This document shows positions 1-64,000 of a stretch of 64,000 bases of DNA, in pieces. The notes under the pieces were generated by a model that did no database searches, was not told the origin of the DNA, and was given only the letters and a program-made list of their open reading frames with translations. A program made the translations under genes and the position numbers. The stretch comes from Kribbibacterium absianum (GTDB lineage: Bacteria > Actinomycetota > Coriobacteriia > Coriobacteriales > Atopobiaceae). The DNA lies in assembly GCF_030067705.1 (NCBI RefSeq), contig NZ_JASJEX010000001.1:310001-374000 (forward strand), read 5' to 3'. Every line of letters starts with the position of its first letter. The first letter of the stretch is position 1.

Positions 1-386
1 GGGATGCGCGGCTCGAACTCGTTGCGGAAGCGGATCGACACGTTCGAGAGGAGCCACACGCGGTAGCCCGCGTCCACCAGGCGGAAGCCGAGGTCGTTGG
101 TCTGCGTCAGGATCCGCTGTTGCGCCGGGAACGTCGCGAAGGCCTGGTCACAGGCGTCCCACAGGCGCTCCGGCAGGGAGGCGTGCGCCACCGTCAGCAT
201 CGTGTCGCAGCTGATGACGCCCGCGTCCAAGAGCGGCCAGGTGCTGCTGCAGAAGAGCGCGTCGCAGACGAGCCGCGCGTCGGGCTCGTTGCCGGTGTAG
301 GTGAGCGCGTACTGCATCGGCTCCCAGGCGAGCAGCACACCGCCCATGTCGAAGACCACGTTCTGAATCGGGCGGCTCTCGGGCAT
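1..386 (-). CDS. HAD-superfamily phosphatase, C-terminus cut off by window edge
   Basis: The first 128 residues of a HAD-family hydrolase read on the minus strand. The N-terminus has the HAD nucleophile motif in the form VVFDMGGVLL (residues 10-19), where the second Asp of DxD is replaced by Gly, as in many haloacid dehalogenase/epoxide hydrolase-like members. A motif II-like LLSNVS follows after an alpha-helical cap. The start ATG at 386 is preceded by GAGAGGAG at suitable spacing. The gene is divergent from the redox pair at 569. The substrate cannot be predicted, and the remaining motifs lie outside the window. Confidence 0.8.
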   Translation of the reverse strand, partial: MPESRPIQNVVFDMGGVLLAWEPMQYALTYTGNEPDARLVCDALFCSSTWPLLDAGVISCDTMLTVAHASLPERLWDACDQAFATFPAQQRILTQTNDLGFRLVDAGYRVWLLSNVSIRFRNEFEPRI

Positions 387-488
387 CCGGGCTCCTCTCG
401 CCAGTGATGGGACGATCTTGTCTCTTTGAACTGTCTCACCGCACCAGTGTCCCACTTTTGGTTTCCGGACGGGAAAGGCGGGGCGCCG

Positions 489-516
489 TTCACGGATGGA
501 CATTTCTGAATATGAA
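489..516 (+). promoter_or_regulatory. Possible promoter of the FAD/Fe-S redox pair
   Basis: TTCACG (489-494) and TATGAA (511-516) are separated by 16 bp, 53 bp upstream of the chosen ATG at 569. The segment is clearly more AT-rich than its surroundings. Each hexamer matches the sigma-70 consensus only in part, so this is a tentative call. Confidence 0.35.
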
Positions 517-568
517 CTCAAAGGACTACCATTACGCAACCCGGAAGCCCCAAAGAGAGAGGAGCGCC

Positions 569-2137
569 ATGGACCCACAGTACGACGTGGTGGTCGTCGG
601 CGCAGGCAACGGAGGCCTCATGTGCGCGGCGCAGTGCGCCAAAAACGGCCTCAAGACGCTGGTGCTCGAGAAGCACAACCTGCCGGGCGGGTGCGCCACG
701 ACGTTCGTCCGCGGCCGCTACGAGTTCGAGGCGTCGCTGCACGAGCTCTGCTCCGTGGGCACCGCCGAGAAGCCCGACGAGGTCTACCGGCTCTTTGAGA
801 AGGTCGGCGCCGACCCGGACTGGCGCTACGAGCACACGATGTTCCGCGCCGTCTGCACCGCGCCGGACGGCTACGACGTGACGCTCTCCGGCACCGGCGA
901 CGACCCGTGGGACACGTTCGCCCAGTGCGTCGAGGACGCCGTCCCCGGCTCCAAGGAGGGCGTGCTCGCGATCCGCGACCTCGTCGAGCATGACAAGGAC
1001 GCGGTGGCCTACATCACCAAGATGAAGGGCAAGCTCAACCCCCTCCGCATGATCACGCAGTACGCGGACTTCATGCGCATGGCCGCTTACTCGGCCGAGG
1101 ACGTGATGGTGGCCCTCGGGCTACCGGCCAAGGCCCGGAACATCCTCTGCACCTACTGGGGCTACCTCGGCGTCCCCACCGACGAGCTCAAGGCCTTCCA
1201 CTACTTCAACATGGTGGACGGCTACGTCACGGACGGCGCCGCGTTCCCGCGCCTCAAGAGCCACGGTCTGTCCGAAGGCCTCGCGAAGGTCATCCTCGAC
1301 AACGGCGGCGACATCTTCTACAACACCGAGGTCGACGGCTTTGTCTATGACGGCAACGGGGCCGTCTGCGGGGTCACCGCGGGCGGGAAGGAGTACCGGG
1401 CCCGTCGCATCGTCTCGAACATCCTGGCCAACAACGTGTGGAACCTCTCGCCGGCCAAGAACGTGCCCGACAAGGCCCGCCAGCTGGCCAACGCGCGCTC
1501 CTTTGGCATCAGCGTCTTCACCATCTACCTGGGCCTCGACATCTCTAAGGACGAACTGGGCCTCGGCAACTACACGACGTTCATCCAGAAGAGCCCCCGC
1601 GCCCGCGACCAGTACGACCTGCGCTCCAACAAGGGCTTCTATATCGTCAACTGCCTGAACGAGATCTTCGACGAGGCCACGCCCGAGGGCACGTGCCAGC
1701 TGTTCTTCACGGCGCAGCTGGATGGCTCGGACATCCCCGACGACCTCACGCCCGAGGAGTACAAGGACTGGAAGAACAAGCTGGCCCAGAGCTACATCGC
1801 CGACGCCGAGAAGGTCCTCGGCGTGGACATCTCCTCACACGTCGAGGAGGTCGTGGTCGCGACGCCGGTCACGTTCGCCCGCTACCTCGGCACTCCGACG
1901 GGCACCATCTACGCCTATCGCACCGCCGGGTGGGACTCGGTCATGGCTCGCATGAGCGCGCAGTTCACGGACAACACGGTGCAGTCCCTCTCGTTCGTGG
2001 GCGGCCAGACCGCGCGCGGCGACGGCTACAGCTGCGCCTTCATCTCCGGCGACACCACTGCCGAGCGCATCACCAACCAACTGCGAGCGGAGGACGCCGC
2101 CGCGGAGGCGGTCGCGTCCGGAAAGGCGGGTGAGTAA
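569..2137 (+). CDS. FAD-dependent oxidoreductase, phytoene desaturase/carotenoid isomerase-like
   Basis: A 522-residue flavoprotein. The Rossmann motif VVVVGAGNGG (residues 7-16) is followed by the ribose-binding acid in LVLEKHNLPGG (E34), and the C-terminus carries GQTARGDGYS, typical of the CrtI/retinol-saturase-like amine oxidase fold (COG1233). This group catalyses desaturation or isomerisation of hydrophobic substrates, but the substrate here is unknown. The reading frame is open for 55 codons further upstream. ATG 569 was chosen because the Rossmann fold begins at once and GAGAGAGGAG precedes it. Only 2 nt separate it from the next gene, an NAD(P)H/FAD/2Fe-2S reductase that could supply its electrons. 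No carotenoid genes are nearby, so a carotenoid role is not supported. Confidence 0.8.
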   Translation: MDPQYDVVVVGAGNGGLMCAAQCAKNGLKTLVLEKHNLPGGCATTFVRGRYEFEASLHELCSVGTAEKPDEVYRLFEKVGADPDWRYEHTMFRAVCTAPDGYDVTLSGTGDDPWDTFAQCVEDAVPGSKEGVLAIRDLVEHDKDAVAYITKMKGKLNPLRMITQYADFMRMAAYSAEDVMVALGLPAKARNILCTYWGYLGVPTDELKAFHYFNMVDGYVTDGAAFPRLKSHGLSEGLAKVILDNGGDIFYNTEVDGFVYDGNGAVCGVTAGGKEYRARRIVSNILANNVWNLSPAKNVPDKARQLANARSFGISVFTIYLGLDISKDELGLGNYTTFIQKSPRARDQYDLRSNKGFYIVNCLNEIFDEATPEGTCQLFFTAQLDGSDIPDDLTPEEYKDWKNKLAQSYIADAEKVLGVDISSHVEEVVVATPVTFARYLGTPTGTIYAYRTAGWDSVMARMSAQFTDNTVQSLSFVGGQTARGDGYSCAFISGDTTAERITNQLRAEDAAAEAVASGKAGE

Positions 2138-2139
2138 GG

Positions 2140-3348
2140 ATGGCCAAGCCCAACATCCGCTCCCTGGACGCGATGGCGTTCACCTCGATGGCCGGCGAGC
2201 GCGAGCGTCATATCGAGGAGGCCTCCACGGCCATCCCGCCCAAACCGTCCAGCTACAAGGCCAACCGCATGGCCGCCGCGCTGCACCCGTCCGTGCAGCA
2301 CGTCAAGATCGCGCAGGTGATCGACCGTGGCCCTCGGTTCAGGAGCTTCGTCCTCGAGGCCGATGAGGACCGTGGCACCGAGGGCCTTGCCTGGTTCGAC
2401 GCCGGCCAGTACCTCTCCGTCGAGGTGCCGCTGCCCGAGGGCGCCGTCACGCGCCCGTTCTCGATCTGCTCGAGCCCCCTTGACGCCAAGAACGGCCAGT
2501 ACCAACTGACGCTCGAGCGCGTGCCGGGCGGCCGCGTGAGCGACTTCGTGTGGGACACCTGGGCAGAGGGCACGAAGCTGGACGTCTCGATGCCCTGTGG
2601 CGAGTTCACCTACGAGCCGATCCGCGACGCCAAGCAGGTCGTGGCGCTCGTGGGCGGCAGCTCCATCACGCCCATCTACTCGCTGGCCAAGGCCGTGGCC
2701 GAGGGCACCGAGCACATCGAGTCGCTCACCATCCTCTATGGCACGAACACCTGGGACGAGGCCGTCCTCGAGGCGGAGCTTCAGGAGCTGGCCGACAGCT
2801 GCGACGCGGTCACGCTGGTCAACGTGCTGGCCGACGAGGAGCGCGACGGCTGCGAGCACGGCTTCATCACGCTCGACCTCGTGAGGAAGCACGCGCCCGA
2901 GGGCGACGTGAGCTACTTCATCTGCGGGCCCCAGGCGATGCGGCTTGCCATCGACGCCTGGATCGACGACCTTGGCGTGCGTCGCAAGTTCATCCGTCGC
3001 GAGGTGTTCGGCGAGTACCGCGACCCCGAGAAGGATCCCGGCTACCCCGCGCCCGCGGCCACGGAGTTCAAGCTGACGGTGCGGGTCTGTGGCGAGGAGC
3101 ACGAGCTCACTTGCAATGCCCACGACACGCTGCTGAACTGGATGGAGAGGCAGGGCATCCACGCGCCCGCGCGTTGCCGCTCCGGCGAGTGCGGCTGGTG
3201 CCACTCGAGGCTCGTCTCCGGCGACGTGTACGTGCCAGAGCGCACGGACGGCCGCCGTGAGGCCGACAAGAAGTACGGCTACGTGCACCCGTGCGCGACG
3301 TTCCCGCTCTCGGACGTCGTGCTCGAGGTCCCGCCCTTCGCGAACTAG
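2140..3348 (+). CDS. FAD/NAD(P)-binding reductase with C-terminal 2Fe-2S ferredoxin domain
   Basis: A 402-residue electron-transfer protein. In order: an extension of about 45 residues; an FAD-binding domain with RPFSICSSP (the RxYS-type flavin motif); an NAD(P)-binding domain with LVGGSSITP and YFICGPQAM; and a plant-type ferredoxin domain with CRSGECGWC plus a downstream Cys in HPCATFP (CX4CX2C...C). The layout resembles phenol hydroxylase or oxygenase reductases and corrinoid-activation reductases. It is translationally coupled to the preceding FAD oxidoreductase (stop TAA, 2 nt, ATG), so the two probably act as one system passing electrons from NAD(P)H through FAD and the 2Fe-2S centre. 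The organism looks anaerobic, so a reductase role is more likely than an oxygenase role; that is inference. Confidence 0.8.
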   Translation: MAKPNIRSLDAMAFTSMAGERERHIEEASTAIPPKPSSYKANRMAAALHPSVQHVKIAQVIDRGPRFRSFVLEADEDRGTEGLAWFDAGQYLSVEVPLPEGAVTRPFSICSSPLDAKNGQYQLTLERVPGGRVSDFVWDTWAEGTKLDVSMPCGEFTYEPIRDAKQVVALVGGSSITPIYSLAKAVAEGTEHIESLTILYGTNTWDEAVLEAELQELADSCDAVTLVNVLADEERDGCEHGFITLDLVRKHAPEGDVSYFICGPQAMRLAIDAWIDDLGVRRKFIRREVFGEYRDPEKDPGYPAPAATEFKLTVRVCGEEHELTCNAHDTLLNWMERQGIHAPARCRSGECGWCHSRLVSGDVYVPERTDGRREADKKYGYVHPCATFPLSDVVLEVPPFAN

Positions 3349-3355
3349 GCCCCAG

Positions 3356-3397
3356 GCGCGCTGGGACATGGCCCGCCCGGGTTCTGTCCCAGCGCGC
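3356..3397. repeat. Hairpin repeat with GGGACA/TGTCCC core after the redox pair
   Basis: A perfect 13-bp inverted repeat (3356-3368 against 3385-3397) encloses a 16-nt loop, with the GGGACA...TGTCCC bases next to the loop. It starts 7 nt after the stop codon and may act as a transcription terminator, although no T-run follows. The same GGGAC/GTCCC core recurs at 6299, 25222 and 37066 in this window, so it looks like one member of an intergenic repeat family. Confidence 0.7.
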
Positions 3398-3463
3398 GCC
3401 TCCTCTGCGGGGTGGTGCTAGGCTGAGCGCTGAATCCCTGCGTATCACCGAGAGGACCTCACC

Positions 3464-4816
3464 ATGCCGCACCTTCCCGAGACCTCCGTCACCCCCGAGC
3501 AGGAGGCCGCCTGGGCCGAGCGCTTCGGGCGCGACCGTGCCAACCTCGTCGCGAAGAACGCCGTCAGCTCGGTCGGCATCCGAGCGGCCGCGCGCGTGCC
3601 GGAGGGCGTCGCCGAGAGCGCCCTCGGCTTCGACGTCGAGGTGCCACAGGGCGACCGCACCGACCAGCAGCGCTCGGGCCGGTGCTGGATGTTCGCGAGC
3701 CTCAACACCCTCCGCCAGCACGTCATCGCTCGCCTCAACCTCAAGACCTTCGAGCTCTCCCAGGCCTACCCGCTCTTCTATGACAAGCTCGAGAAGTCCA
3801 ACTGGTTCCTGCTCAACGTCATCGACACCGTGGGGGAGCCTCTGGACGGGCGTCTCGTCCAGTACCTCCTCCAGGACCCGGTGGGGGACGGCGGCCAGTG
3901 GGACATGTTCCGCTCGCTGATCGAGAAGTACGGCGTCGTGCCCAAGGAGGCCATGCCCGAGACTGCTTGCTCCCGCAACACGCGCGAGATGGACAAGTAC
4001 CTGACCCGCTACCTGCGTGGATGTGCCTGCCGTTTGCGTGGGCGCGCCGCCGAGGGCGCGACCCGCGAGGAGCTCCTGCAGATCCGTACAACGATGCTGG
4101 CCGATGTCCGCTCGCTGCTGGCGACCTGCCTCGGCGAGCCGCCCCGGACCTTTGAGGTGCGCCTGCGTGACAAGGACGACAACCTCGTCTGCCACGGCTC
4201 CTTCACGCCGCACGACTTCTTCGCAGACGTCGTGCAGGTGGACGTCAAGCGGCTCATCTCCTGCGTCTCCGCCAACACGGCCGACAAGCCCTTCAACCGG
4301 TCGCTCACGGTCTCCCGCCTCGGCAACGTCGCCGAGGACGGCCAGGTGCGTTACCTCAACCTGCCGATCGAGCGCCTCAAGGAGCTGGCGCTCGCGCAGC
4401 TCACCGACGGGCGCCCGGTGTGGTTCGGCTGCGACGTGGACCAGTCCTACGTGCGCGACGAGGGCCTCATGGCCACCGAGTGCCTCGCCATCGACCAGCT
4501 CTTCGGCTTCGCCGTGGAGGGCTGCCTCGACCGGGCCGAGCGTCTCGACTACGGCGAGTCGGCGATGACCCACGCGATGGTGCTCGAGGGCGCCCGCTTG
4601 GACGAGGACGGAAAGCCGGTGCTCTGGAAGGTCGAGAACTCCTGGGGCAAGGACCACGGCCGCGACGGCTTCGACACCATCACGGACGACTGGTTCGACC
4701 AGTACGTGTACCAGGTGGTCGTGGACGAGGCGTACCTGACGCCGGAGGAGCTCGCCGCGTACCGTTCCGACCCGATCGAGCTCGCTCCTTGGGACCCGCT
4801 CGGCAGCCTGGCCTAA
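3464..4816 (+). CDS. pepC: Aminopeptidase C (bleomycin hydrolase family, peptidase C1B)
   Basis: A 450-residue cytosolic cysteine aminopeptidase that trims N-terminal residues from peptides. The papain-type triad is intact: Cys74 in SGRCWMFAS, His370 in SAMTHAMVLEG and Asn392 in WKVENSWG. The length equals the family norm. The start ATG is preceded by GAGAGGA. It stands alone between the redox pair and cca with its own intergenic space. Its likely role is use of imported peptides, consistent with the peptide-type ABC importers elsewhere in the window. Confidence 0.95.
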   Translation: MPHLPETSVTPEQEAAWAERFGRDRANLVAKNAVSSVGIRAAARVPEGVAESALGFDVEVPQGDRTDQQRSGRCWMFASLNTLRQHVIARLNLKTFELSQAYPLFYDKLEKSNWFLLNVIDTVGEPLDGRLVQYLLQDPVGDGGQWDMFRSLIEKYGVVPKEAMPETACSRNTREMDKYLTRYLRGCACRLRGRAAEGATREELLQIRTTMLADVRSLLATCLGEPPRTFEVRLRDKDDNLVCHGSFTPHDFFADVVQVDVKRLISCVSANTADKPFNRSLTVSRLGNVAEDGQVRYLNLPIERLKELALAQLTDGRPVWFGCDVDQSYVRDEGLMATECLAIDQLFGFAVEGCLDRAERLDYGESAMTHAMVLEGARLDEDGKPVLWKVENSWGKDHGRDGFDTITDDWFDQYVYQVVVDEAYLTPEELAAYRSDPIELAPWDPLGSLA

Positions 4817-4851
4817 GCCCGCGAGAGACCACCCGCCCGAGAAGGACCCTC

Positions 4852-6252
4852 ATGCCCGCTGCCGACCCGTCAGCCCCGCAGTTCCCGAGCCAGGCCCCGC
4901 TCGCTGCCGCCCGCGTCCTCCAAGCCTTGGAGACGCGGGGCTGGGAGGCGTGGCTCGTCGGAGGCTGGGTGCGCGACCGGCTGCTTGGAGAGGACCCTCA
5001 CGACGTGGACGTCACGACGGACGCGCCGTGGCCCGAGGCCAAGGCGGCGCTCGAGGCCGCAGGGATTCGGGTCGTCGAGACGGGCACCAAGCATGGGACG
5101 GTGACCGCCGTCGTGGGCCGCGTGCCCGTCGAGGTCACCACCTATCGGGTGGACGGCGCCTATTCCGACGGGCGCCACCCGGACTCCGTGACGTTCGTGC
5201 GCTCGGTCGAGGAGGACCTGGCCCGGCGCGACCTCACCTTCAACGCGATGGCCTGGCACCCGGAGCGTGGCCTGCTCGACCCGTTCGGGGGCGCGAGGGA
5301 CCTCACGGCAGGTGTGGTGCGCGCGGTGGGCGATCCCGACACGCGCTTCTCGGAGGACGCGCTCCGCGTGCTGCGGGCGGTGCGGTTCGCGGCTCGTCTC
5401 GGCTTCGGCATCGAGCCGGCGACCCAGGCCGCGCTGGATCGCCGGGCGCCCGGGCTCGCACGGGTGAGCTCCGAGCGCATCGGCGCCGAGCTGCGCGGCA
5501 TCCTGCGGTCCGGCCGTTCGGGGTGGGTGCTCCGCGAGCAGCGGGCCGCGCTCTTCTCGGCGGTGCCGGAGCTCGCGCCGATGGACGGCTTCCCCCAGGC
5601 CACGCCCTACCACTGTTACGACGTGCTCCATCACGTGGCGCGCGTGTGCGACTACGTGCAGGTATTCTCGGGAGGGGTCGTGCCAGAGCCGCTCGCGTGG
5701 GCAGCCCTCTTCCACGATGTGGGCAAGCCCGACACCTTGAGCATCGGCGAGGACGGCGTCGCGCACTTCTACGGACACCCGTCGCGTGGGCGTCAGGTCA
5801 CGGAGCGGGTGCTGCGGCGCCTTGCGGTGCCAACGTCCGTCGCGGTGCCGGCGCTCGCCCTCGTGCGCCTTCACGACCGCCCCACGGTGCCGGAGCGGAC
5901 GTCCGTGCTCAAGCTCCTCCGCAGCCTCGACCAGATGGCGCCGGGCCAGGCCGCAGGCCTGTTCTTTCAGCTCATGGCCCTCCGACGCGCCGACGCGGCG
6001 GCCAAGGCGCCGGCGTACCGCGATTACGCCGTGGAGCTGGATCGGGTGGAGGCCGAGGGCCGCTCGCTTGTGGCCGAGCGGGCGCCGCTCCGTGCACGGG
6101 ACCTCGCGGTGAGCGGCCGCGACGTGATGGAGGTGCTTGACCTGCCGCCCGGCCCTGGTGTCGGGGCGCAGCTCGAGCGCCTGCTCGACGCCGTCAACCG
6201 TGGGGAGGTGCCCAACGAGCGCGGCGCGCTCCTGAGGCTTCTGGAATCCTAA
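4852..6252 (+). CDS. cca: CCA tRNA nucleotidyltransferase with HD domain
   Basis: A 466-residue class II CCA-adding enzyme that builds or repairs the 3' CCA of tRNAs. The nucleotidyltransferase head has WLVGGWVRDRLLG followed by HDVDVTTDA (metal-binding DxD), then RRDLTFNAMA and the RxxxFAARLGF-type neck. An HD phosphohydrolase domain (ALFHDVGKPDT) lies around residues 285-300, as in many actinobacterial and Gram-positive Cca proteins. The frame is open upstream into pepC; ATG 4852 was chosen because it follows GAGAAGGA and fits the family N-terminus. It is 35 nt downstream of pepC. Confidence 0.93.
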   Translation: MPAADPSAPQFPSQAPLAAARVLQALETRGWEAWLVGGWVRDRLLGEDPHDVDVTTDAPWPEAKAALEAAGIRVVETGTKHGTVTAVVGRVPVEVTTYRVDGAYSDGRHPDSVTFVRSVEEDLARRDLTFNAMAWHPERGLLDPFGGARDLTAGVVRAVGDPDTRFSEDALRVLRAVRFAARLGFGIEPATQAALDRRAPGLARVSSERIGAELRGILRSGRSGWVLREQRAALFSAVPELAPMDGFPQATPYHCYDVLHHVARVCDYVQVFSGGVVPEPLAWAALFHDVGKPDTLSIGEDGVAHFYGHPSRGRQVTERVLRRLAVPTSVAVPALALVRLHDRPTVPERTSVLKLLRSLDQMAPGQAAGLFFQLMALRRADAAAKAPAYRDYAVELDRVEAEGRSLVAERAPLRARDLAVSGRDVMEVLDLPPGPGVGAQLERLLDAVNRGEVPNERGALLRLLES

Positions 6253-6298
6253 AGCGGCGGCCGCGTGGCCGAAAGGTTGCCTTTGTTGCCCAAGCGTC

Positions 6299-6311
6299 CG
6301 GGACAGTCCCG
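6299..6311. repeat. GGGAC-a-GTCCC palindrome
   Basis: A 13-bp palindrome (CGGGACAGTCCCG) lies in the 245-bp space between cca and the following gene. Short flanking arms (CCAA before, TTGG after) could extend it through an internal loop. This is the same architecture as the copy at 25222-25250. The rest of the gap shows only a 6-bp GC hairpin at 6328-6343 and an AT-richer patch at about 6400-6420 that could hold a promoter. Confidence 0.6.
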
Positions 6312-6497
6312 CAATTGGCGGCGCGGACTGCCGTGAGCGGCAGCCGAGGCGCACGGTGCTGCCGTCTGCGGCGCAAATCCAGCACTTCACCGAAATGCTC
6401 GTTAAGAGTATAACTAGGTGCAAGCGGCATCCACGTCATTTGTCCCGAGTGGCCACCCCTCGTCATCGGCCCTTGGGACCTGCAGGAGAGTTGGCCT

Positions 6498-7844
6498 ATG
6501 GACCTTCGCTACACCCTCGAGGAAGAGATGCGCTTGGAGCGCAATCGGGAGCGCGCCGTGTCGCTCGTGAGCGGCGTTGGCGCGACCGAGCCGCGCGGCC
6601 TCTGCCTCACGCTCGGGCGCGTGGTGGTGGATCCGGTCTCTGGCGACGTGGTGCCCTACGAGGGCTCGCTCGGGCTCGAGTCCCTGTTTCGGCGGTGGCT
6701 CGAGCTCTTCCCCGACGATGGGCTCACTATGGTGGACGGGCGCCTCGTGGGTGCTCGCTGCGAGCTGGCCTGCCGCGAGGGCGCGACGGTGCGCCTAAGC
6801 TCCACGCTCGGTCCTGGCGGGCAGCTCGAGGTCAGCGCAGGCCCTTCGGAGAGCGTGCTCGACCTCCTCTTCGCCGTCGAGACCTTTGACGAGCGGTTCC
6901 GCCGCACCTGCGACGCAATCGGCGTCGAGTGGCAGATGGTGGCCCTTGGCCTCGACCCGGTGCCCACGAGCCCGCGCGACGTGCGCCTCGTGCCGGAGGG
7001 GCGGTTCCAGCTGTGGGACGAGTACCTCTCGCGCACGGGCCGGTACGCGCAGGACATGATGCGGCTCTCGGCCTCCACGCACGTGTCATTGGGCTACGAC
7101 GAGGACGAGCCCCTTGCCGACCAGTTCCGTCTGGCCGTCGCGCTCGGGCCGCTCGTCTCCTTCCTGTGCGACAACGTGAGCTCCTGGCGCGGCCTTTCGG
7201 CGGACGACACGCCCCGCATGGCGCGCTCGCGCGTGTGGGAGCACGTGGACCCGCAGCGCTGCGCTGTGGTGCCGGGCACCTTCAAGCCAGGCTTCTCGGC
7301 CGAGACCTACGTGGACTGGGTCGCGAGCGTGCCGGCCGTGATGTTCACGCCGGACGACGGCGAGCCCTTCTCCACCGGAAGCGCCACGGGGCGTGACGTG
7401 ATGGCCCTTCGCGACCTCTCGGAGGGCGAGCTCCTGCGGCTGATGACGGGCGTGTTCCCCACGGTGCGCCTGAGCGGCCAGATGCAGATTCGCGACGCCG
7501 ACTCGATGCCCCCGTGGCTCGCTGCGGCCTTGGCCGCCTTCCTCAAGGGCATCTTCTTTGACGAGGACGCCTTCCACCGGGCCTACGACCTGCTCGTGCG
7601 CGGTCGCACCGACGAGGAGGTCGGCCGTGCCTATGCGGTGCTCCGGAGCGACGGCTGGGGCGCGAGCGTCTACGGGATCCCGGTGTCCACGCTCGTGCAG
7701 CGTCTGGTGCAGCTGGCCGAGAACGGCCTCCAGGACCCGCAGGAGCGCACGGTCTTCCACGCGCTGTCGAGCCTGTGGCAGGCGCACCTCGTGCCGAAGG
7801 ACCTCTACGCGCCGGCCGGGAACCGCGTGGCCGTCTGCGCGTAA
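6498..7844 (+). CDS. Glutamate-cysteine ligase-like protein (GCS2 / plant-type GshA family)
   Basis: A 448-residue protein resembling the plant/actinobacterial gamma-glutamylcysteine synthetase family, which joins Glu and Cys with ATP to start glutathione, ergothioneine or gamma-Glu-Cys synthesis. The signature is YAQDMMRLSASTHVSLGY (family pattern MMxRTxSxQVxLD) and, later, the basic segment RSRVWEHVDPQRC before a Pro-rich stretch. The start ATG follows GCAGGAGAG. No glutathione synthetase gene lies nearby, so gamma-Glu-Cys itself could be the product. Similarity is by motif only. A related carboxylate-amine ligase with another substrate is the main alternative. Confidence 0.7.
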   Translation: MDLRYTLEEEMRLERNRERAVSLVSGVGATEPRGLCLTLGRVVVDPVSGDVVPYEGSLGLESLFRRWLELFPDDGLTMVDGRLVGARCELACREGATVRLSSTLGPGGQLEVSAGPSESVLDLLFAVETFDERFRRTCDAIGVEWQMVALGLDPVPTSPRDVRLVPEGRFQLWDEYLSRTGRYAQDMMRLSASTHVSLGYDEDEPLADQFRLAVALGPLVSFLCDNVSSWRGLSADDTPRMARSRVWEHVDPQRCAVVPGTFKPGFSAETYVDWVASVPAVMFTPDDGEPFSTGSATGRDVMALRDLSEGELLRLMTGVFPTVRLSGQMQIRDADSMPPWLAAALAAFLKGIFFDEDAFHRAYDLLVRGRTDEEVGRAYAVLRSDGWGASVYGIPVSTLVQRLVQLAENGLQDPQERTVFHALSSLWQAHLVPKDLYAPAGNRVAVCA

Positions 7845-7908
7845 CCGCCGGGGTCGGTGCGCGCACGTTCAACGATGGCGCGACCGCAGCCGCCGCGATG
7901 GCGAGCGG

Positions 7909-8886
7909 TCACTCGCTGGGCGGGAACGCGGTGACCTCGGTGCCCGGGTACTTGGGGCCCTCTTGCGTGTCGCGGAAGTAGGGCGACAACGGGTCCACGA
8001 TCAGGCGGTTCGCGGAAGGCAGCACCGCGGCCTCGAAGTGCGTCACCTCGTAGGGAAGGGCGTCGCCGTCGATCTGCATCGGCACCGGCTGCGAGGCCCG
8101 GACCCTCACCTCGCGGCACTGGAAACGCTCGACCTGCGGGCGCCCCAGATTCTCGCCGTGGCGGTCCACGATGCCGGCCGCGAGCGTGCGCAGGAGGCCG
8201 ACGGCGTCCGGCGCCTCGAGCAGGATCACGTCGAGCAGGCCGTCGTCGACGCGACAGTCCGGCACGATCTCGATCTCGCCCTGGATCATGGCGGTGTTCG
8301 CGATGATGCACGCGATCGCGTCGCGCCGCACGTGCTCGCCGTCCATGTCCAGGTCGAACGTCACCACCGGCGGGTTGGGGTTGTCGAAGGCCGCTACCAG
8401 GTACGCGGCCTGGCCCATCGCCTTCTTGTTGGGGACCGCGGCGCGCATCAGGGTGGCGTCGAAGCCGGTCCCGCTCATGAGCGTGAAGCCGTCCACGTGG
8501 GTCTGCCCGTCCGGGTCCTGCCAGCTGACCTGCCCGATGTCGCTCCACATCGTGGCGCCCACGCGGCAGGCGCGGGCAATGGCGGCCGGCTCGGGCGCGT
8601 TCCCGAGGTCCGAGACAAAGAGGTTGGCAGTGCCGGAGGGAAAGACGCAGACGGGCGTCTCGGACCCACGGAGCGCCCAGAGCAGCGACCCCACGGTCCC
8701 GTCGCCGCCAGAGACCACCACGAGGTCCCAGTCGTCCACGTCGGCGACGGCCTCGTCCGGGTCCCACGGGTCCGGGAGCACGCGCAGCTGCACCTCGTCG
8801 CCGGGGTGGGCAAGGGCCCGTATGAACATGAAGACGGCGTCCGAGCCGAACCCCGCCTTCTCGTTGTGGAGCACCAGGGCGCGCAT
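7909..8886 (-). CDS. Diacylglycerol/lipid kinase family protein
   Basis: A 325-residue cytosolic or membrane-associated lipid kinase (DAGK catalytic domain, PF00781). It shows the nucleotide-binding SGGDGTVGS and the following FPSGTANLF motif, then the C-terminal beta-sandwich with IDGDALPYE. The family phosphorylates diacylglycerol or related lipids such as undecaprenol or polyketide lipids; the exact substrate is not evident. ATG 8886 was chosen because LVLHNEKAG (family start) follows directly and GGGAGG precedes it. Longer upstream starts would overlap the divergent rnd promoter region. Confidence 0.85.
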   Translation of the reverse strand: MRALVLHNEKAGFGSDAVFMFIRALAHPGDEVQLRVLPDPWDPDEAVADVDDWDLVVVSGGDGTVGSLLWALRGSETPVCVFPSGTANLFVSDLGNAPEPAAIARACRVGATMWSDIGQVSWQDPDGQTHVDGFTLMSGTGFDATLMRAAVPNKKAMGQAAYLVAAFDNPNPPVVTFDLDMDGEHVRRDAIACIIANTAMIQGEIEIVPDCRVDDGLLDVILLEAPDAVGLLRTLAAGIVDRHGENLGRPQVERFQCREVRVRASQPVPMQIDGDALPYEVTHFEAAVLPSANRLIVDPLSPYFRDTQEGPKYPGTEVTAFPPSE

Positions 8887-8933
8887 GGGCCTCCCAATCG
8901 CCGTGTGGCCGGCCTCGCGCAGGTGGGGCCGGC

Positions 8934-8939
8934 TATAGT
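8934..8939 (+). promoter_or_regulatory. Possible -10 element for rnd
   Basis: TATAGT sits in an otherwise GC-rich divergent spacer, about 85 bp upstream of the rnd start. No convincing -35 hexamer is seen at 16-18 bp, so only the -10 element is proposed. Confidence 0.35.
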
Positions 8940-9022
8940 GGACAAGCTCCGGGCACGCGTCCGGAAGCACCCATGATAACGCCGCCCCCGAGAGGAGCGG
9001 CCGCTGCGAGGAGGGAGCCTCG

Positions 9023-10171
9023 TTGCTCGTCGACACCTACGAGGGCCTGATCGCCTTTTGCGAGCGCGCGTCCACGTCGCCGGTGCTGGCCGTTGACACC
9101 GAGTTCTTGCGGGAGCGCACCTTCTATCCCAAGCTCTGTCTCGTCCAGGTGGGCACCGAGGACGAGCAGGCCGCGGTCGACGTGCTCTCCATCCGCGATC
9201 TGGAGCCGCTCGAGCGCCTGCTGTTCAACGACGTGGCCACCAAGGTGCTCCATGCGTGCACCCAGGACGTCGAGGTGCTGCTCCATCGGTTCGGCCAGGT
9301 GCTGAGGCCGGTGTTCGACACGCAGCTCGCCGCGGCCTTCCTCGGCCATCGCATGCAGATGGGCTATGGCGCGCTCGTCGCGGCGTACACGGGCGTGCAT
9401 CTGGACAAGGCCGACACGCTGACGGACTGGTCGCGTCGCCCGCTCGACGCGAGCCAGCTCGTGTACGCCGAGGAGGACGTGCGCTACCTGCCGGGCATCT
9501 ACCGCCAGATGATGGACGAGCTCGTGCGCCTGGACCGGCTCACGTGGGTGCTCCCTGAGATGGCCGACCTCGTGGCCCATGCTGCCCATGCCGTGGATCC
9601 CGTGGATGCCTACGAGCACGTGAAGCGTGCCGGGACGCTGAGCCGTCCCCAGCTGGCCGTCTGCCGCGAGCTGGCCGCGTGGCGCGAGAAGGCCGCGATG
9701 CGCAAGGACATTCCCCGCAAGTGGGTCATCAGCGACGAGGTCCTCATCGAGCTCTGCCGCCGCGCCCCGAAGACGCCGGATCGGCTGCGCAAGGTCCGGG
9801 GGACGCAGGCGCTTTCCGAGACGGACGTGGAGGGCGCGCTGCTCGCCATCAAACGCGGCCGCGCCTGCCCGCCGACGGCGCTGCCCACGCTCGCCCGCGC
9901 GTCCAAAGCGCCCGTGGACGGCGCGTCGGTGCAGGACCAGGAGAGCGTCGTGGACCTCATGTACGCGATGGTGCGCCTGCTGGCGGACCGCGCGAAGGTG
10001 GCCCCCCAGCTGGTGGCCAAGCGGGACGACCTTGTGGACTTCATCCACGACCCTGCGGGCTCGCGGCTGTCCGAGGGCTGGCGTCGGACCCTGGTGGGGG
10101 AGGAACTGGAGCGGCTCTTGCGCGGGGAGGCAGGGCTCACGGTGCGGAACGGGCGTCTCGAAGTGATCTGA
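9023..10171 (+). CDS. rnd: Ribonuclease D
   Basis: A 382-residue 3'-5' exoribonuclease for tRNA and stable RNA maturation. The DEDDy catalytic residues are visible: AVDTEFLRE (Asp, Glu), ACTQDVEVL (Asp) and YAEEDVRYL (Tyr, Asp). An HRDC domain follows (about residues 210-290, LAAWREKAAMRKDIPRKWV). The start is TTG at 9023, supported by GAGGAGGGAG at normal spacing and by the family N-terminus; no in-frame ATG fits. It is divergent from the lipid kinase gene. Confidence 0.92.
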   Translation: MLVDTYEGLIAFCERASTSPVLAVDTEFLRERTFYPKLCLVQVGTEDEQAAVDVLSIRDLEPLERLLFNDVATKVLHACTQDVEVLLHRFGQVLRPVFDTQLAAAFLGHRMQMGYGALVAAYTGVHLDKADTLTDWSRRPLDASQLVYAEEDVRYLPGIYRQMMDELVRLDRLTWVLPEMADLVAHAAHAVDPVDAYEHVKRAGTLSRPQLAVCRELAAWREKAAMRKDIPRKWVISDEVLIELCRRAPKTPDRLRKVRGTQALSETDVEGALLAIKRGRACPPTALPTLARASKAPVDGASVQDQESVVDLMYAMVRLLADRAKVAPQLVAKRDDLVDFIHDPAGSRLSEGWRRTLVGEELERLLRGEAGLTVRNGRLEVI

Positions 10172-10279
10172 GGCCCGACGGCTCCAGTGCCGTCTTGCTT
10201 GGCAACGATGCGGGGGCGTGGCGCAGGGCCAGCCGCAGCGCTGCGCCCCATGGCGGGTTGGTGCAGCCGGCGACCCCTC

Positions 10280-10309
10280 TTGTCGAACACCTGTACCTTA
10301 GTTTACACT
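10280..10309 (+). promoter_or_regulatory. Promoter upstream of the Zn-peptidase/xseAB operon
   Basis: TTGTCG (10280-10285) and TACACT (10304-10309) are separated by 18 bp, in an AT-richer patch about 75 bp before the ATG at 10385. Similar TTACACTGG or TTAGACTGG strings precede the genes at 28333 and 56555, suggesting a recurrent -10 region in this genome. Confidence 0.45.
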
Positions 10310-10384
10310 GGCCTCTCAAGCGGCCCGGCGGCGGACGACCCTGTGGCGCTCCGCGCCGGCCATGGAAGAAAGGCGTTGCGCCTC

Positions 10385-11083
10385 ATGCCCATGTACTACT
10401 ACCCGATGGGTTTCAACGCGAGCTATCTGCTGCTCGTCGTGGTCTCGCTGGCCCTCGGTCTCGGCACCCAGGCCTACATCAAGAGCACCTACCGCCGCTG
10501 GTCCTCCGTGCGGCTCCCCGACGGCAAGACCGGCGCCGAGGTGGCGCGCGCGATGCTCGCCTACGACGACGTGGACGGCGTCGGCATCCTGCCCACGCAC
10601 ACGAGCGGCCTCGACGACCATTACGACCCCCGCGACAACTCCCTGCACCTCTCCGACAACAACCTCCAGGGCGGCAGCGTCGCGTCCGCTGCCGTGGCAT
10701 GCCACGAGGCCGGCCACGCGGTGCAGACGGCCAAGGGCTACGTCCCGGGCAAGATCCGCACCGCCCTCGTGCCGGTGGTGAACTTCGCGAGCAACGCCTG
10801 GATGGTCGTCTTCATGATCGGTGTCTTCATGAGCCTGGGCGGCCTGGTGGAGCTGGCCATCGTCCTCTTCGCGTTCTCCGTGCTGTTCCAGCTGGTCACG
10901 CTGCCCGTGGAGTTCGACGCCTCGCGCCGCGCCATCGCGTACCTCAAGGCCGCCGGTTACGACAAGATCACCCTCCAGGGGGCTCGCAAGGTCCTGACGG
11001 CCGCGGCGCTCACGTACGTCGCCGCGGCGCTCGTCTCGTGCCTGCAGCTGCTCTACCTGCTCGGTCAGAACAACCGCGACTAA
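10385..11083 (+). CDS. Membrane zinc metallopeptidase, YugP family (Zn_peptidase_2)
   Basis: A 232-residue membrane protein with a zinc-protease HExxH-type motif in ACHEAGHAVQ (about residues 102-111). There is one transmembrane helix at the N-terminus (LLLVVVSLALGLG), a pair in the middle and one near the C-terminus. This matches the conserved, poorly characterised YugP/PF04298 family. The start ATG at 10385 follows AGAAAGG about 11 nt upstream; a second ATG two codons later (10391) is possible. It is 10 nt upstream of xseA. Its substrate is unknown. Confidence 0.88.
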   Translation: MPMYYYPMGFNASYLLLVVVSLALGLGTQAYIKSTYRRWSSVRLPDGKTGAEVARAMLAYDDVDGVGILPTHTSGLDDHYDPRDNSLHLSDNNLQGGSVASAAVACHEAGHAVQTAKGYVPGKIRTALVPVVNFASNAWMVVFMIGVFMSLGGLVELAIVLFAFSVLFQLVTLPVEFDASRRAIAYLKAAGYDKITLQGARKVLTAAALTYVAAALVSCLQLLYLLGQNNRD

Positions 11084-11093
11084 GGGGAGCCGA

Positions 11094-12548
11094 ATGGGCG
11101 AGGTGGTCGAGGAGGTCTGGGACGCGCACGGCGTGTCGGACGAGGAGCGCGCGCTGTCCGTCACCGAGGCCGTGGGGTGCGCCAATCGCGCGCTCTCCGG
11201 CATCGGCGCCGTGACGGTGCTCGGCGAGGTGTCCGGCTTTCGCGGCCCGAACGCCCGGAGCGGCCACTGCTACTTCTCGCTCAAGGACGAGGACTCGTCG
11301 CTCGACGTGATCGTGTGGCGGTGGACGGCGGAGAAGCTCCGCTTCGAGCTGCGCGACGGTCTGCAGCTGCTCGTCACGGGCGCCTTCGATGTCTACAAGA
11401 GCGGCAAGATGAGCTTCAAGGCGACGGCGGTGCGGCTCGCCGGCGAAGGGCTGCTGCGGCAGAAGATCGACGAGCTGGCCCGTCGGCTCCAAGCCGAAGG
11501 CCTCATGAACCCGCAGCTCAAGCGGCCGGTCCCGGCGTTCTGCCAGCGGGTGTGCGTCGTGACGTCGCTCTCGGGCTCCGTGATCGAGGACGTGCGCCGC
11601 ACCCTCGCGCGCCGCAACCCGCTCGTGGCCATCGACGTGATCGGCGCCCCGGTGCAGGGCACAGACGCGCCGCCGGTCATCGTCAAGGCCCTCCGCGCCG
11701 CTGAGCGGACCGCCCCCGACGCGATCCTGCTCGTGCGCGGCGGCGGCTCCCTCGAGGACCTCATGCCCTTCAACGACGAGGCGGTGGCCCGCGCGGTCGC
11801 TGACATCACGACCCGCGTCCCGGTGGTCACGGGCATCGGCCACGAGCCGGACACCTCCATCGCCGACATGGTCGCGTCGCGGCGCGCGTCGACCCCGACT
11901 GCGGCCGCCGAGGGGGTGGCGCCCACGTTCGAGGAACTCCTGTCGGTCACGCGACAGCGTGCCCAACGCTTGGTGGGGAGCCTCCTCTACCGGACGGAGC
12001 AGCTGGGCACCGGAACGGAGAACCAGTCCCAGCGACTCAGCGCCGCGATGGGCGCGCGACTGGCCGCAACGCGCCAGACCGTGGAGGTGCTCGGGGCGTC
12101 CACGGTGCTCAAGGACCCGACGAGCTTCGTGACGAGGCGCCTGGAGACGCTCGAGCTCTCGGCTGAACGGCTCGATGGGGCCATGGGCGCGTACCTGCGG
12201 CGGAGGCGAGAGACGCTCGGGCCGCTCGGCGTTCGCCTGGCCAACGGAGGCGCCCGCATCTGCTCGGGACCGGCTCAGACGGTCCAGGCGCAGGGCGCGC
12301 GGCTCGTCACGGCGGGCCCTGCGGCGGTGCAGCGGTTCGAGGCACAGCTCGGCAGACAGGCGGCGGCGCTCGACGCGCTGTCGCCCCTCAAAGTGCTCGG
12401 CCGCGGCTATGGCATTCTGGAGTCCGAGGAAGGGCACGTCATCGACAGCGTGGCCGCGGCGCAGGCGGGAGAGCATGTGTCGGTCCGGCTCAAGGACGGC
12501 CGGGTGCTCGCGCAGGTGACGGGGACGGCGCCGGCGAGGACGGAGTAG
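11094..12548 (+). CDS. xseA: Exodeoxyribonuclease VII large subunit
   Basis: A 484-residue catalytic and DNA-binding subunit of exonuclease VII, which degrades single-stranded DNA into acid-soluble oligonucleotides. An N-terminal OB-fold (VLGEVSGFRGPNARSGHCYF) is followed by the catalytic core with LLVRGGGSLEDLMPFNDE and GIGHEPDTSIADMVASRRAS, then a long helical region. The C-terminal VLGRGYGIL motif is present. The start ATG follows AAGGGGAGC. It is cotranscribed with xseB 34 nt downstream. Confidence 0.95.
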   Translation: MGEVVEEVWDAHGVSDEERALSVTEAVGCANRALSGIGAVTVLGEVSGFRGPNARSGHCYFSLKDEDSSLDVIVWRWTAEKLRFELRDGLQLLVTGAFDVYKSGKMSFKATAVRLAGEGLLRQKIDELARRLQAEGLMNPQLKRPVPAFCQRVCVVTSLSGSVIEDVRRTLARRNPLVAIDVIGAPVQGTDAPPVIVKALRAAERTAPDAILLVRGGGSLEDLMPFNDEAVARAVADITTRVPVVTGIGHEPDTSIADMVASRRASTPTAAAEGVAPTFEELLSVTRQRAQRLVGSLLYRTEQLGTGTENQSQRLSAAMGARLAATRQTVEVLGASTVLKDPTSFVTRRLETLELSAERLDGAMGAYLRRRRETLGPLGVRLANGGARICSGPAQTVQAQGARLVTAGPAAVQRFEAQLGRQAAALDALSPLKVLGRGYGILESEEGHVIDSVAAAQAGEHVSVRLKDGRVLAQVTGTAPARTE

Positions 12549-12582
12549 ACGAACGGCGGGGAGCCGCCGAGGGAGGTCGAAG

Positions 12583-12798
12583 ATGACAGAGAGGCCCGTT
12601 GCGGAGATGAGCTTCCGCGAGGCGTCGGTGGAGCTGGAGCAGATCGTGCGCTCCCTCGAGGGCGGCGACCTGGAGCTGGAGCAGGCCCTCGCGCAGTACC
12701 AGCGCGGCGTCGAGCTGCTCACCGCGCTGCGCTCGCGTCTTGCCGACGCCGAGCAACAGGTGCGCGTGCTCATGGACGCCTCGGCGGAGGAGTCCTGA
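12583..12798 (+). CDS. xseB: Exodeoxyribonuclease VII small subunit
   Basis: A 71-residue small subunit of exonuclease VII with the usual two-helix layout. MSFREASVELEQIVRSLEGG and LELEQALAQYQRGVELL match the family. The start ATG is preceded by GGGAGG. The gene sits directly after xseA, as in most genomes. Confidence 0.93.
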   Translation: MTERPVAEMSFREASVELEQIVRSLEGGDLELEQALAQYQRGVELLTALRSRLADAEQQVRVLMDASAEES

Positions 12799-12818
12799 GC
12801 GTCCATCGGGAGGGGAGC

Positions 12819-12835
12819 GGGCGCCGGAGGCGCCC
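12819..12835 (+). other. Intergenic hairpin between xseB and the HIT gene
   Basis: A perfect 7-bp GC stem (12819-12825 against 12829-12835) with a 3-nt loop and no T-run. It may stabilise or partly terminate the xseAB message before the HIT-family gene. Confidence 0.4.
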
Positions 12836-12855
12836 TGAGAGAAAGGCGTGATGCG

Positions 12856-13206
12856 ATGGAAGGCTGCGTTTTCTGCGGGATCGCGAACCACGAGATCCCA
12901 TCGACGGTGGTGTACGAGGACGACCAGGTCATCGCGTTCCGCGACCTGGAGCCCGTGGCGAAGACCCACGTGCTCGTGGTGCCGAAGGAGCACTACGCGA
13001 ACCTGATCGACGACGTGCCGGCCGACACACTGGCCGCGATGGCCAACGCCGTGAAGCGCGTGGCCGAGGCCGACGGCATCGAGGGCTCCGGCTTCCGCGT
13101 GATCGCCAACACGGGCGACGACGCGGGCCAGACGGTGCACCACCTGCACTGGCACGTGCTCGGGGGCGAGCCCCTCGGTGCCGGCCTGCTTCCCGAGGGG
13201 CGGTAG
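12856..13206 (+). CDS. HIT family (HINT-type) purine nucleotide hydrolase
   Basis: A 116-residue histidine-triad protein of the HINT branch, which hydrolyses AMP-lysine or other nucleoside phosphoramidates. CVFCGIANHEIPS lies at the N-terminus and the triad H96-x-H98-x-H100 is in VHHLHWHVLGG, with the family's conserved GEPLGAGLLP end. The start ATG follows AGAAAGG. The gene is 2 nt from the next, so they are probably cotranslated. Confidence 0.93.
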   Translation: MEGCVFCGIANHEIPSTVVYEDDQVIAFRDLEPVAKTHVLVVPKEHYANLIDDVPADTLAAMANAVKRVAEADGIEGSGFRVIANTGDDAGQTVHHLHWHVLGGEPLGAGLLPEGR

Positions 13207-13208
13207 CC

Positions 13209-13694
13209 ATGGCGGAGATACTGACGCGCGACGAGGTCGTCGAGCGCGCCGGCGAGCTGCACCTGTCCGGGTACAACTGCGCGCAGGCCGTGGCCTGTGC
13301 CCTGGCCGAGGCGCTCGGCCTCGACATCCCCGAGGAGCAGCTCTTCGCTGCGACGGAGGGTCTCGGGCTCGGCATGGGCGGCATGCTCGGCACCTGCGGG
13401 GCCATCAGCGGCGCCTGCGTGGTGGCCGGGCTGGCCGGGTCCTCCCGGAACTTGGAGCACCCGGACTCCAAGAAGGGGACCTATGCCGTGTGCCGCGAGC
13501 TCACCCAACGCTACGAGGACGCGGTGGGCTCCGTCACCTGCGGCGTGATCAAAGGCCGGACGGGCGGCCCGGTGTTGCTCCCGTGCCATCCCTGCGTTCT
13601 GACCGGCGCCGGGATCGGCTACGACGTGCTGGTGGACAACGCCCGATTCTTGGCTGGAGCCGGCACGGATTTGTTCCGGTTGGCTTACGATTGA
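13209..13694 (+). CDS. C_GCAxxG_C_C family redox protein
   Basis: A 161-residue protein with the family's cysteine pattern: GYNCAQAVACAL near residue 25, GTCGAISGACV near residue 65, a Cys in AVCREL, and a C-terminal Cys-rich stretch (VTCGVIKG, then PCHPCVL). These proteins are thought to bind a metal or redox centre and often neighbour oxidoreductases; no biochemical function is firmly known. The last part (LAGAGTDLFRLAYD) is not recognised. The start ATG follows GAGGGGCGGT. It precedes ackA by 54 nt. Confidence 0.8.
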   Translation: MAEILTRDEVVERAGELHLSGYNCAQAVACALAEALGLDIPEEQLFAATEGLGLGMGGMLGTCGAISGACVVAGLAGSSRNLEHPDSKKGTYAVCRELTQRYEDAVGSVTCGVIKGRTGGPVLLPCHPCVLTGAGIGYDVLVDNARFLAGAGTDLFRLAYD

Positions 13695-13748
13695 AAGGCT
13701 GGGGCTCAGCGACCCGCCCAGCGTCAACATCTTCGAGGAGGACCATCC

Positions 13749-14924
13749 ATGAACGTGCTCGTCATCAACGCCGGCAGCTCGTCGCTCAAGTACCAGCTGC
13801 TCAACACCGAGGCCGGCCAGGTCTACGCCAAGGGCAACGCAGAGCGCATCGGCATCGACGACTCGTTCATCGGCCACCAGGAGGGCGACGGCGAGAAGGA
13901 GAAGCTCGTCGTCGAGCTCCCGGACCACCGCACCGCCATCAAGCACATCTTCGAGATCCTCGAGAAGGTCGACGTGCCGGTCGATGGCATCGGTCACCGC
14001 GTGGTGCAGGGCGGCTGGTATTTCCCGGAGAGCGCCGTCGTCACCGACGAGACGCTCGCCGAGGTCCGCGAGGTGGCTCCGCTCGCCCCGCTGCACAACT
14101 ACGCCGAGGCCGACGTCATCGAGATCTGCCGCGACCTCTACCCGGACCTGGGCAACGTGATCGTCCCGGACACCGCGTTCCACTACAACATGCCGGAGCA
14201 CGCCTGGCGCTACGCGCTGCCGCGCGACGTGGCCGACGGCCTCCACATCCGCAAGTACGGCGCCCATGGGACGAGCCACCGCTACATCTGGAAGGCTGCC
14301 TCGGAGTTCACCAACGGCGCGTGCCACAAGCTCGTGTCCTGCCACCTCGGCTCCGGCGCGTCCCTCTGCGCTATCGACGGGGGCAAGTCCATGGACACCA
14401 CGATGGGCCTCACCCCGCTCGACGGCCTCATCATGGGCACCCGCACTGGCACCGTGGACCCGGCGACGGTCTTCTACCTCCAGCGCGTGGGTGGTTACAC
14501 CGTGGACGAGGTCGACACGATGATGAACAAGCAGTCCGGCCTGCTCGCGCTCTCCGGCGTCTCGAGCGACTCCCGCGACATCGAGGAGGCCGCCGAGGCC
14601 GGCGACAAGAACTGCCAGATGGCCATGGACATGTTCTGCTACCGCTGCGCGCAGCTGATCCTCGAGATGGCGCAGTCCATGGAGGGCTGGGACACGATGG
14701 CCTTCTCGGCCGGCATCGGCGAGAACTCCGACGTCATCCGTGCCGGGGTGTGCGAGAAGCTCGCGTGGATGGGCGTCAAGATCGACCCGGAGCTCAACAA
14801 GGTCCGCTCCGGCGACGTGCGCCGCATCTCCACGCCGGACTCCAAGATCGACGTGCTCGTGGTGCCCACGAACGAGGAGCTCATGATCGCCCTCGACGTC
14901 GAGGACCTGCTCGGCGACAAGTAG
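13749..14924 (+). CDS. ackA: Acetate kinase
   Basis: A 391-residue ASKHA-fold kinase interconverting acetyl phosphate plus ADP with acetate plus ATP, the main substrate-level ATP step in mixed-acid or acetate fermentation. The N-terminus MNVLVINAGSSSLKYQLL, GIGHRVVQGG, the catalytic region YGAHGTSHRYI and FSAGIGENS are all present. The start ATG follows GAGGAGGACC. Phosphotransacetylase is not in the window, although it often precedes ackA. A strong terminator follows. Confidence 0.97.
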   Translation: MNVLVINAGSSSLKYQLLNTEAGQVYAKGNAERIGIDDSFIGHQEGDGEKEKLVVELPDHRTAIKHIFEILEKVDVPVDGIGHRVVQGGWYFPESAVVTDETLAEVREVAPLAPLHNYAEADVIEICRDLYPDLGNVIVPDTAFHYNMPEHAWRYALPRDVADGLHIRKYGAHGTSHRYIWKAASEFTNGACHKLVSCHLGSGASLCAIDGGKSMDTTMGLTPLDGLIMGTRTGTVDPATVFYLQRVGGYTVDEVDTMMNKQSGLLALSGVSSDSRDIEEAAEAGDKNCQMAMDMFCYRCAQLILEMAQSMEGWDTMAFSAGIGENSDVIRAGVCEKLAWMGVKIDPELNKVRSGDVRRISTPDSKIDVLVVPTNEELMIALDVEDLLGDK

Positions 14925-14949
14925 GGGGCTTGAGCGACAACGCTGAGGT

Positions 14950-14976
14950 GGGGCGCCCCCGGTGGGGCGCCCCTTT
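14950..14976 (+). terminator. Rho-independent terminator after ackA
   Basis: A 10-bp stem (GGGGCGCCCC at 14950-14959 and again at 14964-14973) with a CGGT loop, followed by TTT. It lies 25 nt after the ackA stop. Confidence 0.75.
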
Positions 14977-15079
14977 GCTGTCGGCTGGGCCGTTCCGCGC
15001 GGGACGCCCTCGAGGGTGAAAATGGGAAGATAATCCCCCGGAAGACGAACCGACCAAAGAACGAGGAGAGTGGCCATCC

Positions 15080-15631
15080 ATGGCGAGCAAGAAGGACAAG
15101 CTCGACGACATCGTCCTGATGGGCGACCCCGTTCTCAAGCAGGTGTGCGAGCCGGTGGGCGAGGTCACCGACGAGGTGCGCGAGCTGGCCGAGCGCATGA
15201 CCGAGGACATGTACGCGGCCGAGGGCTGCGGCCTCGCTGCGCCGCAGGTGGGCGTGCCCATCCGCATGATCGTGGTCGACTGCGAGTACGGCGGCGGCAC
15301 GCGGAAGAACCCGTACGTGCTCATCGACCCGGAGATCGTGGAGCTGGGCGACGAGACCGAGGTGGGGTCGGAAGGGTGCCTCTCGTTCCCGGGCGTGTCC
15401 GTGGACGTGGAGCGCCCGAAGCGCGTCGTGGTCCATGCCCGCAACCTTGAGGGCGACCTCATGCGCTACGAGGCGGACGGCTCGCTCCTGGCGCGGTGTC
15501 TGCAGCACGAGATCGACCACCTCAACGGCGTGGTCATGCTCGACCACCTCGGCCCCATCGCCAAGATGCGGGCGACGCAGCAGGTGCGGCAGGCCATCGC
15601 TGCGGGAGTCCAGCCGGGCGAGACGGACTAG
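15080..15631 (+). CDS. def: Peptide deformylase
   Basis: A 183-residue metalloenzyme that removes the N-formyl group from nascent proteins. All three family motifs are present: GCGLAAPQVGV (motif 1), EGCLSFPG (motif 2, metal Cys) and QHEIDHLNG (motif 3, HExxH-type). The start ATG follows GAGGAGAG. It is followed by fmt, the enzyme that adds the formyl group, a common pairing. Confidence 0.96.
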   Translation: MASKKDKLDDIVLMGDPVLKQVCEPVGEVTDEVRELAERMTEDMYAAEGCGLAAPQVGVPIRMIVVDCEYGGGTRKNPYVLIDPEIVELGDETEVGSEGCLSFPGVSVDVERPKRVVVHARNLEGDLMRYEADGSLLARCLQHEIDHLNGVVMLDHLGPIAKMRATQQVRQAIAAGVQPGETD

Positions 15632-15714
15632 GGGCACCTGCGCCGTCGGGGGCACTGCGTGGCGTCCCGAGTGGTGCGTGGCGTCGTTTGAGGCATCGGT
15701 GAGAGGAGGCGCGC

Positions 15715-16629
15715 ATGCGCGTCGTGTTCATGGGCACGCCGGACTTCGCCGTGCCGTCGCTGCAAGCGCTCGACGAGGCGTACGAGGTGGTCGCGGTGGT
15801 CACGCGGCCGGACGCCGTGCGCGGCCGCGGCAAGAAGCTCGAGCCGTCGCCGGTGAAGAGGCGCGCCGAGGCCCTCGGCCTCCTGGTGATCGAGACCAAG
15901 CGCATGACGCCGGAGGTCGTCGACCGGCTGCGCGCCCTGCAGCCGGACATCCTCTGCGTCGCCGCCTTTGGATGCATCCTGCCGGACGCGGTGCTCGACC
16001 TCGCGCCGCTCGGCTGCGTGAACGTGCACGCGTCGCTGCTTCCTCGCTGGCGCGGGGCAGCGCCGGTGCCGCGCGCCGTGCTGGCAGGGGACGCCGAGGT
16101 GGGCGTCTCGATCATGGAGGTGGTGCCGGAGCTGGACGCTGGCCGCTACTGTCTCGTGGGCTCGGTGCCCGCAGAGGGCAAGACGGCGTCCCAGCTTCTG
16201 GGCGAGCTGTCGTGCATAGGGGCCGAGCTCCTGGTGCAGGCAGTGCGCGACATCGCCGACGGCACCGTTGCGTGGGCCGAGCAGGACGAGTCCCGCGTGA
16301 CTTACGCCGACAAGATCTCCAAGGCCGAGATGCGCCTGGACCCGGAGGACACGTTCCTGGCGAACCTCCGGCGCGTGCTCGCCTCGTCGGATGCTGCACC
16401 CGCGCGGCTCTCCGTGGCCGGCAAGGGCATGCGCGTGCTGGCCGCCCAGGCAGCTGAGGGCTGTGCCGCGCCAGGCACCGTCTCCGTGGACCACGGCCGG
16501 GTCACGCTCGGCTGCTCGGACGGCACGCTCGAGCTGCTCGAGGTCAAGCCCGACGGCAAGCGCGCCATGACCGCGAGGGAATGGGCCGCTGGCGTCCAGG
16601 GCACCGTGCTGCCCTGGCAGAAGCTGTGA
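15715..16629 (+). CDS. fmt: Methionyl-tRNA formyltransferase
   Basis: A 304-residue enzyme that formylates initiator Met-tRNA using 10-formyl-THF. The N-terminal MRVVFMGTPDFAVPSL and the catalytic NVHASLLPRWRGAAPVPRAV (Asn, His and a downstream Asp in GVSIMEVVPELDAG) are intact. A C-terminal OB-like domain ends in AAGVQGTVLPWQKL. The start ATG follows GAGAGGAGG. Two copies of GCGTGGCGTC lie in the 83-bp gap before it, with no clear role. Confidence 0.95.
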   Translation: MRVVFMGTPDFAVPSLQALDEAYEVVAVVTRPDAVRGRGKKLEPSPVKRRAEALGLLVIETKRMTPEVVDRLRALQPDILCVAAFGCILPDAVLDLAPLGCVNVHASLLPRWRGAAPVPRAVLAGDAEVGVSIMEVVPELDAGRYCLVGSVPAEGKTASQLLGELSCIGAELLVQAVRDIADGTVAWAEQDESRVTYADKISKAEMRLDPEDTFLANLRRVLASSDAAPARLSVAGKGMRVLAAQAAEGCAAPGTVSVDHGRVTLGCSDGTLELLEVKPDGKRAMTAREWAAGVQGTVLPWQKL

Positions 16630-16638
16630 GGGAGCGCG

Positions 16639-18036
16639 ATGGCCAAAGCGACGCCGGCGAGACGGGCGGCCCTCAAGGTGCTGGGACAGGTGCGCCAGCG
16701 GGACGCCTACGCCCGTGAGGTCCTGCGCGCGTCACCGGCTGTGGGCGCACTCGAGCCGCGCGACCGTGCGTTCGCGGCGCGGCTGGTGCTGGGCGTCACG
16801 GCGGCGCGGGGAACCCTCGACCGACTGCTCGACCGACACGTGCGCAAACCCGGCTCCCTTGAGCCCCGCGTGCGTGACGCGATGCGCATCGCGGCCTTCG
16901 AGCTGCTCTATCTGGAGACCCCGGAACGCGCCGCCGTCTCACAGGGCGTCGAGTTGGTGCGGTCCGTCTCGCCCCGCGCCGTGAACCTTTCCAACGCGGT
17001 GCTCCGCAAGGTCGCCGAGGACCGTTACTCCCTGAAGCGCACGCGGCTCGCGCTGAACCGCGTCGCGGGCACGGGCGAGGAGCCCGTGGAGGGTCGCTCC
17101 CTCGCGGCGATGGCTTCCTCTGTGGGAGCAATGCCGCAATGGCTCGCGGCTCGAGTCGCCGAGGAGCGCGGGCCCGCCGCTTTGGCCACGGTCGCGCTCG
17201 GCGAGCTCGAGCCGGCGCCGCTGTGGGTCGCGGGCGACAAGGAACGCCTGGCTGAGGCCGGGTGCGAGCCGGTGCCGGTGGCGGTGCCCGGTGCGTTCCT
17301 CGTCGAACGTCCGGGCGCGCTCGCGGCGAGCGGCCTCGTGGGCGACGGCGACGTCGTGGTCAGCGACCTGGCGGCTCAGACCGTGGCGCTCATGGCGGTG
17401 CCCGAGAACGGCGGGGCGCTGTTAGAGGTGGGGTCCGGGCGGGGGACGAAGACGCTGCTCGTGCAGCGCGACCTCGCCAGGCTTGGCTGGTCGGCCCGGC
17501 ACGTGGCGGTCGAGGTCTCGGAGTCCAAGGCGCGCGTCGCGCGTGAGCGCCTCGACAAGGCCGCGGCGCAGGTGGAGGTGCTCGTGCGGGACGGTCGGGA
17601 GCTCGGCGGCCTCGGCCGGTTCACGACGGTGCTCGTGGACGCGCCCTGCTCGGGCACGGGGACCATGCGCAGGCACCCGGAGACCGTGTGGTCGCTGAAG
17701 CCCGAGGACGTGGCGCTCAGCAACCCCGATGGGCTGCCCGCCCTGCAGCTGGCGTTGCTCGAGGCGGCCGCGTCCTGCGTGGCGCCGGGCGGCGTGCTCG
17801 TGTACGCCACCTGTTCGATCCTCAAGGCCGAGAACGAGGACGTCGTCGCTACCTTCCTGGCGTCGGACGAGGGCTCGGGCTTCTCAGTGGCGCCCGCCGT
17901 TGAGGCGCCTGCCGTGCAGGGCGACGCGGTGGCCTGGGTGACCGACCATCAGACCGAACAAGGGGCGTTCCGCACGCTGCCCCAGGCGGCCGGATGCGAC
18001 GGCCACTACTGCGTTCGATTGGTGCGCGAGCCATGA
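16639..18036 (+). CDS. rsmB: 16S rRNA (cytosine-967) methyltransferase RsmB/Sun
   Basis: A 465-residue rRNA m5C methyltransferase. An N-terminal NusB-like RNA-binding domain (about 1-140) is followed by a Rossmann methyltransferase domain: the SAM motif LLEVGSGRGTKTLL, VDAPCSGTGTMRRHP and the catalytic Cys in VYATCSILKAENEDVV. It starts 9 nt after fmt and overlaps the next gene by ATGA, forming def-fmt-rsmB-thiN. Confidence 0.92.
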   Translation: MAKATPARRAALKVLGQVRQRDAYAREVLRASPAVGALEPRDRAFAARLVLGVTAARGTLDRLLDRHVRKPGSLEPRVRDAMRIAAFELLYLETPERAAVSQGVELVRSVSPRAVNLSNAVLRKVAEDRYSLKRTRLALNRVAGTGEEPVEGRSLAAMASSVGAMPQWLAARVAEERGPAALATVALGELEPAPLWVAGDKERLAEAGCEPVPVAVPGAFLVERPGALAASGLVGDGDVVVSDLAAQTVALMAVPENGGALLEVGSGRGTKTLLVQRDLARLGWSARHVAVEVSESKARVARERLDKAAAQVEVLVRDGRELGGLGRFTTVLVDAPCSGTGTMRRHPETVWSLKPEDVALSNPDGLPALQLALLEAAASCVAPGGVLVYATCSILKAENEDVVATFLASDEGSGFSVAPAVEAPAVQGDAVAWVTDHQTEQGAFRTLPQAAGCDGHYCVRLVREP

Positions 18037-18698
18037 GCGGGCGGTACGACGCGCTCGTGGTCGCCGGCTCGCCGGAGTGCGACCCGGCGCTCGTGGCCGA
18101 GATGGCGCCTCGCTGCGGGTCGGTCGTGGCCGTGGACCGCGGCGCCGACGCGTGTGCGACCGCCGGCGTGCTCCCGGACCTGTTCGTGGGCGACGGCGAC
18201 ACGGTGGGGGAGCGGGGCGCCGTGTGGGTCGCGGACGCGCCGGCGGTGCGCCTCGACCCCGAGAAGGACGACACGGACCTCTCCGTCGCGCTCGACCGGG
18301 TGAGGGCGCTGTGCGGCGCGTCCGCGCGGGTCGCTCTCCTGGGCGCCTTGGGTGGGAGGCTCGACCATCTGCTCGGGGTTCTCGGCGTGTGCCGCACCCA
18401 TGCGGGCCTGGCGATCGACCTTATCGACCGAACGACAAAGGCGCAGCTCATAAGCCCTGAGGGTCGTGCGAGCGTGGCGGTGCCTGGCGCGGGCACGTCC
18501 TTCTCGGTCATTCCTCTCGCCGACGACACCGTGGTGAGCGAGCGCGGCGCCCACTGGAACCTCGACCATGCGCACCTGGACGCGCTCCAGGACCTCGGCG
18601 TCTCGAACCGCGTCGCGACAGACGAGGTGACCGTGACCTGCCACGCAGGGTGCGCCCTCGTCATCTGCCACGAGCGGTCGGCGCCTCTTGCCCGCTGA
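18033..18698 (+). CDS. thiN: Thiamine pyrophosphokinase
   Basis: A 221-residue enzyme that converts thiamine to thiamine diphosphate with ATP. The family motifs VDRGADACATAG, LFVGDGDTV, LDPEKDDTDLSVAL and LLGALGGRLDHLLG are visible. The start ATG at 18033 overlaps the rsmB stop (ATGA), implying translational coupling. Its product is the cofactor of acetolactate synthase, encoded next. Confidence 0.92.
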   Translation: MSGRYDALVVAGSPECDPALVAEMAPRCGSVVAVDRGADACATAGVLPDLFVGDGDTVGERGAVWVADAPAVRLDPEKDDTDLSVALDRVRALCGASARVALLGALGGRLDHLLGVLGVCRTHAGLAIDLIDRTTKAQLISPEGRASVAVPGAGTSFSVIPLADDTVVSERGAHWNLDHAHLDALQDLGVSNRVATDEVTVTCHAGCALVICHERSAPLAR

Positions 18699-18837
18699 CC
18701 TTTGTCAACGCGCATAGCGGCGTCCTTTTACGCAAATTCATTACTATGCCCGGGCAGCGCGCCGCGAGTGGCGGCTCCCTAGGTTTCGTCTCGCTCATCG
18801 TCTCTGAATCGTCGGTGAATGGGACCTCGAGCTTTGT

Positions 18838-18843
18838 TATAAA
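18838..18843 (+). promoter_or_regulatory. Possible -10 element for the ilv operon
   Basis: TATAAA lies in a 193-bp spacer before ilvB, 48 nt upstream of the chosen start. No good -35 is seen. No T-box specifier structure or Leu/Val/Ile-rich leader peptide was recognised in the spacer. Confidence 0.35.
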
Positions 18844-18891
18844 GGAGCGACCTGTCCGCACCCTCGAACCCGTGTGATGGAGGCGCTTCCG

Positions 18892-20573
18892 ATGGACCTC
18901 AAGGGATCCCAGATCGTCATCGAGACGATCATCGAGCAGGGCACAAAGGTCGTCTTCGGGTATCCCGGCGGCACGGTGCTCGACATCTACGACGCCGTGT
19001 ACCAAGCCGAGGCCGATGACCGCCTGGTCCACGTGCTCACCGCCGACGAACAGGGCGCCGCCTACGCGGCCGACGGCTATGCCCGCGCGACCGGCGAGGT
19101 GGGCGTGGCCATCGCCACGTCGGGGCCCGGCTCCACCAACCTGGTGACCGGTGTCGCCACCGCGCAGCTGGACTCGATCCCGGTGGTCTTCATCACCGGC
19201 AACGTGTCCACGAGCCTCATCGGCAAGGACTCCTTCCAAGAGGTAGACATCACCGGCATCACGGAGCCCATCACCAAGCACAACTTCCTCGTGACGGACC
19301 CGAGCAAGCTGGCCGACACCATCCGGGAGGCCTTCCGCATCGCGAAGTCCGGGCGCCCCGGCCCTGTGCTCGTGGACATCCCCAAGAACATCCAGCAGAC
19401 GGTGCTGCCCTTTGAGCCCGGTCCCGTGGTGGAGCCTTTCGAGAGCCCTCGGTGCAAACAGCGTAAGCTCGACAAGGCCGCCGCGCTCATAGCCGAGGCC
19501 GAGCGCCCCTACATCTACATCGGCGGAGGCGCCGTGGCCGCCGGTGCGGGTCCGAAGATCCTCGAGCTGGCCGAGCGCATGGACGCCGCCGTCGGCTCCT
19601 CGCTGATGGGCATGTCGGAGGTTCCGACGGGCCACCCGCGCTTCCTCGGCATGGAGGGCATGCACGGCACCTACACCGCCACCAAGGCCCTCGACGCCTG
19701 TGACCTGCTCCTCACGCTCGGTGCGCGCTTCTCGGACCGTGCCACCGGCGACACCGACGCCTACTGCACGGACGCGCGGATCATCCATGTGGACATCGAC
19801 CGCGCCGAGGTGGACAAGAACATCGAGGTGGACCTCGGCATCGGCGGCACGCTGACGGAGGCCGTGGACGGCCTGCTCGAGCGTGTGGCGCCGGCAGAGC
19901 ACCCCGCCTGGTGGGACCGCATCCACGAGCTCCAGGCCGCCTACGACGCGCAGGTCCAGGCCAACTATCCGGCCGGCGTCCTGACCCCCGACAAGGTCAT
20001 CGCCGAGGTCGCCAAGCACACGGACGCCGCCACGCCCATCGTCACGGACGTGGGCCAGCACCAGATGTGGGTCGCCCAGTACTACCCGTTCGAGCAACAC
20101 CGCACGTTCATCTCGTCCGGCGGCCTTGGCACGATGGGCTACGGCCTCGGCGCGGCCATCGGCGCCGCCTGTGGCACCGGCCAGCGCACGGTTCTGTTCA
20201 CCGGCGACGGCTCCTTTGGCATGGACCTCAACGAGCTCGCCACCGTGGCCACCTGGAACCTGCCCATCGTCGTCGTGGTCATGAACAACGGCGTGCTCGG
20301 CATGGTGCGCCAGTGGCAGCACATCTTCTACGACGAGCGCTACTCGTCCACCACGCTCCGGCGCGCCACGGACTTCCCCAAGCTGGCCGAGGCCTTCGGC
20401 GTGCGCGGCTTGGCCGTCCGCACCCTGGACGAGCTGGCGCCTGTCATGGCGGAGGCCTTCTCGAGCCTCTCGCCGGTGGTGGTGGACGTCGCCATCGACA
20501 AGGACGAGTTCGTGCTGCCCATGCTCCCGCCGGGCGGCACCTTCGAGCAGCTGATCGTGGACAAGGAGGGGCT

Positions 20574-20577
<4 letters not shown>
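18892..20577 (+). CDS. ilvB: Acetolactate synthase large subunit
   Basis: A 561-residue ThDP-dependent catalytic subunit that condenses two pyruvates (or pyruvate plus 2-oxobutyrate) in Val/Leu/Ile synthesis. It has VFGYPGGTVLDIYDAV, the ThDP glutamate in LTADEQGAAYAADGYARATG, SGPGSTNLVTG and the C-terminal ThDP/Mg motif TGDGSFGMDLNELATV...NNGVLGMVRQW. ATG 18892 was chosen over GTG/ATG a few codons upstream because GGAGG lies 8 nt before it and family proteins begin this way. ilvN overlaps its stop by GTGA. Confidence 0.95.
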
Positions 20578-22251
<1,674 letters not shown>

Positions 22252-22348
22252 CACCGGTCCCGCATGCCGAGCCGTCCTGCCCCTTCTGCGCTCCGGCGCA
22301 GCCCCGAGGGGGTGGGGCGCCCCGGCACCGGCGATGAGAAAGGCACCC

Positions 22349-24006
<1,658 letters not shown>

Positions 24007-24010
<4 letters not shown>

Positions 24011-25257
24011 ACGGGGGAGGGCTGGCACGGGACCTCAAGCGTTGCTGGAACCGGTTCGCGGTGTTCCGCGGGCTGGCGGCCGACCCGGTCTTCGCGCGCT
24101 TCATCGAGCTGTTGACGGACCCGTGCCCAGACGCGGCCGGCGCCTTCGCGGCGTCGCTCTATGCCACCGGCACCGACCGGTGGGACCAGTACCTCCGCGG
24201 CCTCGTCTTCTCGGAGGAGACGCCGCTCGTGCGGTTGACTGCCGAGGGCGAGGCGGTGCCGCCGCTGATGAGCGAGGCCGCGGACTGGGAGATGGGCGTC
24301 CTCGAGGCGATGGGCGCCCTGAGCCCTGAGGACCTCGGCTTGTCAACGCCGCCCGGCTGGGAGTGCGGGGCGAGCGGCCAGAGCTGGCTGCTCGAGTACC
24401 GCGAGCATCTGGCGTCCATGGAGCGTCACGGGTTCGGGATCTACGCCCGGCACCGGGCGTTCCGACTGGCCGGGCCGGAGGAGGACCCGCGGCTCGCGCC
24501 GGTCTCGCACCCGGACGCGGTGTCCGTGGCGAACCTCTATGGCTACGAGCGCCAGCGCGCCGCCGTGGTGGAGAACACCCGGATGCTCCTCGCCGGGCTG
24601 CCCGCTGCGAACGTGCTGCTGTACGGCGACGCCGGCACGGGGAAGTCGGCCACCGTCAAGGCGACCGCCAACCTGCTGGCGCCGGAGGGCCTGCGGCTCG
24701 TCGAGCTGACGCGCACGCAGCTGCACCTGCTGCCGCGGCTCCTGGACGAGCTGGCGCACAACCCGTTGCGGTTCGTCGTGTTCATCGACGACCTGTCGTT
24801 CCAGGACTCCGACGAGGACTTCTCGGCGCTCAAGGCGGTCCTCGAGGGCGGCGTGTCCGCGCGAGCCGCCAACACGGCCATCTACGCGACGAGCAATCGG
24901 CGCCATCTGGTGCGCGAGACGTTCTCGTCGCGCGAGGGGGATGAGATCCATCGTCAGGACACGATGCAGGAGACCCTGTCGCTCTCCGAGCGCTTCGGCC
25001 TGAGGGTGCGCTACGACCGGCCGGGGCGCGACGACTACCTCGCCATCGTGAAGGGGCTCGCCGGCGAGCGCGGCCTGGAGCTGCCGGAGGGTCAGCTGGC
25101 CCTCGAGGCGGAGCGCTTCGCGACGCGAGCCGGCGGACGGAGCGCCCGTGCCGCGCGCCAACTCGTCGACCGCCTCTACGTCGATGTGCATTTAGGGACA
25201 AATGCACGTTGCATGATTGATGTGCAAGCAGGGACAGTCCCCGTTTGCACGTTGTAG
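24007..25257 (+). CDS. DUF815-family AAA+ ATPase
   Basis: A 416-residue P-loop ATPase of the DUF815 family. Walker A is [16 protein letters not shown], Walker B is [17 protein letters not shown], and a sensor segment [11 protein letters not shown] is followed by [18 protein letters not shown]. The N-terminal 150 or so residues are helical with no known domain. The family's function is unknown; it resembles a remodelling or loader ATPase. The start ATG overlaps the ilvD stop, so it is translated as part of the ilv cluster. The last 23 residues (394-416) are encoded by intergenic-type palindromic repeats and look like a secondary extension. Confidence 0.85.
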
Positions 25258-25258
25258 G
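25185..25258. repeat. Two palindromic repeats overlapping the 3' end of the DUF815 gene
   Basis: Unit 1 is an 8-bp inverted repeat (25186-25193 with 25200-25207) whose loop carries agggac. Unit 2 has an outer 6-bp stem (25222-25227 with 25245-25250), a 3-nt internal loop each side, and an inner GGGAC-a-GTCCC (25231-25241). Both units end in TGCACGTTG. They encode the last 23 residues and supply the stop codon of the DUF815 gene. They also occupy the spacer before ilvA, so they may act as a terminator or processing site. Confidence 0.75.
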
Positions 25259-25287
25259 TTTGATATCGCAGGGAGGGAGCACGAACC

Positions 25288-26481
25288 ATGCTCACGCTCG
25301 ACAAGGTCTACCACGCCGCGTTCGTGCTCAAGGACATCGCCCGCAAGACCGACCTCATTCCCGCGCCGACCCTCTCGGCCACCAACGAGGTCTTCCTCAA
25401 GACCGAGAACCTGCAGAACACGGGTTCGTTCAAGTTGCGGGGCGCCTCCTACAAGATGAGCCAGCTCACCGACGAGGAGCGCGCCCGTGGCGTCGTGGCC
25501 TGCTCGGCCGGCAACCACGCGCAGGGCGTGGCCCTCGCAGCCTCCCGCAATGGCATCGACGCGGTGATCTGTCTGCCCGACGGCGCGCCCATCTCGAAGG
25601 TCGAGGCCACCAAGGGCTACGGCGCCACGGTGGAGCTGGTGCCCGGCGTGTACGACGATGCCTACGCGCGCGCCTGCCAGATCGTCGAGGAGGAGGGGCG
25701 CACGTTCATCCACCCCTTCAACGACGAGCAGGTCATCGCCGGCCAGGGGACCATCGGCCTCGAGGTGCTCGACCAGCTGCCCGACGTGGACGCGGTCGTC
25801 GTGCCCATCGGTGGCGGCGGCCTGGCCAGCGGCGTGGCCTTCGCGCTGAAGTCCCTGAACCCGGACGTCAAGGTGTACGGGGTGCAGGCGGAGGGCGCGC
25901 CCTCGATGGCGCGGTCGCTCGCCGCAGAGGGCCCCGTGTGCCTCGACGAGGCCAAGACCATCGCCGACGGGATCCAGGTCAAAGAGCCGGGCGACCTCAC
26001 GTACCAGCTGGTGCGCGACTATGTGGACGACGTCGTCACGGTGAGCGACGACGAGGTCGCCACCGCGATCCTCACGCTCATCGAGAGGCACAAGCTCATC
26101 GCCGAGGGGGCGGGCGCGGTGCCTGTGGCTGCGGTGCTGTTCGACAAGATCCCGGTGCGCGGCAAGAAGGTCGTGTGCCTCGTGTCCGGCGGCAACATCG
26201 ACGTGACGATCCTCTCCAAGGTGATCGAGCGCGGCTTGCTCAAGAGCGGGCGCCTGGACACCCTGGCGATCCAGCTCACCGACAAGCCGGGTCAGCTGCG
26301 CGACGTCTCCGGCCTCATCGCGAGGCTCGGCGCCAACGTCACCGGCGTGCGCTATGAGAAGGCGAGCGAGGGCAGCTCGATCACGGACTGCGTGCTCCGC
26401 ATCGACCTGGAGACGCGCGACGCCGACCACATCGCGCAGATCCACGACGCGCTCGCGGCCGCAGGTTACCAGCTGCTCTAG
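25288..26481 (+). CDS. ilvA: Threonine ammonia-lyase (threonine dehydratase)
   Basis: A 397-residue PLP enzyme that deaminates Thr to 2-oxobutyrate, the isoleucine precursor. The PLP lysine is in NTGSFKLRGAS, the phosphate loop is SAGNHAQGVA, and VCLVSGGNID closes the catalytic domain. A single C-terminal ACT-like domain (about 325-397, LAIQLTDKPGQLRDVSGLIA) marks the short form. The start ATG follows GGAGGGAG. Its place after ilvBNCD supports a biosynthetic role, although short forms can also be catabolic. Confidence 0.93.
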   Translation: MLTLDKVYHAAFVLKDIARKTDLIPAPTLSATNEVFLKTENLQNTGSFKLRGASYKMSQLTDEERARGVVACSAGNHAQGVALAASRNGIDAVICLPDGAPISKVEATKGYGATVELVPGVYDDAYARACQIVEEEGRTFIHPFNDEQVIAGQGTIGLEVLDQLPDVDAVVVPIGGGGLASGVAFALKSLNPDVKVYGVQAEGAPSMARSLAAEGPVCLDEAKTIADGIQVKEPGDLTYQLVRDYVDDVVTVSDDEVATAILTLIERHKLIAEGAGAVPVAAVLFDKIPVRGKKVVCLVSGGNIDVTILSKVIERGLLKSGRLDTLAIQLTDKPGQLRDVSGLIARLGANVTGVRYEKASEGSSITDCVLRIDLETRDADHIAQIHDALAAAGYQLL

Positions 26482-26509
26482 CGTCGGCTGACCCGCACGG
26501 GCGCTGGCC

Positions 26510-26773
26510 TCAGTGCCCGCAGGTGCCGCAATCGCCGCCGGAGCAGCCGCCGCAGCTGGACGACGATTCGCTGCTCGTGGTCTTGGTCTCGCCGCTGTCG
26601 CGCATGTCCGTGTTGTAGAACCCGGACCCTACGAACGTGATCGCGCTGCCGCTGATCACCCGCTCGCACACCGTGCCGTCCGCAGGGCAGCAGATCTCCG
26701 GCCGCTCGCTCATCGGGTGCTCGACCTCGAAGACCTTGCCGCAGGCGGGGCAGCGGTAGTCGTAACGTGCCAT
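26510..26773 (-). CDS. FmdB-type zinc ribbon protein
   Basis: An 87-residue protein with the FmdB N-terminal zinc ribbon (MARYDYRCPACGKVFEVEHPM, then a second Cys pair around EICC...VC) and a Gly-Phe motif (FVGSGFYNTD). The tail is Ser-rich and ends in a Cys-rich run (SSCGGCSGGDCGTCGH) that could bind a further metal. Family function is unknown, possibly regulatory. ATG 26773 was chosen because GAGAGGAG precedes it and the ribbon begins at once. Confidence 0.85.
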   Translation of the reverse strand: MARYDYRCPACGKVFEVEHPMSERPEICCPADGTVCERVISGSAITFVGSGFYNTDMRDSGETKTTSSESSSSCGGCSGGDCGTCGH

Positions 26774-26836
26774 GGGTGGCTCCTCTCTTCGTCGGGGACG
26801 CTTGTCCCGGACAAAAGAAGCCCCGTCGGCCAAGCG

Positions 26837-26853
26837 CGGGGTATCCTACCCCG
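26837..26853. promoter_or_regulatory. Palindrome in the divergent fmdB/HAD promoter region
   Basis: A perfect 7-bp inverted repeat (CGGGGTA, 3-nt centre, TACCCCG) lies midway in the 146-bp spacer between two divergently transcribed genes. Position and symmetry would suit an operator. There is no direct support. Confidence 0.35.
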
Positions 26854-26919
26854 GGCTTTGGTACGTTCTGTGGAGAACCCCGAAGACCCCGGACCGCCCG
26901 CAACCACAAGGAGGGCCCC

Positions 26920-27582
26920 ATGTTCTTTCCGGCCGCCATCTTCGACTGCGACGACACCCTGCTCGACTCCATGTGGATGTGGCGCCGCCTGGTGCCGGAG
27001 GTGCTCGCCCGCTACACCGACGAGGACATGACGGACTTCTGCGCCCGTCACGAGACGACGCCCATGGTGGTGGGCATGAGCGAGTTCGTCGAGGAGCACG
27101 GCCCCCAGGTCACCGTCGACGAGCTGTGCGAGGACATGATCGCGTCCGCCCAGCGCCACTACGAGACGGACATCCACGCGTTCCCCGGCGCCGCCGCGTT
27201 CGTAGAGCAATGCCGCGACGCCGGCATCCGCCTCGCGGTCGCCAGTTGCACGGAGCCGGCCCCTCTGCGCGCCGGCCTCGATGCCAACGGCCTCACGGGC
27301 TACTTCGATGTCATCGTGAGCGCGGGGGAGGGCTTCACCGGCAAGGACGAGCCGGCGATCTTCTTTGCCACCGCCGAGAGGCTCGGCGCGTCGCCGGCCG
27401 AGACGGTCGTGTTCGAGGACTCGCCGAGGGCGGCCGCCACGGCCAAGGCGGCCGGCTTCCCCGTGGTCGGCGTCGCGTGGACCCCCGAGCAGGCCGACGC
27501 CCTGGCGAGCGTTGCCGACCTCGTCATCACCGGCGGCTGGCCGTCGGTGACCCTCGACCAGGTCCAAGAGGCGCTCGTCTGA
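26920..27582 (+). CDS. HAD-superfamily phosphatase (beta-phosphoglucomutase/PGP-like)
   Basis: A 220-residue HAD hydrolase with all motifs: FDCDDTLLDSM (DxDxT nucleophile), LAVASCTEPA (motif II), the Lys in FTGKDEPAIFF (motif III) and VFEDSPRAAATAKAAG (motif IV). The cap is helical and of C1 type. The start ATG follows AAGGAGGGCCC. Likely substrates are sugar phosphates, but none can be assigned. Confidence 0.88.
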   Translation: MFFPAAIFDCDDTLLDSMWMWRRLVPEVLARYTDEDMTDFCARHETTPMVVGMSEFVEEHGPQVTVDELCEDMIASAQRHYETDIHAFPGAAAFVEQCRDAGIRLAVASCTEPAPLRAGLDANGLTGYFDVIVSAGEGFTGKDEPAIFFATAERLGASPAETVVFEDSPRAAATAKAAGFPVVGVAWTPEQADALASVADLVITGGWPSVTLDQVQEALV

Positions 27583-27698
27583 TCAACGCTTTGTGGAATG
27601 CCGCGCGCGAGCGGCACCACATCTTGCGAAGCGGGCACCTGCCGTCGTAGGATTACCAGCGCATGTGACCCCGGATTCCTCTGCTCCCCAGGGCGCTG

Positions 27699-27707
27699 TG
27701 CTATATT
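27699..27707 (+). promoter_or_regulatory. Extended -10 promoter of rpmB
   Basis: TGC-TATATT forms an extended -10 element 68 nt upstream of the rpmB ATG in an AT-richer patch. The same TGC-TATGAT form occurs at 63519. No strong -35 is needed for this class. Confidence 0.5.
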
Positions 27708-27774
27708 TGGAAAGCTGTTGCAAGGATGCGTGCGCGACGCGCGCCGCGTTACGCCCGCGTTATGGAGGAAGACG

Positions 27775-27966
27775 ATGTCCAAGGTTTGTGAGATTTGCGG
27801 CAAGCACCCGGTGGCCGGCCACTCGATCAGCCACTCGCACCGCGTGACCCACCGCAAGTTCCGTCCCAACATTCAGCGTGTGACCATCGTGCAGAACGGC
27901 CACGCCCGCAAGATGAATGTGTGCACCCGCTGCCTCAAGAAGGGCAACCTGCAGCGCTCCAAGTAG
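27775..27966 (+). CDS. rpmB: Large ribosomal subunit protein bL28
   Basis: A 63-residue L28 of the zinc-binding form: CEICG near the N-terminus and CTRCL near the C-terminus, with HRVTHRKFRPN between. The start ATG follows TATGGAGGAAGACG. It is transcribed alone, with its own promoter and terminator. Confidence 0.97.
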   Translation: MSKVCEICGKHPVAGHSISHSHRVTHRKFRPNIQRVTIVQNGHARKMNVCTRCLKKGNLQRSK

Positions 27967-27991
27967 GGATCACTTCAGCGTGCTGTGAACG

Positions 27992-28014
27992 AGCCGCCTC
28001 CGGGCGGCTTTTTT
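27992..28014 (+). terminator. Rho-independent terminator after rpmB
   Basis: A 7-bp stem (27992-27998 with 28003-28009), TCCG loop, followed by a run of T (28010-28014). Confidence 0.9.
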
Positions 28015-28236
28015 CGTGACGCGGAGCGCTCGGTCCAGCACCGCTGCTAGGGTCCACAGCTGACTCTTTTCGGCTCTGCGGGACGCGATCAATCTCTCGC
28101 CGCCGCGCCCAATCTGCGACCGGACCCTTGAGCGTGCGCTCCGCGCGCTGTTCGCGTCGTACGGGCTGACGGCCAAGGGTCTTCGCGGGACCGGGCTCCG
28201 TAAGGGAGGCGCGCTTCACGTGGCCTTTTCTGAGGC

Positions 28237-28267
28237 TTGACCGGCCGCGCTCGTTTTCCCTTAGACT
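28237..28267 (+). promoter_or_regulatory. Promoter of the polytopic membrane protein gene
   Basis: TTGACC (28237-28242) and TAGACT (28262-28267), 19 bp apart, lie 66 nt upstream of the ATG at 28333. The rest of the 366-bp space from 27967 holds the rpmB terminator; nothing else is recognised in it. Confidence 0.5.
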
Positions 28268-28332
28268 GGCCTCCCGAAGACCGAGTTCCTCGAGGCCCCG
28301 TCCCTTCGGTGCCGAGCTGTCCAGGAGGCCCC

Positions 28333-29358
28333 ATGTCGGCACGGCACAGGCGAGTCCACGCCCCCAACCCTGAGCGCACCGTGCGTTTGACAGCCATGGC
28401 CTACGTGGTCTGGCACTCGATCGGCACGGTCGCGATGCTCTCCCTGCTCGTGCTCACCACGCTTTCGCTGGCCGAGGCCTACGGCTCCGGACAGGCTCCG
28501 GCGTCCGTGGGGTTCTTCGGGCTGCAGGTGCCGCCGATTCTCGCCCTCGGGCTGCTCTTCCTGCTGACGGGCGCCCTCGTGGCCGCCGGGTACCTGTTTG
28601 GCATCGGAGCGTACCGCCAGCGGTGGCGCTCCGAGTCGTCCGAGAAGCTGCTTGTTCGACTCGGCAGCGGCATCTCGGCGCTCTATCTTGTGGGGCTGCT
28701 CTGGGCGTTCACCCAGGCCGACTCGGTGCTCTTCGCCTACTACGGCCTCTCGGCGTTCCTCGCTGTCTCCGTGGGTTGGCAGGTGCGGGAGCTCGCGAGA
28801 CCGGGCTCGACGCTTCTTGGCCGTCTGCCCGGCGAGCAGGGCGCCGCGGCCCGTCAGCGCATAGCAGAGGCGAGCAAGGCCTTTGTCGAGGACTACGAGG
28901 TGGAGCAGGTCTCTCCGGGTCTCCAGCGCATCATCACCGGTTACTGCCAGCTCATGGTGGTGTGGGGGTCCATGGAGATCGTGATGGCGCTCACGTACCT
29001 TTCCAAGGTCACGCGGCTCTGGGCAGAGGGTGCGGACTTCTTCGGCGTGATGGGCTCAGGGATCATCACCGGGTTCGTTGTCTTGGCCGGTGGCGTCTAT
29101 GCGCTCGCCTGCGGCGTGGTGAACGTCCGAGGGCGCACGAACGACCGCGCGATGCGCTGGGGCGTCTGGCTCTGTTTCGGCGGCCTGATCATGGCCGCGG
29201 CGTGCCTCACGTTGGGAATCATCGTCTTGGTGGCAGGTGCGCCCGACGGGGTGGAACAGGTCTTCTGCGCAACGATCAGCACGGCGCTCATGGCCGCGTC
29301 GTTCTTCCGGACCCGCGAGCGCGCCAGTTGGGCCGACGCGTGGCGCGACGCCGCGTGA
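28333..29358 (+). CDS. Polytopic membrane protein of unknown function
   Basis: A 341-residue protein with about seven hydrophobic segments: near residues 20-45, 58-85, 100-140 (two), 225-245, 250-272 and 285-310. A soluble stretch in the middle contains AEASKAFVEDYEVEQ. No family motif was recognised. The start ATG follows CAGGAGGCC. The neighbouring small membrane protein 64 nt downstream may be cotranscribed. There is no evidence for transport or enzyme activity. Confidence 0.75.
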   Translation: MSARHRRVHAPNPERTVRLTAMAYVVWHSIGTVAMLSLLVLTTLSLAEAYGSGQAPASVGFFGLQVPPILALGLLFLLTGALVAAGYLFGIGAYRQRWRSESSEKLLVRLGSGISALYLVGLLWAFTQADSVLFAYYGLSAFLAVSVGWQVRELARPGSTLLGRLPGEQGAAARQRIAEASKAFVEDYEVEQVSPGLQRIITGYCQLMVVWGSMEIVMALTYLSKVTRLWAEGADFFGVMGSGIITGFVVLAGGVYALACGVVNVRGRTNDRAMRWGVWLCFGGLIMAAACLTLGIIVLVAGAPDGVEQVFCATISTALMAASFFRTRERASWADAWRDAA

Positions 29359-29422
29359 CGTGCCACACTGAGCAGGTTGACGGCGGGAGCCGGGCGCTCC
29401 CGCTCCCAGAAGGAGGGGTCCC

Positions 29423-29845
29423 ATGTCGAACGATCAGAAAGTGATGAAGGTCGCGAGCCTCGTGCTGCTCGCGTGGTCGTTGGCGGTCCTCGTGTTCGAC
29501 GTGATCGCCATCGTCACGGTGGCCAGCGGCGGCTGGGGCGTCGGTGGCTTCCTGCTCGTGATCCTGTACACCTTCGAGGGGCTCTTCGGCTTCTGGGTGG
29601 GCATGAAGGGCGTGAAGGGCGCCAACACGCCGAGCAAAGCCGGCACGTTCAACGTCGGCGCGCTGATCCTTGCGCTCGTGGAGGTCTTCTGCCTGATCTT
29701 CACGCTGGTCACCGGGACCGACGTTGCGGGACGGGCGTTGGCGGACGACGTCCCGATGGTGGTGCTCGAGTGCATCGCCCTGGCGGCATGCCTTGCCGGC
29801 TGGTTCGCGGGCCGCAGGGTGCTGACGGCGGCGCTGGACAAGTAG
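29423..29845 (+). CDS. Small four-helix membrane protein of unknown function
   Basis: A 140-residue protein with four predicted transmembrane helices (VLLAWSLAVLVFDVIAIV, FLLVILYTFEGLFGFWVGM, ILALVEVFCLIFTLV, VLECIALAACLAGWFAG). The start ATG follows AGGAGGGGTCCC. No family was recognised. It ends in a clear terminator that separates it from the palindrome array. Confidence 0.75.
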   Translation: MSNDQKVMKVASLVLLAWSLAVLVFDVIAIVTVASGGWGVGGFLLVILYTFEGLFGFWVGMKGVKGANTPSKAGTFNVGALILALVEVFCLIFTLVTGTDVAGRALADDVPMVVLECIALAACLAGWFAGRRVLTAALDK

Positions 29846-29870
29846 CTCTGCGAGGACTGGGCGGATGTGA

Positions 29871-29896
29871 GGGGTCGCGGAGACGCGGCCCCTTTT
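29871..29896 (+). terminator. Rho-independent terminator after the small membrane protein
   Basis: A 9-bp stem (29871-29879 with 29884-29892, one T-G wobble), 4-nt loop, followed by TTTT. Confidence 0.8.
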
Positions 29897-29916
29897 GTGT
29901 GGGGCTCGCGGGAGCC

Positions 29917-30437
29917 GTGCGTGGCACAGGTTGAGCCTGCCGAGCCATGCGTGGCACAGGTTGCGTCATTCTGAGCCAGCCGAGCTGTGCGCTGCACAGG
30001 TCGGTTATCCCGGGTCGCGCGAGTTGTGCGCTGCACGGCTCCCGGCATTCGTGGTGTGCGCCGCACAGGTCGCAGCTGCCTGAGACAGGCGAGTCATGTG
30101 CCGCACAGGCCTTTCTTCTTGCTCCATGCGCGGCACAGGTTGCGTCAGGCTGAGCCTGCCGAGCCGTGCGCGTCACAGGTCTGGCGCTGCGGCCCATGCG
30201 CCCTGTGCGCAGCGCAGGTTGGGGTCGGCTGAGGCCGGCGAGGGGTGAGCTGCATGGGTCTGCAATTCCGGGTCGCGCGAGGTGTGCGCCGCACAGATCT
30301 CTCTTCTCGTTCTATGCGCTGCACAGGTCGCAGCTCCAAGAGTCCGGCGAGTCCTGCGCGACATACGTCCGATACCCCGGGTCGCGCGGCCTGTGCGCTG
30401 CACAGGTCTCTCTTCTCGTTCTATGCGTCGCACAGGT
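29917..30437. repeat. Array of 15 phased GTGC-NNN-GCAC palindromes
   Basis: Fifteen degenerate copies of a 15-nt unit (consensus GTGCGCTGCACAGGT, centre variable) start at 29917, 29947, 29987, 30026, 30056, 30096, 30126, 30166, 30205, 30245, 30284, 30314, 30354, 30393 and 30423. The intervals are 30, 39 or 40 bp only. Spacers fall into recurrent classes: 15 nt, including two identical pyrimidine-rich ctctcttctcgttct; 24 nt, usually with ccgggtcgcgcg; and 25 nt, often ending gcgag. The 40-bp interval breaks any reading frame, and no start with a ribosome binding site fits. Because the intervals are close to whole helical turns, a protein-binding array is a reasonable reading. Transcribed hairpins are the alternative. 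Confidence 0.85.
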
Positions 30438-30491
30438 TAGCGCCCCCGACGCTTCCCGCATCGCCTGATCGAGCTTTTTCGTCGCGAGGGG

Positions 30492-30519
30492 TTGCGGCAC
30501 CGGTGAGTTCTGGTAATCT
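30492..30519 (+). promoter_or_regulatory. Promoter of tRNA-Val
   Basis: TTGCGG (30492-30497), 16-bp spacer, TG-g-TAATCT (-10 at 30514-30519). This puts transcription start about 25 nt before the mature tRNA. Confidence 0.6.
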
Positions 30520-30550
30520 CTTTTCTCGTCGCCGATGGCGGCACCTAAAC

Positions 30551-30625
30551 GGGCGATTAGCGCAGCGGTAGCGCACATCCTTCACACGGATGGGGTCACA
30601 AGTTCGAATCTTGTATCGCCCACCA
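30551..30625 (+). tRNA. tRNA-Val (CAC anticodon)
   Basis: A complete cloverleaf of 75 nt with encoded CCA. The acceptor GGGCGAT (30551-30557) pairs with ATCGCCC (30615-30621). The D stem is GCGC/GCGC, the anticodon stem CATCC/GGATG with loop TTCACAC (anticodon CAC, reads GUG), and the T stem ACAAG/CTTGT with TTCGAAT. The discriminator is A, followed by CCA. A terminator follows. Confidence 0.97.
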
Positions 30626-30633
30626 GAGAATGC

Positions 30634-30668
30634 GAGGCCGGGAGCATGAGCTTCCGGCCTCTTTGTTT
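30634..30668 (+). terminator. Rho-independent terminator after tRNA-Val
   Basis: A 12-bp stem (30634-30645 with 30650-30661, one G-T wobble), loop ATGA, then TTTGTTT. Confidence 0.85.
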
Positions 30669-30925
30669 GTCTCACATGGCACATTTCAGATCCGCTCAGA
30701 TTGCGCTTCTCAGCGCCGCCGCTATCGAAACTGGCATCTGGGCGGTTCAGATTGCACATTCCTGGCTTCGTCGGCTCAGAGTTGCAATGTGGATGCCCGG
30801 CTCGTCCCCAACATGAACCCGTCCCGCCCGTGTTTCCATCCGACCCCGCTTTACCAGCCCGGCGCAAGAGCGCGGATCGCAGAGGCTATCCTTCCTTTCA
30901 CGACTCTCTAGTGCGAGGAGGCCCT
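30669..30925 (+). other. Leader region of the histidine operon, no gene recognised
   Basis: A 257-bp, relatively AT-rich stretch before the hisZ-hisG fusion. It holds a CACATT/AATGTG inverted pair and three cAGATTGC-like words. TATCCT at 30887-30892 could be a -10 element. No His-rich leader peptide and no T-box consensus were found, so how the operon is controlled is not visible. Confidence 0.4.
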
Positions 30926-32608
30926 GTGCTGCCTGGAACGCCCCGAGGATTCCGCGACGTGCTGCCGCAAGAGGCGCTCGCCCGCGAGCAGATCGCCGAC
31001 GCCGTCCGCGCCGTCTTCTCGGCCGCCGGCTATGAGCCCGTCGAGACCCCGCTCCTGGAGTCCCGAGAGGTGCTCGAGCGCGCGGGAGCGCCCAAGGGCC
31101 ATCCGTTCCAGCTCATCGACGGCGACGACCGCCTCCTCATGCTCCGCCCCGACCTCACGCTGCCCATTGCGCGCATGGTGGCCCAGCGGTTCGGCTCGCT
31201 CAGCTTCCCGCTTCGCCTCCGCTACCAGGCGCCGGTGGTCCGCGAGCAGGCGTCCCTGCGCGGCGCCGAGCGCCAGTTCACGCAGCTTGGTGTGGAGCTC
31301 ATCGGTGGCGACGAGGTCTCCGGCGAGGCGGAGGTGATGGCGCTTCTCGGCCACACGCTCGAGACGCTCGGCGTGAAGGGCTGGCGCATCGTGTGCGGCT
31401 CCGTGCGTCCGCTCGCGGCTCTGCTGGAGGCCGTCGATGTTGGCCAGGCGCTCAAGCTGGCCGTGCTTGACGCCGTCCATGGAAGCGACTTCGTGCTTCT
31501 CGACCAGCTCGTGGACCAGGCCGCCCTCACGCCGGAGCAGGACCGCGCGCTCCGGGACGTGCCACGCCTGCACGGCGGCCCGGATGCGCTCGACCGGCTG
31601 GAGTCCCTGCTCGCCAATGCGGGCGTGGACCCGGTGGCCGCCGGCGTGCCGGAGCTGCGCGCCATCTGCTCCACCGCGGCGCGGCATCTCGGCCCCGGGC
31701 GCCTGGCGTTCGACTTCTCAATCATCAACTCCTTTGATTACTACACCGGCCTCGTGTTCAAGGCCTACGCGCCCGGCGTGCCCTGGTCGGTCGCGTCGGG
31801 CGGCCGCTACGACGCGGTCCTCGAGAACATGGAGCTGCCGTCCCTCGGCGCCTGCGGGTTCGCGCTCAGCCTCGAGCGGCTGCAAGAGGCGATCGAGGCA
31901 CAGGACGGCCGGCCGGGCCGCCGGCTGCGGATCGCCGTTCCCAAGGGCTCGCTCTTCAGGCCCACGGTGGAGCTGCTCGAGAAGGCCGGCCTCCCGGTCG
32001 ACGAGCTCCTCAACCTCGGCCGGCGCCTCATCGTGTCGGAGGGGGACGTCGAATACCTGATCGTCCGTGCCACCGACGCCCCCGCGTTTGTCGCCTTTGG
32101 CGGTGCGGACTGCGGCATCTGCGGCGCCGACTCGCTCTTCGAGGCGAACCTCGACCTCGTCCAGCTCGAGGACCTCGGGTATGGCTCCTGCCATTTCGTG
32201 GTCGCCGAACCCCGTGCCAACGCGGGCATGGCCGAGGAGAACCTGGCCCGCCGCGGCTCCGTCCGCGTTGCCACCAAGTACCCGCGCATCACGCAGGCCT
32301 ATTACGACCGCATCGGCTGCGGTGTCGACATCCTCGCGCTGCACGGCAACATCGAGCTTGGCCCCATCGTCGGCATGGCGGACCGTATCGTCGACATCAC
32401 GGCCACGGGCACCACGCTCCGCGAGAACGACCTCGTGGTGGTGGACGACGACGTGATGGAATGCACGGCCCGCTTCTTCGCCGGGACCGCGTCGTTCCGC
32501 ACCGACCCGCGCGTGCGTCAGCTGGCCGAGAAGTTGCGCGCGCTCAGGGAGTCCGGCGCTGTCGACACCGATCCCATCCCAGGCAGCAACCAGGAGGTTC
32601 AAGCATGA
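30926..32608 (+). CDS. hisZG: Fused ATP phosphoribosyltransferase: HisZ regulatory domain + HisG catalytic domain
   Basis: A 560-residue fusion catalysing the first step of histidine synthesis (ATP plus PRPP to PR-ATP). Residues 1 to about 325 are HisZ, a catalytically inactive HisRS paralogue (GTPRGFRDVLP, MLRPDLTLPIARMVA, ERQFTQLGVELIG, FDYYTGLVFKAY, SGGRYDAVL). Residues 333-560 are a short-form HisG (RLRIAVPKGSLF, FGGADCGICGADSL, ATKYPRI, GNIELGPIVGMADRIVDI). Short HisG normally needs separate HisZ; here one polypeptide carries both, with a linker of only about 10 residues (AQDGRPGRR). The start is GTG at 30926 after GAGGAG. It overlaps hisD by ATGA. Confidence 0.9.
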   Translation: MLPGTPRGFRDVLPQEALAREQIADAVRAVFSAAGYEPVETPLLESREVLERAGAPKGHPFQLIDGDDRLLMLRPDLTLPIARMVAQRFGSLSFPLRLRYQAPVVREQASLRGAERQFTQLGVELIGGDEVSGEAEVMALLGHTLETLGVKGWRIVCGSVRPLAALLEAVDVGQALKLAVLDAVHGSDFVLLDQLVDQAALTPEQDRALRDVPRLHGGPDALDRLESLLANAGVDPVAAGVPELRAICSTAARHLGPGRLAFDFSIINSFDYYTGLVFKAYAPGVPWSVASGGRYDAVLENMELPSLGACGFALSLERLQEAIEAQDGRPGRRLRIAVPKGSLFRPTVELLEKAGLPVDELLNLGRRLIVSEGDVEYLIVRATDAPAFVAFGGADCGICGADSLFEANLDLVQLEDLGYGSCHFVVAEPRANAGMAEENLARRGSVRVATKYPRITQAYYDRIGCGVDILALHGNIELGPIVGMADRIVDITATGTTLRENDLVVVDDDVMECTARFFAGTASFRTDPRVRQLAEKLRALRESGAVDTDPIPGSNQEVQA

Positions 32609-34005
32609 GGACCGTCACACTCGCCCCGGGCCAGCAGCTGACCAGCGAGGCGCTGCACCGCTCCGGCGCGCTGCCGCGTTCCGTGATGGACGCCGCCGAG
32701 GACATCGTCGACGCCGTCCGGGAGGGCGGCGACGAGGCGGTCCGCTCGTTCTGCCTCAAGTTCGACGGCGTGGCGCCGGCGGACTTCCGGGTGCCCCAGC
32801 AGGTCATCGACGACGCGCTGACGCAGGTGGACCCCGCGTTCCTTGCGGCCGTCGAGCAGGCTCACCGACAGGTGGAGGACTTCCACAAGCGCCAGGTGCG
32901 CCAGTCGTGGTTTCACACGCGCGAGGACGGCACGCTCCTCGGCCAGAAGTTCGAGCCCCTCGCCGCCGTGGGCGTGTACGTGCCGAGCGGCCGCGCGCAG
33001 TACCCGTCCACGGTGCTCATGAACGTCGTGCCGGCCAAGGTGGCCGGCGTGGAGAAGGTCGTGATGGTCACGCCGCCGCAACGGGACGGCTCCCTGAGCG
33101 CCTACACGTTGGCTGCCGCGGCCGTTGCCGGTGTGGACGAGGTCTACGCGGTGGGGGGCGCCCAGGCCGTCGCCGCGTTGGCGTACGGCACCGAGACCAT
33201 CCCCAAGGTGCAGAAGATCACCGGCCCCGGCAACGCCTATGTGGCCGCCGCCAAGCGCTACGTGATGGGCGAGGTGGGCATCGACATGATCGCCGGCCCG
33301 TCTGAGGTCTGTGTCCTGGCCGACGGGTCCGCGGACCCGGCGGTGGTGGCCGCGGACCTCATGGCCCAGGCCGAGCACGACCCGATGGCCGCCTGCTATC
33401 TCGTGACCTGCGACCCGGAGCTGCCGGGGTACGTGAGCGCCGCCCTCGACCTGCTCCTCCCGCAAAGCCCGCGCGAGGACATCACGCGCCGGTCCCTCGA
33501 CGAGCAGGGGCTCGTCGTCCAGTGCGCGACGCTCGCGGATGCTGTGGCGGCGGTCAACGCGATCGCGCCCGAGCACCTCGAACTCCACTGCGACGACGCG
33601 CTCGCCCTGCTCGGCGCCATCACATGCGCCGGCGCGATCTTTGTGGGACCCTGGAGCTCCGAGCCGCTCGGCGACTACGTCGCCGGCCCCAACCACACGC
33701 TGCCCACCGGTGGCACTGCGGTCTTCTCGAGCCCCCTCGGCGTCGATGACTTCGTGAAGCACTCCTCGGTGATCTGCTACACGCCCGAGGGACTGCTTGC
33801 GGACGCGGAGGCCACGCAGACGATGGCGCAGGCGGAGGGCCTGTGGGCCCATGCGCTGTCCGTGGGGCTCCGTCGCGCGAAGGCCGAACGGCCGGACGAT
33901 CCCATCGAGGTCGCATGCGCGGACGCGACGCGCACGGCGTGGCCCGCGCCCCTGAGCGAGCCGGGGCGCCCGGCCCTCGACTTCTCGGCCAAAGGGGAGG
34001 CCTAG
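32605..34005 (+). CDS. hisD: Histidinol dehydrogenase
   Basis: A 466-residue NAD-dependent enzyme oxidising histidinol to histidine. YVPSGRAQYPSTVLMNVVPAKVAGV, YAVGGAQAVAALAYG, KITGPGNAYVAAAKR and the metal-site region FVGPWSSEPLGDYVAGPNHTLPTGG are all conserved. The start ATG overlaps the hisZG stop (ATGA) and follows CAGGAGG. The C-terminus runs about 30 residues past the usual end and is unconserved. Confidence 0.95.
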   Translation: MRTVTLAPGQQLTSEALHRSGALPRSVMDAAEDIVDAVREGGDEAVRSFCLKFDGVAPADFRVPQQVIDDALTQVDPAFLAAVEQAHRQVEDFHKRQVRQSWFHTREDGTLLGQKFEPLAAVGVYVPSGRAQYPSTVLMNVVPAKVAGVEKVVMVTPPQRDGSLSAYTLAAAAVAGVDEVYAVGGAQAVAALAYGTETIPKVQKITGPGNAYVAAAKRYVMGEVGIDMIAGPSEVCVLADGSADPAVVAADLMAQAEHDPMAACYLVTCDPELPGYVSAALDLLLPQSPREDITRRSLDEQGLVVQCATLADAVAAVNAIAPEHLELHCDDALALLGAITCAGAIFVGPWSSEPLGDYVAGPNHTLPTGGTAVFSSPLGVDDFVKHSSVICYTPEGLLADAEATQTMAQAEGLWAHALSVGLRRAKAERPDDPIEVACADATRTAWPAPLSEPGRPALDFSAKGEA

Positions 34006-35094
34006 ATGGCGGGCCTCTCGGAGCGCATGCGCCAGATGGTGCGGCCGGAGCTCAAGGACTTCGAGCCCTATGACCCCGCCTTCGTGCCCTGCGACATCAA
34101 CCTTTCCGCGAACGAGAACACCTGGCCGGCGCCTGCGGGGCTCAGCGCCGCGGTGCGCGAGGCGCTGGCGACGGTGCCGCTCAACCGGTACCCGGACCCG
34201 CTCGCCAACGAGCTCCGGGACGCCATCGCCGCATGGCACGGCGTCGAGCGCGAGAACGTCCTGGTGGGCGACGGGGGAGACGAGCTGCTCTTCCTGTTGT
34301 TCCTCGCCTTCGGCGGCCCCGGGCGCGTGCTCGTGGACTGCCCGCCGAGCTTCACGGTGTACGGGCTCTATGCCTCGATGGTGGGCACCACGGTGGAGCA
34401 GGTGTGGCGCGACCCCGAGACGATGCTGCCGGACCTGGAGGCCCTGGTGGACGCCGGCCGCCGCGCGGACCTGGTGGCCGTCACGTCCCCCAACAACCCC
34501 ACCGGCGATGCTATCGCGCGCGGGGACATCGAGCGGCTCCTGGACGCGTGCCCGGGTCTCGTCTTGGTGGACGAGGCCTACGGCGAGTTCTCCGAGGCCG
34601 GCACCGCGTTGCCACTGCTCCGCACGCACGACAACGTCGTGGTGCTCCACACGCTGTCCAAGGCGTTTGGCATGGCGGGCGTGCGCCTCGGGTACCTGCT
34701 CGGGCCCGCCGACGTCATCGACGCGCTCTCCGCCGTGCGCCAGCCCTACTCGGTGGGCGTGCTGCCGCAGGCGGCGGCACTGGCGGCCGTCGAGCACCGG
34801 GACGACGCGCTCGCCCAGGTCGCCGCCATCCGAGAGGAGCGCGAGCGCCTGCGCGCGGGGCTTCTCGGCCTCGGCCTCACCGTGTGGCCGAGCGACGCGA
34901 ACTTCCTGCTCGTCCGCGTGCCGGGCGCCCACGAGGTCCGCGCCCGTCTTGCGACCGACTTCTCGATCCTCGTCCGTGACTTCTCCCAAGCGCCGGGCCT
35001 CGCCGACTGCCTGCGCATCACCGTGGGCACGCCCGCAGAGGACGACGCCGTGATTCGGGCCCTCGCGGCCCTCGTCGGAAAGGAGTGCCCATGA
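34006..35094 (+). CDS. hisC: Histidinol-phosphate aminotransferase
   Basis: A 362-residue PLP fold-type I aminotransferase. The N-terminal INLSANENTWPAP, the Asn-Asn in SPNNPTGDAI, VLVDEAYGEF and the PLP lysine in LSKAFGMAGVRLGY are intact. The start ATG abuts the hisD stop codon with no spacer. It overlaps hisB by ATGA. Confidence 0.95.
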   Translation: MAGLSERMRQMVRPELKDFEPYDPAFVPCDINLSANENTWPAPAGLSAAVREALATVPLNRYPDPLANELRDAIAAWHGVERENVLVGDGGDELLFLLFLAFGGPGRVLVDCPPSFTVYGLYASMVGTTVEQVWRDPETMLPDLEALVDAGRRADLVAVTSPNNPTGDAIARGDIERLLDACPGLVLVDEAYGEFSEAGTALPLLRTHDNVVVLHTLSKAFGMAGVRLGYLLGPADVIDALSAVRQPYSVGVLPQAAALAAVEHRDDALAQVAAIREERERLRAGLLGLGLTVWPSDANFLLVRVPGAHEVRARLATDFSILVRDFSQAPGLADCLRITVGTPAEDDAVIRALAALVGKECP

Positions 35095-35687
35095 CCACCG
35101 GAGCGCGGAGCGCCTCCATCGAGCGCGCCACCAAGGAGACCCAAATCTCCGTCACGCTGGGGCTGGACGGCACCGGTCGCACGGACATTCGGACCGGCGT
35201 GGGGTTCTTCGACCACATGCTCGACGCCTTCGGGCGCCATGGGCTGTTCGACCTCATCGTCCGGTGCGACGGCGACCTTGAGGTGGACGCGCACCACACG
35301 GTGGAGGACGTCGGCATCGTGCTCGGGCAGTGCTTCCGTGAGGCGCTCGGCGACAAGGCCGGCATCACGCGCTTCTCCTCGCTCGCGATGCCCATGGACG
35401 AGGCGCTCGTCCTCGCCGCTGTGGACGTCTCCGGGCGCGGCGAGCTCTTCTGGGACGTGCCCATCGGCCCTGAGCGCGTCGGGCAGTTCGACTGCGAGCT
35501 GGGCCACGAGTTCTTCGCCGGGCTGGCACGGGACGCCGGCGTGACCCTGCACCTGCGCAAGATCGCCGGCGAGAACGCGCACCACATCCTCGAGGGCACG
35601 TTCAAGGCCGCAGGCCGTGCGCTGCGCCTCGCCTGCCAGCCGGACCCGCGGGTGGTGGGCGTGCCGTCCACGAAGGGGAGCCTCTGA
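35091..35687 (+). CDS. hisB: Imidazoleglycerol-phosphate dehydratase
   Basis: A 198-residue monofunctional IGP dehydratase. It has GVGFFDHMLDAFGRHG, the Mn-binding DAHHTVEDVGI and NAHHILEGTFKA. It lacks the phosphatase half found in enterobacterial HisB, so histidinol phosphatase must be separate; the PHP protein at 38711 is the candidate. ATG 35091 was chosen, with AAAGGAG upstream and an ATGA overlap with hisC. Confidence 0.95.
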   Translation: MTTGARSASIERATKETQISVTLGLDGTGRTDIRTGVGFFDHMLDAFGRHGLFDLIVRCDGDLEVDAHHTVEDVGIVLGQCFREALGDKAGITRFSSLAMPMDEALVLAAVDVSGRGELFWDVPIGPERVGQFDCELGHEFFAGLARDAGVTLHLRKIAGENAHHILEGTFKAAGRALRLACQPDPRVVGVPSTKGSL

Positions 35688-36337
35688 TGGCGATCGTCGT
35701 CGTTGACTATCACAAGGGCAACCTGTCGAGCGTCGCCCGCGGTCTCGTCCGCGCCGGCGGAGAGGCCCTCGTCTCGGACCGGCCGGAGGCCATCGCCGCT
35801 GCTGACGCCGTCGTGCTCCCGGGGGTGGGCTCCTTCGCCGATGCGATGGCGTACATCGACGAATCCGGGCAGGGCGACGCCGTTCTCGACGTGATCGCCG
35901 CTGGACGCCCCTTCCTTGGCATCTGCCTGGGGCTCCAGCTGCTCTTCGACCGCGGCAACGAGGGGGCGGGCGACGACGGCCGCGAGTGGGTCGAGGGCCT
36001 CGGCGTCCTCTCGGGATCCTGCACACGCCTGGAGTCGGCGCGCCTCAAGGTCCCCCATGTGGGCTGGGACTCGCTCGACGTCACGCCGCTCGGCCGTCGG
36101 TGCCCGTTGCTCGACGGCGTGCCCGAGGGCACCAACATGTACTTCACGCACTCCTACGCCGTGGCGGACGACGCGGACCCGTCGGTCGTGGCCGCTCGCA
36201 CCTACTACGCGCGGAGCTTCCCGTCGGTGGTGTGGCACGGCAGCGTCTTTGGCACCCAGTTCCATCCCGAGAAGAGCTCCGGCACCGGCGCCCGTGTGCT
36301 GGAGAACTTCGTCCGCATCACGCAGGGGGCCGCATGA
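35687..36337 (+). CDS. hisH: Imidazole glycerol phosphate synthase, glutamine amidotransferase subunit
   Basis: A 216-residue class I glutaminase subunit that delivers ammonia to HisF. The nucleophile Cys is in [12 protein letters not shown], and the His-Glu pair in [13 protein letters not shown]. The start ATG overlaps the hisB stop (TGATG) with AAGGGGAG upstream. Confidence 0.95.
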
Positions 36338-37152
36338 TCCTCTTTCCCGCCGTCGACCTGCTCGCGGGCCGGGTGGTTCGACTCGAACGGGGCGACCGCT
36401 CGCGCGTGACCGTCTACAGCGACGACCCCGCGGCCGTTGCCGAGCAGTTCCGCGACGCCGGCGCCCAGTGGGTGCATGTGGTGGACCTGTCGTCCGCGTT
36501 CGAGGAGGACGGCGCTGCCCGCGCGGCGAACGACGCCGCCATTCGGGCCATCGCGTCCGTGCCCGGTCTCTCGCTCGACGTCGGCGGCGGCGTGCGGTCG
36601 CTCGAGCGTGTCGAGACGCTGCTCGACCTCGGCGTGGAGCGCGTCGCGATGGGCACGCCGCTCGTCAAGGACCGCGCGCTGGCGCGTGCCGCCGCCGCCG
36701 AGTACGGCCCCCATCTCGTGGCCGACGTGGCCGCGCGCGACGGGGTCGTGCGCGTGAACGGCTGGCGCGAGGGCACCGACCTTTGGTTGACGGAGCTGCT
36801 CGGCGAGCTTGCCGAGATGGGCTTCGAGCACGTCGTGTACACGGACATCGCGCGGGACGGCATGCAGGCCGGCGTGGACGGGGCGGCGTACCGCGCGGCG
36901 TCCCGGGCGGCCGGATTCCCGGTCGTGGCATCTGGCGGCGTCTCCACGATCGAGGACGTGCGCGCGCTCGCCGCGCTCGGGCCGGCCGTGATCGAGGGCG
37001 TCATCACCGGCCGGGCCCTCTACGAGGGCACGCTCGACCTTCGAGAGGCGCTCGCGGTGCTCGGTGGGACACCGGTGCCGGACGCGTTTGTCCCAGCGAG
37101 CGGGACGCCGGTGTCGGACGCCAGTGTCCCTGGGAAGGAGCAGCCATGCTGA
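36334..37152 (+). CDS. hisA: ProFAR isomerase with repeat-encoded C-terminal extension
   Basis: A 272-residue (beta-alpha)8 isomerase, longer than the usual 240-245. The barrel is complete: [16 protein letters not shown] (first catalytic Asp), [33 protein letters not shown] (second Asp) and [12 protein letters not shown]. Residues 245-272 are extra, encoded by two tandem 36-bp GGGAC...GTCCC repeats ([12 protein letters not shown] and [12 protein letters not shown]) plus a short tail. The barrel appears unaffected. It overlaps hisH by ATGA and hisF by 7 nt. Confidence 0.93.
37066..37137. repeat. Two tandem 36-bp GGGAC/GTCCC repeats inside the hisA 3' end
   Basis: Unit 1 spans 37066-37101 and unit 2 spans 37102-37137. 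Each begins GGGAC(A/G)CCGGTG and contains GTCCC about 23 nt later, so each can form a hairpin (GGGACA 37066-37071 with TGTCCC 37089-37094; GGGAC 37102-37106 with GTCCC 37126-37130). The 36-bp period keeps the hisA frame. The second unit carries the hisF ribosome binding site region just after it. Confidence 0.8.
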
Positions 37153-37910
37153 CCAAACGCGTGATCCCGTGCCTCGACGTCAAGGAGGGGCGCGTCGTCA
37201 AGGGCGTCAACTTCGTGGGCCTCGTGGACGCCGGCGACCCGGTGGAGCTGGCCGGGGCCTATGACCGCGAGGGGGCCGACGAGGTGGTGTTCCTCGACAT
37301 CACGGCCACCTCCGACAACCGCGACACGACCATCGCAATGGCCTCCGAGGCGTCGCGGCGCCTGCGCATCCCCTACACGGTGGGCGGGGGCTTCCGCGAC
37401 CTGGCCGGCATGGTGGCGATGGTGGCCGCAGGCGCCGACAAGGTGTCGGTCAACTCCGCGGCCGTCAGGGACCCCGAGCTGCTCACCGTCGCCGCGCGGG
37501 CCTTTGGCAGCCAGGCCGTCGTGTGCGCGATCGACGCCAAGCAGACCGGCCCTAACGCATGGGAGGTCTACACCGCGGGCGGGCGCACCCCCACCGGCAT
37601 CGACGCAGTACGGTGGGCCGAGGAGGCCGCGCGCCGCGGTGCGGGCGAGATCCTCCTCACGTCGATGGACCGCGACGGCACCAAGGAGGGCTTCGACATC
37701 CCGCTCACGCGTGCCGTCTCCCGTGCGGTGCCGATCCCCGTGATCGCGTCCGGCGGCGTGGGCACGCTCGAGCATTTTGCCGAGGGGGTGCTCGACGGCG
37801 AGGCCGACGCGGTGCTCGCCGCGAGCGTGTTCCACTTCGGCACCTACTCCATCAGACAGGTGAAGGAATACATGGCGAGCCAGGGCATCCCGGTGCGCCT
37901 GGACTTCTAG
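37146..37910 (+). CDS. hisF: Imidazole glycerol phosphate synthase, cyclase subunit
   Basis: A 254-residue (beta-alpha)8 cyclase. [19 protein letters not shown] (catalytic Asp), [36 protein letters not shown] and [12 protein letters not shown] are conserved. The start ATG overlaps the hisA stop by 7 nt and follows GGGAAGGAG. Confidence 0.96.
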
Positions 37911-37918
37911 GGGCGACT

Positions 37919-38353
37919 ATGAAAGATGATTCCCGGGCGTTCGACGCGCCCGGCAGCTACGCGGGCGTGCAGGTCGCCGTCGTCGACGTCGCGCAGGTGA
38001 GGCTCGACCCGCAAGGCCTTGTGCCCGCAGTGGTCCAGGCGGCCGAGACGGGCGAGGTGCTCATGGTGGCCTGGATGAACGAGGAGTCGCTCAAGCGCAC
38101 GCTCGAGACCGGCACCACGTGGTTCTGGAGCCGCTCGCGCCAGGAGCTGTGGAACAAGGGCGCCACGAGCGGCAATGTGCAGACGGTGCGCCGGGTGCTC
38201 ATCGATTGCGACGGGGACACGCTCGTCGTGCTGGTCGACTCGCCTGGCCCCGCGTGCCACACGGGGCACCGGAGCTGCTTTTATCGGGAACTCTCGCCGA
38301 CGGCGTCGCTCGACGTGGTCGAGTCCGCGCCAACGGCGACAAAGGAGGGCTAG
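37919..38353 (+). CDS. hisI: Phosphoribosyl-AMP cyclohydrolase
   Basis: A 144-residue monofunctional PR-AMP cyclohydrolase. It has [38 protein letters not shown]-type motif, the Mg-binding [11 protein letters not shown] and the Zn cysteines in [14 protein letters not shown]. The N-terminal 20 residues are unconserved. The ribosome binding site is weak (GGGGCG). The PR-ATP pyrophosphatase domain is encoded separately as hisE. Confidence 0.95.
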
Positions 38354-38355
38354 CC

Positions 38356-38673
38356 ATGGGGGAGCGCACCGCGAACGTCGAGCCGGGGGATATCGGACAG
38401 ACCATGCGCGCGTTGGCCGAGGTGATCCATCAGCGCTGGGACGCGGACCCGGAGGCGAGCTACACCGCGCGCCTGCTCACCGGCCCGGAGGACAAGCGCC
38501 TCAAGAAGGTGGGGGAGGAGGCCGTCGAGGTGATCATGGCCGCCAAGGACGGCGACCACGACCACGTGCGTTACGAGGCGGCCGACCTCGTCTACCACTT
38601 GCTCGTGGTCTGCGAGGCCCAAGGGGTGAGCGTCGAGGAGCTCGCCGGGGAATTGAACGCCCGCATGCACTGA
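38356..38673 (+). CDS. hisE: Phosphoribosyl-ATP pyrophosphatase
   Basis: A 105-residue all-alpha MazG-like enzyme. SYTARLLTGPEDKRLKKVGEE, with the acidic EEAVEVIMAAK and EAADLVYHLLV, gives the NTP-binding motif. The start ATG follows AAAGGAGGGC and is 2 nt after the hisI stop. It ends the operon, facing the histidinol phosphatase gene. Confidence 0.95.
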   Translation: MGERTANVEPGDIGQTMRALAEVIHQRWDADPEASYTARLLTGPEDKRLKKVGEEAVEVIMAAKDGDHDHVRYEAADLVYHLLVVCEAQGVSVEELAGELNARMH

Positions 38674-38710
38674 CGGCGCCGAGACGCGTCGCATCGGCCG
38701 GTCGGGCCCG

Positions 38711-39514
38711 CTACAGCGGACGCGTCACCCACTCGCCGTCGAGGAACATGTCCTGCTCGGTGTAGCCGCAGGTCCTGGCATAGGCGTGCGCGCGGGACAG
38801 ATCCGTGCCCACGTCCTCGGGGCGGTGCGCGTCGCTCCCGAACGCGACCGACACGCCCGCTCGCCCGAACGCCTCGAGGAGCGGACGGCACGGGTAGAAG
38901 TCGCCCACGCTCTTACGGAGGCCTGCGGTCGACACCTCGACGCGCCGGCTCGTGTCCCGCGCGCATGCCGCCATCTGCGAGAACAGCGGGTGCAGGTCAA
39001 TGGTGGGTGCGAGCCCCTCGTTCCTGAACCGGAACGGCAGGTCCGGGTGCGCCATCACGTCGAAGTCGGCGCTGCTTTCGCACGCGCGGCACCAGGCGTC
39101 CACATAGGCGCGCCAGACGCCGTCGGGGCCGTTGTCCTCCCACACGTGCCGGTCGCCCGGGTCGTCGATCCATCCGTCGAGCACCCAGTGCACCGACCCG
39201 AGCCTCACGGCGCAGCCCTCTGCCCAGCGCGTGACGTTCTCCTCGCAACCGGGGTACCAGTCGCACTCGGCCCCGAACGCCACGCTGACCCGCGACCCCT
39301 CCGCTGCGTCAAGGCACTCGGAACGCCAGGCCTCGCGGTCCCGCTCGAGCACCGAGCACTCCCCGGGGGCGTCCATAGAGGCGGGCAGCGTCAGGTGGTC
39401 GGTCAGCGTCAATGCGACAAGGCCGGCCCGCTCGGCCGCTGCGACCATTTCGCACGGGCTCGCGACCCCGTCCGAAAAGCGCGTGTGCGTGTGCCCGTCC
39501 GCGAGAAACGCCAT
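38711..39514 (-). CDS. hisK: PHP-family histidinol-phosphatase
   Basis: A 267-residue PHP-domain phosphatase for histidinol phosphate, the step otherwise missing from the his operon. Metal-ligand motifs: DGHTHTRFSDG (residues 7-17), LTLTDHLT, FGAECDWYPG, LGSVHWVLDGW, MAHPDLPFRF, STAGLRKSVGDFYPC and FGSDAHRPEDVG. These match the HisJ/HisK branch of the PHP family. The start ATG follows GGAGGG. It converges on hisE with a 37-bp spacer. Confidence 0.88.
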   Translation of the reverse strand: MAFLADGHTHTRFSDGVASPCEMVAAAERAGLVALTLTDHLTLPASMDAPGECSVLERDREAWRSECLDAAEGSRVSVAFGAECDWYPGCEENVTRWAEGCAVRLGSVHWVLDGWIDDPGDRHVWEDNGPDGVWRAYVDAWCRACESSADFDVMAHPDLPFRFRNEGLAPTIDLHPLFSQMAACARDTSRRVEVSTAGLRKSVGDFYPCRPLLEAFGRAGVSVAFGSDAHRPEDVGTDLSRAHAYARTCGYTEQDMFLDGEWVTRPL

Positions 39515-39600
39515 GGACCCTCCGTTTTCAACGTACGTGGAACTCTCGGCCAGACAACGGACAGGATGCCAAAAGAAGGGGACAAAGCCCAGATCCTAGG

Positions 39601-39651
39601 GTGTGTCCTGCAGAACGCACGTGCATGCTCGGGGTTTGAGTCCCCACATAC
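39601..39651 (+). other. Structured, tRNA-arm-like element in the transporter leader
   Basis: GTGTGT (39601-39606) can pair with ACATAC (39646-39651). Inside lies GGGGTTTGAGTCCCC (39631-39645), which looks like a tRNA T-arm, and a 24-nt segment with a TGCA...TGCA pair. No anticodon arm or CCA is present. The remainder of the 318-bp space between the PHP gene and the transporter operon is AT-richer and presumably holds promoters for both; no hexamer pair stood out. Confidence 0.35.
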
Positions 39652-39832
39652 ATCTTTCATAGGACATACCATTTGCCGTCTGCCGAGGCGCCGTCACGGT
39701 CTCAATCGGCAACCGGTGCCGTTCGCCGACAATCATATCAGTCAGTGACGGTTTCAGGACGCCTATTCCTACCATAAGGAAAGCTCTAACAGAGAGGCGG
39801 AGCAGAACCGCCGAAGAGACAGGAGAGAGTGT

Positions 39833-41446
39833 ATGAGCAAGCAAGGCATGACCCGCCGCACCTTCCTCGGTGTTACCGGCACCGCTGCAGCGGCCGTCGG
39901 CCTCGGCCTGGTCGGCTGTGGCGGCAGCGGCGACTCGGGCAGCGGCACGTCGGACGGCTCCTCCGAGCCGAGCGCCGACGCCAAGCTGACCGCAGGCCTC
40001 GCGTACCAGAACCAGGGCAACCTGGACCCCCTGAGCACCTCCAGCGCGACCGGCATGGCCGCCAACTGGTGCGTCGCCGAGGGCTTCTACGAGTTCGACT
40101 ACGCGAAGATGGAGCCCTTCAAGGCCCTCGCGGCAGATGACGACCCCACCAAGGTCTCTGACACCGAGTACAGCGTCAAGCTGCGCTCCGACGCCAAGTT
40201 CTCCGACGGCACCGCCGTCACCCCGGACGACGTCATCGCCTCCTGGAAGCGCGCCGCCGGCAAGGACGAGAACTACGCCGGCAACATCTATGAGCCGATG
40301 CTCTCGTTCATCGACGACGTCGTGGCCGACGGCGAGGACGGCGTGACCTTCAAGCTCAGCGTCGCCTTCGACCCGGAGATCATGAAGAAGCGCCTCTGCA
40401 TCATCAAGATCTGCCCGGCCTCCATGTCCAAGGACGACCTCACCAAGCTCCCGATCGGTACCGGCCCCTGGAAGTACGACTCCTCCGACGAGCAGTCGAT
40501 CAAGCTCTCCGTCAACGAGTATTACAACGGCGACAAGCCGGCCAAGAACCCGGTCGAGTTCTCCGTGCTCGTCGACAACGACCCGCGCGTGACCGCGATG
40601 ACCGGCGGCACCACGATGGTGTGCGAGGCCGTGCCGTCCGACCAGATCGAGAACTTCGAGGCCAACGGCATCACGGTGGACAAGGTCCAGGGCTTCAACC
40701 TGCCGTTCTTCATGTTCAACCTCAAGAAGAAGCCGTTCGACGACGTGCGTGTGCGCCAGGCCTTCTTCTACGCCGTCGACGTCGAGAAGCTGATCGAGAA
40801 CGCCCTCGACGGCCTCGCCACCGCCGCCACGTGCTACCTGCCCGAGAACTTCCCCGGCTACCACAAGGCCTCGACCGTCTACACCTATGACGTCGACAAG
40901 GCCAAGAGCCTGCTCGAGGAGGCCGGCGCCACCGGCACGAGCCTCACCCTCCAGACCACCGACACCGCGTGGATCACGGACATCGCCGCCCAGATCCAGC
41001 AGGACCTCATCAACGCCGGCCTGGACGTGAAGCTCAACTCCCAGAAGTCGTCCGACCTCTACGCCAACCAGGCCACCCCGGACGCCTCCGGCGTCTGCCC
41101 GTACGACGTGGTGCTCGCCTCCGGCGACCCCTCCGTCTTTGGCAACGACCCCGACCTGCTCATGAGCTGGTTCTACGGCGACGGCATCTGGACCCAGAGC
41201 CGCTACGGCTGGCAGGGCCAGGAGAAGTGCACCGAGCTGCAGGCCCTCATGGCCAAGGCCGTCACCCAGTCCGGCGACGAGCAGCAGGACACCTGGAACC
41301 AGTGCTACGACCTCATCGCCGAGCAGGTGCCCCTGTACCCGCTGCTACACCGCGTGACCCCGACCGGCGTCTGGGCCGACAAGATCGACGGCTTCCAGGC
41401 CATCGGCTGCACCGGCATCGACTTCGTGGGCTGCACCGCCAAGTAG
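39833..41446 (+). CDS. Family-5 solute-binding lipoprotein, probable sialic acid or peptide importer
   Basis: A 537-residue extracellular binding protein. The signal region MTRRTFLGVTG...GLGLVGCGGSG combines a twin-arginine motif with a lipobox (Cys at about residue 27), then a Gly/Ser-rich tether. The mature part is an SBP_bac_5 fold (YSVKLRSDAKFSDGTAVTPDDV, IGTGPWKY, RVRQAFFYAVD). Family 5 mainly binds peptides, but such systems also import sialic acid (SatABCD, bifidobacterial nan transporters). Position upstream of nanA-nanK-nanE favours sialic acid; that is inference. The start ATG follows CAGGAGAG. Confidence 0.8.
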   Translation: MSKQGMTRRTFLGVTGTAAAAVGLGLVGCGGSGDSGSGTSDGSSEPSADAKLTAGLAYQNQGNLDPLSTSSATGMAANWCVAEGFYEFDYAKMEPFKALAADDDPTKVSDTEYSVKLRSDAKFSDGTAVTPDDVIASWKRAAGKDENYAGNIYEPMLSFIDDVVADGEDGVTFKLSVAFDPEIMKKRLCIIKICPASMSKDDLTKLPIGTGPWKYDSSDEQSIKLSVNEYYNGDKPAKNPVEFSVLVDNDPRVTAMTGGTTMVCEAVPSDQIENFEANGITVDKVQGFNLPFFMFNLKKKPFDDVRVRQAFFYAVDVEKLIENALDGLATAATCYLPENFPGYHKASTVYTYDVDKAKSLLEEAGATGTSLTLQTTDTAWITDIAAQIQQDLINAGLDVKLNSQKSSDLYANQATPDASGVCPYDVVLASGDPSVFGNDPDLLMSWFYGDGIWTQSRYGWQGQEKCTELQALMAKAVTQSGDEQQDTWNQCYDLIAEQVPLYPLLHRVTPTGVWADKIDGFQAIGCTGIDFVGCTAK

Positions 41447-41463
41447 CTCCCTTTTGCTCCGCC

Positions 41464-41487
41464 GCAGGGGAGCGGAGGCTCCCCTGC
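41464..41487 (+). other. Hairpin after the binding-protein gene
   Basis: A perfect 10-bp stem (41464-41473 with 41478-41487) with a 4-nt loop, 17 nt after the stop. Together with the following hairpin it probably protects or limits the message so that more binding protein than permease is made. Confidence 0.55.
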
Positions 41488-41502
41488 ACACGGTAATCCG
41501 GG

Positions 41503-41554
41503 CGTGGGCAAGGCTGGCACACGCACGACGTGCCAGCCTTGCCCACGTTTGTTG
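41503..41554 (+). terminator. Long intra-operon terminator-like hairpin
   Basis: A perfect 18-bp stem (41503-41520 with 41530-41547), 9-nt loop, followed by TTTGTTGT. It is strong enough to terminate part of the transcription between the binding protein and permease genes. Confidence 0.75.
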
Positions 41555-41603
41555 TGAACGTCGTACCTGAAAGCACTTGGAAAACAGGAAAGGAGCGGCA
41601 ACC

Positions 41604-42554
41604 GTGAACAACCTTCTCAGGCTCATAGGGCGGCGCCTCATCGCGCTCCCCATCATGGTGCTTGGTGTCACGTTCCTGGTCTTCTTCGTGATGTCGTTCT
41701 CGCCCATCGACCCCGCCTATGGCGCCCTGGGCGAAGGCGCGACCCAGGAGGCCGTACAGCTCTACCGCGAGAAGCACGGACTGGACCAGCCGTGGATCGT
41801 CCAGTACGGCGACTTCCTCGGCGGCATGGTCCAGGGCAACCTGGGCGAGTACGGCGTGGCCCAGAAGAGCGTCGCCGCCCGTGTGGCCACCGCGTTCCCG
41901 GTGACGATGCAGCTCACGTTCTTCGGCCTCATCATCGGCGTGATCATCGCGTTCGTCCTGGGCGTCGTGGCCGCCGTCTACCGTGACCGGTGGCCGGACC
42001 AGCTCATCCGCATCGTCTCGATCGCCTGCATCGCCACGCCGTCCTTCTGGCTGGCCGTGCTGCTGATCCTCGTCTTCACGTTCAACCTCAAGCTGTTCCC
42101 GGCCTCGGGCGAGCTGCCCCCGTTCCTCACCGGCGGCTGGTGGGCCCGCATGTTCCTGCCGGCGCTCGCGCTCTCGGTGCCGCTGGCCGGCCAGCTCACC
42201 CGCGTGATCCGCACCTCGATGACCGAGGAGCTGGACCGGGACTACGTCCGCACGGCCATCGGCGCCGGCGTCCCGCGGCCCACGGTCATCGTGCAGAACG
42301 TGCTCCGCAACGCGATGATCACCCCGGTCACCGTACTCGGCCTGCGCATCGGCTACCTGATGGGCGGCGCGGTGGTCATCGAGGTCATCTTCAACCTGCC
42401 GGGCATGGGCATGGCGATCCTCGACGGCGTGACCTCCAACTACCCGACGCTGGTCCAGGGCGTGACGCTCGTCGTGGCCCTTGCCTTCATCGTGATCAAC
42501 ATTGTGGTGGACATGCTCTACATCCTTATCAACCCGCGAATCAGGAGCGTGTAG
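41604..42554 (+). CDS. ABC transporter permease, OppB/DppB type
   Basis: A 316-residue permease with six transmembrane helices. LIGRRLIALPIMVLGVTFLVFF begins it, SPIDPAY follows, and the EAA loop is ELDRDYVRTAIGAGVPRPTVI. Its C-terminus is VDMLYILINPRIR, typical for the family. GTG 41604 was chosen because GGAAAGGAG precedes it at good spacing; an ATG 9 codons upstream lacks a site. Confidence 0.88.
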   Translation: MNNLLRLIGRRLIALPIMVLGVTFLVFFVMSFSPIDPAYGALGEGATQEAVQLYREKHGLDQPWIVQYGDFLGGMVQGNLGEYGVAQKSVAARVATAFPVTMQLTFFGLIIGVIIAFVLGVVAAVYRDRWPDQLIRIVSIACIATPSFWLAVLLILVFTFNLKLFPASGELPPFLTGGWWARMFLPALALSVPLAGQLTRVIRTSMTEELDRDYVRTAIGAGVPRPTVIVQNVLRNAMITPVTVLGLRIGYLMGGAVVIEVIFNLPGMGMAILDGVTSNYPTLVQGVTLVVALAFIVINIVVDMLYILINPRIRSV

Positions 42555-42556
42555 CC

Positions 42557-44599
42557 ATGGCTGAGACTGCTGAGAAGAAGTCCGGCGGCGTCGGCCTTGC
42601 TCGCCGCTGGAAGGCCATGAGCATCGGCTCGCGGATCTCCATCGTCGTGCTGATCGTCGTGGCGCTCGTCGCCATCCTTGCCGAGGTGCTGGCACCGTAC
42701 AGCCCCTATGAGATCTTCAAGGCCCGCCAGGCGCCGAGCGGGGAGTTCCTCTTCGGCACCGACGAGAAGGGCCGCGACATCCTGTCGCGCATGATGTATG
42801 GCGCGCGCTTCTCGCTCGCGATCGGCTTCGGCGCCGTGGGCCTCGCGCTCGTGTGCGGCTCGATCATCGGCTCCATCGCGGCCGTCAGCCGCAAGTGGCT
42901 GTCCGAGGTCATCATGCGCTGCATGGACATCATCATGGCGTTCCCCGGCATCGCGCTGGCCGCCGTGTTCGTGTCCGTCTTCGGCAACTCCGTCGGGTCC
43001 ATCGTGCTCGCGATCGGCTTCATCTACATCCCGCAGGTGTCCCGTATCGTGCGCGCCAACGTCGTGGCCGAGTACGGCGAGGACTACGTCCGCGCGGTGG
43101 TCGTGTCCGGCGCCAAGGCGCCGTGGATCCTCTTCAAGCACGTGATGCGCAACTGCATCGCGCCGATCCTCGTGTACGTGATCGTGCTCGTGGCCGACGC
43201 CATCATCCTCGAGGCGTCCCTGTCGTTCATCTCCGCCGGCATCCAGGAGCCCACGCCCACGTGGGGCAACATCCTCTCCGACGCCCGTTCCGGCGTCCTC
43301 GCCGGCCGCTGGTGGCAGGCGCTCTTCCCCGGCCTCGCCATCATGATCACGGTGCTCTGCCTCAACATCTTCTCCGAGGGCATCACGGACGCCATGGTGG
43401 CCGCCCCGAACGCCCCGGTGAATGACGACGGCAAGCACGCCCGCAAGGAGGACCGCCTCCTGTTCGACCCCGTCGCCGCCTACGAGGAGCAGAAGGGCGC
43501 CCTCGACGCGTCGCTCGAGGCCCTCGAGAAGGTGGAGGCCAAGCGCGGCGACCGGCACGTGCCCGACTACTCGGTCAAGCCGATCCTCGAGGTCAAGGAC
43601 CTCTGCATCAAGTTCCCGCGCCACGGCGACGTCAACGTCGTGGACCACGTGAACTACGCGGTGCGCCCGCACCAGACGATGGGCCTCGTCGGTGAGTCCG
43701 GCTGCGGCAAGTCCATCACCGCCCTCACGATCATGGGCCTGCTCGATTCCCGTGCGATCGTCTCCGGCCAGATCCTCTACCAGGGCAAGGACCTGCTCAA
43801 GATGACGCCGAAGGAGCGCAACGACCTCCGCGGCCACGAGATCGCGATGATCTACCAGGACGCCCTGTCCTCGCTCAACCCGTCGATGCTCATCAAGAAC
43901 CAGATGAAGCAGCTGACGGACCGCGGTGGCACCCGCTCCGCCGAGGAGCTCCTCGAGCTCGTGGGCCTCGACCCGGCCCGCACCCTCGAGAGCTACCCGC
44001 ACGAGCTGTCCGGCGGCCAGCGCCAGCGCGTGCTCATCGCCATGGCCCTGACCCGCGACCCGAAGGTCATCATCGCCGACGAGCCCACCACGGCCCTCGA
44101 CGTGACCGTGCAGAAGCAGGTCATCAAGCTTCTGAACGACCTTCAGGCCAAGCTCGGCTTCGCGATGGTGTTCGTGAGCCACGACCTCGCCCTCGTGGCC
44201 GAGGTGGCACACTACATCACCGTGATGTACGCCGGCCAGGTGGTGGAGCAGGCCCCGACCATGGAGCTGCTCATGCACCCGACCCACGAGTACACCCGCG
44301 GCCTGCTCGGCGCCGTGCTCTCCATCGAGGGCGGTGCGGGACGTCTGCACCAGGTGCCCGGCGTGGTCCCGAGCCCGAAGGACTTCAACCAGGGCGACCG
44401 CTTCGCCCCGCGCTCCAGCCACCCCACGGTGGGCCTCGACGTGCGCCCGGTGCTCAAGCAGATTCCGGGCACGCAGCACTTCGTGGCGGAGCTCCCGGAC
44501 GAGGAGCTCGCGAAAGCCGGCCTGCCGTCCAAGGTCGCCCAGGCCGCGAACCGTTCCACCGTGTCCACGCCTTCGACTGACGGAAAGGGGGCCAAGTGA
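42557..44599 (+). CDS. Fused ABC permease (OppC type) and ATPase (OppD type)
   Basis: A 680-residue fusion. Residues 1 to about 300 form an OppC permease ([24 protein letters not shown] loop [20 protein letters not shown], then [15 protein letters not shown]). A charged linker of about 45 residues ([19 protein letters not shown]) leads to an OppD-type ATPase (about 340-680): Walker [12 protein letters not shown], signature LSGGQRQRV, Walker [13 protein letters not shown]. Permease-ATPase fusions are known in this family, mainly in actinobacteria. The C-terminus is Pro/Ser-rich. The start ATG follows CAGGAGCG; the next gene overlaps by GTGA. Confidence 0.9.
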
Positions 44600-45468
44600 C
44601 CATGAGCGACGCTCAGAGCCAGAACCCCACCACGCCCGGTCCCGGCGCCATCGACGGCGTCACGCCGATCATCTTCCTCGACGACGTGAAGGTCACGTTC
44701 AAGACCCGCACCGGCTCCCTGTTGCACCCGAACCTCGTGCACGCCGTCAAGGGCGTCACGATGCGCGTGATGCCCGGCCAGACGCTCGGCATCGTCGGCG
44801 AGTCCGGCTGCGGCAAGTCGACCACGGCCAACGTCATGTGCGGCCTCCAGCCGCCCACCTCCGGCAAGGTCTACTTCAAGGGCAAGGACGTCACGAAGCG
44901 CACCGCCGAGGACCGCATGCACATCGGCCGCGTGCTCTCCGTGGTGTTCCAGGACCCGGCGACGGCGCTCAACGCGCGCATGTCGGTCCACGACCAGCTG
45001 CTCGACCCGATGCTCGTCCACAAGGTGGGCACGCCTGCGGAGCGCGAGGACCGCATCCAAGAGCTCATCGGCCTCGTCGGCCTTCCGAGCTCCGCGCTCG
45101 ACGCGCTTCCCGGCCAGCTCTCCGGCGGCCAGCGCCAGCGTGTGGCCATCGCCCGCGCGCTGTCCATCGGTCCGGACTGCATCATCGCCGACGAGCCCAC
45201 CTCGGCGCTCGACGTGTCGGTGCGCGCCCAGATCCTGAACCTGCTCACCGACCTCAAGCGGCAGCTCGGCCTGGCCATGGTCTTCATCAGCCACGACATC
45301 CAGACCGTCCGCTACATCTCCGACGAGATTTGCGTCATGAACGGTGGCCAGATCGTCGAGCACGGGCCCGCGAAGCAGGTGTTCGAGCACCCGCGCGACC
45401 CGTACACCCAGCTGCTTCTGGGCGCGGCGCCCTCGCTGCTGCACCCGAAGTTGGGGAAGGCGTCCTAG
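44596..45468 (+). CDS. ABC transporter ATPase, OppF/DppF type
   Basis: A 290-residue second ATPase of the importer. Walker [30 protein letters not shown], Walker B IIADEPTSALDVS and the H-loop ISHDIQTVRY are present. GTG 44596 overlaps the previous stop and has GAAAGG 7 nt upstream; ATG 44602 is a possible alternative. It ends the transporter set. Confidence 0.9.
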   Translation: MTMSDAQSQNPTTPGPGAIDGVTPIIFLDDVKVTFKTRTGSLLHPNLVHAVKGVTMRVMPGQTLGIVGESGCGKSTTANVMCGLQPPTSGKVYFKGKDVTKRTAEDRMHIGRVLSVVFQDPATALNARMSVHDQLLDPMLVHKVGTPAEREDRIQELIGLVGLPSSALDALPGQLSGGQRQRVAIARALSIGPDCIIADEPTSALDVSVRAQILNLLTDLKRQLGLAMVFISHDIQTVRYISDEICVMNGGQIVEHGPAKQVFEHPRDPYTQLLLGAAPSLLHPKLGKAS

Positions 45469-45485
45469 GCGCCCCCTCCTGTCCC

Positions 45486-45516
45486 GGCGCGGCCCCTCCG
45501 CTCAAGGGGCCGCGCC
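45486..45516 (+). other. Hairpin between the transporter and nanA
   Basis: A perfect 11-bp GC stem (45486-45496 with 45506-45516) and a 9-nt loop, without a T-run. It may be a weak terminator or an RNA stability element inside the operon. Confidence 0.45.
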
Positions 45517-45596
45517 ACTCTGAGGGCCGATGAGGCCCCACATCCCGGTGGCGTCCTCGGGGGAGGCGCCGCCCTGACACGAAAGGCTCCATACTT

Positions 45597-46520
45597 ATGA
45601 GCGAGCGTTTTTCGATCAAAGGCGTCGTGCCTCCCGTCGTGGTCCCGATGACCGAGGACGGCGAGATCGACGTCCCCGCCTACGAGAAGCACCTCAACCG
45701 CATGATTGACGCCGGGATCGACGGCCTGTTCTTCCTCGGCAGCTCCGGCGAGGTCGCGTTCTCCACCGACGAGCGTCGCCGCCAGATCATCGAGCTTGGC
45801 ATGCGCATCAACGCCGGCCGCCTTCCGGTGATCGCCGGCTGCATCGACATGCAGACCAACCGCGTCATCGAGCACGCGAAGGCCATGGAGCAGCTCGGCG
45901 TCGACGCGATCGTCGCCACCGCGCCCTTCTACGCGATCCCCGGCCCCACGACGGTGGCCAACCATTTCCGCGCGATCAAGGAGGCCGTGGACCTGCCGCT
46001 CTTCGCCTACGACATCCCGGTCTGCGTGAACACGAAGCTGGGCTGGCAGGAGCTGGCCGAGCTTGGCGCCGAGGGGACGCTCGACGGCGTCAAGGACTCC
46101 TCCGGCGACGATGTGAGCTTCCGCTTCCTCGTGCTCGAGAACGAGCGCCGCGGCCACCCGCTCACGCTGCTGACCGGCCACGAGGTCGTCGTGGACGGTG
46201 CCTACCTGGCGGGTGCCGACGGCTCGGTGCCCGGCCTCGCCAACATCGACCCAGTCTCCTATGTGGAGATGTGGAACGCGTTCCAGCGCGGTGACTGGGC
46301 GAGCGTCAAGGCGATCCAGGACCGTCTGGCGAACCTCATGCTGATCACCCAGGTCACCCGTGGCGCTGCGGGCTACGGCGCCGGCGTCGGGGCCTTCAAG
46401 ACCGCCCTCTGGGTCATGGGGGTTTTCAACACCAACCAGATGCCGGCCCCGGTGGACCGCCTGACCGACGAGAACGTCGAGGCCATCCGCCGCGTGCTTA
46501 TGGACGCCGGGCTGGTCTAA
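45597..46520 (+). CDS. nanA: N-acetylneuraminate lyase-like aldolase (DapA/NanA family)
   Basis: A 307-residue class I aldolase of the DHDPS/NAL superfamily. It carries FFLGSSGEVAF (the GxxGE motif), a catalytic Tyr in FAYDIPVCVN, and the Schiff-base Lys in LDGVKDSSGD. The superfamily also includes DapA and sugar-acid aldolases. NanA is favoured because a ROK kinase and NanE follow and no lysine genes are near. It would cleave Neu5Ac to ManNAc plus pyruvate. The start ATG follows GAAAGG. Confidence 0.7.
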   Translation: MSERFSIKGVVPPVVVPMTEDGEIDVPAYEKHLNRMIDAGIDGLFFLGSSGEVAFSTDERRRQIIELGMRINAGRLPVIAGCIDMQTNRVIEHAKAMEQLGVDAIVATAPFYAIPGPTTVANHFRAIKEAVDLPLFAYDIPVCVNTKLGWQELAELGAEGTLDGVKDSSGDDVSFRFLVLENERRGHPLTLLTGHEVVVDGAYLAGADGSVPGLANIDPVSYVEMWNAFQRGDWASVKAIQDRLANLMLITQVTRGAAGYGAGVGAFKTALWVMGVFNTNQMPAPVDRLTDENVEAIRRVLMDAGLV

Positions 46521-46529
46521 GCCGTGCGC

Positions 46530-46558
46530 GGACGCCCCCCCGATGCGGGGGCGTCCCC
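46530..46558 (+). terminator. Hairpin between nanA and nanK
   Basis: A perfect 10-bp stem (46530-46539 with 46547-46556), 7-nt loop, followed by CCTTCT. It is probably a leaky intra-operon terminator. Confidence 0.5.
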
Positions 46559-46623
46559 TTCTATCCAGGAACACCCCGACCTGCGCCCGGCGTGGCGCAG
46601 GTCGCGCCACAAGGAGGGCGCTT

Positions 46624-47559
46624 ATGGACCGAGTCACCGTCGTCGCCGTTGACATCGGCGGCACGAAGATCGCCACCGGCCTCGTCACCCTTGGCGACGG
46701 CGAGCCGCCGCGCGTCGAGTCCGTCGAGAAGGTCCCCACCGAGCCGCTGCGCGGCGGCCCGGTGATCCGCGACGTCGTGGTGGAGCAGGTGCAGGCCGCC
46801 ATCGCGCGCTCGCCGCACCCGGTCGCAGGGGTGGGCATCTCCACGGGCGGGGTCGTGAACCCGTCCACCGGGGACATCACCTATGCCAACGAGATGATGC
46901 CGGGCTGGACCGGTACCACGCTCGGGTCGGACGTCACCGCCGCCACAGGGCTTCCCTGCAAGGTGCTCAACGACGTCCACGCCCACGCGCTCGGCGAGGC
47001 GCGCTGGGGCGGCGGCAAGGCGTACGGCTCGGTCGTCGTCGTGGCGGTGGGCACCGGCATCAGCGGCGCCGTCGTTGAGAACGGCAAGCTCCGTCTCGGC
47101 AGGCACGACATGGCCTCGAACGTGGGGCACATGGCGTGCCCGCAGGCCGCCGGGCTGCCCTGTACCTGCGGAGGCGAGGGGCACCTCGAGATGGTCGCCG
47201 CAGGTCCCGCTATCGCGGAGGAGTACGAGCGCCTGTCCGGAGAGAAGAAGGGCGGCGCGGAGATCTCGGCGCTCGCCGAGCAGGGCGACGAGAGCGCCGT
47301 CGCGGCCGAGGTGCGCTCTGCCGAGGCGCTCGGCACGGTGCTCGGCTCGGTCGCCAACTTCCAGGACCCCGAGGCGTTCATTCTGTCCGGTTCCGTGGCG
47401 GAGTGCGGCCCCGTGTGGCAGGATGCCCTGCGCCGCGCCTATAGGGCCTGCGCGATGCAGCCGGTGCGCGAGCTGCCCATCGAGAACGGCCAGCTCGGCG
47501 GCGACGCGCCCCTGATCGGCGCGGCCGAGAACTTCGTCTGCTACGGCTACGGGGAGTGA
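46624..47559 (+). CDS. nanK: ROK-family sugar kinase, probable N-acetylmannosamine kinase
   Basis: A 311-residue ROK protein. The phosphate motif VVAVDIGGTKIATGLV lies at the N-terminus, followed by GVGISTGGVVNPSTGDI. The ROK zinc motif is altered: CTCGGEGHLE, where the third Cys of CxCGxxGC is His, with the usual His in GHMACP. Between nanA and nanE it should phosphorylate ManNAc, although ROK kinases vary in sugar choice. No DNA-binding domain is present. The start ATG follows AAGGAGG. Confidence 0.78.
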   Translation: MDRVTVVAVDIGGTKIATGLVTLGDGEPPRVESVEKVPTEPLRGGPVIRDVVVEQVQAAIARSPHPVAGVGISTGGVVNPSTGDITYANEMMPGWTGTTLGSDVTAATGLPCKVLNDVHAHALGEARWGGGKAYGSVVVVAVGTGISGAVVENGKLRLGRHDMASNVGHMACPQAAGLPCTCGGEGHLEMVAAGPAIAEEYERLSGEKKGGAEISALAEQGDESAVAAEVRSAEALGTVLGSVANFQDPEAFILSGSVAECGPVWQDALRRAYRACAMQPVRELPIENGQLGGDAPLIGAAENFVCYGYGE

Positions 47560-47617
47560 GCGTCCCGGAAAGCCGACGACTGCCTCGCCAAGCGGGCGAG
47601 GGGAGAGGGAGGGCACG

Positions 47618-48301
47618 ATGCCCGTCAAACCGATCGTCCAGGCCCTGAAGGGCGCGCTTATCGCGTCCGTCCAGGCGTACCCCGGGGAGCCGCTGCGCCA
47701 CCCGGAGACCATGGCCCAGATGGCCCGAGCGTGCGAGCTGGGCGGTGCCGGTGCCATCCGGTGCCAGGGCCTCTCGGACATCTCCGCCATCAAGGGACGC
47801 TGCGAGATTCCCGTGATCGGCCTCTGGAAGGAGGGCCACGAGGGCGTCTACATCACCCCGACGCTTCGCCATGCCCGCGCCTGCTCGTTGGCCGGCGCCG
47901 ACGTGGTCGCGCTTGACGCCACGGACCGTCCGCGCCCCGACGGCCTCACGTTCGAGGAGACCGTCGCCGCGCTGCGGCAGGACGGCATCGCGACGATGGC
48001 CGACTGCTCCTGCATCGAGGACATCCGCCGCGCCGTCGCATGCGGGTGCGACGTCGTGTCCACGACGCTCTCGCACGCTGGCGCCGCCATTGACCGGGGC
48101 GCGAACGACGGCCCGGACCTCGATCTCATCCGTCAGGCCGTGTCCGAGTTCCCGGACGTGCCCGTGGTCTGCGAGGGCTCGGTGCACTGCCCGGCCGACG
48201 CCAGGGCCGCGATGGACGCGGGCGCCTGGGCCGTGGTGGTGGGCACCGCGATCACGCACCCCACCTCGATCACAAGCTGGTACGTCGAGGCCGTGCACTA
48301 A
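47618..48301 (+). CDS. nanE: N-acetylmannosamine-6-phosphate 2-epimerase
   Basis: A 227-residue TIM-barrel epimerase turning ManNAc-6-P into GlcNAc-6-P. GALIASVQAYPGEPL, GAGAIRCQGLSDI, IPVIGLWKEGHEGVYITPTL, VVALDATDRPRP and the C-terminal VVGTAITHPTSIT are all family signatures. The start ATG follows GGGAGG. It completes the lyase-kinase-epimerase route; NagA and NagB must lie elsewhere. Confidence 0.92.
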   Translation: MPVKPIVQALKGALIASVQAYPGEPLRHPETMAQMARACELGGAGAIRCQGLSDISAIKGRCEIPVIGLWKEGHEGVYITPTLRHARACSLAGADVVALDATDRPRPDGLTFEETVAALRQDGIATMADCSCIEDIRRAVACGCDVVSTTLSHAGAAIDRGANDGPDLDLIRQAVSEFPDVPVVCEGSVHCPADARAAMDAGAWAVVVGTAITHPTSITSWYVEAVH

Positions 48302-48309
48302 TCTCCCCA

Positions 48310-48386
48310 GGTGCCACGCACCCTGGGAGGAAACCTCCTGTGGTGCCACGCACCTGGGGAGGAAACCTCCTGGGGTGCGTGGCACC
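48310..48386. repeat. Nested palindromic repeats after nanE, with GTGC-NNN-GCAC cores
   Basis: GGTGCCACGCACC occurs at 48310-48322 and 48342-48354, and its reverse complement GGTGCGTGGCACC at 48374-48386. GGAGGAAACCTCC occurs at 48326-48338 and 48358-48370. The two kinds alternate with a 32-bp period. The copy at 48342 can pair over 13 bp with the copy at 48374, enclosing the second GGAGG/CCTCC hairpin; the copy at 48310 can compete for the same partner. Confidence 0.8.
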
Positions 48387-48403
48387 CCGGGAGGAGCCAT
48401 GGA

Positions 48404-48440
48404 GAGGAGCCCTGGCCGAGATTGGCCGGGGCTCCTCTTG
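48404..48440 (+). terminator. Terminator of the nan operon
   Basis: A 14-bp stem (48404-48417 with 48424-48437, one T-G wobble), 6-nt loop, followed by TTGT. Confidence 0.7.
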
Positions 48441-48461
48441 TCGTCCTGATTGCGCGGCCTG

Positions 48462-49190
48462 CTACATCTCGACGGGGCCGGCCTTCGCGCGGGTCCGCTC
48501 GTACGCCTCCACACAGGCGTCCGCCAGCACGTCCATGGCGTCCACGAGCCAGGTCGGCGCGTCATCGAGGGTCGCGTAGATCACCGAGAGCTCCGTGCAC
48601 CCGAGCACGACGGCGTCGCAGCCCTGACCGCGAAGGCGCTCCGCCACGCCGAGCATCACGTCCGGGTCGAAGGGCCGGTTGCGCTTCACGGTGTCGTAGA
48701 TCAGGGAGGTCACGATGGCGCGCTCCTCCTCGCTCGGCACCACCGTCTCGAGCCCCGCCTGCTCGAAGTAGCCCTGGAACACGCCCGACTGGGTGGTGCC
48801 CTCGGTGGCCATGAGGCCAACGCGCGCGCCAGGGCCCGCGAGTGCCGCGACCCGCCGGGCCGTGAGCTCCATGATGTTGAGCACCGGCACCTCCACGGCC
48901 GCCGCGATGGCGTCGTGGAAGTAATGGGCCGTGTTGCAGGGGATGGCGATGTAGTCGGCACCCGCGTCCTCGAGCCATCGCGCCACCTTGACCATCTCGG
49001 GCAACGGGTCGGGCTCGCTTGGGTCGAGGATGAAGGCCGTGCGGTCGGGGATCTGAGGGTCGTTGAAGACGATCATCGGGATGTTGTCCTGGTCGCACTG
49101 GGCCGGGGTCCGCGAGATGACCGCTTCCATGAAGGCGGCCGTCGCCATCGGCCCCACGCCGCCGAGCACGCCGAGCACGGGCTTGTTCAT
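48462..49190 (-). CDS. Aspartate/glutamate racemase family protein, probable aspartate racemase
   Basis: A 242-residue PLP-independent racemase. Both catalytic cysteines are seen: IPCNTAHYF (about residue 82) and LGCTELSVI (about residue 193), with GVLGGVGPMATAAF at the N-terminus. An aspartate preference is inferred from the nearby D-aspartate ligase homologue. In Enterococcus faecium the racemase and D-Asp ligase genes are also neighbours. The start ATG follows GAGGGGG. It is divergent from the NlpC/P60 gene, with a 240-bp spacer that contains a CCCAT-tccg-ATGGG hairpin. Confidence 0.85.
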   Translation of the reverse strand: MNKPVLGVLGGVGPMATAAFMEAVISRTPAQCDQDNIPMIVFNDPQIPDRTAFILDPSEPDPLPEMVKVARWLEDAGADYIAIPCNTAHYFHDAIAAAVEVPVLNIMELTARRVAALAGPGARVGLMATEGTTQSGVFQGYFEQAGLETVVPSEEERAIVTSLIYDTVKRNRPFDPDVMLGVAERLRGQGCDAVVLGCTELSVIYATLDDAPTWLVDAMDVLADACVEAYERTRAKAGPVEM

Positions 49191-49430
49191 CTAATCCCCC
49201 CTCGCCACAGGGTGTTTGCGTGGATCGCGTCGAGCCGCTTTGACAGGAACAGCCCCATGGCCGAACATCGATTATCCCCATTCCGATGGGTGATCGTGCG
49301 TGGATTCCATGGGCTCAGGGGAGACGGAGGGCTCAGGCCCTACCCTAGTTTGAAGCCCGCATCTGACGCGCCCCTTGCGGTCGCCTCCGTGCACGTGTCC
49401 TGTTCCCGTACCCGAAAGGATGATGCCACG

Positions 49431-50729
49431 GTGTCCAGCCCCCGGGTTATCAAGTTTTCCTCGCTCCTCACGGCTGCGCTCGTCGCGGCCGCTTTGTTGG
49501 TCGGTCATCCCGCGACGGCTCACGCCGCCAGTTCCACCGAGCTTCAGGCCCAGCTTGACGCGGCGCTCGTGAAGGTCGAGGACCTGCGTCAACAGACGTC
49601 GGCCGCCTTCGACCAGCTCGAGTCCCTCCAGGGCCAGGTGGAGGACACCAAGGCCCAGATCGCGGAGACCGAGTCCAAGATCCAAGAGACCCAGGCCGAG
49701 CTCACGGACGCCCGCGGCACCCTCGCCGAGCGCGTGTCGGCCAACTACAAGACCGGCGGCGTCTCCTTCGTGGAGATCCTCCTCGGGTCCACCTCCTTTG
49801 AGGACTTCGTGAGCCGCATCGGCTACGCGAACCGCTTCGCAGAGTCGGACGCCGAGTTCATCGACCGCGTCAAGACCCTCGAGGCGCAGCTCAACGAGAG
49901 CAAGGGCGCGCTCGAGCTCCAGCAGCAACAGCAGGAGGAGCTCGTGGACCAGGCGCAGGCCAAGGCGACGCAGGTGCAAGCGAGCCAGCAAGAGTACGAG
50001 GCCTACGTCGACAGCCTGTCGGCCGAGGTGCAGGAGGCGCTCAAGAAGGAAGAGGAGGAGCGCCGGGCCGAGGAGCAGCGCAAGGCCGAGGAGGCCGCAG
50101 CCGCTGCCGCAGCGCAGCAGGCCGCCGAGGCGAGCTCGAGCGCGAGCTCCAATGGCGGTGGCTCCCCGTCCTCGTCGGGTGGCTCATCGGCGGGCTCCTC
50201 TAGCAGCGGTTCCGCCTCGTCCGGCGGCTCCGGCTCGTCCTCGGGCGGCTCGGGTTCCTCCGGCTCCTCCTCGGGTTCCGGCTCGTCCTCCTCGGGTGGT
50301 TCCTCGAGCGGTTCCAGCGCCGGCTACGGCTCCGGCATCTCTGCGGTGATCGCCGCCGCCAAGTCCCAGCTGGGCGTCTCGTACTCGTACTCCGGCAGCG
50401 CGATCGCCAACCAGGAGTTCGACTGCTCCGGCCTCGTGTGGTGGGCCTACCAGCAGGGCGGCTACTCGATTCCGCGCGGCCAGCGCATGAGCAACGGCCG
50501 CGGCAACTCGATGATCGGCTGGGTGCTCGACCGCGGTGGCTGGACCACCAACCAGGCGAACCTCAAGGCCGGCGACCTCATGTTCTGGGGCTCGGGCGTC
50601 AACAGCACGACCCACGTGGGCATGTGCATCGGCAACGGCCAGATGATCCACTCCAACTACGGTGGCGTGGAGATCACGAGCGTCTACTACAGCAGCGGCT
50701 CCTTCGTCGGTGGCGGCCCCATCGTCTAG
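49431..50729 (+). CDS. Secreted NlpC/P60 peptidoglycan endopeptidase with coiled coil
   Basis: A 432-residue exported cell-wall hydrolase that cleaves peptide stems. It has a Sec signal peptide (SLLTAALVAAALLVG...TAHAAS, about 32 residues), a long coiled coil (about 35-225, rich in EQL/KAEE heptads), a Ser/Gly-rich low-complexity linker (about 225-300), and a C-terminal NlpC/P60 domain with Cys in EFDCSGLVWWAYQ and His in STTHVGMCIG. The overall design resembles RipA and CwlO-type separation hydrolases. The start GTG at 49431 follows GAAAGGA about 10 nt upstream. It is the only start that places the signal peptide at the N-terminus. Confidence 0.9.
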   Translation: MSSPRVIKFSSLLTAALVAAALLVGHPATAHAASSTELQAQLDAALVKVEDLRQQTSAAFDQLESLQGQVEDTKAQIAETESKIQETQAELTDARGTLAERVSANYKTGGVSFVEILLGSTSFEDFVSRIGYANRFAESDAEFIDRVKTLEAQLNESKGALELQQQQQEELVDQAQAKATQVQASQQEYEAYVDSLSAEVQEALKKEEEERRAEEQRKAEEAAAAAAAQQAAEASSSASSNGGGSPSSSGGSSAGSSSSGSASSGGSGSSSGGSGSSGSSSGSGSSSSGGSSSGSSAGYGSGISAVIAAAKSQLGVSYSYSGSAIANQEFDCSGLVWWAYQQGGYSIPRGQRMSNGRGNSMIGWVLDRGGWTTNQANLKAGDLMFWGSGVNSTTHVGMCIGNGQMIHSNYGGVEITSVYYSSGSFVGGGPIV

Positions 50730-50755
50730 CTGCTTTGGTGAGATCGACCGAGCGC

Positions 50756-50800
50756 GGCCGGGCTTTCGCTAGAGTGATCGGCGAAGGCCCGGCCCTTTTT
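50756..50800 (+). terminator. Rho-independent terminator after the NlpC/P60 gene
   Basis: A 14-bp stem (50756-50769 with 50781-50794, one T-G wobble), 11-nt loop, then CTTTTT. Confidence 0.88.
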
Positions 50801-50843
50801 CTGCGCGGCGCCGCCGCGCCTGTCCTTTGAGGAGTGTTCTTCC

Positions 50844-52070
50844 GTGGCTCAAACCACCCAGCGTCCCGCTTTTGTCCCGGTCCTGCTCGGCACGGAGATC
50901 GCCGGCTACGGCATGGCCCGCGCCTTCTATGAGGAGTTCGGCGTGACGAGCGAGGTGTGGGGCACGTTCCCGCTCACGCCCACCCGGGCCTCGAAGTTCA
51001 TCAACGTCCACGTGGACGAGCACCTGCTCGAGGGGGACCGCCTCCTCGATGTCCTGAACGGTGCGGCCGGCTCCTACGGCGACGCAGTGCCGGTCGTCGT
51101 GCCGTGCGGCGACGACTACGCCGTGGAGCTTTCCCGCGTGATGGACCGGCTCGACCCCGTCTACCGCGTGGTCTGCGCGTCGGGCGGCGTCGTCGAAGCG
51201 ATGAACGACAAGGAGCGCTTCTACCAGCGCTGCGAGGAGCGCGGCGTGCCGTACCCGCAGACCGTCGTGCTCAACGACACCGAGGTGCCGGAGCTGCCCT
51301 TCGGGTTCCCGGTGGCCCTCAAGCCCTCCGACGCCCCGGCCTGGCGCGAGCACCCCTTTGAGGGCCAGAAGAAGGCCTTCGTGCTCGACAACCGCGAGGA
51401 CCTCGAGGAGACCGTGCGCCGCGCCTACGCGGCGGGATACCCCGGCGCGCTCATCGTCCAAGACTTCATCCCGGGCGGTGACGAGAACATGCGCGTGCTC
51501 AACGGCTATGTGCGCGGCGACGGCACCGTGTCGCTCATGTCCCTCGGCCACCCGTTGCTCGAGGACTGCGCGCCGATGCGCATCGGCAACTACGCGGCGA
51601 TCCTCTCCTATGGGGACGACGCCGTGTACGACACGGTCCAAAGCCTGATGGAGGGCTCCGGGTACCGCGGCTTCTTCAACATCGACATGAAGTACGACCC
51701 GCGCGACGACAGCTTCAAGCTGTTCGAGCTCAACCCCCGCGCCGGCCGCAGCAGCTTCTTCACGACCCTCGCCGGCGACAACCTGGCCCGCTACGCCGTG
51801 GACGACGTTCTCGACGGCGGCCTGCTCGAGCCCACGCGCGGCACCGAGGAGGTGCTCTGGCTCGGGGTGCCGATGACCGTGGTCAAGCGGTACGCCGCGG
51901 ACACCCCCGAGAAGCGCCGCGCGCTGGAGCTGCACAAGGCCGGGAAGTCAGGCACGACGCTCTTCGGCTGCGGCGACAACAGCCCCGAGCGTCTGTGGAA
52001 CATGGCCAAGCTCTGGGTTCACTACGTGGTGGACTTCAACCAGTACTTCGGGAAGAAGGACCTCTCATGA
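50844..52070 (+). CDS. D-aspartate ligase-like ATP-grasp enzyme (Asl family)
   Basis: A 408-residue ATP-grasp ligase closely resembling Enterococcus faecium Aslfm, which adds D-Asp to the side-chain amine of Lys in UDP-MurNAc-pentapeptide. Matching segments as recalled from the family: FVPVLLGTEIAGYGMARAF, PTRASKFINV, ELPFGFPVALKPS, IVQDFIPGGDENMRVLN, MSLGHPLLED, NIDMKYDPRDDSFKLFE and NPRAGRSSFF. With the racemase upstream this implies a D-Asp (or D-Asn) cross-bridge. It overlaps the next gene by ATGA. The similarity is from memory, not a search. Confidence 0.82.
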   Translation: MAQTTQRPAFVPVLLGTEIAGYGMARAFYEEFGVTSEVWGTFPLTPTRASKFINVHVDEHLLEGDRLLDVLNGAAGSYGDAVPVVVPCGDDYAVELSRVMDRLDPVYRVVCASGGVVEAMNDKERFYQRCEERGVPYPQTVVLNDTEVPELPFGFPVALKPSDAPAWREHPFEGQKKAFVLDNREDLEETVRRAYAAGYPGALIVQDFIPGGDENMRVLNGYVRGDGTVSLMSLGHPLLEDCAPMRIGNYAAILSYGDDAVYDTVQSLMEGSGYRGFFNIDMKYDPRDDSFKLFELNPRAGRSSFFTTLAGDNLARYAVDDVLDGGLLEPTRGTEEVLWLGVPMTVVKRYAADTPEKRRALELHKAGKSGTTLFGCGDNSPERLWNMAKLWVHYVVDFNQYFGKKDLS

Positions 52071-53272
52071 CGGACGCGCTGAGCGGGCTCAAGGCGGCCC
52101 TTGCCAAGAGGAGCGGCACGAACGCGGAGGACTGGTACCCCGTGTTCAAGGCGCGCCAGGGCATGTTCGTGGCCTTCGACCAGATGCGCCGTGCCCGTGA
52201 GGCCGCCGGGCTGCCGCAGGGGCGTGTCGTCACGCAGCTCTTCACCTGCTGCACGGCGGTGGACCCCATCGTCGCGGCCGGCCTCGCGCCGGTCTACGGA
52301 GACCTGTCGCCAAGGACCCTGGCGCTTGACCCGGAGCGCATGCCGCTGGACGACCGCACCTGCGGTGTGGTCATCCAGCACACCTACGGCATCCAGGACC
52401 CGGTGCTCGACGCCCGGTCCGCGCTGGTGGCGCGCCAGGCGGGGGCGCTGGCCCTCGAGGACTGCGCCCATTGCGCAGGGCGCCTGTCCCGCGACGAGCA
52501 GGGCGCCCCGGTCGCGGACCTGTCGTTCCATTCCTTCGGCGTCGAGAAGATGCTGCCCACGCATTTTGGGGGCGCCGTGTGGGTCAACCCGGCGATGGCC
52601 GACCGGGAGCTCCGCGCGGCCATCGTGGCCGCGCTCTCCGGGTTGGCGGAAGTGGCCCCCCGGCGCGCCCGTGCGGCCAGGGCCTACCGCAACCAGATCC
52701 GGGTGATCGGACACCTGCCCGCCGGGATGGGGAAGGCGCTCCGCGAGAGGCTCGAGGGGGCCGGACGCTTCGAGCCTGCCATCTCGGCCGTGGAGCTGGC
52801 CGGGGGCCTCGGATCGACGGCCGCTCTGCCCGACGCCTGGGTGGCAGAGAAGGCGCGCGCCGCGCTTGAGGGCTCGGACGCCGCCGATCGCCAGCGCGAG
52901 CGTGCCGTGGGCGTGTATCGGGAGCTCTTCTCGGGGTCCGCGGTGGCGCCGGGCGACGAGGCATGGGTCGCCATCGGCGGGACGGAGCCGCCCCAGCCGC
53001 TGCTGCGCTTCGGGTTCTTCCGAACCGATGCGGAGGCTGCCGACGCGGCGGTGCAGCGGGTGCGCGCGGCCGGCTTCTACGCGGTGCCGTGGTATCGCCC
53101 GGTGCTGTTCCCCGGCGTCACGGACCCTGCGGCCTACGGGCTTGCCGACGGCGTGGAGAAGGCGCTCGGGTCGCTGCCGGTGACGTGTGCGGCGTCACGG
53201 GGAGCGGTGGCGCTGCCGACGGATCTGTCGCCCGACCAGGTGCGCGCTTGCGCCGGAGCCGCGCGCGGATAG
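52067..53272 (+). CDS. DegT/DnrJ-like PLP-fold protein
   Basis: A 401-residue protein with the fold-type I aminotransferase layout of the DegT family. QLFTCCTAVDPIVAAGLAPVYGDL matches the N-terminal substrate loop, VIQHTYGIQDP and ALEDCAHCAG match the PLP-phosphate and Asp region, and SFHSFGVEKMLPTHFGG carries the expected PLP lysine. The C-terminal third is less conserved. It is translationally coupled (ATGA) to the D-Asp ligase gene, so it probably acts on a cell-wall or polysaccharide precursor; the substrate is unknown. Confidence 0.72.
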   Translation: MTDALSGLKAALAKRSGTNAEDWYPVFKARQGMFVAFDQMRRAREAAGLPQGRVVTQLFTCCTAVDPIVAAGLAPVYGDLSPRTLALDPERMPLDDRTCGVVIQHTYGIQDPVLDARSALVARQAGALALEDCAHCAGRLSRDEQGAPVADLSFHSFGVEKMLPTHFGGAVWVNPAMADRELRAAIVAALSGLAEVAPRRARAARAYRNQIRVIGHLPAGMGKALRERLEGAGRFEPAISAVELAGGLGSTAALPDAWVAEKARAALEGSDAADRQRERAVGVYRELFSGSAVAPGDEAWVAIGGTEPPQPLLRFGFFRTDAEAADAAVQRVRAAGFYAVPWYRPVLFPGVTDPAAYGLADGVEKALGSLPVTCAASRGAVALPTDLSPDQVRACAGAARG

Positions 53273-53276
53273 CAAG

Positions 53277-53315
53277 GAACGCCCGCCGGCCCTGAGGCGT
53301 CGACGGGCGTTCTTC
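53277..53315. terminator. Bidirectional terminator between convergent genes
   Basis: A perfect 9-bp stem (53277-53285 with 53304-53312) and an 18-nt loop that is itself GC-rich, followed by TTC on the plus strand. It lies between the DegT-like gene and the convergent FemAB gene. Confidence 0.6.
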
Positions 53316-53355
53316 ATGGGCGGCCATATCTCGGGAGGCAGGCGCTCGGTGGGGC

Positions 53356-54363
53356 TTAACGGCTGCGGAGCTTCTTCCGCATGTTCTGCAGGCCGGTCAG
53401 GGCGCGGTAGAAGCCCTTCTTCACCGGGATGTCGCGGTCGGGGGCCACGCGCGTGGCCTCTTTCGCGAACTTGGTCTTGAAGGTGTTGAGGCCGCGGAGC
53501 GCCGGCTGGAAGTTGCTGCCGATGCCCATCAGGTCGAACGCCTCCACACCGAGCCCGTTGAGCTCGAGCATCTCCGCGAAGATGAGCTTCTCGGTGCCGA
53601 GCGTGCGCATCGCGTCGTTGGCCATCGCGCCGTAGAGGTGCGTCGCGCGGGGCGCGTTGAGGATGTCGATCGCCCAGTGCTTGAGGCGCCCCTCGTCGTC
53701 GCGCGCGGCGAACAGGCGCGCGTGCTCGGGCCCGAGGATCTCCAAGAGCGACCGGTAGTCCTCCTTGGGGGCCGGCGCGAACCCGTCGCGCTCGCCCGTC
53801 TCGACCATCACGTCGTAGTACTCGGAGAAGTCCCGGGTCGCCTGCTCGGTCTCGTCAGCGGTGGCGAGCGGGCACTCGCGGAGGCTCTTGCGCACGTCGC
53901 GGCGCCCGCGGGTCTTGAAGCGGGACAGGATCTGCTCCTCGTCGCCCGTCGTGTCCACCACGACGGTCGTGTCGTAGGGGAGGGTCGAGAGCACGGCATG
54001 GGTGCTCTCGTAGGGCTCGCTCACGGCGCAGCGGATGAACGCCACCTTCTTGTCGGTGCTGCGAACGTGGTCCACGAGCGCCTTGATGGCGGCCTGCTCC
54101 TGGGCGTAGGTGGGCTCCTGGGCCCACGCGGGCCCGTGGTGGGCGCGCAGGTAGTGGTAGCCGTGGGTCTCGTAGTCCATGAAGGCGGCGACGGCAACCG
54201 GCTCGCCGTCCTCCTCGATGAGGACGTAGCCCCAGGGCTCGCGGCCGGGGATCGTGGCCTCGTAGGCCTGCCACACGGGAAGCTGTTCCACGGGGAGGGC
54301 GATGCCCAGCGCGTCGGCGGCCTCTCGGTAGCCCTGCTCGTCCACAGATCGAACCGTTGTCAT
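53356..54363 (-). CDS. FemAB/FemX-family peptidoglycan bridge aminoacyltransferase
   Basis: A 335-residue GNAT-fold transferase of the FemABX family, using aminoacyl-tRNA to extend the interpeptide bridge on lipid II. Segments include EQLPVWQAYEATIPGREPWG, the coiled RFKTRGRRDVRKSLRE, and the C-terminal GTEKLIFAEMLELNGLGVEAFDLMGIG. ATG 54363 was chosen after CAGGAG. Which amino acid it adds is unknown. Its site next to the D-Asp ligase supports a cross-bridge role, or possibly aminoacylation of a lipid. Confidence 0.8.
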   Translation of the reverse strand: MTTVRSVDEQGYREAADALGIALPVEQLPVWQAYEATIPGREPWGYVLIEEDGEPVAVAAFMDYETHGYHYLRAHHGPAWAQEPTYAQEQAAIKALVDHVRSTDKKVAFIRCAVSEPYESTHAVLSTLPYDTTVVVDTTGDEEQILSRFKTRGRRDVRKSLRECPLATADETEQATRDFSEYYDVMVETGERDGFAPAPKEDYRSLLEILGPEHARLFAARDDEGRLKHWAIDILNAPRATHLYGAMANDAMRTLGTEKLIFAEMLELNGLGVEAFDLMGIGSNFQPALRGLNTFKTKFAKEATRVAPDRDIPVKKGFYRALTGLQNMRKKLRSR

Positions 54364-54501
54364 GCATGCTCCTGACTCGAATGAACCCGGACAGCCATTT
54401 TCACACCGAGGCCCTAAGGGCCGGGTGCGGCGATTCTGTCTCCACCGGGTGGACAAGAAGACCCCAGACGACCTTCAAACGCCCTCGGGTATCGTGGGGG
54501 C

Positions 54502-56496
54502 ATGGAACCTTTGAACCCCCAGGGCGGAAGAGCCCCCCATCCCACGCTGCGCGAGCAGGTGTCCCAGGTGCCGCAGCTCCCGGGCTGCTACCTCTGGAAG
54601 GACGCGACCGGCCACGTGCTCTACGTGGGCAAGGCCAAGAACCTCCGCGCCCGCATGCGCCAGTACATCAACGGAGACGACGAGCGCGCCAAGGTGCCCC
54701 TCATGATGCGCGAGGTGGCGGGCTTCGACTACCTCGTGGTGGACAACGAGCACGAGGCCCTCGTGCTCGAGATCAACCTGATCCAGCAGCACCACCCGCC
54801 CTACAACGTCGCGCTGATGGACGACAAGAGCTACCCGTTCATCGCCGTGACCGAGAGCGACGTGTTCCCGGCCATCAAGTACACGCGCGAGCGGCACAAG
54901 AAGGGCACCCGGTACTTCGGGCCCTACACCGACGCCCGCTCGGCCCGCGAGGCCATCGACACCGTGCGCAAGGTGTGCCCGCTCTGCGTGGCCACCTGCG
55001 CCGAGTGGAAGCGCGCCAAGCGCATGCTCGACGCCGCCGCGCCCGAGGACCGACCGACCGTGATCGAGAAGCTCGCGGAGCAGGGGAGGCCCTGCTTCGA
55101 CGCGCACGTGGGCCGCGGCCCCGGCGTGTGCATCGGCGCCATCCGACCCGAGGACTACGCGGACCACGTGGCCACGGCCGAGGGCTTCCTGACCGGCCAC
55201 CGCAAGGACCTCGCGAACCTCTTGGCCGCCGAGGTGCAGGAGGCCGCGGCAGACCTGGACTTCGAACGCGCCGGCCGGTACCAGCGGCGCCTCCAGGCCA
55301 TCGAGTCCCTCGACAAGAAGCAGCAGGTGCGCTTCGCCGGCGACGCCGACTGCGACCTCGTGGGCGTGTGGCGCGAGGAGACCATCGCCGGCGCCTGCAT
55401 CTTCGCCGTGCGGGAGGGGCGCATGGTGCGCTCGGTGGACTTCATCCTCGACAAGGGCATGGACGTCGAGGAGCCCGAGGTGGTCCGCGCGTTCCTCCAG
55501 CGGTACTACGGCAAGACCTCCGAGGTGCCCCCGCAGGTGGAGGTGCCGTGCCCGCTGCCGGACACCGAGGCGATCGAGGGGTGGCTCTCGGAGAAGCGCG
55601 GGGGCCGGGTGCGCGTCCACGTGCCCAAGCGCGGCGAGCGCAAGAGCCTGCTCGACACCGCCACGCGCAACGCCCGCCACGCCCTGATGCGCTACGAGCT
55701 GCGCACCGGCTACGAGGACAAGCGCGTGAACCGGGCGCTGCTCGAGCTGGAGAGCGCGCTCGCCCTCGACGACCCCCCGCTCCGCATCGAGTGCTTCGAC
55801 GTCTCCACCATCCACGGCCAGCACACGGTGGCGTCGATGGTGGTCTTCACCAACGGGCGCCCGGACAAGTCCCAGTACCGTCGGTTCAAGGTCCGGGCGG
55901 ACCTGTCGGAGGCCAACGACTTCGTGTCGATGGCCGAGGTGCTCGGGCGCCGGTACGCGCCCGAGCGCATGGCCGACGAGCGGTTCGGCTCGCGCCCGGA
56001 CCTGCTCATCCTCGACGGCGGCAAGCCGCAGCTCACGGCCGCGATGAACGAGCTCGAGGACCTCGGCCTCGACATCCCGGTCTGTGGCCTCGCGAAGTCC
56101 GACGAGGAGCTCTTCGTGCCCTGGGATGACACGCCCGTGGTGCTGCCGAGCGGCTCGGCGTCGCTCTACCTGGTGAAACGGGTGCGCGACGAGGCCCACC
56201 GCTTCGCGATCGCCTATCACCGCGAGCTGCGCGGCAAGGCGATGACGGTGTCGGTCCTCGACGAGGTGCCGGGCGTGGGGCCCAAGCGCAAGAAGGCGCT
56301 GCTCAAGGCGTTCGGCTCCCTCAAGCGGCTGCGGGCGGCCACGCCGGACGAGATAGCGGCGGTGGAGGGGGTCCCCGAGGACGTGGCCCGGGGCGTCTAC
56401 GAGACGCTGCGCGCCTGGGACCAGGAGCTCGGCCGTGCGCCGGACGACGGGGGCGTGCGGTCCTTCGCGGAGGAAGCGGCCACCATCGATGGGTGA
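54502..56496 (+). CDS. uvrC: UvrABC system protein C
   Basis: A 664-residue excinuclease making both incisions in nucleotide excision repair. The GIY-YIG domain is at 20-100 (LPGCYLWKDATGHVLYVGKAKNLRARM), the Cys-rich segment is VCPLCVATC, and the UVR motif lies at about 235. The C-terminal RNase H-like nuclease has ECFDVSTIHG and LLILDGGKPQL, followed by tandem HhH motifs (VPGVGPKRKKALL, VEGVPEDVARGVYETL). The start ATG follows GTGGGGGC. Confidence 0.96.
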   Translation: MEPLNPQGGRAPHPTLREQVSQVPQLPGCYLWKDATGHVLYVGKAKNLRARMRQYINGDDERAKVPLMMREVAGFDYLVVDNEHEALVLEINLIQQHHPPYNVALMDDKSYPFIAVTESDVFPAIKYTRERHKKGTRYFGPYTDARSAREAIDTVRKVCPLCVATCAEWKRAKRMLDAAAPEDRPTVIEKLAEQGRPCFDAHVGRGPGVCIGAIRPEDYADHVATAEGFLTGHRKDLANLLAAEVQEAAADLDFERAGRYQRRLQAIESLDKKQQVRFAGDADCDLVGVWREETIAGACIFAVREGRMVRSVDFILDKGMDVEEPEVVRAFLQRYYGKTSEVPPQVEVPCPLPDTEAIEGWLSEKRGGRVRVHVPKRGERKSLLDTATRNARHALMRYELRTGYEDKRVNRALLELESALALDDPPLRIECFDVSTIHGQHTVASMVVFTNGRPDKSQYRRFKVRADLSEANDFVSMAEVLGRRYAPERMADERFGSRPDLLILDGGKPQLTAAMNELEDLGLDIPVCGLAKSDEELFVPWDDTPVVLPSGSASLYLVKRVRDEAHRFAIAYHRELRGKAMTVSVLDEVPGVGPKRKKALLKAFGSLKRLRAATPDEIAAVEGVPEDVARGVYETLRAWDQELGRAPDDGGVRSFAEEAATIDG

Positions 56497-56554
56497 GGAG
56501 CACCCCGGGCGCCCCGTCTCACGGTTACACTGGCGGGGAGTGAAAGGGGTGCCC

Positions 56555-57466
56555 ATGAGCGATCCGAGCACAGAGGCGCGGGTGCGGCCCGACGTCCCGG
56601 ACGTCGTCATCATCACGGGCATGAGCGGCGCCGGCCGCACCGAGGCCATGCACACCTTCGAGGACCTCGGCTACTACGTGATCGACAACCTGCCGCCGTC
56701 GATGCTCCTCCAGCTCGCGCGCATCGTGGGCATCGACTCCGGCGTGGGGCGCCACCTCGCGGTCGTGTGCGACCTCCGCAGCCAGGGGCTCTTCGACGAG
56801 TTCGGCGACGAGGTGCAGAAGCTCCGCGACCACGAGCTCACCTGCTCCGTGCTCTTCCTGGACTCCGACGACGAGACCCTCGCCCAGCGCTACACGCTCT
56901 CGCGCCGCCGGCCCCCGATCGCCCAGGAGGGCGAGGCCACCATCGACGCGATCCGCCGGGAGCGCGAGCAGCTGAAGGCGGTCCGGGCGGCCGCCGACCG
57001 GGTGATCGACACGTCCGCCATCTCGCCCAAGGAGCTCCGCCGGCGCCTGCGCGGCTCCTACTCGGAGCTCACCGAGCAGGAGCAGATGGAGGTGCGCGTC
57101 TTCTCCTTTGGCTACAAGTACGGCATGCCCGCCGAGGCGGACCTGATGATCGACGTCCGCTTCCTGCCGAACCCCTACTGGGACCCGGAGATGCGCGAGC
57201 TCACCGGCCTCGACGAGCGGGTCTCGTCCTTCGTGCTGAACCACCCGCAGACCCAGGCGTTCCTCGACGCGTGGTTCACGCTCCTCGACGCGGTGATGCC
57301 CGGCTACGTGGCCGAGGGCAAGGCGCAGCTCTCCATCGCCGTGGGCTGCACCGGCGGCCAGCACCGCTCGGTGGCGCTCGCCCAAGCGACGGCGGAGCAC
57401 CTGCGTGCGCAGGGCTTCCGCGTGACGCTGGCCCATCGCGACCTGTTCCGGGCCGCCAAACGCTAG
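56555..57466 (+). CDS. rapZ: RNase adapter RapZ / YvcJ nucleotide-binding protein
   Basis: A 303-residue P-loop protein. Walker A is IITGMSGAGRTEAMHTFED (Arg replaces the usual Lys, as is common in actinobacteria), followed by YYVIDNLPPSML and FLDSDDETLAQRY. The C-terminal domain has FSFGYKYGMPAEADLMIDVRFLPNP and VGCTGGQHRSVALA. The start ATG follows GAAAGGGG. In most Gram-positives yvcK (glmR) stands between rapZ and whiA; here only 9 nt separate them. Confidence 0.93.
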   Translation: MSDPSTEARVRPDVPDVVIITGMSGAGRTEAMHTFEDLGYYVIDNLPPSMLLQLARIVGIDSGVGRHLAVVCDLRSQGLFDEFGDEVQKLRDHELTCSVLFLDSDDETLAQRYTLSRRRPPIAQEGEATIDAIRREREQLKAVRAAADRVIDTSAISPKELRRRLRGSYSELTEQEQMEVRVFSFGYKYGMPAEADLMIDVRFLPNPYWDPEMRELTGLDERVSSFVLNHPQTQAFLDAWFTLLDAVMPGYVAEGKAQLSIAVGCTGGQHRSVALAQATAEHLRAQGFRVTLAHRDLFRAAKR

Positions 57467-57475
57467 GGGGCGCCG

Positions 57476-58417
57476 GTGTCGTTCACTGCGGAGGTCAAGG
57501 ACGAGCTGGCCCGCGTCTCGGGAGCGGGCCGGGCGAGCGAGGCGGCGGAGCTCTCCGCCCTCGTGCGAGTGTGCGGGACGCTGTCGTTCCATGGTTCCGG
57601 TTCGTACGCGGTGCGCGTGACCACCGAGACGGGCGCCGTCGCGCGCACGGTGATCAGCCTGTCCCACCAGGTCTTCGACCTCGACACGCAGCTCACGGTG
57701 CGGCGGAGCGTGCTCCATAAGACCAGGAACTACCTGATCGAGGTCCCCGAGCAGGAGGGCCTCGAGCGGGCCCTGGTGGCGATGCGGATCCTCGTGCCGG
57801 GCAAGGGGCTCGTCACGGGCATACCCCCGGAGCTCGTGGCCACGGAGCAGGACCGCTCGGCGTTCCTCCGGGGCGCGTTCATGGCCGGAGGCTTCATCGC
57901 GGACCCCCGCGGCGACTTCCACTTGGAGATGGCCGTCACGAGCGAGGCCCTTGCCCAAGGGCTCGTCGCCCTGTGCCACGACGTGGGCGTGTCCGCGCGG
58001 CTCAACCGGCGCCGCGGGGCCTTCGCGATCTACATCAAGAGCTTCGACGACATCGAGCGGCTGCTCCTCGTCATGGGCGCAAGCAAGACCGCCAAGGCGG
58101 TGCGCGCCGTGCGCCAGGTGAAGTCCGTGAAGAACGACGTCAACCGCAGCGTGAACGCCGAGATGGCCAACGCCCGACGGGCGAGCGGCGCCGCGGCCGA
58201 GCAGCTCGCCCTCATCGACAGGGTGGAGGCGGGCCCCGGCCTCGACTCGCTGCCCGCCACCGTGCGACAGTTCTGCGAGCTGCGCCGCGAGCACCCGGAC
58301 CTGTCGTTGACGGACCTCGGCCGCGTCGCCTACCCGCCGCTCTCGAAGTCTGCGGTGTACCACCGGTTGCTCCGTTTGCAGAAGGCGGCAGAGGACTGGG
58401 AGGCCCGGCGCGCGTGA
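57476..58417 (+). CDS. whiA: DNA-binding protein WhiA
   Basis: A 313-residue regulator with an N-terminal LAGLIDADG homing-endonuclease-like fold (FLRGAFMAGGFIADPRGDFHLEM) and a C-terminal helix-turn-helix (LSLTDLGRVAYPPLSKSAVYHRLLRL). WhiA controls cell division or sporulation genes in Gram-positives. The start GTG at 57476 follows TAGGGGG. The homing-type nuclease residues are not expected to be active. Confidence 0.94.
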   Translation: MSFTAEVKDELARVSGAGRASEAAELSALVRVCGTLSFHGSGSYAVRVTTETGAVARTVISLSHQVFDLDTQLTVRRSVLHKTRNYLIEVPEQEGLERALVAMRILVPGKGLVTGIPPELVATEQDRSAFLRGAFMAGGFIADPRGDFHLEMAVTSEALAQGLVALCHDVGVSARLNRRRGAFAIYIKSFDDIERLLLVMGASKTAKAVRAVRQVKSVKNDVNRSVNAEMANARRASGAAAEQLALIDRVEAGPGLDSLPATVRQFCELRREHPDLSLTDLGRVAYPPLSKSAVYHRLLRLQKAAEDWEARRA

Positions 58418-58568
58418 CGTGCCTCGGCGGGGGCCAACGGCCGGCGCGCGCCGCACGTTCGCGGGCCGGGAAGCGCGTCGTTCGAATATTCACGCGCTTC
58501 TATGCGAGGAGTATCCCGCGTTTTATCAAAGGACATGACCATTCTCGTCTGGTCAACTAAAGGTGCTA

Positions 58569-58587
58569 GCTGCAGATTACATGCAGC
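58569..58587. promoter_or_regulatory. Small palindrome upstream of gap
   Basis: A 6-bp inverted repeat GCTGCA/TGCAGC with a 7-nt centre (gattaca) lies in the AT-richer 292-bp spacer between whiA and gap. TAGTAT at 58623 could be a -10 element. An operator is possible but unproven. Confidence 0.3.
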
Positions 58588-58709
58588 ATGCGCTTTCAGC
58601 CCCCTTTGTCGAGCATGAGCGTTAGTATGCGGGGTGAAAAACCTAAGGCATCAGGGACGCCTGTGCGGAACGGCCGTGCGGGGACTTGTGTCGAGGAGAG
58701 GAGAAACGC

Positions 58710-59735
58710 ATGGCAGTTAAGGTCGCGCTCAATGGTTTCGGCCGCATTGGTCGTCTGGTCTTCCGCCAGATGTTCGGCCACGAGGGCACCGAGATCGTCG
58801 CTATCAACGACCTCACCAGCCCGGATATGCTGGCCTACCTCCTGAAGTACGATTCCACGCAGGGCAACTACGCCCGCAACCACGAGGTGACCGCCGGTGA
58901 GGACTCCATCACCGTCGACGGCACCACCATCAAGATCTACAAGGAGCCGGACGCCAAGAACCTCCCCTGGGGCGAGCTCGACGTCGACGTCGTCCTCGAG
59001 TGCACCGGCTTCTACACCTCCAAGGCCAAGGCCCAGGCGCACATCGACGCCGGCGCCAAGAAGGTCGTCATCTCCGCTCCGGCCGGCAACGACCTGCCGA
59101 CCATCGTCTACAACGTCAACCAGGAGACGCTGACCGCCGACGACAACATCATCTCCGCGGCCTCCTGCACCACCAACTGCCTCGCCCCGATGGCCAAGGG
59201 CCTGAACGACTTCGCCCCGATCGTCTCCGGCATCATGACCACCATCCACGCCTACACCGGCGACCAGATGATCCTCGACGGCCCGCAGCGCAAGGGCAAC
59301 AAGCGCCGCAGCCGCGCCGCCGCGATCAACATCGTCCCGAACAGCACCGGCGCCGCCAAGGCCATCGGCCTGGTCCTCCCGGAGCTCAACGGCAAGCTCA
59401 TCGGCGCCGCCCAGCGCGTGCCCGTGCCGACCGGCTCCATCACCAACCTCTACGCCGTCGTTGACAAGACCGTCACCGTGGACGAGGTCAACGCCGCGAT
59501 GAAGGCCTACGCCGAGACCATCCCCGAGACCTACGCCTACAACGAGGACGACATCGTCTCCACCGACATCATCGGCGAGACCCACGGCTCGATCTTCGAC
59601 GCCACCCAGACCATGGTCCAGGACCTCGGCGACGGCCGCAGCCTCGTGCAGTGCACCGCGTGGTACGACAACGAGAACTCCTACGCCTCCCAGATGGTCC
59701 GCACCATCAAGTACTTCGAGAAGTTCGTCGCCTAA
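58710..59735 (+). CDS. gap: Glyceraldehyde-3-phosphate dehydrogenase (NAD type)
   Basis: A 341-residue glycolytic dehydrogenase. The NAD motif [17 protein letters not shown], the catalytic Cys in [17 protein letters not shown] and the late [15 protein letters not shown] are all present. The start ATG follows GAGGAGAGGAG. Base composition is biased strongly to C at third positions, as in highly expressed genes. It ends in a terminator before pgk. Confidence 0.97.
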
Positions 59736-59770
59736 CCTGAGACGTCCGCTTCTCGTACACGCGTGAGCGA

Positions 59771-59814
59771 GGGCGCGGACGTTGGCCGACCGGCCGCGTC
59801 CGCGCCCTTTTCTT
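59771..59814 (+). terminator. Rho-independent terminator between gap and pgk
   Basis: A perfect 11-bp stem (59771-59781 with 59797-59807) with a further GGCC/GGCC pair in the loop, then TTTTCTT. Some readthrough into pgk is likely. Confidence 0.85.
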
Positions 59815-59858
59815 GCTCGATGGAACCAGCAACGCAACATTCCCAAAAGGAGGGAACG

Positions 59859-61055
59859 ATGGCGTTTTCCAAGAAGACGGTCCGCGACATCGACGTCGAC
59901 GGCAAGACCGTCCTCGAGCGCGTCGACTTCAACGTGCCCCTGGACGAGGACGGCAACGTGACGGACGACACCCGCGTCCGCGCCGCCATCCCCACGATCC
60001 AGTACCTCGTTGACCATGGCGCCAAGGTCGTGCTGATGAGCCACCTCGGCCGTCCCAAGGGCGACGGCCCGGAGCCCAAGCTCTCCCTCAAGCCGGCCGC
60101 GGACAAGCTCCGCGAGCTCACCGGGCTTGACGTGACCTTCGTGCCCGACACCTACGGCGACGAGGCCAAGGCGGCCGTCGAGGCCATGAAGCCCGGCCAG
60201 GTGGTCGTGCTCGAGAACGTCCGCTTCGACAAGCGCGAGAAGAAGAACGACCCGGAGATCGCGAAGAAGCTCGCGGACCTCGGCGACGTCTTCGTGCTCG
60301 ACGCCTTCGGCACCGCGCACCGCGCGCAGGGCTCCGTCGTGGGCCCGGCCGAGTACCTCCCGGCCGTGGCCGGCGAGCTGCTCGAGAAGGAGGTCGACAC
60401 CCTGACCTCGATCTTCTCCGACCCCGAGCGCCCGCTCGTCGCCATCGTCGGCGGCTCCAAGGTCTCCTCGAAGATCGGCGTGCTCGACCACCTGCTCGAC
60501 TCCGTCGACACGCTCATCATCGGCGGCGGCATGGCCTACACGTTCTTTCTGGCCAAGGGCTACTCCGTGGGCACCTCCCTGCAGGAGCCCGAGTGGGTCG
60601 ACCGCGCCAAGGAGATGATGGACAAGGCCGAGAAGAACGGCGTCAAGCTCCTGCTCCCGGTGGACAACGTCGTGGCCGACCACTTCGGGCCGGACGCGGT
60701 GGGCGTCGTCGTCGCCTCCGACTCGATCCCCGACGACATGATGGGCATGGACATCGGCCCCGAGACCGCGAAGCTCTACGCCGACGCGATCGCCGGCGCC
60801 AAGACCGTGTTCTGGAACGGCCCCATGGGCGTCTTCGAGTTCGACCAGTTCTCCGACGGCACCAAGGCCGTCGCCGAGGCCGTGGCCGACAACGAGGACT
60901 GCACGTCGATCATCGGCGGCGGCGACTCCGTCGCGGCCGTCAACAAGTTCGGTCTTGCCGACAAGATGAGCTGGATTTCCACCGGCGGTGGCGCGTCCAT
61001 GGAGCTCGTCGAGGGCAAGCCGCTGCCCGGAGTGGAGGCGCTGCTCGATGCCTAA
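59859..61055 (+). CDS. pgk: Phosphoglycerate kinase
   Basis: A 398-residue two-domain kinase making ATP from 1,3-bisphosphoglycerate. RVDFNVPLDEDGNV, MSHLGRPKG, VLDAFGTAHRAQGSVVG, IVGGSKVSSKIGVL, FWNGPMGVFEFDQF and GGGDSVAAV are conserved. The start ATG follows AAAAGGAGGG. It overlaps tpiA by 8 nt. Confidence 0.97.
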   Translation: MAFSKKTVRDIDVDGKTVLERVDFNVPLDEDGNVTDDTRVRAAIPTIQYLVDHGAKVVLMSHLGRPKGDGPEPKLSLKPAADKLRELTGLDVTFVPDTYGDEAKAAVEAMKPGQVVVLENVRFDKREKKNDPEIAKKLADLGDVFVLDAFGTAHRAQGSVVGPAEYLPAVAGELLEKEVDTLTSIFSDPERPLVAIVGGSKVSSKIGVLDHLLDSVDTLIIGGGMAYTFFLAKGYSVGTSLQEPEWVDRAKEMMDKAEKNGVKLLLPVDNVVADHFGPDAVGVVVASDSIPDDMMGMDIGPETAKLYADAIAGAKTVFWNGPMGVFEFDQFSDGTKAVAEAVADNEDCTSIIGGGDSVAAVNKFGLADKMSWISTGGGASMELVEGKPLPGVEALLDA

Positions 61056-61824
61056 CAACCGCACCCGCCTGATCGCTGGCAACTGGAAGATGAACGAGAC
61101 CTACAGCGAGGGCGTCACCCTGGCCCAGGACCTCGCCAACGCGCTGTCCGACGGCGCCGAGGGCGTCGAGGTCGTCGTGTGCCCGCCGTTCGTGGACCTG
61201 AAGGGCGTCGCGTCCGTCATCGAGTTCGACAAGGCCCCGTTCGGCCTGGGCGCCCAGGACGTGTACTGGGAGCCCAAGGGCGCGTACACGGGCGCCATCA
61301 GCACCGACATGCTCAAGTCCGTGGGCTGCACCTACTGCATCATCGGCCACTCCGAGCGCCGTGAGTACTTCCATGAGACGGACGCCGACATCAACAAGAA
61401 GATGATCGCGCTGCTGGCCGCCGGCCTCAAGCCGATCAGCTGCTGCGGCGAGTCCCTCGAGGTGCGCGAGGCGGGCCAGCAGGTGGACTTCGTCGTGGGC
61501 CAGGTCAAGGAGGACCTCGCCGGCGTCGAGCTGGCCACCGGTGACGAGCTCGTGATCGCCTACGAGCCCATTTGGGCCATCGGCACCGGCAAGACCGCCA
61601 CGCCTGAGGACGCCCAGGAGGTCTGCGGCGCGATCCGCGCCTGCCTCGTGGAGCTGTACGGCGAGGACATCGCCGGCCGCGTCCGCATCCTGTACGGCGG
61701 GTCCGCGAAGCCCGGCAACGTGGCCGGCTTCCTGGCCGAGGAGGACGTGGACGGCGCGCTCGTGGGCGGCGCCTCCCTCGTCGCCTCCGACTTCGCCGCC
61801 ATGGTGGAGAAGGCCGCCGAGTAA
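61048..61824 (+). CDS. tpiA: Triosephosphate isomerase
   Basis: A 258-residue TIM barrel. Lys in AGNWKMN, His in IIGHSERREYF, Glu in VIAYEPIWAIGTG and the phosphate loop ILYGGSAKPGN are present. The start ATG at 61048 overlaps pgk and follows GGAGG. Its stop overlaps the next start (TAATG). Confidence 0.97.
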   Translation: MPNNRTRLIAGNWKMNETYSEGVTLAQDLANALSDGAEGVEVVVCPPFVDLKGVASVIEFDKAPFGLGAQDVYWEPKGAYTGAISTDMLKSVGCTYCIIGHSERREYFHETDADINKKMIALLAAGLKPISCCGESLEVREAGQQVDFVVGQVKEDLAGVELATGDELVIAYEPIWAIGTGKTATPEDAQEVCGAIRACLVELYGEDIAGRVRILYGGSAKPGNVAGFLAEEDVDGALVGGASLVASDFAAMVEKAAE

Positions 61825-62624
61825 TGCCGCGCCGGAGGAGGATGCCGCCCGCGCTGCTCGTCCTTTTCGAAGGGCTGGGCGTCGCGCCCGCGTCACCCTC
61901 CAACGGCGTCTCCCAGGCCCGCTTCCCGTACCTTGGGTCGCTTGGCCTGGTGTACCCGCACCGCACCATCGAGGCCGCCGGCCCCGCTCTTGGCCTTGCC
62001 GAGGGCGAGCCGGCGGCCTTTGCCGGTGGCATACGGGCGATCCTCTCGGGCGCGCCTCTGGACGACGACGGCGCCGACCCGCTGGGGCTCTTCCGCGCGC
62101 TCGACGAGGCCGGGCTCCGCACCTTGTTCGTGAGCGGGCAGAACGCGGACGCCGAGCCGTTCGCAGAGGCGCTCGATGCGGCCGGTCTCGCCGGGTGCGA
62201 GCAGGTGCCGGGCGACGCGCTGTCCGTCTCGGCGCGCGTGGCGTTGGCGGCCGCCCGGCGTGACGCCGACATCGTGGTCGCGGTGCTCGACGACGTCGAG
62301 CAGGCTCGCGCGTTCGGCTCGCCGGCACGCGTGGCGGAGGCCTGCGAGCGCGTGGACGACGCGGTGTCCCGCATGACGCCTGCCTTCATGGCGACGGGTG
62401 GCTTCGCGCTCGTGACGGCCACGCACGGGGGAGGGGAGGCCGCCGACCCGGTGTCCGCCACGGACGCCCCGGTGTGGCTCTTCGTCGCGCATCCGGACGC
62501 CCGCACCTCGGACGTGGAGGAGGGGAGCCTCGTGGACGTCGCGCCGACGTTTCTGGGGCTGCTCGGTGTCCCTGCGCCTCGCTCGATGATGGGCACTCCG
62601 TTGGCGCAGGTGCCCGGGCACTGA
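61824..62624 (+). CDS. Degenerate iPGM-like (alkaline phosphatase superfamily) protein
   Basis: A 266-residue protein in the usual position of gpmI. The N-terminal LLVLFEGLGVAPAS resembles the iPGM motif (VxLIxLDGWG), but the metal-binding Asp is Glu. ALGLAEGEPA recalls the following VGLPxGQMGNSE segment without the catalytic Ser. TATHGGGEAADPVS stands where TADHGNAE is expected, with the Asp replaced. VDVAPTFLGLLGVPAP matches the iPGM end. At about half the length of iPGM (510) and lacking key ligands, it is probably not a mutase. The start overlaps the tpiA stop. Confidence 0.6.
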   Translation: MPRRRRMPPALLVLFEGLGVAPASPSNGVSQARFPYLGSLGLVYPHRTIEAAGPALGLAEGEPAAFAGGIRAILSGAPLDDDGADPLGLFRALDEAGLRTLFVSGQNADAEPFAEALDAAGLAGCEQVPGDALSVSARVALAAARRDADIVVAVLDDVEQARAFGSPARVAEACERVDDAVSRMTPAFMATGGFALVTATHGGGEAADPVSATDAPVWLFVAHPDARTSDVEEGSLVDVAPTFLGLLGVPAPRSMMGTPLAQVPGH

Positions 62625-62710
62625 ACCTCCCACCATATGTGGTATGGTCTCTCATCGACTGTGAATCCTCAGCGGGCGTTCGTGCGCCCGGAGCCAAAGG
62701 AGCGTGCCCT

Positions 62711-62962
62711 GTGGGTGCCCTGAACATCGTCCTGGTCGTCATCTGGGCCGTCTCGGCCGTTGCCAGCATCCTTCTGATCCTCATGCACTCGGGCAAGGGC
62801 ACCGGCGTGAGCGACATGATCGCGAGCTCCATGTACAACTCCAACGCCGGCTCCGGCGTGTGGGAGAAGAACCTGGACCGCCTGACGGTGATCAGCACCT
62901 GCGTCTTCATCGTGACGCTCTTCGTTTTCATGCTGACGTTCCCCCAGGGCACCCTGGCGTAG
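62711..62962 (+). CDS. secG: Preprotein translocase subunit SecG
   Basis: An 83-residue membrane protein with two transmembrane helices (IVLVVIWAVSAVASILLILM, VISTCVFIVTLFVFML) and the SecG loop LMHSGKGTGVSDMIA. The start is GTG at 62711 with AAAGGAG 8 nt upstream. It follows the glycolytic genes, a common actinobacterial and Firmicute order. Confidence 0.92.
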   Translation: MGALNIVLVVIWAVSAVASILLILMHSGKGTGVSDMIASSMYNSNAGSGVWEKNLDRLTVISTCVFIVTLFVFMLTFPQGTLA

Positions 62963-62993
62963 GGTTCGGGGCACCGAACGATCGCACGACCGG

Positions 62994-63021
62994 ACGGCCT
63001 CGCGGTGGCGGGGCCGTTTTT
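62994..63021 (+). terminator. Rho-independent terminator after secG
   Basis: A 10-bp stem (62994-63003 with 63008-63017, one T-G wobble), GGTG loop, followed by TTTTT. Confidence 0.88.
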
Positions 63022-63518
63022 CGTGCGTCGAGAAGGCGCGGCCGCCGTTAAGCGGGGCTGCATCTTCGCGGTTTTATGCATCCATTGTGACCACAACCGG
63101 TGGTGTCCCGCGCTTCAGGCGAATCAAGCCGGTGCGTTTGGGCACCACCTCTGCGACCAGAGGAATCGACATGGCAGGCGCTCCGTTTCGTGGCCATTTG
63201 GCCTTCCTGCGCCGTGATGGTGCGCGGCCGACCATTCGCGGTGATGCCAACGAGACCGTCCGCGACGTCCGGTGCGCCTGGCTCTGCAGTCGGTTCCTTG
63301 CGGATACGGTGTCGAGGAGCATCAATGATGTACGGGGTTGCAGTGTTGAACCCATAGGAGCAGTGAACTGGGGCCTCGGGGGCGGCGCGCCTCGGCACTG
63401 AAACAAACCTGCGGTCTGCCTAGGTCGGAGGTGTCCGTCCGGTTGCCCTAGCCCGGCCTCCTCGGTCGCTCGCTACACGAGGTGATTCGCCCGAGGGCGC
63501 CGATCTCCACGAGCCGGG
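63022..63518. other. About 500 bp without a recognisable gene
   Basis: The stretch is visibly less GC-rich than its neighbours up to about 63400. Open frames of about 100 codons exist on both strands, but none has a ribosome binding site or known motif. Local hairpins occur (CCTCT/AGAGG near 63147-63162, GGAGG/CCTCC near 63426-63470). I looked for tmRNA, RNase P and SRP RNA hallmarks and found none. It may be a decayed gene, an unknown RNA or simple spacer. Confidence 0.4.
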
Positions 63519-63527
63519 TGCTATGAT
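63519..63527 (+). promoter_or_regulatory. Extended -10 promoter of the downstream permease operon
   Basis: TGC-TATGAT at 63519-63527 is an extended -10 element of the same form as the one before rpmB. Transcription would begin near 63534, leaving a GC-rich leader of about 185 nt that can form several hairpins (for example CCCCGGGGCCGG around 63597). Confidence 0.5.
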
Positions 63528-63717
63528 TACCCCTACGTGCTGTTCGCCGTCGGCCCTCCTGGGGCCCGGTGGGCGGCCAGGTTGGCCAGCGAGGTGCCCC
63601 GGGGCCGGTGGTTGGGCTTCGGCCGAATCGTCGCATGGCCCCAGCGGCTCCAGACAAGGGACTCGTCCGCATCCGTGGCGGGCGGGCTTCGAGCGCGTCA
63701 CGGAACAAGGAGCGTTC

Positions 63718-64000
63718 ATGGCACGATTCCTCACGTACGTCGCCAAGAGGGTCATCAACTACGCGGTGATGATCTTCGTGGCGACCTCCCTCACGTTCTT
63801 CTTGGCGTCGGCGTTCATGAGCCCACGCTCCAATTACGAGTCGCGCACCCCGCGGCCGCCGCAGGAGTCCATCGAGCAGTCGCTGACCGCCAACAACCTC
63901 AACGACAAGACCCCGATCATGGAGCGCTACACCACCTGGCTCAAGGGGATCGTCACAGAGTTCGACTGGGGCAACTCGCCCACGGGCACCTCCGTGAACA
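63718..64000 (+). CDS. ABC transporter permease, OppB type (3' end outside window)
   Basis: The first 94 residues of an OppB/DppB-type inner-membrane permease: MARFLTYVAKRVINYAVMIFVATSLTFFLAS-type first helix, an extracytoplasmic segment with NNLNDKTPIMERYTTWL, and then GIVTEFDWGNSP, the usual family order. The start ATG follows CAAGGAG. No binding-protein gene precedes it, unlike the operon at 39.8 kb. The substrate is unknown. Confidence 0.85.
   Translation, partial: MARFLTYVAKRVINYAVMIFVATSLTFFLASAFMSPRSNYESRTPRPPQESIEQSLTANNLNDKTPIMERYTTWLKGIVTEFDWGNSPTGTSVN

Follow-up and report, generated by a model that had tools for sequence, protein, structure and literature searches.

What kind of element sets fifteen short palindromes, at only a few fixed distances, between the gene of a membrane-protein-like product and a tRNA-Val gene? 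We addressed this question in a stretch of 64,000 nucleotides (the window; C1:310001-374000, G+C 69%) from a genome of 2.18 Mb in 7 contigs. An earlier note had described 15 copies of GTGC-NNN-GCAC-AGGT between window positions 29917 and 30437 at intervals of 30, 39 or 40 bp, and all of these copies and intervals were recovered (Table 1). The 15-nt unit itself proved too short. Because the left arm is conserved as well, with an alignment of all copies giving the consensus G-A-C-C/T-T-G-T-G-C-NNN-G-C-A-C-A-G-G-T-C, the repeated element is better described as the 21-bp palindrome GACCTGTGCNNNGCACAGGTC. The 521 bp of the array, hereafter A3, contain 12 sites with at least 10/12 matches compared to at most two in dinucleotide shuffles of the window (n = 200), and the spaced three-unit pattern occurs twice compared to zero occurrences in 100 shuffles; array A3 is far above chance expectation. 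The order 30-40-39, amounting to 109 bp, is complete three times, making A3 a variant built of 109-bp blocks, and its spacers do group into recurrent classes, in line with the proposed growth by block duplication. Central secondary palindromes within the 39/40-bp spacers gave only a weak signal, on which we base no claim.

Table 1. Coordinates of array A3, its neighbours and the other arrays of the genome. Positions without a contig name are window positions; the unit start is that of the 15-nt unit within the palindrome.
Feature	Position	Strand	Unit start	Next interval (bp)	Basis
Upstream ORF, membrane-protein-like, 140 aa	29423..29845	+			
Terminator-like hairpin GGGGTCGCG-GAGA-CGCGGCCCC-TTTT, gap between upstream gene and array	29871..29896	+			by eye
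Whole array A3, 15 palindromes of 21 bp	29912..30438	+			pattern search and alignment
Palindrome 1	29912..29932		29917	30	
Palindrome 2	29942..29962		29947	40	
Palindrome 3	29982..30002		29987	39	
Palindrome 4	30021..30041		30026	30	
Palindrome 5	30051..30071		30056	40	
Palindrome 6, degenerate	30091..30111		30096	30	
Palindrome 7	30121..30141		30126	40	
Palindrome 8	30161..30181		30166	39	
Palindrome 9	30200..30220		30205	40	
Palindrome 10, degenerate	30240..30260		30245	39	
Palindrome 11	30279..30299		30284	30	
Palindrome 12	30309..30329		30314	40	
Palindrome 13, degenerate	30349..30369		30354	39	
Palindrome 14	30388..30408		30393	30	
Palindrome 15, last in array A3	30418..30438		30423		
109-bp block (30-40-39), copy 1	29917..30025	+			intervals
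109-bp block (30-40-39), copy 2	30096..30204	+			intervals
109-bp block (30-40-39), copy 3	30284..30392	+			intervals
tRNA-Val (CAC), downstream of array A3	30551..30625	+			
Array	C1:301.92-302.19 kb				pattern and model searches, whole genome
Array	C1:303.42-303.69 kb				pattern and model searches, whole genome
Array A3 (window array)	C1:339.91-340.44 kb				pattern and model searches, whole genome
Array	C3:319.97-320.46 kb				pattern and model searches, whole genome
Array	C3:330.43-330.66 kb	minus			pattern and model searches, whole genome
Array	C4:216.86-217.32 kb				pattern and model searches, whole genome

Array A3 is not the only one of its kind: when the entire genome was searched with the pattern and with a model, five further arrays came to light. 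Each of the six consists of 7-15 degenerate 21-bp palindromes, and the 65 sites define 59 intervals, which measure 39 bp (30 times), 30 bp (21 times), 40 bp (seven times) or 31 bp (once) and take no other value. All 24 matches to ACCTGTGCNNNGCACAGGT with up to two mismatches in the whole genome lie inside the arrays. At three mismatches, 66 places were found in total (10 for the reversed-pattern control), and those outside the arrays look like background. The six arrays are best taken as paralogous DNA modules that lie between genes and are non-coding. An isolated hit to the array model at C2:380847-380920 (L079:1048-1121), which is weak (E 1e-4) and contains ACCTGTGCCCTGCAC, is possibly the relic of a seventh array.

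Turning to the neighbourhood, the protein encoded upstream of A3 showed no Pfam or NCBIfam match, and a scan of genome contigs with it found no relative. Two of the arrays enclose a gene for a 343-aa protein (P0001; L034:1361-2392, C1:302360-303391) for which ten matches, itself included, exist in this genome and none in Pfam or NCBIfam; its C-terminal half looks like a candidate PD-(D/E)XK nuclease. On the 3' side of the tRNA gene, window positions 30660-30810 carry loosely repeated GCACATT / CAGATTGC words, which may represent another degenerate repeat.

The paralogous arrays of this one genome served as a stand-in for a between-species comparison of spacing. A module with the intervals 39-39-30-39-30 is present in six copies in five of the six arrays (the copy from the C3:330 array without its last palindrome), and these copies align without gaps at 53-76% identity, as they also do in a free MAFFT alignment. 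Mean pairwise identity by column was highest in the core palindrome (0.82) and lower in the outer arms (0.59), the spacers (0.56) and the NNN centre (0.47), the outer arms being no more conserved than the spacers. The spacers are partly conserved, too, and two of the module's 39-bp spacers contain a further conserved box, which reads TTTTCCGATC in one of them and GATCGGA, the reverse complement, in the other. The tree that FastTree built from the six modules comprises 1.64 substitutions per site, corresponding to about 272 substitutions across 166 bp, with zero indels, a count that is somewhat biased by the choice of copies with matching intervals. Indels usually occur at 0.03-0.1 per substitution, and this ratio, applied to about 272 substitutions, leads to an expectation of 8 to 27. 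Over all arrays, about four one-base changes in spacing were counted (three origins of 40 and one of 31), and the other changes between arrays are by whole units. Because the arrays are homologous copies, part of their common spacing reflects inheritance. Nevertheless, since substitutions are frequent and the spacing is nearly constant, the arrays bear a signature of selection on distance, and the spacing itself appears to be selected.

The array pattern was found in no other genome searched and appears to be lineage-specific, the genomes searched including no second member of the genus. The exact pattern gave only stray matches and no array in 120 relatives, the 140 genomes of the family yielded three weak matches, none of them an array of this kind, and a translated query of 299 genomes of the order revealed no array. 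Likewise, no GTGC-N3-GCAC array is present in the syntenic regions of relatives, as located by xpt and tRNA-Val; a like architecture built on a different palindrome would have been missed in relatives. Among 84,980 species genomes, the pattern search returned one match and no array, and this match, in Solihabitans, was dismissed as a homologue because it is a different tandem repeat. Viral contigs contained no array and blastn against phages and plasmids gave no match, whereas four matches to a short two-motif pattern were discarded since they are not arrays; a phage, plasmid or viral origin was rejected on the basis of these collections. In one relative (G022), a region near tRNA-Val (L150:1195-1366) holds four TACTNAGTA palindromes (GCGCCTACTAAGTAC) at distances of 21, 100 and 42 bp, which differ in sequence from the array palindrome and form a further cluster between genes.

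The earlier note had placed all sites on one face of B-DNA; an array of this kind would act through DNA bending or one-sided docking. While two of the intervals, 30 and 40, are divisible by 10, and every site fits a lattice of about 9.9 bp (best value about 9.88 bp, a non-B value; mean resultant length R 0.94), this lattice is a trivial consequence of intervals of 30 and 39-40 bp, and the intervals are not whole multiples of 10.4-10.6 bp. Over the 65 sites, a helical repeat of 10.5 bp gave an R of 0.12 and one of 11.0 bp an R of 0.14, and for 10.4-10.6 bp per turn R ranged from 0.12 to 0.17, i.e. random, so that the sites do not share a single face of relaxed B-DNA. With 10.5 bp per turn, 30, 39 and 40 bp correspond to rotations of 309, 257 and 291 degrees, 39 bp being the commonest interval; successive sites thus turn round the helix, and one-face phasing is very improbable. 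A repeat-hairpin RNA, also suggested previously, or an attenuator-like leader would be transcribed, and indeed each of the six arrays is situated behind a gene's 3' end, with a constant orientation with respect to that gene (by eye; five informative cases), and two palindromes passed a loose terminator scan. However, terminator-like hairpins recognized by eye precede two of the arrays, those of the window and of C4 (window 29871-29896; L033 about 1002-1050), the window hairpin being absent from a terminator scan that demands at least five Ts. Moreover, pairing is not compensated within the copies (400 paired arm positions compared to 415 +/- 6.9 expected from shuffles), the consensus structure reaches -2.8 kcal/mol with one compensated pair, shuffled sequences fold just as well as the array (z -0.14), and the only match in an Rfam search was the tRNA. 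Left and right arm strengths are even negatively correlated (-0.28, P 0.009), which, together with the unkept pairing, is as expected for half-sites that a protein recognises and that do not base-pair, and we regard an RNA function as highly unlikely. A decayed coding repeat, with frames reading C-x-A-Q-V...F-S-D, is scarcely credible: although 30 and 39 are divisible by 3 and several arrays contain long open frames, intervals of 40 bp shift the frame, as the earlier note had already pointed out, some arrays contain stops within it, and neither the differences between copies (0.31/0.38/0.37 by codon phase) nor the G+C content, flat across phases, show a codon-position bias.

The chief rival, possible although we doubt it, is a selfish or passive extragenic repeat of the REP/BIME type, multiplied by a RAYT-type Y1 transposase (perhaps lost) and by block duplication, without any function for the cell. 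Regular spacing and expansion by block duplication both occur among REP arrays (PMC3116915, PMC2817692), and the arrays studied here are regularly spaced, too, all of them intergenic and specific to this genome. Five Y1 transposase genes are present, some flanked by palindromes of their own, and the genome harbours a REP-like family, GGTGCCACGCACC with GGGAGGAAACCTCC, whose core GTGC-CAC-GCAC equals that of the array. Three GGTGCCACGCACC copies with GGGAGGAAACCTCC between them form a small array of 32-bp distance at window positions 48310-48395, and a similar palindrome with the same core adjoins the Y1 gene at C1:153992 (L110:1280-1354); these repeats and this gene look like a RAYT/REP pair. 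Because a common origin of this family and the array palindrome is possible, the mobile-repeat explanation stays alive. On the other hand, none of the five Y1 genes is flanked by the array palindrome (0/5 with a site of at least 14/18 matches in the 3.3-kb locus), which was therefore rejected as their cognate repeat. The high copy number of REPs with scattered single or double copies is not seen either, the 65 sites being contained in six arrays and the 24 best matches leaving no single-copy population outside. In addition, REPs maintain their palindromicity via compensating changes (PMC2817692), whereas the arm changes here are uncompensated (400 vs 415), and zero indels over about 272 substitutions would not be expected of a passive repeat. 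Elsewhere in the window, between two genes (25183-25264), repeats of the form GTGCA...GGGACAGTCCCC...TGCAC resemble those beside the Y1 gene at C4:32287 (L111:119-169 and 1042-1120) and constitute a second REP-like family.

A putative, non-coding protein-binding array, as already proposed in the earlier note, is still the best reading of the locus, and we give an about even chance to its specific form, a lineage-specific, spacing-constrained platform for a putative dimeric DNA-binding protein. According to this model, a sequence-specific dimer would occupy each palindrome and adjacent dimers would touch one another, perhaps together with a partner on the TTTTCCGATC/GATCGGA box. Such dimer-dimer contacts would fix the spacing and result in a cooperative multi-site nucleoprotein platform, which might organise or mark chromosomal loci or control nearby genes. 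One-sided facing on B-DNA would not be needed, and a path winding round the helix would suit steps of 30/39 bp better. A bolder version, which we consider rather improbable, is a chromosomal element without a described relative, in which a dimeric protein would wind along six paralogous platforms at 30/39-bp steps and thereby organise or segregate the chromosome.

Among the known systems, CRISPR arrays likewise combine short palindromic repeats with a regular distance. Here, however, the repeats are degenerate, only 9-19 nt separate the 21-bp sites, and the spacers are interrelated and fall into homologous classes, so that the earlier distinction from CRISPR, with its near-identical repeats and unrelated spacers, holds. 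The parS sites of ParB and the matS sites of MatP are palindromes read by dimers at several loci per chromosome, and the arrays resemble them in being palindromic and in occupying several loci on one chromosome. Whereas matS sites are scattered singly, the palindromes here form tight arrays, and parS sites resembling TGTTTCACGTGAAACA are absent from the array and restricted to C2:191-195 kb, where no array is located, the arrays residing on C1, C3 and C4; the G+C skew is too weak for placing the terminus. Iteron-type centromeres (parC/ParR, omega-type) consist of clustered short sites at fixed close spacing, with the protein winding along the DNA. The arrays share the clusters and the fixed close spacing but are chromosomal, present at six loci and made of 21-bp palindromes at 30/39 bp, and no partition genes were recognised beside them. 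To REP/BIME/REPIN elements with their RAYTs, to which extragenic palindrome arrays are usually ascribed as mobile repeats, they are similar as genome-specific extragenic palindromes, some in regular arrays, that grow by block duplication, and differ by far fewer copies, by the lack of a linked RAYT, of single copies and of compensation between the arms, and by a consensus in which the GTAG/CGTC tag is not seen. Should a binder be found, the arrays would provide a new and compact system in which to study the formation of a nucleoprotein filament on spaced sites, and functional arrays would become separable from passive REPs by sequence alone, on the basis of spacing constraint versus arm compensation.
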